From the IMG/VR virus record IMGVR_UViG_3300042465_005696, positions 1 to 24,158 of that record: a DNA stretch of 24,158 bases. One strand, given 5' to 3'. The notes under the pieces are model-generated. The model searched no databases and was not told where the DNA came from. It saw nothing but the letters and a program-made list of their open reading frames with translations. The DNA is from a virus. Position numbers and translations under genes: made by a program. Shown piece after piece: positions 1 through 24,158 of this stretch (position 1 is its first letter; each line of letters opens with the position of its first letter).

Positions 1-1
1 T

Positions 2-211
2 GGGACTGAAGATGACTGGTGGACGAAGTATGGCTCGGAGTATTTGATGTATAAAGGAATGGTAGAAGCAAACCGTTTGAATCAGATGTTCGCGGGGAAT
101 GTTGAAGGTAATCTACCACCGCCGGTTAAAGAAGCTCAAAACGCGCTGGATGATTTGATTAAGCTTGATATTGATTCCACCGAAAGTTCTGCAACGATTG
201 AAGATTTATAA
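2..211 (+). CDS. C-terminal end of a phage structural protein (partial)
   Basis: An open frame enters from the left edge and runs 69 residues to a TAA at 209-211, three bases before the next start. The visible part begins with a Trp-rich stretch (DDWWTKYGSEYLMYKGMVEA) followed by a proline-containing linker and an acidic tail. The pattern of tryptophans followed by a helix with YLxYKxxxEA recalls the C-terminal part of phage adaptor or tail-tube-like proteins, in which a 'PDLLLYGALLEA'-type helix is common. That is a resemblance from memory, not a demonstrated match. Its position just ahead of putative ejection-protein genes fits a tail or connector role. The start lies outside the window. 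Confidence 0.6.
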   Translation, partial: GTEDDWWTKYGSEYLMYKGMVEANRLNQMFAGNVEGNLPPPVKEAQNALDDLIKLDIDSTESSATIEDL

Positions 212-214
212 TTT

Positions 215-796
215 ATGGCAACTCAACAACAACAGCAATTTGATCCAATGGCACAGTTGATGCAGCTTTTGGAATATCAACAGAGAAATAAACAACTGCG
301 TCAACAGGGAGATCTTGGCAATCGTGAGCTTGATCTTCGTGGGGATAGTATTCAGAATCAACGTGATCAGATTCGGCAAATGGGCGAGCAGTTTCAGACT
401 GGGCTTGGCTGGGATCGTGAGCAAGCTGGGATGCGGAATAAACAATTTGACGCTGAGATGCAGGCGAAGATGCTGGCTCAGGCTATGGAGCAGAGTCGTT
501 TTGCTCAGACGAATCCATTGGATCAGAGATTTAAAGAAGCCCAGATTGCTAATTTCCAGCGGAATCAAGATCCGAATAATGACCCTCAAATGAAAGCTCT
601 TGAGCAGGCTAAGCAACAGCAGGCTCTTGAGTTTCTTCAACAACAATATCAACTCGCTCAGCCTGGGTCGTTGGAATCTCAGCAACTCGGCCAGCAACTA
701 AAACAAGCCGCTGCTCAAATGTTCGGTCCGATGATTCCTCCGCCGCCTCCGTTGACGCTTGAGCAAATGAACATTCTCAAATCTACAAAACAATAA
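215..796 (+). CDS. Glutamine-rich putative virion protein, 193 aa
   Basis: The product begins MATQQQQQFDPMAQLMQLLE and is extraordinarily rich in Gln, Met and Ala over its whole length. It has long predicted-helical, coiled-coil-like stretches and a proline run (PPPPP) near residue 175. No enzymatic motif or signal peptide is visible. It starts three bases after the upstream stop and ends four bases before the next start, so it belongs to one late operon with its neighbours. No Shine-Dalgarno sequence precedes the ATG. The family is not recognised. Helical Q/A-rich proteins just upstream of a giant ejected protein are often internal virion (core) or scaffold-like proteins in podoviruses, so a structural role is inferred. 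Confidence 0.75.
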   Translation: MATQQQQQFDPMAQLMQLLEYQQRNKQLRQQGDLGNRELDLRGDSIQNQRDQIRQMGEQFQTGLGWDREQAGMRNKQFDAEMQAKMLAQAMEQSRFAQTNPLDQRFKEAQIANFQRNQDPNNDPQMKALEQAKQQQALEFLQQQYQLAQPGSLESQQLGQQLKQAAAQMFGPMIPPPPPLTLEQMNILKSTKQ

Positions 797-800
797 TATC

Positions 801-1964
801 ATGTCTTTATTTAATTTCGGAAGTCAAATTGGCCAAGCAGCTAGTAAAAAAGCTGTTAGCACTGTGCGTCGTCGTGGCGAGAGCAAAGATCAACAGCGAG
901 CTAGGGGTGGGAATAACTACCTTCCTCAGTCTCCGGGGATTTCCCAGGATGCTCAAGATGTTATCGCCATGCAGAATAACATGATGATGCCGAGCCGTGG
1001 GTTCAAGCGTGCTGGAGGTGATCGTCCTGATTCTCTCGGTGGAGGCTTGGATCAATTCTATGCAAATAATCCTTCTATCCTCCGTGGTCCCGATCGCGCT
1101 GGGCAGATTGCTCAGGAGCGTCAGCAGCAGCTTAACAACGGCTTTAACTTTGGTCAGCAAGCTATTGACTTTGTCAAGCAAACCAAGGGCTACACTGACG
1201 CTTCTGGTCAGTTCATTCCTCCAACAATGCCACAAGCTCCTAGCTCAGCCTATGGCACTGGGTCTGTGCAGTTTACCGATAAGCCAATTAGGGGGACTAT
1301 GAAAGATCCGGCTACCGGTAATTCGGTTTACATGGATGAATATCTTCCACAGCAATCCAAAATCCAAGATACTAAATACGGCCCAATGAGCGGGCAGGAA
1401 GCTGGTGGAGCTTTGGCTCGCCCAAGACTCCAACAACCCAAGCCCAACCTCTCTGGGATTGATCAAATCTTCCCTCAACTTTCTCCGTCCGGCGGTGGTG
1501 CATCTAGCTTGGTTGGGGCTGGTGTGGCACAGGGAGCGCCGGGCGGGGATACTTCTTGGATGCCTAATTGGATGAATGTGAGTCAGAAGCCTCAAGAAGC
1601 TGGGATGGTTAATGCTCAGCCAGATTGGATGAATGTTTCTCAGCGACCTGAAGTTCTGAGCCAGGCTCAACCAAAATCGCAACGAGCTGGTATGACTAAT
1701 TGGATGCCAGATTGGATGAACATCAGTTCAAAACCAACAATTTCTCCAGAGCAAACGGCTGCACTTCAAACTATTGCTAAAGAAGGTTATATGCCGGGGA
1801 GAGAGCCTTATACAGGATCTGGAACACCAAAAGCTCCGAGTAAGCTTCGGTTTGATATGACTAACTATTTTCCTGGTAACGATTATGGTTATCTTCAAAA
1901 ACTATTCCCTGGGCTTTCAGTTGAACAGATTTTAGCTATGATTGAGGATCCAAATTATCAATAA
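801..1964 (+). CDS. Low-complexity putative virion protein with WMNVSQ repeats, 387 aa
   Basis: The first 35 residues are basic (KKAVSTVRRR, KDQQRAR). The middle is rich in Gly, Gln, Pro and Ser and probably mostly disordered. Between residues 255 and 312 the motif P(D/N)WMN(V/I)S(Q/S)(K/R)P occurs three times. The C-terminal 40 residues look folded again (YLQKLFPGLSVEQILAMIED). No catalytic motif was found and the family is not recognised. The gene sits four bases after the glutamine-rich gene and 18 bases before the giant gene. A role as an internal virion or ejection protein is inferred only from this place in the late operon. There is no SD in front of the start. Confidence 0.75.
   Translation: MSLFNFGSQIGQAASKKAVSTVRRRGESKDQQRARGGNNYLPQSPGISQDAQDVIAMQNNMMMPSRGFKRAGGDRPDSLGGGLDQFYANNPSILRGPDRAGQIAQERQQQLNNGFNFGQQAIDFVKQTKGYTDASGQFIPPTMPQAPSSAYGTGSVQFTDKPIRGTMKDPATGNSVYMDEYLPQQSKIQDTKYGPMSGQEAGGALARPRLQQPKPNLSGIDQIFPQLSPSGGGASSLVGAGVAQGAPGGDTSWMPNWMNVSQKPQEAGMVNAQPDWMNVSQRPEVLSQAQPKSQRAGMTNWMPDWMNISSKPTISPEQTAALQTIAKEGYMPGREPYTGSGTPKAPSKLRFDMTNYFPGNDYGYLQKLFPGLSVEQILAMIEDPNYQ
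1563..1736 (+). repeat. Three in-frame copies of a 10-residue motif
   Basis: Within the 387-aa gene, codons for P(D/N)WMN(V/I)S(Q/S)(K/R)P occur at residues 255-264, 274-283 and 303-312. Spacers of 9 and 19 residues carry the related words EAGM and RAGM. The first and third copies are also preceded by Trp-Met. The copies differ in codon choice, so this is an old, selected protein repeat rather than a recent DNA duplication. It could be a short linear binding motif for a virion partner. Confidence 0.85.
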
Positions 1965-1982
1965 TAAATTTAGCTAACTCCC

Positions 1983-4900
1983 ATGCCCACATTCTCCCAA
2001 ATCTATTCCCAATTCAACAACGCGAAGGCTCAGAACCTCATTGGTCCTGATGAGTCTCTAGCAGACTATGCAAAGAAAGCGTTGTCAGTAACCGGTGATC
2101 CGAGCTATCAGTCCGTTGCTGAAGGTGGCACGGTGGGGAACTTTGTTCGATCCCGCTCGGCTGATTTGACTAATTTTGTCAACTCGGGTCCGGTGGATGA
2201 ATGGCTAGGACAAGGGACGCAGTGGATTGGAGATAAGTTTGGAATCAACCCTGAGACTTCGAGAAGCGTTGGTGAGTCGCTGCCGAGAATGGCTGTTGAC
2301 TTTCTTCCTATGGCCGTCGGTGCAGCGATGACCAGTGGTGCGTCGTTGGTGCCTTCGGTTGTTGGTATGGCAGCGACGAGTGGACTCAGCGCTGCGAACG
2401 CCTATGAGCAATCTGGGCAGGTTAGTGATGCTCTGATCGGCGGTGCTGCTCCTTATGTTGGTGGGAAGTTGTCAGAAATCGGTGGTCGAGCTGCTCTGAA
2501 TCTGGTGCCTAAGTCACAGATTCTTCAACGTATGGGATTCACAGGTGGGACTAAGGTTGCTGGGCAAGCACTCACTGCTGCCGAGCAAGCTGCTTTGATG
2601 ACTGAGCAAGGTTTGTCACAATTCGTCGCCAAGGGTGCAACCAAGAGCTTTACAAAACTAGATAAACCTCTCGACAAAGCTTTGCACTATCTAGGCGGTG
2701 AAGCTCTGGCGAATGTTGGATTCACTGGTTTGGATGTCTTGCAACAGGGCACTGATGCTGTGTTTAATCGAGACTATCTATTTGCTAACCTTGTCTCCAA
2801 CGTGCCGTTTGCCGCTGCTGATATGGCTGGGTCGTTTAGGAGTCGCCAGCTTGGTGAATCTCAGATCAACCTTCCCGAAGCTGCTCCGATTTATCGCACT
2901 CCAGGCGAAGAGAAAGCGGTTTATGCAGCAGCTTTGTTTAAAGACCTTGAATCTCCAGAAGCAGTTGAGTCTGCTCGGAAACGTTATGGTCTTGACATAG
3001 TTGATATGTCAATTAAAACAGAAGGGCTTAAAGCCGCCCTTAATGCTAAAGAATCCGTCCTGCGCACTGCAGAGCTTGACTTTGTGACAAAATGGAACGA
3101 CTATGTCTCTAAGACTCCTTTGGCTCAGGACGCTGGATTCACTCCAATCCAGCGCGGTGGAGCTTTTGGTAGAGACTTTGTCGGCTTGGATAAAGTTATT
3201 GGTAACTCCGAGCTACCAATGGAAGCAAAGGCTTTGGTGGATGAATTTAAGCAACAGAGGAGTTCCCTGAGGGCTAGTTATTCAAAGACTGTGGACAAGC
3301 TGGCTGATCCGATTTCGATTAAGGAAAGTTTGCCGAAGGCTATTGAAGATTTGAATCTGGACGAATTTCTCAAGACTCCAATCGAGCAACGGGATTATGC
3401 TAAAGCCCTGGAGAAAACCTTTTTATCTCTTGACGGTGTCGATCTAATCCGTGACATCCATCGCCGGGAAGCTGGGCTGGAACCACTGCGCCCAGAGCTT
3501 TATCAAGAATATGTTGATTTGTATTCTGGCAAACCTGCGTCGTTCACACCGGATAAACGTATTGAACTGACTGTTGCTGCGAGCTTGGCGCGAGGTGCTG
3601 TGCCAAAGTTTGAGAAGGCGAAGAGGAAGGTTGAAGAAGCTCAGGAGGAAGGGAAGACTCAGGAGGAAACTGTTCAGGAAGTTGTCCAGGCTTTTGAGGA
3701 AGATAATAAAGTTGCTGGGCAGTTTAAGCAACCGGTGATTTTTGACGTTGCGGATACACAGTCTGGACTGGTTGTGCCTGGGGAAACTGAAGGTGGTGTG
3801 GAACCGTTGCTGGGGCAGAAGCCAGTAGTGGCTGAACAGCCTGCTGAGGTTTCTGTGGTTAAGGAACCAACTTTGATGGATCGGATCAACGAAGAGATCG
3901 CGACGGTTGGTAAAGGAAACCCTGCGTTTATTAAAGCCTGGACACCGGAGAAGCTTTCTGCGGTTGAGAAGTTTATTCAAACTCGGGATGAGAGTTTGTT
4001 GGATGTGCTGTCAAAGCCTCAGAAGAATCGTGTCTATGATGTGCTGAAGAGGTTTGACCCGGTGCAGCAAAAGGAGAGTGATCTGTTGGATCAGAAAGCT
4101 CAGGCGAGGACAAAGATTCTTAACACCCTGCCAAAACATGAAGTCACTGCTGATGAGCTTGAACTTCGCGTGCTGGATGATAATCGTATTGAGCAGGAGA
4201 GGGTCCCTCTGGAAGGTGATCTTTTTCCAGACACACAATGGGCCCGTGTGGTTGATCAGAATAAGAAAGAACATCTGATCCCACTACCTGAAGGCGAACT
4301 CCAGCGTGTTGAGGCTTTTGCGAAAGGGATTCTGGCTAAACTCGTTCCGGCTGAAGAACTCTCCGCGCGGAGTGAAGAGTTGATTAACCTGGCAAAGATG
4401 TTTAACAATCCTGAGGTTGCTTATGCTGAGCTTGGGAAGTTGGTTAGAGGTCAGTCGGATGCTCAGTTTGCGGATGGTTATTATCTCCGGCCCGCAGTGC
4501 AGCTTAACGGTGTTATCAAGGAAGGTCGTCTCCATGTCGACGCCTGGCAGCAACATCTAAAGAAACCATTCTCTCAGTGGAACAACGAGCCAGCTTTCAA
4601 GAACTCCAAAGAAAAAGAAGGTTTCATGACGCCTGATGGTTTCTTGACTCGTGAACAAGCTAAGATTGAGTTTGAAAAGCGCGGTGGGAAGTTGAAGATG
4701 TCTCCAGGGGAAGCTCCGAGGGATTGGCTGGATACAAGTGATGTTAGTGACTTCTTTGCCCAGGGAACGGGTAAAGTCTACGGCGCTGCGTCTTACGACA
4801 AGATGCAAATTCTCATCAACTCAAAAGCTTTCCAGAGCAAATCTCCAGCCGAGCAACTCAAATTCATCTGGTCTCATGAGAATTCCCATATCGCTTTCCG

Positions 4901-7900
4901 CAAAGCTTTGGAAGGAGCGTATGGAGCAAAAGCTAAAACCCTAGCCGATGCATCTCTTTCCTGGGTAAATTCCGCTGACCCACAGGCGAGGAAGAATGTT
5001 GAAGATGTGGTTAGAGAGTTGCATCTTGATCCTGAACTAGCTCAACTGGATGGAATTCGTGATGTGCTGAACAACCCTGATCCTCAGGAGTGGCTGGCCA
5101 ATGTCTGGGCGATGTATGCCCTGGGCACGCTTAAGCCGAATAATTCTAAAGCTGCATTCTCAATGCTGCCAAGGCCGATTCGTGACTTCTTTGACTGGGC
5201 GGTTAGCGGGATTCAGAATCTGGCAAAGGGCGCTCAGATGTGGGCGAGACTGTCTGGCAAAGACTATAAGGCTGCCAAGGATATGAAGGAATTGATGAAC
5301 ACCGTTCGTCGATCTTTTCGTCAGGCTGAGTGGAATGCTGCTCAGGCGGAGAAGTTTTTGGATATTGAACCGAGTTCTATGATCGAACGCGGAAATGAAT
5401 TCGCGTTTGCTCAGAGCCAGGAGAATGATCTCGACCGCATGGGTCAGGTGGGTGAACAGAAGGTGACTGACTGGAGGACTTTTAAGCGGCAGATGGGCAA
5501 TGTCTGGAACAAGGCAATTCAGCCTATTCACACACTGGCAAATGCTCATAAGGAGTTTGTCGAGCCAGTGCTTGCGGTGATGAATGCGCCGTTGGATACG
5601 GACAATGCTATTGGAGATGTCTTTAAAGTTGTCGTTGGTGAGCTGGATGGAAGAGATAAAGTTCAGATCACGAACAAAGCCTTTGAACGAGTTCAGAAGT
5701 CTGAGAGCTTACTTAAGCTGGCTAATGCAATTATGATCCGCGCAGAGGTTAAGAACCAGCGGATGATTAAGCTGAAGGACAATGGGGACATGGTTGAAGT
5801 TGTGAACTTTGATGCACTGTCACCGGAGCAGAGGGGACAATTTCAACAGTTTAGCCCTGAGGCTCAGCAGGCTTTGGCGAGTTATATCGCTCAGGCTGAA
5901 CGAGCAAACATTATGACTCAAAAGAAAAACCTTGAGTCGACTTGGAGTGAGATTACGAGCAACCTTGCTTTGCTCTTGACTTCTAAGTCTTCGTTTAATA
6001 AAGCTGACTTTAAGAAAGCTCCGGCGATTGCTGAGGGTATGTTGAAAGATCTCCAGCTTGGAGATACTGAAGGAGCCGTGAGCAAGCTGGTTGGACTGGA
6101 TGAATTCGACAGAGCTAAACTAATGGAGCAGACTCAACAGCTTTATGCGGAGTATGCAAAGTTGGAGAAGTTCTACAATGAACGTCCGACTTATATGTCG
6201 TTTAAGCGGTTTGGTGATATTCGTCAGAGAATTAGCAAACCAGGTGAGGACGATGATGTCGTTGACGCGGATAGTGAGCTTGAATTACAGGAGAAACTGA
6301 AACCTTACCTGGCTGACGGTTGGACTCAGACTAATGCTCGAATCACTAAGAAGGAGAGGAAGAATCAGGAATACCGGGTGAACTCTGATTTGCTTAAATT
6401 GATGAACGACCGGGAGAAGTTGTTTAAGTCGATGATTCAGGATTCTGGCACAATCAGCCAGGAGGATAAGAACATGATCCTTAACTATCCTTCATCTTCT
6501 GATGCTATGATTAGTGAGATCAATAGTCGGGAGCTTTACAAACCAACGACTGGGAGGAAACTCACCGGTGACTTGGCTCGTTACGACTGGTATGAGCAGT
6601 TTGTGAATTATACTCCAGCGGCTATTTCCTCAGCCCAACGTCGAGCACTTAGTGCTAAGGTTAATTTCTGGATGCAAGACCCAGCGTTGTTAAACAAGAA
6701 GCTGCAGAAGGATCAGTTTATGGCACTGTATGAACAAAGTCGCAATCCTGATCCTGAGTGGGTGAGGAAGGTTAATAAGCTGAACGCTGTTTGGCATATT
6801 GGCTGGAATCTTCCTGGGCATATTGCGGAGTTGTTTCAGCCTATGGTGGCGATGCTGCCAGAGCTTCAGGCTAAAGGGGAGAGTCTGCCAGGAGCGTTGA
6901 AGCTGATTCAAAAGGCTGAGAGAGATGTCGTGAAGATGCATGGGTATCGACTTAAGGATAAACTCTTCAAGCCTGATAAAGCCGAGATCACTGTCAACGG
7001 TGAGACTTTTGAAGGTCTTGCAGCGATGTGGTTGAAAGCCAATGGAACATCCAAGGAGACTGTCGATGAAGCCCGCATGCTGCATGAAAAACGTGGGAGA
7101 ATTCAAAAAGCTCCGCTGAGTGAGATTCGTGACTTCACTGGTCAGAATCAAATCCGCTTGGAAGATTCGATGGTTGGTAGGACGATGAGCAAACTGAAAG
7201 ATGCGGTGACTCGACCGTTTCATACTTATGCAGATGCGGCGATGGGATTTTACTCGAACTTCACCCAGCACAATGGTGTGGTGACGTTGATTACGTCCTA
7301 TCGTAAGTTTAGAAAACAAGGTCTGTCCCATGAAGAAGCTATGCAGAAAGCTGAGTTGTTTGATCTTACGGTTAATAACTCAGGTGGTAGGCTTGAACGC
7401 TCGGAGCTTTATGGAAAACTTGGCAGCACAGGACCGTTGGTCTTGGGACTGTCGAGCTATACTCGTGGCCGGTTTAGTCAACTCGCTACATTCTATCGTC
7501 ATGGATTCAACTCGAAACAGTTTGAAGGTAAGCTGTCGAACGCTGAGATTGCTAATGCAAAGAAGGCATTTCAGACTATGATCTTGGCTCAAGTTGGTGC
7601 GGCTGGGTTGCTGGGCTTACCGTTTGTCGGAGCTGGGATTGCTCTTATGGAAGAGCTTCTTGGTGAGGATATTAAAGGTAAAATGCTCACAGCTCTTGAT
7701 GAAGTCACTAATGATCCTACTCTATCCCGCACATTCTCTCACGGGATGATGTCCGCTATGGCTGAGAGCTTTGGTGTGCCAGCGGATTTGCATTCGAGGT
7801 TTGCACTTAGTTCTTTCCTCGGGACGAATTCCTACGACGGCATCAGTGCCAAGTCATTTATGGGACCCTCGGTTGCTATGCTTGACTCGATGTTCAACCT

Positions 7901-8534
7901 TGGCAGCGAACTAGCTAAAGGTGAGAGCCTGGAGAAAGCCCTGACGGTTGCTGGCCCTGGTGGGGTTAAGCGACTCGCTGAAGCCATCAGCGAAGACTTC
8001 CAACGGGATAATCCAGAGGCTAATCTCGCCAGCTCGATGCTTGGGTTTAGATCGAGTCAAATGGTGAAGAGGAAAGAATGGGATCAGATTACCCGCAAGC
8101 AGGAGCTGGAGGGAAGGAGAGACTTGGAAAAATCCGCGATGGAGATTTCAAAGAAGATGGAAATCAATCCGAGACTAGCTAGGCAGCAGTTGTTGATCGA
8201 AGCTGATAAGCTGGTTCCACAGGGATTGGATCGACAAGGGATTGTTAATCAACGTCAGCAAAATATCAAAGATTTGATTCAGAAGGTTTCCTTACTGCAA
8301 GCTGACAAAGTCGGACCTCAAGACCCTCGTCGTCAGGTCTCTGGCCGAGTTGCTCCGCTGGCGAGTCAAACCGCTCAGGCTATGGGGGTGCAAATGCAAA
8401 ACCCGATGGAACTTGCTCGCGCGATGGCACAACAAAAAACGCGCTCCCAACTTGGTGCGACGAGTAGTCAACGGCCAGTCAGGAACGCGATGTTGCAGGA
8501 GATGCAGTGGAGTAGGAATCCGTGGGAGTTTTAG
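1983..8534 (+). CDS. Giant polyvalent/ejection-type virion protein with HExxH metallopeptidase motif, 2183 aa
   Basis: This gene fills a quarter of the window. Hydrophobic, Ala/Gly-rich segments lie around residues 100-170, and a strong apolar stretch lies near 1862-1896 (ILAQVGAAGLLGLPFVGAGI). Both could touch or cross a membrane during DNA ejection. Residues 965-969 read HENSH, a zincin HExxH signature, in the context FIWSHENSHIAF. About 67 residues on, DPQEWLANVWAMY supplies E1036 in a setting typical of a third zinc ligand. Glu/Lys-rich coiled regions lie near 540-570. Large multi-domain phage proteins with embedded zincins are known among polyvalent proteins injected with DNA, and T7 gp16 is a functional analogue for ejection. 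The peptidase may cut host proteins or locally open the wall. The last gene of the late block, it ends with TAG overlapping the stop of the opposing gene. No SD precedes the ATG. Confidence 0.85.
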   Translation: MPTFSQIYSQFNNAKAQNLIGPDESLADYAKKALSVTGDPSYQSVAEGGTVGNFVRSRSADLTNFVNSGPVDEWLGQGTQWIGDKFGINPETSRSVGESLPRMAVDFLPMAVGAAMTSGASLVPSVVGMAATSGLSAANAYEQSGQVSDALIGGAAPYVGGKLSEIGGRAALNLVPKSQILQRMGFTGGTKVAGQALTAAEQAALMTEQGLSQFVAKGATKSFTKLDKPLDKALHYLGGEALANVGFTGLDVLQQGTDAVFNRDYLFANLVSNVPFAAADMAGSFRSRQLGESQINLPEAAPIYRTPGEEKAVYAAALFKDLESPEAVESARKRYGLDIVDMSIKTEGLKAALNAKESVLRTAELDFVTKWNDYVSKTPLAQDAGFTPIQRGGAFGRDFVGLDKVIGNSELPMEAKALVDEFKQQRSSLRASYSKTVDKLADPISIKESLPKAIEDLNLDEFLKTPIEQRDYAKALEKTFLSLDGVDLIRDIHRREAGLEPLRPELYQEYVDLYSGKPASFTPDKRIELTVAASLARGAVPKFEKAKRKVEEAQEEGKTQEETVQEVVQAFEEDNKVAGQFKQPVIFDVADTQSGLVVPGETEGGVEPLLGQKPVVAEQPAEVSVVKEPTLMDRINEEIATVGKGNPAFIKAWTPEKLSAVEKFIQTRDESLLDVLSKPQKNRVYDVLKRFDPVQQKESDLLDQKAQARTKILNTLPKHEVTADELELRVLDDNRIEQERVPLEGDLFPDTQWARVVDQNKKEHLIPLPEGELQRVEAFAKGILAKLVPAEELSARSEELINLAKMFNNPEVAYAELGKLVRGQSDAQFADGYYLRPAVQLNGVIKEGRLHVDAWQQHLKKPFSQWNNEPAFKNSKEKEGFMTPDGFLTREQAKIEFEKRGGKLKMSPGEAPRDWLDTSDVSDFFAQGTGKVYGAASYDKMQILINSKAFQSKSPAEQLKFIWSHENSHIAFRKALEGAYGAKAKTLADASLSWVNSADPQARKNVEDVVRELHLDPELAQLDGIRDVLNNPDPQEWLANVWAMYALGTLKPNNSKAAFSMLPRPIRDFFDWAVSGIQNLAKGAQMWARLSGKDYKAAKDMKELMNTVRRSFRQAEWNAAQAEKFLDIEPSSMIERGNEFAFAQSQENDLDRMGQVGEQKVTDWRTFKRQMGNVWNKAIQPIHTLANAHKEFVEPVLAVMNAPLDTDNAIGDVFKVVVGELDGRDKVQITNKAFERVQKSESLLKLANAIMIRAEVKNQRMIKLKDNGDMVEVVNFDALSPEQRGQFQQFSPEAQQALASYIAQAERANIMTQKKNLESTWSEITSNLALLLTSKSSFNKADFKKAPAIAEGMLKDLQLGDTEGAVSKLVGLDEFDRAKLMEQTQQLYAEYAKLEKFYNERPTYMSFKRFGDIRQRISKPGEDDDVVDADSELELQEKLKPYLADGWTQTNARITKKERKNQEYRVNSDLLKLMNDREKLFKSMIQDSGTISQEDKNMILNYPSSSDAMISEINSRELYKPTTGRKLTGDLARYDWYEQFVNYTPAAISSAQRRALSAKVNFWMQDPALLNKKLQKDQFMALYEQSRNPDPEWVRKVNKLNAVWHIGWNLPGHIAELFQPMVAMLPELQAKGESLPGALKLIQKAERDVVKMHGYRLKDKLFKPDKAEITVNGETFEGLAAMWLKANGTSKETVDEARMLHEKRGRIQKAPLSEIRDFTGQNQIRLEDSMVGRTMSKLKDAVTRPFHTYADAAMGFYSNFTQHNGVVTLITSYRKFRKQGLSHEEAMQKAELFDLTVNNSGGRLERSELYGKLGSTGPLVLGLSSYTRGRFSQLATFYRHGFNSKQFEGKLSNAEIANAKKAFQTMILAQVGAAGLLGLPFVGAGIALMEELLGEDIKGKMLTALDEVTNDPTLSRTFSHGMMSAMAESFGVPADLHSRFALSSFLGTNSYDGISAKSFMGPSVAMLDSMFNLGSELAKGESLEKALTVAGPGGVKRLAEAISEDFQRDNPEANLASSMLGFRSSQMVKRKEWDQITRKQELEGRRDLEKSAMEISKKMEINPRLARQQLLIEADKLVPQGLDRQGIVNQRQQNIKDLIQKVSLLQADKVGPQDPRRQVSGRVAPLASQTAQAMGVQMQNPMELARAMAQQKTRSQLGATSSQRPVRNAMLQEMQWSRNPWEF

Positions 8535-9775
8535 GACTTCTTCTGAAAAGTCATAAAGAACTCAGGAGTCGTGACTACCTGGAGCTTTTGGCCGTTGTTG
8601 AACTCAGCAGTTACTTGCTTGATTTGTTCGACAGCGACCATTTGATCTATTAGCGTGTCGATGTCTTTCTGCTGGGCGTGATTGAGGAAAGCTCCGTAGA
8701 TCTTTTTCTTCGTGACATAGTTGGGTGGACGTTCACAGTGGAGACGGATGAATTGCTGAATTCCAGCCATTGTTGCTGCGTGCGGGTTGCGACCGACACC
8801 GGCGAAGATTGTGTCGATGTGTTGCTGAGCATCGGTGACTAGAGCGACAGCTAGCTCGACTTCTTCTTGATCGAGGATGAGAGTATCGGAGTAAGCGAGT
8901 CGTGAGAGCATAGCAACTTTAATCACCTGGACGGATTTACTCTGAAGAAAGTTCTGCTGCGCGGCTGAGGTTGAAGTCTCCAACTCGTGGAAGTTCTTCG
9001 CATACCAGTCTTTGTAGAATCGTTTACCAGACTCTGAGAATTCAAACCGCCCGGTGAGTGACTGGATGCGACGCCCGTGTTCGATCAAGACTTTCTCTGC
9101 TTCCGCTTGCTCAGGTGTGAATACAGGTTCATCGACCGGCTTGGAGTTTCTATTCGCAAAGATGTAAATCGTCCGTCGGGAAAATCCACCCGACAGTGCA
9201 TTCTCGTTAATCAGCGACTTTGTTAACTCCGGAGTCATACACCCAAGCAAAGTCACATATGGGTAAGGGAGAGTGACCGAGCCACGGGAGATTGTGGAGG
9301 CATCGAAGGCTGGCTGGGGATTGTAGATTTCTGTCAGGATTTGCACCCAGCCGAGTGGATCACCGCCGACCTGGACTAGGTTGACGAATTCATCTGAATA
9401 GATGGAGATTTTGGTGTAGGGTCGGGTTTTGTTTTCCCAGGAGTAAACCATACGACAAGGGGATTTTTCTTCTGCCATGAATTTGATCAAGGCTTCCTTG
9501 GAGGTTGAGGCCGGTGACATGGGGAGAGGGTGCTTGTTCGTGTGGATTTTACCGACGAGGCGTTTGGCTATGTCCTTGGCTGTGGATTTTTTAATCCCAG
9601 GTGGACCAACGAACATGATGTAGAGGTTTGGTTGAATGTTGCCGATTGTCCCCATGTCTTTCCAGAGGTTGGGGCCGCAGCAGGAGGAGAGAACGGCGTA
9701 GGCTCCCCAGGAGTGGAAAGCGTCAGGAGCTTCGTTGCCGGAGGAGTAGATGTGATAAGCTTGGAGGAAGTTCAT
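8531..9775 (-). CDS. DUF3987-like P-loop ATPase, probable replicative helicase/primase-associated protein
   Basis: The frame is open further upstream, but the start at 9775 is chosen because it makes an ATGA overlap with the regulator gene and the residues before it look like out-of-frame sequence. The 414-aa product has a Walker A motif GPPGIKKST at residues 57-65 and a Walker B motif SIYSDEF with D128 and E129. A GGFSRR segment around residue 200 could give an arginine finger. The C-terminal 120 residues look like a winged-helix or helical domain. The arrangement resembles the DUF3987 family, which often sits in phage and plasmid replication modules as a DnaB/RepA-like motor. Clustering with polymerase and ligase supports DNA unwinding, but activity is inferred. 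It is the last gene of the minus-strand operon. Confidence 0.75.
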   Translation of the reverse strand: MNFLQAYHIYSSGNEAPDAFHSWGAYAVLSSCCGPNLWKDMGTIGNIQPNLYIMFVGPPGIKKSTAKDIAKRLVGKIHTNKHPLPMSPASTSKEALIKFMAEEKSPCRMVYSWENKTRPYTKISIYSDEFVNLVQVGGDPLGWVQILTEIYNPQPAFDASTISRGSVTLPYPYVTLLGCMTPELTKSLINENALSGGFSRRTIYIFANRNSKPVDEPVFTPEQAEAEKVLIEHGRRIQSLTGRFEFSESGKRFYKDWYAKNFHELETSTSAAQQNFLQSKSVQVIKVAMLSRLAYSDTLILDQEEVELAVALVTDAQQHIDTIFAGVGRNPHAATMAGIQQFIRLHCERPPNYVTKKKIYGAFLNHAQQKDIDTLIDQMVAVEQIKQVTAEFNNGQKLQVVTTPEFFMTFQKKS

Positions 9776-10008
9776 GCAGCGGTGAGAGTGAGAGAAATTG
9801 GTTCTGTGCCAAGGAGCTGACCAAGCGTGATTTTGTAAAGAGCGCAGAGTTTGATGGCGTCTTGGACGGAGAGTTCGAAGCAATCTCGTTCGAGCTGGGA
9901 GCACCAAGATTTAGATTTATTGACAACTTTGTTGAGGTCGGCTTGGGAGAGATTATGTAGGAGTCGAAGTATATGGTATCGAGAGCCTGGGGTGAGGGAG
10001 ATGGTCAT
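9772..10008 (-). CDS. XRE/Cro-type helix-turn-helix regulator, 78 aa
   Basis: Residues 10-65 fit the five-helix Cro/CI DNA-binding fold. The segment LSQADLNKVVNKSKSWCSQLE matches helices 2 and 3, where helix 2 is usually 'tQeeLAekLgvs' and helix 3 contacts DNA. IKLCALYKITLGQLLGT matches the closing helix pair. No other domain is present, so it probably binds as a small dimer. It overlaps the ligase stop and the ATPase start by ATGA on both sides, so it is made as part of the replication operon. Its target is not visible. It might repress early transcription or time the switch to the late block. The usual helix-2 alanine region reads NKVV, which is slightly divergent. Confidence 0.75.
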   Translation of the reverse strand: MTISLTPGSRYHILRLLHNLSQADLNKVVNKSKSWCSQLERDCFELSVQDAIKLCALYKITLGQLLGTEPISLTLTAA

Positions 10009-10865
10009 GGGTCGAGAATGGCTTCGAGAGTTGGTTTGAGCGGGATGCCTTTATCAGACAACATTTCAAAGCGAACTTTGGCTAGGAGTCCAGAGGGATG
10101 ATTTTGAGAGTAGAAGAGTTGCTGCTCGTGCGACAAGCCTGAGCCCACGGTAAAATGGGCTCCGGTATTTGTTTCACAGGTGAGCTGAAATCCCTGGTTG
10201 CCTTTGTCGCCTGTCGTGAGAGTGAAGTCGATGATTTCGAACTCGTCGTCGATCCAGCCTTTGCGTTTGAGCAAGTGTTTCCAGCGGTTTTCTTTGTTGC
10301 CACACTCCTCCGCGTAACCGTAAGGAGCAGAGGGAAGACGATACATAAGTCCCTCGTAACCTTCGGATCGGTAGTTCCCGTAGAGAACGTCGTCCAAACC
10401 TGGAGTGTCGATAAGAGTTGTGGGCACAACTTCAATAGTCGTGGTCGAATGGATGACCAGCTTGGTTTTGAGTTGCTGGAGGAGTTCAGCACGCTTGTCG
10501 AAAGGGAGATGAAGGTCGTGGGTGTTGATGATGTCGAAGACATGGTATTTGATTTGAGAGGTTTGGTCTATGGGTTTGAGTCGTTTGACCGCGACCGCCG
10601 AGTTGATTTGCTGGAGCGACTTGCCGTGGCAGTAGAGTTCACCGTCGAGGAGCCAGCTCGCTGGACAAGCCTTGATAAGATCGTTTGTGAAATGTCTGAC
10701 AACGTCAGGGTTCCATATTTTTCCTTCTTCATCACGAAGTCCACGGGACTGGAAAACTCCTTGATGATAGAGTCCACGGACGCCGTTGAGTTTTGGTTGG
10801 ACATAGAATGGAAGAGTAAGTTTATGACGATGGTCTTGCCATTTGAAGGCACACATTGGTTTCAT
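10005..10865 (-). CDS. lig: ATP-dependent DNA ligase, 286 aa
   Basis: The product shows the nucleotidyltransferase motifs in order. Motif I is PKLNGVR with adenylated K25 (KxNG instead of the usual KxDG). Motif III is LLDGELY with E76, motif IIIa is YHVFDI around residues 107-112, motif IV is EGYEGLMYR with E171, and motif V is LLKRK with K200/K202. An OB-fold-like tail follows from about residue 205. The length suits minimal phage ligases such as that of T7. It would seal nicks with ATP during phage replication and recombination. The frame is open 10 codons upstream, but the ATG at 10865 overlaps the previous stop as ATGA and is preferred. The Asp-to-Asn change in motif I is unusual but next to, not at, the nucleophile. 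Confidence 0.88.
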   Translation of the reverse strand: MKPMCAFKWQDHRHKLTLPFYVQPKLNGVRGLYHQGVFQSRGLRDEEGKIWNPDVVRHFTNDLIKACPASWLLDGELYCHGKSLQQINSAVAVKRLKPIDQTSQIKYHVFDIINTHDLHLPFDKRAELLQQLKTKLVIHSTTTIEVVPTTLIDTPGLDDVLYGNYRSEGYEGLMYRLPSAPYGYAEECGNKENRWKHLLKRKGWIDDEFEIIDFTLTTGDKGNQGFQLTCETNTGAHFTVGSGLSHEQQLFYSQNHPSGLLAKVRFEMLSDKGIPLKPTLEAILDP

Positions 10866-11059
10866 ACTTGGGTGGTGTCTCGTTTGATTGCACAAATATT
10901 TTCAATATTAGCCCAGGTGTTAATTGGGTTACTTCCTATATCTTTGTTTTTATTCCACCAATAGCCAGCAGCCTCAGCTTCTGTCATAGTTTCGTCTTCT
11001 GTTAAAAGAACACCTTCAGTAGAATCAGTCGAATAAGCGTGAATTGTAAATGCGATCAT
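10862..11059 (-). CDS. Hypothetical protein, 65 aa
   Basis: A small acidic protein, rich in Thr and Glu in its first half (TEGVLLTEDETMTEAEAAGY), with a WW pair followed by NKNKDIG. It overlaps its upstream and downstream neighbours by ATGA, which is the main evidence that it is real. No motif or membrane segment is visible and the family is not recognised. The AEAAGYWWNKNK portion resembles the start of a short helical protein that might take part in the replication complex, but nothing shows this. Confidence 0.65.
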   Translation of the reverse strand: MIAFTIHAYSTDSTEGVLLTEDETMTEAEAAGYWWNKNKDIGSNPINTWANIENICAIKRDTTQV

Positions 11060-11316
11060 ACAAAGAAAATAACTTCTGGTTGATTGTATTCAAACGATAC
11101 CCATTCAATGGGTTGTTTGCCGATTGAACGGAGCATGTTTGGGCGGGTAAAGTAGTTGATTTTAAGCGACCAGGTTTTAGCCCAGCGGTTTAAATCAGCA
11201 GTCCCGCCGAAGATGGGTTTGACAAAACGGCTGTCGAGCTCGACGTATGAGTCGTTTTGTAGATCTCGGAGTATTTGGTGGCGGAGTCGGGAGGATTGAG
11301 GAGGGGTGAGGGTCAT
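11056..11316 (-). CDS. Hypothetical protein, 86 aa
   Basis: A basic protein with an Arg/Gln-rich first third (RLRHQILRDL) and an aromatic second half (WAKTWSLKINYFTRP, EWVSFEYN). It ends in a hydrophobic IFFV. The family is not recognised. ATGA overlaps on both sides place it in the same translationally coupled chain as the polymerase and ligase. An out-of-phase frame at 11195-11410 covers the same DNA, but it fits neither neighbour and was not called. Confidence 0.65.
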   Translation of the reverse strand: MTLTPPQSSRLRHQILRDLQNDSYVELDSRFVKPIFGGTADLNRWAKTWSLKINYFTRPNMLRSIGKQPIEWVSFEYNQPEVIFFV

Positions 11317-11492
11317 AGGCGACGAAGCATATAGTTGCGCAGATTTTCTGCTTGATTTTCAGCGACTGAGAGATTGAATGTCGTTGGTTTATCAAAGCCA
11401 GTGACCTCACGGACTAAGCGCGGAGGCTGTGAGGTCTTTGGGTCTGGTCGGCGGGATTCGATAATTTGTTCTAGTGTTGCGTAGGGGTTCAT
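11313..11492 (-). CDS. Small hypothetical protein, 59 aa
   Basis: Reading the minus strand from 11492 gives a 59-codon open frame starting MNPYATLEQIIESRRPDPKT and ending NYMLRRL. It begins two bases after the polymerase stop, and its own stop overlaps the next start as ATGA. It therefore closes what would otherwise be a gap in the chain. A GGAGA at 11 bases before the ATG is one of the few SD-like sequences in the window. No function can be assigned; the protein is polar, basic and proline-containing. Confidence 0.75.
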   Translation of the reverse strand: MNPYATLEQIIESRRPDPKTSQPPRLVREVTGFDKPTTFNLSVAENQAENLRNYMLRRL

Positions 11493-11494
11493 AA

Positions 11495-13966
11495 TTAAAT
11501 TTCTCCAATTCTATATTTCTCTTTCGTGTGTAACCAAGATTGTCCATAGCCACCTTCATACGGGATTACGATTCGCTCGTTGCCGATGGAGAGGGTGTTG
11601 TTGAAATAGGAGCGGATTTTATCCACGGCCCAGGAGGTTTGGTCGATCGGGAATTGACCACACAGCGCATCATGCACAGAGTGCAAAGGCTGGATAATAA
11701 GATCACCAGAAGCTGTGCGATTCTCCGGATCATGCCAAAGTCGTTGCATCGCGAGGTTGGTGGCATAAGTTGTGTTCGCTTGAGGTTCATGGGAATAAGC
11801 TGCTCGATATGTGACATCATTACCTGGTCGTCCGAAGAATGTCCGAACATGACCTGATGCACAGGTTAGGATTTTGTTTTTGTTAAGTTGTTGTTGCACC
11901 CAGCGTTGCCAGGCGAGGACACCGGGATAGCGTTTGAAGAAGACAAGTTGAACTTTTTTGCAGTCATTTGGTGGCACCCAGAGGACGTTGAGGTCACTGG
12001 ATTTTTTAAAGGTTTGGAGGAGGATGTTATTGGCCATCGTGTTTGGCCCCATGTCGTAGGATGAGCCGTGTTGAACAGCTTTGCAGACAGCATAGAGGGA
12101 GTCAGGGATGTCGGTTACTTTGGTTAGTCTCTTAACTTCCTCTCGTGGTAGGTCATTGATGTTGACCGAGACGTCGGGGAGCTGTCCTTGCATCTGCATA
12201 TACATCAGCGCGATGATCTTGGCAGGTTTCATCCCGGCGAGGTAATCGTCGAGCATGGTGGGATCGCCGAGCATGGATGCACGGGAAGCTACTGTCCAAC
12301 CGTCTGCGCCGGACAAGTCACACTGGAAGAAGTGGTAGCCGGGGTCGGGTTGGTAGAGATAGCGGAGCTGTTCAGTGATTGTTTGGAGATTCGTGCCTGA
12401 ACCCGTGACAGAGCCTGAGCAAGAGAGTCGGCCTGTTTCTGTTCCGACAAGATTGTAGCTACAACGAACTCTTCCATCTTGGTCACAACTGAGTTCCAAC
12501 TGCTTGCGCACTCCTTCGAGCTTCTTCCATCCGAGGGCGCAGGCCAGGAATGGATGAGTGTTTGCTCCTTGTTTGATAATGATTTTAAGCATTGCGTCTG
12601 CATTGGCGGTGAGTTTAGAGGTTTTGCGACCGGCTTCTTTGATATACTGAGGCTCGAAGCCAAAGCGCTTGTATAGGAGGTCGCACATTTGCTTGGGCGA
12701 GTTGAGGTTGATTTCCTGGTTGGCGTGTTGGTTACAGGCCATTTGGAGTTCGAGCATTTTTGACTTGATCTCGGAATGTTTTTCCTTGGCTTGATCAGAG
12801 TCGTAGCGGATACCGCGCAGGGACATATACTGCAACGATGGGATCAAGGACATATTGAAGTCGTAGTGCTTACGCTGGTCAACTGTCATTGCAGCCATGT
12901 GATTCTGGTGGATTTCCAGAGTCACTGCTGCGTCCTTGCAGCAATAGGTTCGGTGGAGGATTTTTGCTTCGGTGATTTCAAGGCCGGCACCGGATGTTCG
13001 TTCGAATTTGTAATAGGGTTCCTTTGACCAAATGGACGCTTGAGTTCCGAGGCCTTTAGGTAGCTCGGGATAGATTTCCCAGCCAGATAACATCGTATCA
13101 TGCTGTATGTTTCGAGCGTTAATCTTCCAGAGCCAAGCAAGGACGACGTAGTCATAGAGAGAGTTTTGTAGAACTTTAGGGATTGAGGGATCTGACATCA
13201 TTTTGTTAAAGGCTTTCATAACAATGCCTTTGGTAATGTCGTCGAAGTCGGATAGGTTGATTGTCCAAGCGGAGGATGGGTCGGTGGAGATGCCGATACA
13301 GGTCACACCGTCTAAGTTACGGTGGGTGGTTTCTTCTGGGTTGGGGACTCCGCCTTCGATGTCGACGGAGATTAGGGTTCCTGCACGGATTGTGTTGAGA
13401 CGGGACAAGACTTCACTTGCTGTGAGTGAGGGTTCAAGTTTTCTTTCAGGAAGCTGTAATTTGGAATCCCTGGCTTCCTCACATGCACGGTTAATGTCAA
13501 ATTGAAAGAGCGGAGCTTCATCCCAGACTTTTTGCACATATCCTGGAGCGTATGTTGCAATGCATTTATAACGTTCATCGAATCCTGAAAAGAGAGTGCC
13601 TCGATATACGTTGACTTTGTGGTAAACTCCCGCAGCCCAGAGGGCAGTTCCTCCCAAGAGCAAGATACAGTTTGGCTGAAATTTGTTGAGGTCGGATTTG
13701 AGGATGGAGAGGGATTCATTGAAGTCAGGGTCGGATTTGTTAATGTGTTCGATGTCCCCGCCTGGAGGGACCTGGTTGTAGATGTAACCACGGAAGCAGT
13801 TAGAGAGGATGATGCCGGAGTTTTGCAGAGCAGCGGTTAGGAGGCCGGAAGATGGTCCAGCAAAGGGACGGCACTGAGCCATTTCGTGCGGGCCTGGACA
13901 TTCGCCGATGATGGCGAGTTTGTATGGTGCAGAGGAGAGAGGAAAGGCGTTGGGGAGGTGGGTCAT
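11495..13966 (-). CDS. Family A DNA polymerase with N-terminal UDG-like domain and 3'-5' exonuclease, 823 aa
   Basis: Three domains can be read. Residues 15-165 resemble family 4/SPO1-type uracil-DNA glycosylases: GECPG at 21-25, RPFAG at 33-37, a LLLGG strand near 102-106, and TYAPGYV at 138-144 where active enzymes usually have a His in place of A140. Residues 195-355 carry a DnaQ-like proofreading exonuclease with D202/E204, N268-D272 and Y341-D345. Residues 370-823 are the polymerase: TGRLS at 511-515, motif A with D550, motif B with K629 and Y637, and motif C with H765-D766. The phage SPO1 polymerase is a known precedent for such an N-terminal domain. Both catalytic aspartates are present, so activity is likely. 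Unusual residues are H633 for the common Phe/Tyr, Y625 for the common Arg, D555 for Glu and A767 for Glu. It replicates phage DNA. Confidence 0.92.
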   Translation of the reverse strand: MTHLPNAFPLSSAPYKLAIIGECPGPHEMAQCRPFAGPSSGLLTAALQNSGIILSNCFRGYIYNQVPPGGDIEHINKSDPDFNESLSILKSDLNKFQPNCILLLGGTALWAAGVYHKVNVYRGTLFSGFDERYKCIATYAPGYVQKVWDEAPLFQFDINRACEEARDSKLQLPERKLEPSLTASEVLSRLNTIRAGTLISVDIEGGVPNPEETTHRNLDGVTCIGISTDPSSAWTINLSDFDDITKGIVMKAFNKMMSDPSIPKVLQNSLYDYVVLAWLWKINARNIQHDTMLSGWEIYPELPKGLGTQASIWSKEPYYKFERTSGAGLEITEAKILHRTYCCKDAAVTLEIHQNHMAAMTVDQRKHYDFNMSLIPSLQYMSLRGIRYDSDQAKEKHSEIKSKMLELQMACNQHANQEINLNSPKQMCDLLYKRFGFEPQYIKEAGRKTSKLTANADAMLKIIIKQGANTHPFLACALGWKKLEGVRKQLELSCDQDGRVRCSYNLVGTETGRLSCSGSVTGSGTNLQTITEQLRYLYQPDPGYHFFQCDLSGADGWTVASRASMLGDPTMLDDYLAGMKPAKIIALMYMQMQGQLPDVSVNINDLPREEVKRLTKVTDIPDSLYAVCKAVQHGSSYDMGPNTMANNILLQTFKKSSDLNVLWVPPNDCKKVQLVFFKRYPGVLAWQRWVQQQLNKNKILTCASGHVRTFFGRPGNDVTYRAAYSHEPQANTTYATNLAMQRLWHDPENRTASGDLIIQPLHSVHDALCGQFPIDQTSWAVDKIRSYFNNTLSIGNERIVIPYEGGYGQSWLHTKEKYRIGEI

Positions 13967-14166
13967 TTTTGTAATCTTTCAAGCTCTCGGTTTAGATACC
14001 ATTGTGCTTTTTGCAAATCTTCGAGCGGTGATGCTGTCTTTAATCCCGCGCGCCAGATATATTTAACAGCATTGCCTAGATTAAAGTTAAAGTGTTCAGT
14101 GATTTGAATACATTCAACTTTTGAAGGGTGAGAACGATAGTGTGCAGGGTTAATTTTATCACTCAT
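13963..14166 (-). CDS. DUF3310 protein (T7 gp1.7-like nucleotide metabolism family), 67 aa
   Basis: The whole protein matches the DUF3310 pattern as I recall it: an N-terminal INPAHYRSHP, then VECIQITEHFNFNLGNAVKY, IWRAGLKT and a final LEDLQKAQWYLNRE helix. The family includes phage T7 gp1.7, reported as a nucleotide kinase, and often sits by phage replication genes. Here it lies between the methyltransferase fusion and the polymerase, with ATGA overlaps on both sides, fitting a role in dNTP supply. At 67 residues it contains only the core domain, so enzyme activity is not certain. Confidence 0.85.
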   Translation of the reverse strand: MSDKINPAHYRSHPSKVECIQITEHFNFNLGNAVKYIWRAGLKTASPLEDLQKAQWYLNRELERLQK

Positions 14167-15638
14167 ACAAATTGCACATCCCCTCCAAACATGGTTTTGT
14201 AAGTGTCTTTGACACGGTTCTGCAACTCAGGGAATCGAGCTTGGTCGATTTCACAAGCGATGATTTTACATCCTTTGAGGATGGACGCTCGGACGATAGA
14301 GCCTCCACCAGCGAATGGATCGAGCACTGTCATACCGGGTAAGTAGACCGGGTCAAGGAGCATTTTATCAATGAATTCAAGTGGTTTGGCAAAGGGGTTG
14401 GATTGGAGCTTTTTATCAGGCATACCATCGACGATCATATGGCAGAGGTTCATGGGCTTGGAGAGTCTTGGTGAACCTTTCTTCATAACCATCACTGGTT
14501 CATAAGACTTTGTCGGATTAATATGAGCCGCTTGGTTTTTACATGAGTGAGGTTTAAGCCAGAGGATATTCCAATCTAGCACAGAAAAACCAACCTCACG
14601 CCCCCAGGTGGCTAGTTTTTCTTGATGCTGCTGGGCAAAGAAGAAGAAGAGATATTTGTCGTCTTTAAGAACACGATAAGCTCCTTCGAGAAAAGGTTTC
14701 ATCTGCTCGACATTTTGATCAACCTTGTGGGTGGACTTCATTTGTTCAACCCCGTGCATGTCTTCGAGCAGAGCCATGTCGATACCGTAGGGAATGTCGG
14801 TGATGATGACATCGACGGACCTAGGTGCGAGATGTTCTTTCATCAATTCCACACAGTCCATGTTGAACAGTCTGTCGGAAATCTTGATTGTCTTCATTTC
14901 ACGAATCTGTTCTGGGGAAGCCGTGATTACCGAGGGGAGCGGGGAGTTCTGGCCGAGCTGAATGGAGATAATGCCGGTGGGTTTAACAGCTTTGGTGGGC
15001 TGTGGGATGACGAGGAGGTCGCCAGAGAGCTTGGCTTTGGCAGTCATTGCGGCTTGTTCCTTGCGAGCGAGGACGACTTGCTTGGCTTGGTCGAAGGACT
15101 TGGCGTCCCAGATTTCTCTGTCATTGGCCTTGAGCAGGCGGGAGATGACGAGACAATCGGCGACATAGGAATGGGAGGATTTGACAAGGTGGCCGGTTGC
15201 TCGCAGTCCCCATTGTTCTTTCCGCTCGGCGGCCATTTTAGATTCGCGTTCGTGGACGGCTGTGATACCAAGGGCGATGTCTTGCCAGGTCATTTTACGG
15301 CGACGCATGTTCTCGTCGAGTTCGATCATGAGTTCCATTGCGCGCTCGATCTTGAGCCTACGGACAATGGGGACTTCAGCAGCGTCCCAGTTTTTAGACT
15401 TGAGGAGCTTGTAGGCTTCGAGACGGCATTCGCCAGCGATGAGTTCGTTAGCTTCGTTGAGGACGATTGGAGAGATTGGGCCGACGAGGATGATCGAGTC
15501 GGCTATTTGCTGAGCGTTCTGGGCGATTTCTTTTGGATCGCGGCGGAGACGTTCGGAGCGGTTGATGATGATCTGGTCGAGGGGGAAGTAGTCAACACCG
15601 TCGAGACGCTTGAGTTTTTGAATTTTATTGTCGGACAT
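14163..15638 (-). CDS. ParB/sulfiredoxin-like domain fused to an N6/N4 DNA methyltransferase, 491 aa
   Basis: Residues 15-115 form a ParB/Srx-like module: PLDQI, PISPIVLNEANELIAGECR (with G69-E70-C71-R72 at the nucleotide-binding 'GxRR' site) and a following helix. A charged linker region leads to the methyltransferase at about 250-480. Motif IV is TDIPYG at 280-285, the KPLEF pre-motif is at 418-422, and the AdoMet-binding motif I is DPFAGGGS at 440-447. Motif IV before motif I is the order of beta-class amino-methyltransferases. These fusions are common in phages and methylate adenine or cytosine amino groups, protecting phage DNA or marking it. Motif IV is DIPY rather than DPPY. There is no partner endonuclease nearby. 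No SD precedes the start; an inverted-repeat spacer does. Confidence 0.88.
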   Translation of the reverse strand: MSDNKIQKLKRLDGVDYFPLDQIIINRSERLRRDPKEIAQNAQQIADSIILVGPISPIVLNEANELIAGECRLEAYKLLKSKNWDAAEVPIVRRLKIERAMELMIELDENMRRRKMTWQDIALGITAVHERESKMAAERKEQWGLRATGHLVKSSHSYVADCLVISRLLKANDREIWDAKSFDQAKQVVLARKEQAAMTAKAKLSGDLLVIPQPTKAVKPTGIISIQLGQNSPLPSVITASPEQIREMKTIKISDRLFNMDCVELMKEHLAPRSVDVIITDIPYGIDMALLEDMHGVEQMKSTHKVDQNVEQMKPFLEGAYRVLKDDKYLFFFFAQQHQEKLATWGREVGFSVLDWNILWLKPHSCKNQAAHINPTKSYEPVMVMKKGSPRLSKPMNLCHMIVDGMPDKKLQSNPFAKPLEFIDKMLLDPVYLPGMTVLDPFAGGGSIVRASILKGCKIIACEIDQARFPELQNRVKDTYKTMFGGDVQFV

Positions 15639-15689
15639 GGGAAAGAGGTTGCCGGGATATAATCCCTCCCGGCGGGGAGGTTGGGTGGG
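15639..15689 (-). promoter_or_regulatory. Spacer with two mutually exclusive hairpins before the methyltransferase gene
   Basis: On the minus strand, CCTCCC-CGCC-GGGAGG can form a 6-bp hairpin. The overlapping CCGGGA...TCCCGG (15672-15653) can form another 6-bp stem, with an inner GGGAT-TAT-ATCCC alternative. The two outer stems share bases, so only one can form at a time. There is no U-tract, so a plain terminator is unlikely. The site may control translation or mRNA processing of the ParB-methyltransferase gene, or be bound by that protein's ParB-like part. All of this is inference from the inverted repeats. Confidence 0.4.
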
Positions 15690-16007
15690 TTAACGGAGCG
15701 AGTCGAGTTCTAGCTCACGGTGGATGGCGATGTCAGTTTCACGCAGGTCTTGCTGGAGGGAGAGTTTGCGCTTGTTGATGTTGAAGAGTTGCTCTTCGTA
15801 GTATTCGATGTCACGGGTAGTGGCGTCGATTTGACTGAGGATGTCGTTACGGTCGTCGTAGATGGTCTTTTCAGATTTGACACGAGCGACTTCACGGTCG
15901 ATCATTTGGTTGACTTCGGCGATTGGGATGGAGCGACGGGGTTTGGTTGGTGTTGCAACGCAATCAGTTGATCGTGGGATAGACTTGGCTTTGAATTTAG
16001 GCTTCAT
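15690..16007 (-). CDS. Coiled-coil hypothetical protein, 105 aa
   Basis: The first 30 residues are basic and Pro/Lys/Arg-rich (MKPKFKAKSIPR, TKPRRSIP), suggesting nucleic-acid contact or disorder. From residue 30 to the end it is one long predicted helix rich in Glu, Asp, Arg, Leu and Ile with heptad-like spacing (EVNQMIDREVARVKSEK through LSLQQDLRETDIAIHRELE). No catalytic motif is visible and the family is not recognised. It is the first gene after the intrinsic terminator at 16015-16040, so it depends on read-through or on a promoter not recognised here. Confidence 0.7.
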   Translation of the reverse strand: MKPKFKAKSIPRSTDCVATPTKPRRSIPIAEVNQMIDREVARVKSEKTIYDDRNDILSQIDATTRDIEYYEEQLFNINKRKLSLQQDLRETDIAIHRELELDSLR

Positions 16008-16014
16008 AGGAGAT

Positions 16015-16040
16015 AAAAGGCAGACATTATCCGGTCTGCC
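16015..16040 (-). terminator. Intrinsic transcription terminator
   Basis: Read on the minus strand, GGCAGAC (16040-16034) and GTCTGCC (16025-16019) make a perfect 7-bp stem around an 8-base loop, followed at once by TTTT (16018-16015). It sits 20 bases after the stop of the DUF669-type gene. It would end, or attenuate, the recombination part of the operon before the methyltransferase-polymerase part. It is the best terminator in the window. Confidence 0.75.
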
Positions 16041-16060
16041 AGCGGAGTTTAGGTTATCAA

Positions 16061-16525
16061 TTAACCGATGGCGTAGAACGACTTGATGGTCGATTGCTTG
16101 CCGTATTCTTCCGTGGTTTCATTTTTGACTGAGGCTCCGATGACGAGGCCGGGGAGGAGGGTGACGTATTCTTCGTTGAACTCGGGGAGGAGTGCTTTGT
16201 TAGTCTCAGTGGGTTTGAGATTAGCCACAGCGAACATGAACAAGCCGAGGTTACGAGTGAAATTGTCAGCGTTAGCGCCGTCACCGAAGTCAGTCCCTGG
16301 GACAGGAAGCATGAGGCGGGTGCCAATGGGGAAGCCAGGGTTGAGTGTCTTACCTTTGTCAGACTGAGCTTCTTCCGTCGTGCCACATTGGACATGGAGG
16401 AATTTGCCTTTGCCAGATTTAGAGTCAACGATCTCAGCGGTTTTGATTACGACAGGATACTTACCTTCCATGAGACATGGAGCGGAGAGATCAGCGTCGT
16501 TGAGCTTGAGTGAGAGAGGAGCCAT
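16061..16525 (-). CDS. DUF669-like putative single-stranded DNA-binding protein, 154 aa
   Basis: The frame is open 13 codons further, but those codons translate an AC-rich leader (NNKHKQTQNTKH). The ATG at 16525 gives MAPLSLKLNDADLSAPCLME and is preferred. The body shows the pattern GKYPVVIKTAEIVDSKSGKG, KFLHVQC and IGTRLMLPVPG, which matches my recollection of DUF669-type phage proteins. These are beta-rich and are repeatedly found beside Sak4-like ATPases and Cas4-like nucleases, where an ssDNA-binding role has been proposed. Both partners are present upstream here. Directly after it lies an intrinsic terminator. An AC-rich leader without SD precedes it. Family assignment is moderate, and the function is inferred from context. 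Confidence 0.7.
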   Translation of the reverse strand: MAPLSLKLNDADLSAPCLMEGKYPVVIKTAEIVDSKSGKGKFLHVQCGTTEEAQSDKGKTLNPGFPIGTRLMLPVPGTDFGDGANADNFTRNLGLFMFAVANLKPTETNKALLPEFNEEYVTLLPGLVIGASVKNETTEEYGKQSTIKSFYAIG

Positions 16526-16574
16526 ATGTTTTGTATTTTGTGTTTGTTTGTGTTTGTTGTTCAAGAGCGTGTGC
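16526..16574 (-). promoter_or_regulatory. AC-rich, SD-less translation leader
   Basis: Between the 60-aa gene and the DUF669-type gene the minus strand is almost free of G and T for about 35 bases, built from AACAAACA/CAAAATACA-like words right up to the ATG. Such a leader is unstructured and has no Shine-Dalgarno element. A very similar leader precedes the 218-aa gene at 22244-22275. It probably favours strong initiation of an abundant protein in a host that starts without SD pairing; this is inference. Confidence 0.5.
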
Positions 16575-16757
16575 TCAGGAAAGTGTTTGGGTGAAATCGA
16601 GGTCAGTCGAAACAGGCTCGGTCATTGCGGACGCCCAAGGTTTGACAGAGGTGACCTGGAATCCGTCGAGGGCGAGGGAGTCGAGGAGATCAGTGGCGAG
16701 GGAGTCGATGTCAGCGGAAGGGTCGATGTCGATGGCGACGAGAAATGTGCGGGTCAT
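16575..16757 (-). CDS. Small acidic hypothetical protein, 60 aa
   Basis: The product begins MTRTFLVAIDIDPSADIDSL and is rich in Asp, Ser, Leu and Thr. The apparent pattern is a beta-alpha-beta unit: FLVAIDID, then helix IDSLATDLLDSLALDG, then strand FQVTSVKPW. That looks like a small ferredoxin-like fold. It starts inside the stop of the upstream gene (ATGA), which supports translation. The family is not recognised. It lies between the Sak4-like/61-aa pair and the DUF669-type gene. Confidence 0.65.
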   Translation of the reverse strand: MTRTFLVAIDIDPSADIDSLATDLLDSLALDGFQVTSVKPWASAMTEPVSTDLDFTQTLS

Positions 16758-16939
16758 AGGGTTTTGATGTTATATTTGGATTTGAGGCTTTTCCAAACTA
16801 GCTCTTTAAAAGCTTTGAACTCTTTGCTGATTTGAGTGTTGTTAGCGATACGTTCAATATTTGCCAAGCTGCCTTGAAGCATAAAGCGTTCACCGTGATA
16901 GCGTTGTACTTCTTCTTGTCTGGGTGTGCGAGTTTTCAT
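16754..16939 (-). CDS. Small basic hypothetical protein, 61 aa
   Basis: A lysine- and arginine-rich helical protein (MKTRTPRQEEVQRYHGERFM, then FKAFKELVWKSLKSKYNIKTL). It has no recognised motif. ATGA overlaps link it to the Sak4-like ATPase before it and the 60-aa gene after it. Its basic helical character would suit a DNA-binding or ATPase-accessory protein, but that is only a guess from composition and place. Confidence 0.65.
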   Translation of the reverse strand: MKTRTPRQEEVQRYHGERFMLQGSLANIERIANNTQISKEFKAFKELVWKSLKSKYNIKTL

Positions 16940-17703
16940 TTGGAAAAGATAGCTTGGAGTTCAGAGACTTTGTCTGCGGAGAAGGATGTGCCGAGTTGGG
17001 CTGCGGATTTGAGGCCAAGAGCTTTGTCACGAGGTCCAGGAGAGGTGATGATCTTGCGCTCGGTTTTGGCAGTGGAGCCGACGCCGGTGGTGGTGACGTC
17101 GAGCAACCAGACCTCTTCAAACCATCCGGACATGATGTGTTTGAGATTGCCAGGAATGGCGAGGAAGTTGGTGAGGACTCCGGTGAGTTCTTCTTTGTCG
17201 ACGGTCATGTGGGCTTCGATGACGAGACGTTTGCCAGAAGACTTGAGCCAGAAGATTAGCTGGCGCATGATGGAACCGAAGGCTCCCCACTGTGCGAACT
17301 CGAACTTGGGGTCGATGGTTTTCTTGAAATCACCGAGCTTGGCGTTGGTCATTTTGTAGGTCTGGATGTAGGCCAGTTCGATGAGGGAGGAGAGGGAGGA
17401 GATGACGATGGTTTCGACTCGTGGATCGTTACAGGCTTCGAGGAGGAGTGATTGGACACGCTCCCATTGAAGTTCACGAGGGACAGGTTTGTCGTTTTCT
17501 CGGAGAGGTGTGTCGTAGAACCAGTCTTTGCCTAGGCGGTTTTGGGAAGAGAGGAAACGAACCGGGCCATTGAGATTATCATCACAGTCGAGGATAAATG
17601 GTTTGGGAAGCTGGAGAGAGACAGTGGTTTTACCTGAACCGGGTGGGCCGATGAGGAGGAAGGATTTTGGGAGGGAGGGGAGGAAGTCGGTGGAGGATTT
17701 CAT
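16936..17703 (-). CDS. Sak4-like RecA-fold ATPase (phage recombination), 255 aa
   Basis: A compact P-loop protein: Walker A GPPGSGKTT at 19-27, a strand PFILDCDDN at 35-43, a Walker B-like strand TIVISSLSSL at 98-107, and a late strand RLVIEAHMT near residue 165. Its size and pattern fit the phage nucleotide-binding AAA_24/Sak4 group of single-strand-annealing or RecA-like recombinases. A Cas4-like nuclease upstream and a DUF669-type protein downstream complete the known neighbourhood. It would anneal or pair ssDNA with ATP. Serine 102 stands where the Walker B aspartate is expected (typically 'vIDSls'), so hydrolysis may be weak or use another acid. The start directly follows the upstream TAA, with no SD. 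Confidence 0.8.
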   Translation of the reverse strand: MKSSTDFLPSLPKSFLLIGPPGSGKTTVSLQLPKPFILDCDDNLNGPVRFLSSQNRLGKDWFYDTPLRENDKPVPRELQWERVQSLLLEACNDPRVETIVISSLSSLIELAYIQTYKMTNAKLGDFKKTIDPKFEFAQWGAFGSIMRQLIFWLKSSGKRLVIEAHMTVDKEELTGVLTNFLAIPGNLKHIMSGWFEEVWLLDVTTTGVGSTAKTERKIITSPGPRDKALGLKSAAQLGTSFSADKVSELQAIFSK

Positions 17704-17898
17704 TTAGTCGCGTTGTTTGAAGTTGATAACTTCTGTTCTAAAAGCGTCGAATTGTTCCTGGGTTAAGAAGACATCGTGGAAGGTTTTGTTGTCATAAAAG
17801 GTAAGCATTACATCTTTTTCGTGACGCTTGCAGCCTACACAGTTTTTGTCATAGAGTGTAGGAGATTGTGTAAGGAAAATTTCAAGATATTGGTTCAT
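17704..17898 (-). CDS. Hypothetical protein with CxxC, 64 aa
   Basis: The protein begins MNQYLEIFLTQSPTLYDKNC and continues VGCKRHEKD, giving a C-x2-C pair at residues 20-23 followed by a His. This could bind a metal, although a second ligand pair is absent. The rest is polar with aromatic residues (TFYDNKTFHDVFLTQEQFD). It overlaps the upstream gene by ATGA, and its TAA directly abuts the start of the Sak4-like gene. The family is not recognised. Confidence 0.65.
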   Translation of the reverse strand: MNQYLEIFLTQSPTLYDKNCVGCKRHEKDVMLTFYDNKTFHDVFLTQEQFDAFRTEVINFKQRD

Positions 17899-18176
17899 TG
17901 TATAGCTTGGGAAAGTTGTCGGTTGAGTTCAGAGAGTTCAGCCAGCGCACGGGATGGGTCGGTGGGGAAGATGGTGAGGGCGCGTTGGTTTATGGTTAGG
18001 ATGTCGGAGTAGATGGAGTAGAGAATTTTTTTATCTTGCGGGGAGTAGTTGTGGGCCTCGCTGGTGGTGACAGCTTGGGCAGAGAGGCAGAGGATGGAAG
18101 TGTGGGTGTAGTGATGAGGGGAGGTTGGGCATACTGCGGTGGAGTGGGCAAGGACAGGGACGGAGAGGTGGATCAT
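17895..18176 (-). CDS. Hypothetical protein, 93 aa
   Basis: The first 40 residues are rich in Ser, Thr, His and Cys with no clear fold. The second half looks like two helices (SPQDKKILYSIYSDILTINQ and PSRALAELSELNRQLSQAIQ). ATGA overlaps at both ends support the frame. No motif is recognised. The odd first part could mean the real start is later, but no internal ATG offers a better junction. Confidence 0.55.
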   Translation of the reverse strand: MIHLSVPVLAHSTAVCPTSPHHYTHTSILCLSAQAVTTSEAHNYSPQDKKILYSIYSDILTINQRALTIFPTDPSRALAELSELNRQLSQAIQ

Positions 18177-18382
18177 TTTTGTGGGATGAAGTTTTTGAGG
18201 GAGTATCCTTTGGGAAGCTCGAAGTATTTGTCGCTGTGGATGTTGTGAGTCAGCCAGGTTTCACCGAGGAAAGTTATACCGCAGACTAGTTGTTTATCAG
18301 CGAATGCAATCCAGCGTTTGCCAAATAGCTTAGCGAGGAAGGGGAGTGGACGGTCGTCGATTATGTTGGCGGGGAGGATCAT
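18173..18382 (-). CDS. Hypothetical protein, 69 aa
   Basis: Sequence of mixed hydrophobic strands and polar turns (LPFLAKLFGKRWIAFADKQL, VCGITFLGETWLTHNIHSDK), consistent with a small all-beta domain. There is no catalytic motif. ATGA overlaps on both sides place it in the coupled chain right after the HAD-like gene. Family not recognised. Confidence 0.65.
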   Translation of the reverse strand: MILPANIIDDRPLPFLAKLFGKRWIAFADKQLVCGITFLGETWLTHNIHSDKYFELPKGYSLKNFIPQK

Positions 18383-18675
18383 AGGTCATCGGTGTTAGGT
18401 TCTTGAAGGAGACGCTGAGGTTCGATAGTCCCTGGCTCGTCGTCAATCCAGATGTCAACGGGGAATGGAACAGCATCACGTTTAAAGCCTAGGTCAGCGA
18501 AGAAGAGGGTGACAAATTCGGGGATGTGGAGACGGATGCGTTCTTCGTGAGAGAGTTCACAGCGGCGAGTGCATATGATGACCGTGTGACCGAGCTTGTT
18601 GGCTAGGTAGGCGAAGGAATTGAAGAGGGAAGTGTCTGCTGTCCAAGTTTTGTCGAGGTCGATGGAGATGGTCAT
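18379..18675 (-). CDS. Small HAD-superfamily phosphatase-like protein, 98 aa
   Basis: Haloacid-dehalogenase motifs are visible in order: motif I ISIDLDKTWTAD with nucleophile D6 and acid D8, motif II strand VIICTRR with T36, a candidate motif III lysine K65, and motif IV IWIDDEP with D78/D79. At 98 residues it has only the core Rossmannoid fold and no cap. In phages such proteins act on nucleotides or on 3'-phosphate DNA or RNA ends. Next to the nuclease gene, an end-healing or nucleotide-recycling job is plausible. The substrate cannot be told. All four motif positions are intact, so it may be active. Confidence 0.75.
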   Translation of the reverse strand: MTISIDLDKTWTADTSLFNSFAYLANKLGHTVIICTRRCELSHEERIRLHIPEFVTLFFADLGFKRDAVPFPVDIWIDDEPGTIEPQRLLQEPNTDDL

Positions 18676-19847
18676 ACAGGTTTCCAGGTGTTGTAGATAT
18701 AGTTATCTGAGTTCAACATGTCGAGTCGAGACTCAGGAGGGAGTGAGCACACGTCGAAGAAGGGGCATTTGCCATACTTGCCGATGCACCATTGGGTCTT
18801 ACGGGGGAAGAATTTGTTGGTGATATTGGCAAAGAGTTCTTCAACAAGAGCAAGGGCGTCAGTTTTGAATTCGGAAACGTGCCAGTCGTGGTAGTGGTAT
18901 TGACGGCGGAAAGGCTCGAAGGGTTTGGAGGTAGTGGGTTTGCCACTTTTTGTTACAGCAGCGACAGGTTTACGACAGGCGAGGACGTTGGCGAGGAAGC
19001 CTTTGATTGGTAGGTCAGGGAAAGCTGCCTTCATCGCGGAGAAGTATCCAGTTGGCTGCATGGCGATTTCAAACCCGTCGAAGAAATCTTGGGAGACTAT
19101 GGATGTGGTCTTGTGATCCACGACGTAGAGAGAGTCGTTGACGACGGCCAGCATGTCGATGATGCCTGTCCATTCGATGTGGACTTTGATGGTGCAAGTT
19201 GTTGACCATGCTCCTGCGGCAGCCGTTTGCTCCTCCATGTTTTGATCGTTTGTCAGTGTGCCATAACCCCAGGATTTGAACATCGAAATGGGTAATTCCA
19301 CTTTACCAAGAGGATAGGCGAAGGAGAATTCAACCAAGGGCTTGCCTTCGTGAACGTATGGGGTGAGAGTCTCGTCTTTGTAGTGGGTGATGTAGGAGTG
19401 GAAGGACTGGATCGCGTAGTCTGAGGTGCGATAGTCGGGGAAGAGGGAGGGAGGAGACTCAGCGAAGGTGGACTCGATGGCGGAGTAGCAGCGGGAGAGG
19501 AGAGCTTCGGCGGTGAGAGTGAATGTTCCTGGAGAAGTAACACCAAATACTGCTGGAGTTAGATCGTCATAGACTGTGCGACCGACCTTGGTTTTATTTC
19601 GATACCAGACTTCAAGTCCTGCGTGGATAGCTGCGCCGAAGGTTAGTGCTGAACGGCTTCCACCTTGACGGGAGTGGATGAGTTTGTATTCTGCTGAACG
19701 GTTACATCCGAGGAGAGATTCGATTGAGGACCAGTCAACGCGGAATAGGAGAGAGCCGTCAGGCTGCCAGTGGAAGAGCTTGCGAATGGGAAGAGCTGGG
19801 GTGTTCGCTGCTGGGCGCGATGGGCCGGAGAGGTTTAGGGAGATCAT
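18672..19847 (-). CDS. Cas4/RecB-like PD-(D/E)XK nuclease with probable Fe-S cluster, 391 aa
   Basis: The nuclease core reads H75 (LTFGAAIHAGLE), E173, D231 (WTGIIDML), the (D/E)XK element D244-H-K246 (VVDHKTT), and the QxxxY motif Q264-Y268. Cys48 (LLGCNR) and a C-terminal trio C354, C361 and C367 are placed like the four cysteines that hold the 4Fe-4S cluster in Cas4 and AddB. It probably resects DNA ends to feed the Sak4-like recombinase; no CRISPR array or other Cas gene is in the window. A GTG start at 19871 is possible, but the ATG at 19847 gives a more sensible N-terminus. The downstream HAD-like gene overlaps by ATGA. Confidence 0.87.
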   Translation of the reverse strand: MISLNLSGPSRPAANTPALPIRKLFHWQPDGSLLFRVDWSSIESLLGCNRSAEYKLIHSRQGGSRSALTFGAAIHAGLEVWYRNKTKVGRTVYDDLTPAVFGVTSPGTFTLTAEALLSRCYSAIESTFAESPPSLFPDYRTSDYAIQSFHSYITHYKDETLTPYVHEGKPLVEFSFAYPLGKVELPISMFKSWGYGTLTNDQNMEEQTAAAGAWSTTCTIKVHIEWTGIIDMLAVVNDSLYVVDHKTTSIVSQDFFDGFEIAMQPTGYFSAMKAAFPDLPIKGFLANVLACRKPVAAVTKSGKPTTSKPFEPFRRQYHYHDWHVSEFKTDALALVEELFANITNKFFPRKTQWCIGKYGKCPFFDVCSLPPESRLDMLNSDNYIYNTWKPV

Positions 19848-20022
19848 AGTTGGTGATGATGGTGGAGGCACAGGGAGAGATGACTGGAGTGTTGGGAGGA
19901 AGGGTGATTAGGCGAGAATAGGAGAATGGTCCTGTGATATGGATCGTAGTGCAATGGGAGGAGATGCGGACACGAGCGATACAGAGGAAAAGTTCGAAGA
20001 GGTAGTTGGAATACGATTTCAT
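19759..20022 (-). CDS. Possible small protein overlapping the nuclease start, 87 aa
   Basis: This frame starts at an ATG two bases after the previous stop (MKSYSNYLFELFLCIARVRI). It runs into the nuclease gene for 89 bases in a different frame and ends in a Ser/Pro/Ala-rich tail. The first 50 residues look protein-like, with hydrophobic and strand-like segments. Such a long overlap is out of keeping with the 4-base overlaps elsewhere. Either the gene is real with a long overlap, or a frameshift or sequence error joins it differently. It fills 175 bases that would otherwise be empty. Confidence 0.5.
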   Translation of the reverse strand: MKSYSNYLFELFLCIARVRISSHCTTIHITGPFSYSRLITLPPNTPVISPCASTIITNYDLPKPLRPIAPSSEHPSSSHSQALPLAA

Positions 20023-20024
20023 CG

Positions 20025-20261
20025 TCAGCACAGGTGAGAGATGTCAGTTAGCTGGTCGGAGGTTTTCTTCTGTTTGCCAGAGAGGATTTTAGCGTTGACA
20101 GTCTTGGATTTCTTTCTCTCCGATGGGGCGACTCGGGATGCGCGGGTAGTGAGGATGAAAGCTTCGAGCTCTTTGTCGTTCATGTCGGAGACTTCCTTGC
20201 CAACGATCTCATGGAAGGGAACGTCGGTGTAAAGGTGTTGGAGATGGTTTGAGGATTCCAT
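20025..20261 (-). CDS. Hypothetical protein, 78 aa
   Basis: The first half is acidic and helical (FHEIVGKEVSDMNDKELEAF). The second half is strongly basic (RASRVAPSERKKSKTVNAK, then LSGKQKKT). A DNA- or RNA-binding tail is possible from composition alone. The gene starts three bases after the preceding stop, and the next frame starts two bases after its own stop. Family not recognised. Confidence 0.65.
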   Translation of the reverse strand: MESSNHLQHLYTDVPFHEIVGKEVSDMNDKELEAFILTTRASRVAPSERKKSKTVNAKILSGKQKKTSDQLTDISHLC

Positions 20262-20264
20262 GGG

Positions 20265-20534
20265 TTAGAATTTGAAGTCGAGGTTGGAGATCATCTTGTT
20301 GAAGCGCTCGTTGTTGGAGGCTTCGATTTCGGTGGATTCAGCGAGCGGGAGCTGGGACTTGGCAGCCTGCATGAAGTGGTAGAAGAGGGTAGCACAGATG
20401 GCATCGACCGAGCCGAAGGTTGAGAAGCGGAATTTGAAATCTTGGAAGTCTTGGGTGGAGGCGTCAAAGCAGATTTCTCGATTGCGGGTTTGAGCGAGCT
20501 TGTAAGGGGACTGAGGTTTTGGGTTTTCGTTCAT
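20265..20534 (-). CDS. Hypothetical protein, 89 aa
   Basis: The start at 20534 overlaps the stop of the preceding 167-aa gene as ATGA. The protein starts with a Pro/Gln-rich segment, has an aromatic stretch (DFQDFKFRFSTFGSVDAICA), then a helix (LFYHFMQAAKSQLPLAEST), and ends NLDFKF. No motif is recognised. A helix containing FYHFMQAA is suggestive of a small helical accessory protein. Nothing more can be said from sequence. Confidence 0.65.
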   Translation of the reverse strand: MNENPKPQSPYKLAQTRNREICFDASTQDFQDFKFRFSTFGSVDAICATLFYHFMQAAKSQLPLAESTEIEASNNERFNKMISNLDFKF

Positions 20535-21034
20535 AGTATTGTGAATGAACCATCGGGGTTAGGGATTAGTTCGACGTTGGGGTAGTGGTCGGGGAGAGTA
20601 GGTGGGACGGTGAAGTTGTGGATGGTTAGGGGGACGGGAAGATGGTCGAAGTTTTTAAGGTGGAGGACAGCGTGCAGGGTGGTGGGATTGGAGCAGTCGA
20701 TTGGTGGAATGGCGAGAGTGGGAGCGGACTCGGAGCCGATGGTTACTGAGCCACGAGGTGTGTGGGAACGACGAGGGCCGACGTAGATGGTTCCGTCTGG
20801 GTCTTCGGAGAAGACAAAGGCGCGCTGGAGGAGGAGAGCTTGGTCATGCGGGAGGATGGTGGAGAGGGTGGGGTTGGAGCAAAAGAGCCGGAGAGCTTTT
20901 TGGAGAGATTGACGGACGGTGGAGGGAGCTTTGCCGGAGCAATAGATTTTAGAGGGTTGAGGATAACGGGAGAAGATTTGCTGGATAGCAGGCTCCCAAG
21001 GGGTGAATAGGTGTTGGTTTGGGTGTTGGTGCAT
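20531..21034 (-). CDS. Hypothetical protein, 167 aa
   Basis: The N-terminus is polar (MHQHPNQHLFTPWEPAIQQI). A helical part follows with STVRQSLQKALRLF. The later two thirds are rich in Pro and Thr with beta-strand patterns (GTIYVGPRRSHTPRGSVTIG, VPLTIHNFTVPPTLP) and end NPDGSFTIL. No catalytic motif is visible and the family is not recognised. It is the first gene after the 550-bp island. Its ATG overlaps, on the opposite strand, a plus-strand ATG at 21033. The leader shows no SD. Confidence 0.65.
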   Translation of the reverse strand: MHQHPNQHLFTPWEPAIQQIFSRYPQPSKIYCSGKAPSTVRQSLQKALRLFCSNPTLSTILPHDQALLLQRAFVFSEDPDGTIYVGPRRSHTPRGSVTIGSESAPTLAIPPIDCSNPTTLHAVLHLKNFDHLPVPLTIHNFTVPPTLPDHYPNVELIPNPDGSFTIL

Positions 21035-21317
21035 GGGAAAGAGTGAAGTCTTGCAGGATTCTCACCTGCCGCCCCATTGGGAGTGGCTGCACGACATCTT
21101 TCAACCGGACGCTTACCGGCTCGAAGACTTCAAATTAATGCCCGTCGTTACAGTGACGGAGCCGAGGCTGGAAGGTTCGGGACTTTTTAACGAGCAAGAG
21201 CCTACAATTCGCTCGGAATGCAGCAAGACCTTAACGCAGTTACTGGCTCAATGGCTCACGGCTTTATTTGATACTGAAGTTAAGCTACTCCGTCCGTCCC
21301 TTTGTCCAGTGGGATAG
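21033..21317 (+). CDS. Doubtful plus-strand open frame in the island, 94 aa
   Basis: An ATG at 21033 opens 94 codons on the plus strand, against the direction of every neighbour. The start reads MGKSEVLQDSHLPPHWEWLH and the end reads LLRPSLCPVG. Its composition is fairly protein-like, but the same DNA is full of inverted repeats, there is no RBS, and the other plus frames nearby look equally protein-like further on. No family is recognised. It may be a small divergent gene, the remnant of one, or chance inside an RNA gene. It is recorded because nothing better is known for this DNA. Confidence 0.25.
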   Translation: MGKSEVLQDSHLPPHWEWLHDIFQPDAYRLEDFKLMPVVTVTEPRLEGSGLFNEQEPTIRSECSKTLTQLLAQWLTALFDTEVKLLRPSLCPVG

Positions 21318-21586
21318 GCAAGTCTCTGGCACCGACTGGTTACGGTGTCCTTGTTCGGCAAGGAGTTTGGTGAGGAGACCCTCAAATCAACACACTGGTC
21401 AGGTCGCTCACCAAGAAATTACCTATGAAGTCACCGCAAGCGGATATTACGTTCACAGCATCTTTGTCCGTGCCCTCACTGCAATGTGCTGATTTGAAAG
21501 TGGGTAGTTTAATGACTTGCCCAGGTCATTTGTTTTGAGGAAATCACTAGCGTAGTTTAAAACCCTACTGTTACCCTCAATTCAAA
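21035..21586. other. 550-bp island without confident gene; many inverted repeats, possible structured RNA
   Basis: No minus-strand frame of useful length exists here. Perfect or near-perfect stems are: 21044-21052 with 21124-21132 (9 bp, enclosing GCAGG/CCTGC at 21053-21069 and CCGG/CCGG at 21105-21119); 21142-21148 with 21153-21159; 21191-21195 with 21211-21215; 21328-21334 with 21343-21349 (7 bp, one G-U); 21349-21353 with 21359-21363; 21367-21374 with 21407-21414 (8 bp, with inner GACC/GGTC); and 21511-21518 with 21523-21530. The plus strand is C-rich over G here, the reverse of the flanks. A large structured phage RNA of the GOLLD or ROOL kind, or imported DNA, would fit. No known RNA family was recognised. 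Confidence 0.5.
21511..21536 (+). terminator. Possible plus-strand terminator closing the island
   Basis: AATGACTT (21511-21518) and AGGTCATT (21523-21530) can form an 8-bp stem with one G-U pair around a 4-base GCCC loop, followed by TGTTTT. The stem is AT-rich and the T-run is interrupted, so it is a weak candidate. If used, it would end a plus-strand transcript of about 500 bases that covers the inverted repeats of the island. Confidence 0.35.
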
Positions 21587-22243
21587 TTACACCAACCCAG
21601 CTGGAATCTCCAGCTTGCGACGCTTCTCGTCGATTTCCAGCGCGCGGGCAATGCCGTCTTCGGTAAAGCCGCCGAGGTTGTCGAAGTTGTAGCCTGGGTT
21701 GGAGGCAGACCACTTGGCCGCGAAGCCTTCGGCAGTAACTGGGTTGCCGTCGGAACCGAGTGCACCAGCTTCTGCCATAGCGAGGATTCGCTTGGCGAGA
21801 GAGTAGAACGCGGCATCTGGCTCGGCTTCTTCTTCTTCCTTGAGGACTTCAAAAGGAATAGTGTCGGCGACACGCTGGGCGAGGACGAGGTAATCGGTTT
21901 CGGAGATAGCCGGAGCGATGTAGTCGGTGTCTTCGGGGTTGCCGCGACCGTTCACGCAGAGCTTGATGTAGTCACCCTCGGTGATGAGGATGTCGACAGT
22001 GTCACCCGCGCGGTTTTTCTTCTGCTTGCCGGTGGATGGGATCGCGAGGCCAGTAGTGGCGACGAGTTCTTGGACTACGGCTTTGCGCTGCTTGTTATTC
22101 CAGCCTTGGTAGAGACAGTGTTTGATAGTGCAGTGCCGAACGTCGGCTGGATTGGACATGGCAATCAGGTCTTCCAGAGTGGCGGGAACCATGAGGGTGA
22201 CTTGTGCGCCGAGGGTTTTGTTTGTGTAAGGAACGAGGTTCAT
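21587..22243 (-). CDS. Hypothetical early protein, 218 aa
   Basis: The product starts MNLVPYTNKTLGAQVTLMVP. A first domain (to about residue 70) is helical with LEDLIAMSNPADV and several Cys/His residues (RHCTIKHCLYQGW). A glutamate run (EEEEAEPD) lies near residue 140, and the C-terminal part is Ala-rich and helical. No known motif is visible and the family is not recognised. An AC-rich, SD-less leader and a promoter-like spacer precede it, so it may be made early and in quantity. The structured island lies just downstream of its TAA. Confidence 0.75.
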   Translation of the reverse strand: MNLVPYTNKTLGAQVTLMVPATLEDLIAMSNPADVRHCTIKHCLYQGWNNKQRKAVVQELVATTGLAIPSTGKQKKNRAGDTVDILITEGDYIKLCVNGRGNPEDTDYIAPAISETDYLVLAQRVADTIPFEVLKEEEEAEPDAAFYSLAKRILAMAEAGALGSDGNPVTAEGFAAKWSASNPGYNFDNLGGFTEDGIARALEIDEKRRKLEIPAGLV

Positions 22244-22441
22244 TATGTTGGTTTGATGTTTGTTTGTTTTGGTTTTGCCAGCATTTGCTGGAAAGGTTTT
22301 GCGTTTGAGGCAAGGTTGAAAGATAGCAGGAAGGGGGAAAAGTGCAAGGGGTTTTTGCCCTTAGGGTGTTATAAATTCCATAAGAGGTATTTGTTAAAAT
22401 CTCAAACTGGTTGGTCAGTGGGAGTGACGGAGGCTTTTGGT
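22244..22441 (-). promoter_or_regulatory. Intergenic control region: promoter candidates, two inverted repeats, AC-rich leader
   Basis: On the minus strand, TTAACA (22397-22392) and TATAAC (22373-22368) are 18 bases apart and resemble a sigma70 promoter. A weaker TTGCAC/TATCTT pair lies at 22347-22320 with a 16-base spacer. AAGGG-N7-CCCTT at 22346-22362 and CCAGC-ATTT-GCTGG at 22278-22291 are inverted repeats that could be operators or 5'-UTR hairpins. The last 30 bases before the ATG are AACAAACA-rich with no SD. It is the largest minus-strand spacer outside the island and a likely site of transcription start. Confidence 0.4.
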
Positions 22442-22840
22442 TTATGATGCTCGATTTAGATATTTGCGCAGCTTCCATGTGAACGTGGCTGCCAGCTTAG
22501 AGCTTATCCTGGGCTGCTTGAGATCCTTTTCCTCAAGGGTGATCGTGACTTCCTCGTCATCAAGCAAATAGGAGTGTGTGACTTTTTGCCAACTGAACTT
22601 AAATCCCTTCTTCTCAGCACACTGTTTTATCTCATTAGAGTGGGTGTGCAAAGCGGATACAGGTATATCTTTTCGGGCAATATCCAGAAAGTCCAGAAAA
22701 GCATGCCAGGGTGCAGGAGTTGCAAACCTTCGAACGTCGAGAGTGAACTGAAAAGTGTGGACTACTGCGGGACGGGAGATGGTTTTCGGCGGTATTGCCG
22801 GAACACGGCGGAACTTGAAGGCTCGTGGGTAGCGGGTCAT
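22442..22840 (-). CDS. Hypothetical protein, 132 aa
   Basis: The start at 22840 is chosen because it overlaps the upstream stop as ATGA; the frame is open 14 codons further. The protein begins MTRYPRAFKFRRVPAIPPKT and has strand-rich segments (VVHTFQFTLDVRRFATP, KVTHSYLLDDEEVTITLEEK) around a helical middle. It ends in a basic ATFTWKLRKYLNRAS. The pattern suggests a compact alpha/beta domain of unknown job. The family is not recognised. Confidence 0.7.
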   Translation of the reverse strand: MTRYPRAFKFRRVPAIPPKTISRPAVVHTFQFTLDVRRFATPAPWHAFLDFLDIARKDIPVSALHTHSNEIKQCAEKKGFKFSWQKVTHSYLLDDEEVTITLEEKDLKQPRISSKLAATFTWKLRKYLNRAS

Positions 22841-24006
22841 GGCTTTGGTTTGTGACAAGGTTCCCAGGCAGTGGGGTTCCATTTGCCGGTGAGAGGGATG
22901 GAGCGGTTGATTTCGTGATGTAAATTGAGATTTTCCCAGTTGCGGAGTAGTTGGGTGCTAGAAAAGTCACCAATAAAATTGACACCTCCCACAATTACGC
23001 TGGATGGTGCAAACCACGATGGGTGTTGTTTAAGACGAAACACTGATCCCGGTGGAACATCCTCCGGCCCAAGGTCGACCGTTTTTGTGGGAGGTTTGGT
23101 GTAGCGCCAGCCAACGGGGCAGCAAAACCCATCCCAGCACGTAGTTCCTGCGAGGCTCTTTGCGGTACTGTCATCGTCGCACAGAATCTCTACCTTGCTT
23201 TCCCTGTCGCACGGCATCGGATCGCCGGGTCTGTGCCACGTCCAGGTTTTGCCGAGATGGGTGAAGGTGAGTGGGCGGGTGGTGCGCGTGTGTATTGTTG
23301 CCACCACCATCCCAGCGGCAGGGGTTTTATCCCATCGTCCTTCAAGATAATACTCGTCGTTTTGGGCTTCTGTTTCTTTACTGATTAGCGGACGATAGCC
23401 GCTTGGCAGCATCTCTTCCGTCCACCCGTCTTCCCTGTGCCACTTCATGCCGGGAGGCGGTGGCGGGAGTTGGTAGTCGGGTTTGACGCGGTAGTATTCC
23501 ATAGGTGCATTCCATTCTGGAGTTTTTAGGTCTCCCCAATGATTCATTATGGTTTGTCTGCACTGGATTATCTTTCCTGCCGCGTGGGCTGCTTTTAGCT
23601 CGGCGTAGGGGTCTGGCTTTGAGACTTCGGGCCATGGTGTGGAGAGGGGGAGGCGAAACGTGTCTAGCTCCGAATAGTGGGTAGGTTTTTTCCACACCCC
23701 GGTAGAGTGCCAATACTCCTGTTCCGGGTTCCATTCGTCTTTGAGCGTCAGCCTGTAACCAGCACCCACCTGTTCAGCGGTAAGGTTGTCCGGGTTTTGG
23801 AGAGGTCGGTTGTCTGGGGGTGTGGCGAGGGCGAGGCGGATTTCAAACGGACCTTCTGGTGCATCTGCGCGAGCCACATACGACTGAGGTGATCCGAAAG
23901 GGCTGGTATCGTAGAGGTGCCCGGCTCTGTAAAGGTGCCACGAATGCCCGGTTTCGATGATGTCCGCTGCGAGGCGGAGCTGCTGGGATGTTGGTTTGGT
24001 GTTCAT
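22837..24006 (-). CDS. Phage protein with YRxKP- and GYR-type repeat motifs, 389 aa
   Basis: The ATG at 24006 follows the upstream stop by one base and is preferred over open codons further out. Residues 132-177 read DPYAELKAAHAAGKIIQCR to EYYRVKP, a module I know from many phage and prophage proteins (A..AGK.Iq..........YR(I/V)KP). Residues 83-108 (AGYRLTLKDE, EYWHSTGVWKKP) and 202-229 (SGYRPLISKE, DEYYLEGRWDKTP) are two diverged copies of another Trp/Tyr motif. A cysteine-rich stretch CWDGFCCPVGWRYTKPP lies at 290-306. No enzyme motif is visible, and such modules have no established function. A binding role is likely. Confidence 0.75.
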   Translation of the reverse strand: MNTKPTSQQLRLAADIIETGHSWHLYRAGHLYDTSPFGSPQSYVARADAPEGPFEIRLALATPPDNRPLQNPDNLTAEQVGAGYRLTLKDEWNPEQEYWHSTGVWKKPTHYSELDTFRLPLSTPWPEVSKPDPYAELKAAHAAGKIIQCRQTIMNHWGDLKTPEWNAPMEYYRVKPDYQLPPPPPGMKWHREDGWTEEMLPSGYRPLISKETEAQNDEYYLEGRWDKTPAAGMVVATIHTRTTRPLTFTHLGKTWTWHRPGDPMPCDRESKVEILCDDDSTAKSLAGTTCWDGFCCPVGWRYTKPPTKTVDLGPEDVPPGSVFRLKQHPSWFAPSSVIVGGVNFIGDFSSTQLLRNWENLNLHHEINRSIPLTGKWNPTAWEPCHKPKP

Positions 24007-24007
24007 A

Positions 24008-24157
24008 TCAGTTCTCATAGATAATAAAGTCGTTACCCCTTCCATCTTGGAAGAGGATTATTTCAGCGGGTTTGTTGTTAGCTGGGCGGGTTTGGATTTT
24101 GAGTTTGTTATGGTGGATTTCTCCGTCGAGGAATTTGAGGTTGGGAGGGAGGAAGAT
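24008..24157 (-). CDS. C-terminal end of a protein (partial)
   Basis: An open frame enters from the right edge and gives 49 residues (IFLPPNLKFLDGEIHHNKLK to GNDFIIYEN) before TGA at 24010-24008, one base before the next start. The strand-rich sequence has no recognised motif. The tight junction with the next gene supports it as the end of a real gene in the same operon; its start lies outside the window. Confidence 0.6.
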   Translation of the reverse strand: MFLPPNLKFLDGEIHHNKLKIQTRPANNKPAEIILFQDGRGNDFIIYEN

Positions 24158-24158
24158 G

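Follow-up and report, generated by a model that had tools for sequence, protein, structure and literature searches.

What does a phage encode in a stretch of 552 bases that has no gene on either strand? This question is raised by positions 21035-21586 of a viral DNA of 24,158 nucleotides (IMG/VR record IMGVR_UViG_3300042465_005696), the whole of which we refer to as the window. A preliminary description of this DNA had proposed that the gap specifies a structured RNA of about 500 nt on the plus strand, with foreign or host-derived DNA as the main alternative.

Coding content and composition of the gap

The absence of genes noted in the preliminary description held up on reanalysis. The longest minus-strand stop-to-stop frame lying wholly within the gap is 56 codons. 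On the plus strand there is a 94-aa frame (21033-21317) and an overlapping 74-aa ORF, and it is almost certain that these do not form a protein gene that explains the stretch. The 94-aa frame does stay open in the window, but it has no relative among viral contigs and nearly all frames of the homologues contain stops. In addition, the inner loop of the conserved module M1 (see below) ranges from 35 to 104 nt across phages (58, 94, 41, 35, 104, 38, and 96 nt), so that no frame is kept. With neither relatives nor a retained frame, a conserved plus-strand protein gene was rejected.

The gap is located where a series of minus-strand genes begins, and the flanking genes are co-directional with the RNA described here (Table 1). 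This series codes for an exonuclease, a Sak4-like annealing protein, a ParB/methyltransferase protein, DNA polymerase, ligase, and primase. Scans of the gap region for promoters and terminators gave nothing beyond chance. Elsewhere in the window, a 491-aa protein at 14163-15638 joins ParB-like and DNA methyltransferase domains (PHROG matches), and a single plus-strand open frame of 2183 codons occupies 1983-8534.

The gap contains 136 G and 136 C, giving a skew of 0.000 as compared with a median of 0.20 for the window, and some overlapping 552-base segments in the region are slightly negative (–0.04). The low skew reported earlier is therefore real, but it is flat rather than inverted. Nor does G exceed C everywhere else as had been stated, since equally low segments occur at about 551-1650. 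The excess of stems claimed for the gap was not seen in folding energies; relative to shuffled sequences, the plus strand showed no advantage (z –0.48) and the minus strand only a slight one (z –1.65). Because the skew is flat and the folding energy unremarkable, these statistical arguments are weak and the comparison between phages had to decide. It is this comparison of sequences, rather than energy, that reveals the structure of the RNA.

Table 1. Features of the gap and the genes on either side of it. Positions are those of the window.
Feature	Position	Strand	Sequence or pairing	Basis and remarks
218-aa gene	21587..22243	–		Directly 5' of the RNA; no PHROG match
M0, H-type pseudoknot	21501..21529	–	AUGAC-C-UGGG-CAA-GUCAU-UAAACUA-CCCA	Covariation; 5'-most module
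M1, 5' arm of 20-bp stem and conserved inner strand	21470..21501	–	CAGUGAGGGCAC	Pairing, folds
M1, 3' arm and conserved inner strand	21378..21411	–	GUGAGCGACCUGAC	34 nt
Two small spacer hairpins	21348-21365, 21330-21347	–		Folding only; sequence not conserved
M2, H-type pseudoknot	21292..21329	–	CCAG-AGACUUGCCUA-UCCC-A-CUGG-ACAAA-GGGA	Covariation
M0', possible second UUAAA pseudoknot	21181..21215	–		Upstream of M3; rank 2 of 60 in the window
M3, 31-nt block	21140..21170	–	CAGCCUCGGCUCCGUCACUGUAACGACGGGC; CAG/CUG and CCGUC/GACGG	Proposed H-type pseudoknot
Degenerate tRNA-like element, 88 nt	21044..21131	–	Acceptor GAAGUCU/AGACUUC	Scan and fold
T-arm of the tRNA-like element	21053-21069	–	GCAGG-UGAGAAU-CCUGC	
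167-aa gene	20531..21034	–		Downstream of the RNA; homologues in three related contigs, 47-57% identity

Conserved modules in related phages

Related contigs were identified by searching with the protein products of the flanking genes and with the polymerase. One conserved block used as the query in a DNA scan yielded further contigs, and the M3 block, used likewise, yielded six more in which M3 occurs in other genomic settings. In the alignment, the gap consisted of four strongly conserved blocks, with spacers among them that varied in length and could not be aligned. M1 is present in eight contigs, counting the window as one (two of the eight are identical over the stretch compared), and M3 is present in 12 contigs with one copy in each, of which L023 and L024 look nearly identical; the comparison of each module rests on few sequences. 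Matches to the M1 pattern in L010 and L013 were set aside as chance, being inside apparent coding genes and lacking the other modules. In every phage with M1, this module is preceded by a member of the 218-aa gene family, whose protein identities are 81, 67, 55, 41, 37, and (partial) 48%. Nucleotide identity in M1 and M3 is 94-100%, while identity of the adjacent 218-aa protein drops to as little as 37%. The stretch occupies the same position in several related phages, which rules out the alternative raised earlier, stray DNA of foreign or host origin.

Neither the window island nor M3 alone had a BLASTN match in 50,697 phage records, and the L014 region had three short, weak matches in the same records. 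Two annotated phages with distantly related polymerases (MW202489 and PP438425) carry no module. Rfam 15 returned nothing for the window at gathering or at E<=10 and nothing at gathering for 12 related loci, with weak sub-threshold matches in L014 that look like chance. We found no earlier description of this RNA in the open-licence literature, and one elsewhere is possible. Judged by these sequence searches, other uncultured phages have matching modules, but none of the catalogued RNA families or sequenced phage isolates does.

The two modules at the 5' end bear on structure and strand. In the four distinct sequences showing M0 (L012 and L015 were left out of this count), 95% of cells are paired in register as compared with 17-54% in slid controls, there are three compensatory pairs, and the score was reached by 1 of 500 shuffles. 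M0 was also the best pseudoknot at exactly the same place in five phages, ranking 0-1 of 60 shuffles. By eye, M0 is shifted in L012 and L015 seemingly has no stem 1. The hairpin at 21511-21536 does exist. It had been taken as the 3' terminator of a plus-strand RNA, whereas it corresponds to stem 1 of M0 and lies at the 5' end of an RNA on the minus strand. In M1, the 20-bp stem pairs on the minus strand in 140 of 140 cells from seven phages, all of which fold alike, and the 3' block is unchanged across the phages that have M1 except for one change in L014. Changes at the four variable sites of the stem always retain the pair via G-U. These sites pair in 28 of 28 cells on the minus strand versus 10 of 28 on the plus strand, and the plus-strand RNA of the preliminary description was rejected on this basis.

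Support for M2 comes from two compensatory pairs contributed by L021, where the first stem CCAG/CUGG of the window is replaced by ACGG/CCGU; the score was reached by 12 of 500 shuffles (sequence pattern AYTTGCNNNTCCCANNNNNNAAAGGGAC). The possible pseudoknot M0' ranks similarly in L002 (rank 1) and L014 (rank 0) and more weakly in L021 (rank 9). M3 (sequence pattern CAGCCTCGGCTNNNNNACTGNAACNNNNNGCA) differs by 0-1 positions across the 12 contigs, and we infer its pairing because the block is too invariant for a covariation test. A further module, M4 (GAGCAACCUGCUGACAAUGUGGUGGCUC), occurs in relatives and is not present in the window.

Near-invariance even at paired positions, together with one copy per contig, is what might be expected if M3 were conserved as DNA, for instance as an origin, packaging, or recombination site. 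For the locus as a whole we consider such a DNA-level site improbable, since the variation in M0, M1, and M2 retains RNA pairs, including G-U pairs that are sensible on one strand only. For M3 alone this reading could apply. Compared across phages at the level of sequence, M0, M1, M2, and M3 in this order are RNA-level structure of the minus strand.

The combination of modules differs between phages. On the RNA strand, the order is M0-M1-M2-M3 in the window, L002, and L008, and it extends to M0-M1-M2-M3-M4 followed by a tRNA or tRNA-like element in L009 and L014. Other contigs have M1-M4 (L012), M1-M4-M3 (L015), M3-M4 (L019), M3 and a weak M4 (L020), M2-M3 (L021), or M3 and a tRNA (L023). This bears on whether the modules are cis-acting elements located in the leader or between the genes of an early or replication mRNA, where pseudoknots would regulate the flanking genes at the level of translation, stability, or processing and the invariant loops would possibly bind a ligand or protein. 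We regard this as quite possible, if short of probable. Various combinations of M3 and M4 immediately precede genes for DNA polymerase, helicase, or exonuclease while the genes upstream of these modules are unrelated, and M3 is on the same strand as the adjacent genes at the loci examined. In L020, M3 starts about 6 nt past a stop codon and the gap that holds M3 and M4 is compact. However, the spacing between M3 and the following gene is not constant (about 38 nt to several hundred), the downstream genes differ, and in several phages this interval contains tRNAs or tRNA-like elements.

tRNA-like elements

The window RNA ends with a degenerate tRNA-like element for which neither ARAGORN nor Rfam made a call. 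Taking a cloverleaf, a canonical T-loop, and a 7-nt anticodon loop as the marks of a tRNA gene, this element is not one; its T-loop is UGAGAAU as compared with UUCRANY. In relatives, several elements are found downstream of M3 or M4, all of them on the strand of M3. L009 has a tRNA-Ala(UGC) called by ARAGORN. In L023 (318-463) and L024 (693-838), Rfam detected a tRNA (31.8 bits) in which an 83-nt insertion replaces the normal anticodon region; the insertion may be an intron, a long arm, or part of a tRNA-like RNA. L008 and L009 have in common a cloverleaf-like element with acceptor GACUCAG/CUGAGUC, T-loop UGCAAUU, and the same D-arm. The T-stem of this element shows compensatory change (GCCAG/CUGGC versus GCCGG/CCGGC) and there is no ordinary anticodon arm; in the L009 tRNA-like element (4783-4950) a helix of about 11 bp is in its place.

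The scan for such elements gave 11 hits in 258 kb versus 6 in one shuffled control. Single hits are therefore not significant, and the weight lies on position and on the homology between L008 and L009. The same scan found no tRNA-like element in L002, L015, or L021. A scan for an acceptor stem followed by ACC gave four loci as compared with a mean of 1.6 and a maximum of 6 in shuffled sequences, which is not clearly over chance, and we therefore claim tRNA-like elements only where an acceptor and a T-arm co-occur. Three other observations concern these regions. L014 has at 1817-1889 a tRNA-like sequence with a canonical T-loop, an encoded ACCA end, and no clear D-arm, for which ARAGORN makes no call. 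A block GGYAAGCCUCGACCUU(C)NAACAGGCCAACGACCGA lies downstream of the tRNA-like element in L014 (1982-2040), L023 (477-540), and L024, contigs that otherwise differ. The string CCAATTTC or close variants of it closely follow the last module or tRNA-like element and precede the next gene in L008, L012, L020, L021, L022, and L023.

A degenerate element in the window and tRNAs nearby in relatives could also be the remains of a tRNA gene array that is decaying and has no function of its own. As an account of the locus this is very unlikely. Blocks of 31-34 nt stay nearly identical while neighbouring proteins diverge, and compensatory pairs would not persist under decay. The idea is effectively excluded for M0-M3, though possible if restricted to the window's tRNA-like end.

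Discussion

Together, these comparisons indicate that the gap very probably specifies a conserved, structured minus-strand RNA that is modular, rich in pseudoknots, and shared by a set of uncultured phages. The preliminary description had anticipated about 500 nt for a structured RNA; the size found is about 490 nt. The compensatory changes, the 20-bp stem kept through G-U pairs, and the near-perfect blocks in unalignable spacers support such an RNA well. A conserved protein frame or missing covariation had been named in advance as grounds for refutation; the lack of the former and the presence of covariation favour an RNA. The evidence that we count for our explanation is the pairing in M0, M1, and M2, the conservation of M1 and M3, the lack of a conserved frame, the single copy of M3, and the downstream tRNAs and tRNA-like elements. 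Counting against it are the lack of covariation in M3, the weak z-scores for folding, the various combinations of modules, and L020, where a short intergenic gap is taken up by M3 and a weak M4, an arrangement that better suits cis elements than a single large RNA.

As to mechanism, we prefer an RNA that acts in trans and is released by tRNA-like punctuation, and we hold this at just under an even chance. The RNA would be transcribed together with the early genes, and host tRNA-processing enzymes would recognise the tRNA-like element on its 3' side, with RNase P acting at the 5' edge of the element and nucleases at its 3' side. This processing would free a defined RNA that folds into a compact body with multiple pseudoknots. 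The freed RNA might then act in trans during infection, either as a scaffold or through nearly invariant loops that bind a conserved host partner, in the manner suggested for GOLLD and ROOL. Release in this way is called into question by the degenerate state of the element in the window and by L002, L015, and L021, in which the scan found none. A bolder proposal places the RNA in a new class of large phage RNAs of modular build, with interchangeable pseudoknot modules and a tRNA-like end, that would act in trans on some conserved component of the host, perhaps the ribosome. We consider this possible but doubtful. The 3' arm of M1 is complementary to E. coli 23S rRNA at around 1603-1629, exceeding 99.9% of shuffles (p 0.0007, about 0.02 after 32 tests). 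This test was post hoc, E. coli may not be the host, the arm is itself held in the M1 stem, and 31 of 32 tests of similarity or complementarity between modules and E. coli rRNA were unremarkable; the match is only a lead.

Several known RNAs have features in common with the one described here. tmRNA combines several H-type pseudoknots with a tRNA-like domain, and in this it resembles the window RNA. By contrast, the tRNA-like element here closes on itself within 88 nt and does not join two RNA ends; neither ARAGORN nor Rfam called a tmRNA in the window and no tag reading frame was identified. HDV-like ribozymes form a nested double pseudoknot, whereas M2 and M3 would be simple H-type pseudoknots of about 31-38 nt, and Rfam had no ribozyme match in the window or in 12 related loci. 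Theta ribozymes, which are HDV-like, are nevertheless similar in being pseudoknotted phage RNA elements beside tRNAs (PMC10879173).

GOLLD is likewise phage-encoded and large, has several pseudoknots and no known function, and is often found near tRNA islands (PMC12286853). The window RNA is comparably placed, having a degenerate tRNA-like element of its own and, in L008, L009, and L023/L024, the downstream elements described above. It differs in matching no GOLLD covariance model in Rfam, in its length (often >800 nt in GOLLD), and in belonging to a family of short, nearly invariant modules that are mixed and matched between phages. ROOL is an RNA of phages and prophages with multiple pseudoknots, also often by tRNA islands (PMC12286853). 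Multiple pseudoknots are supported here by covariation for M0 and M2 and proposed for M0' and M3. ROOL differs from the window RNA, which has no Rfam ROOL match, has its conserved blocks set in unalignable spacers, and adjoins a tRNA-like element. The preliminary description had recognised neither RNA, in agreement with Rfam. Because the window RNA matches no Rfam model, we do not file it as a member of either family, though it may work in a similar way.

To our knowledge, few large ornate phage RNAs have been recognised and their functions are unknown. GOLLD and ROOL have recently been shown to form cages made only of RNA. If our explanation is true, the existence of an independent family whose short, nearly invariant modules can be swapped and whose end resembles a tRNA would mean that ornate RNAs are more widespread in phages, and its modules would be small enough for their structure, partners, and processing to be tested one by one.
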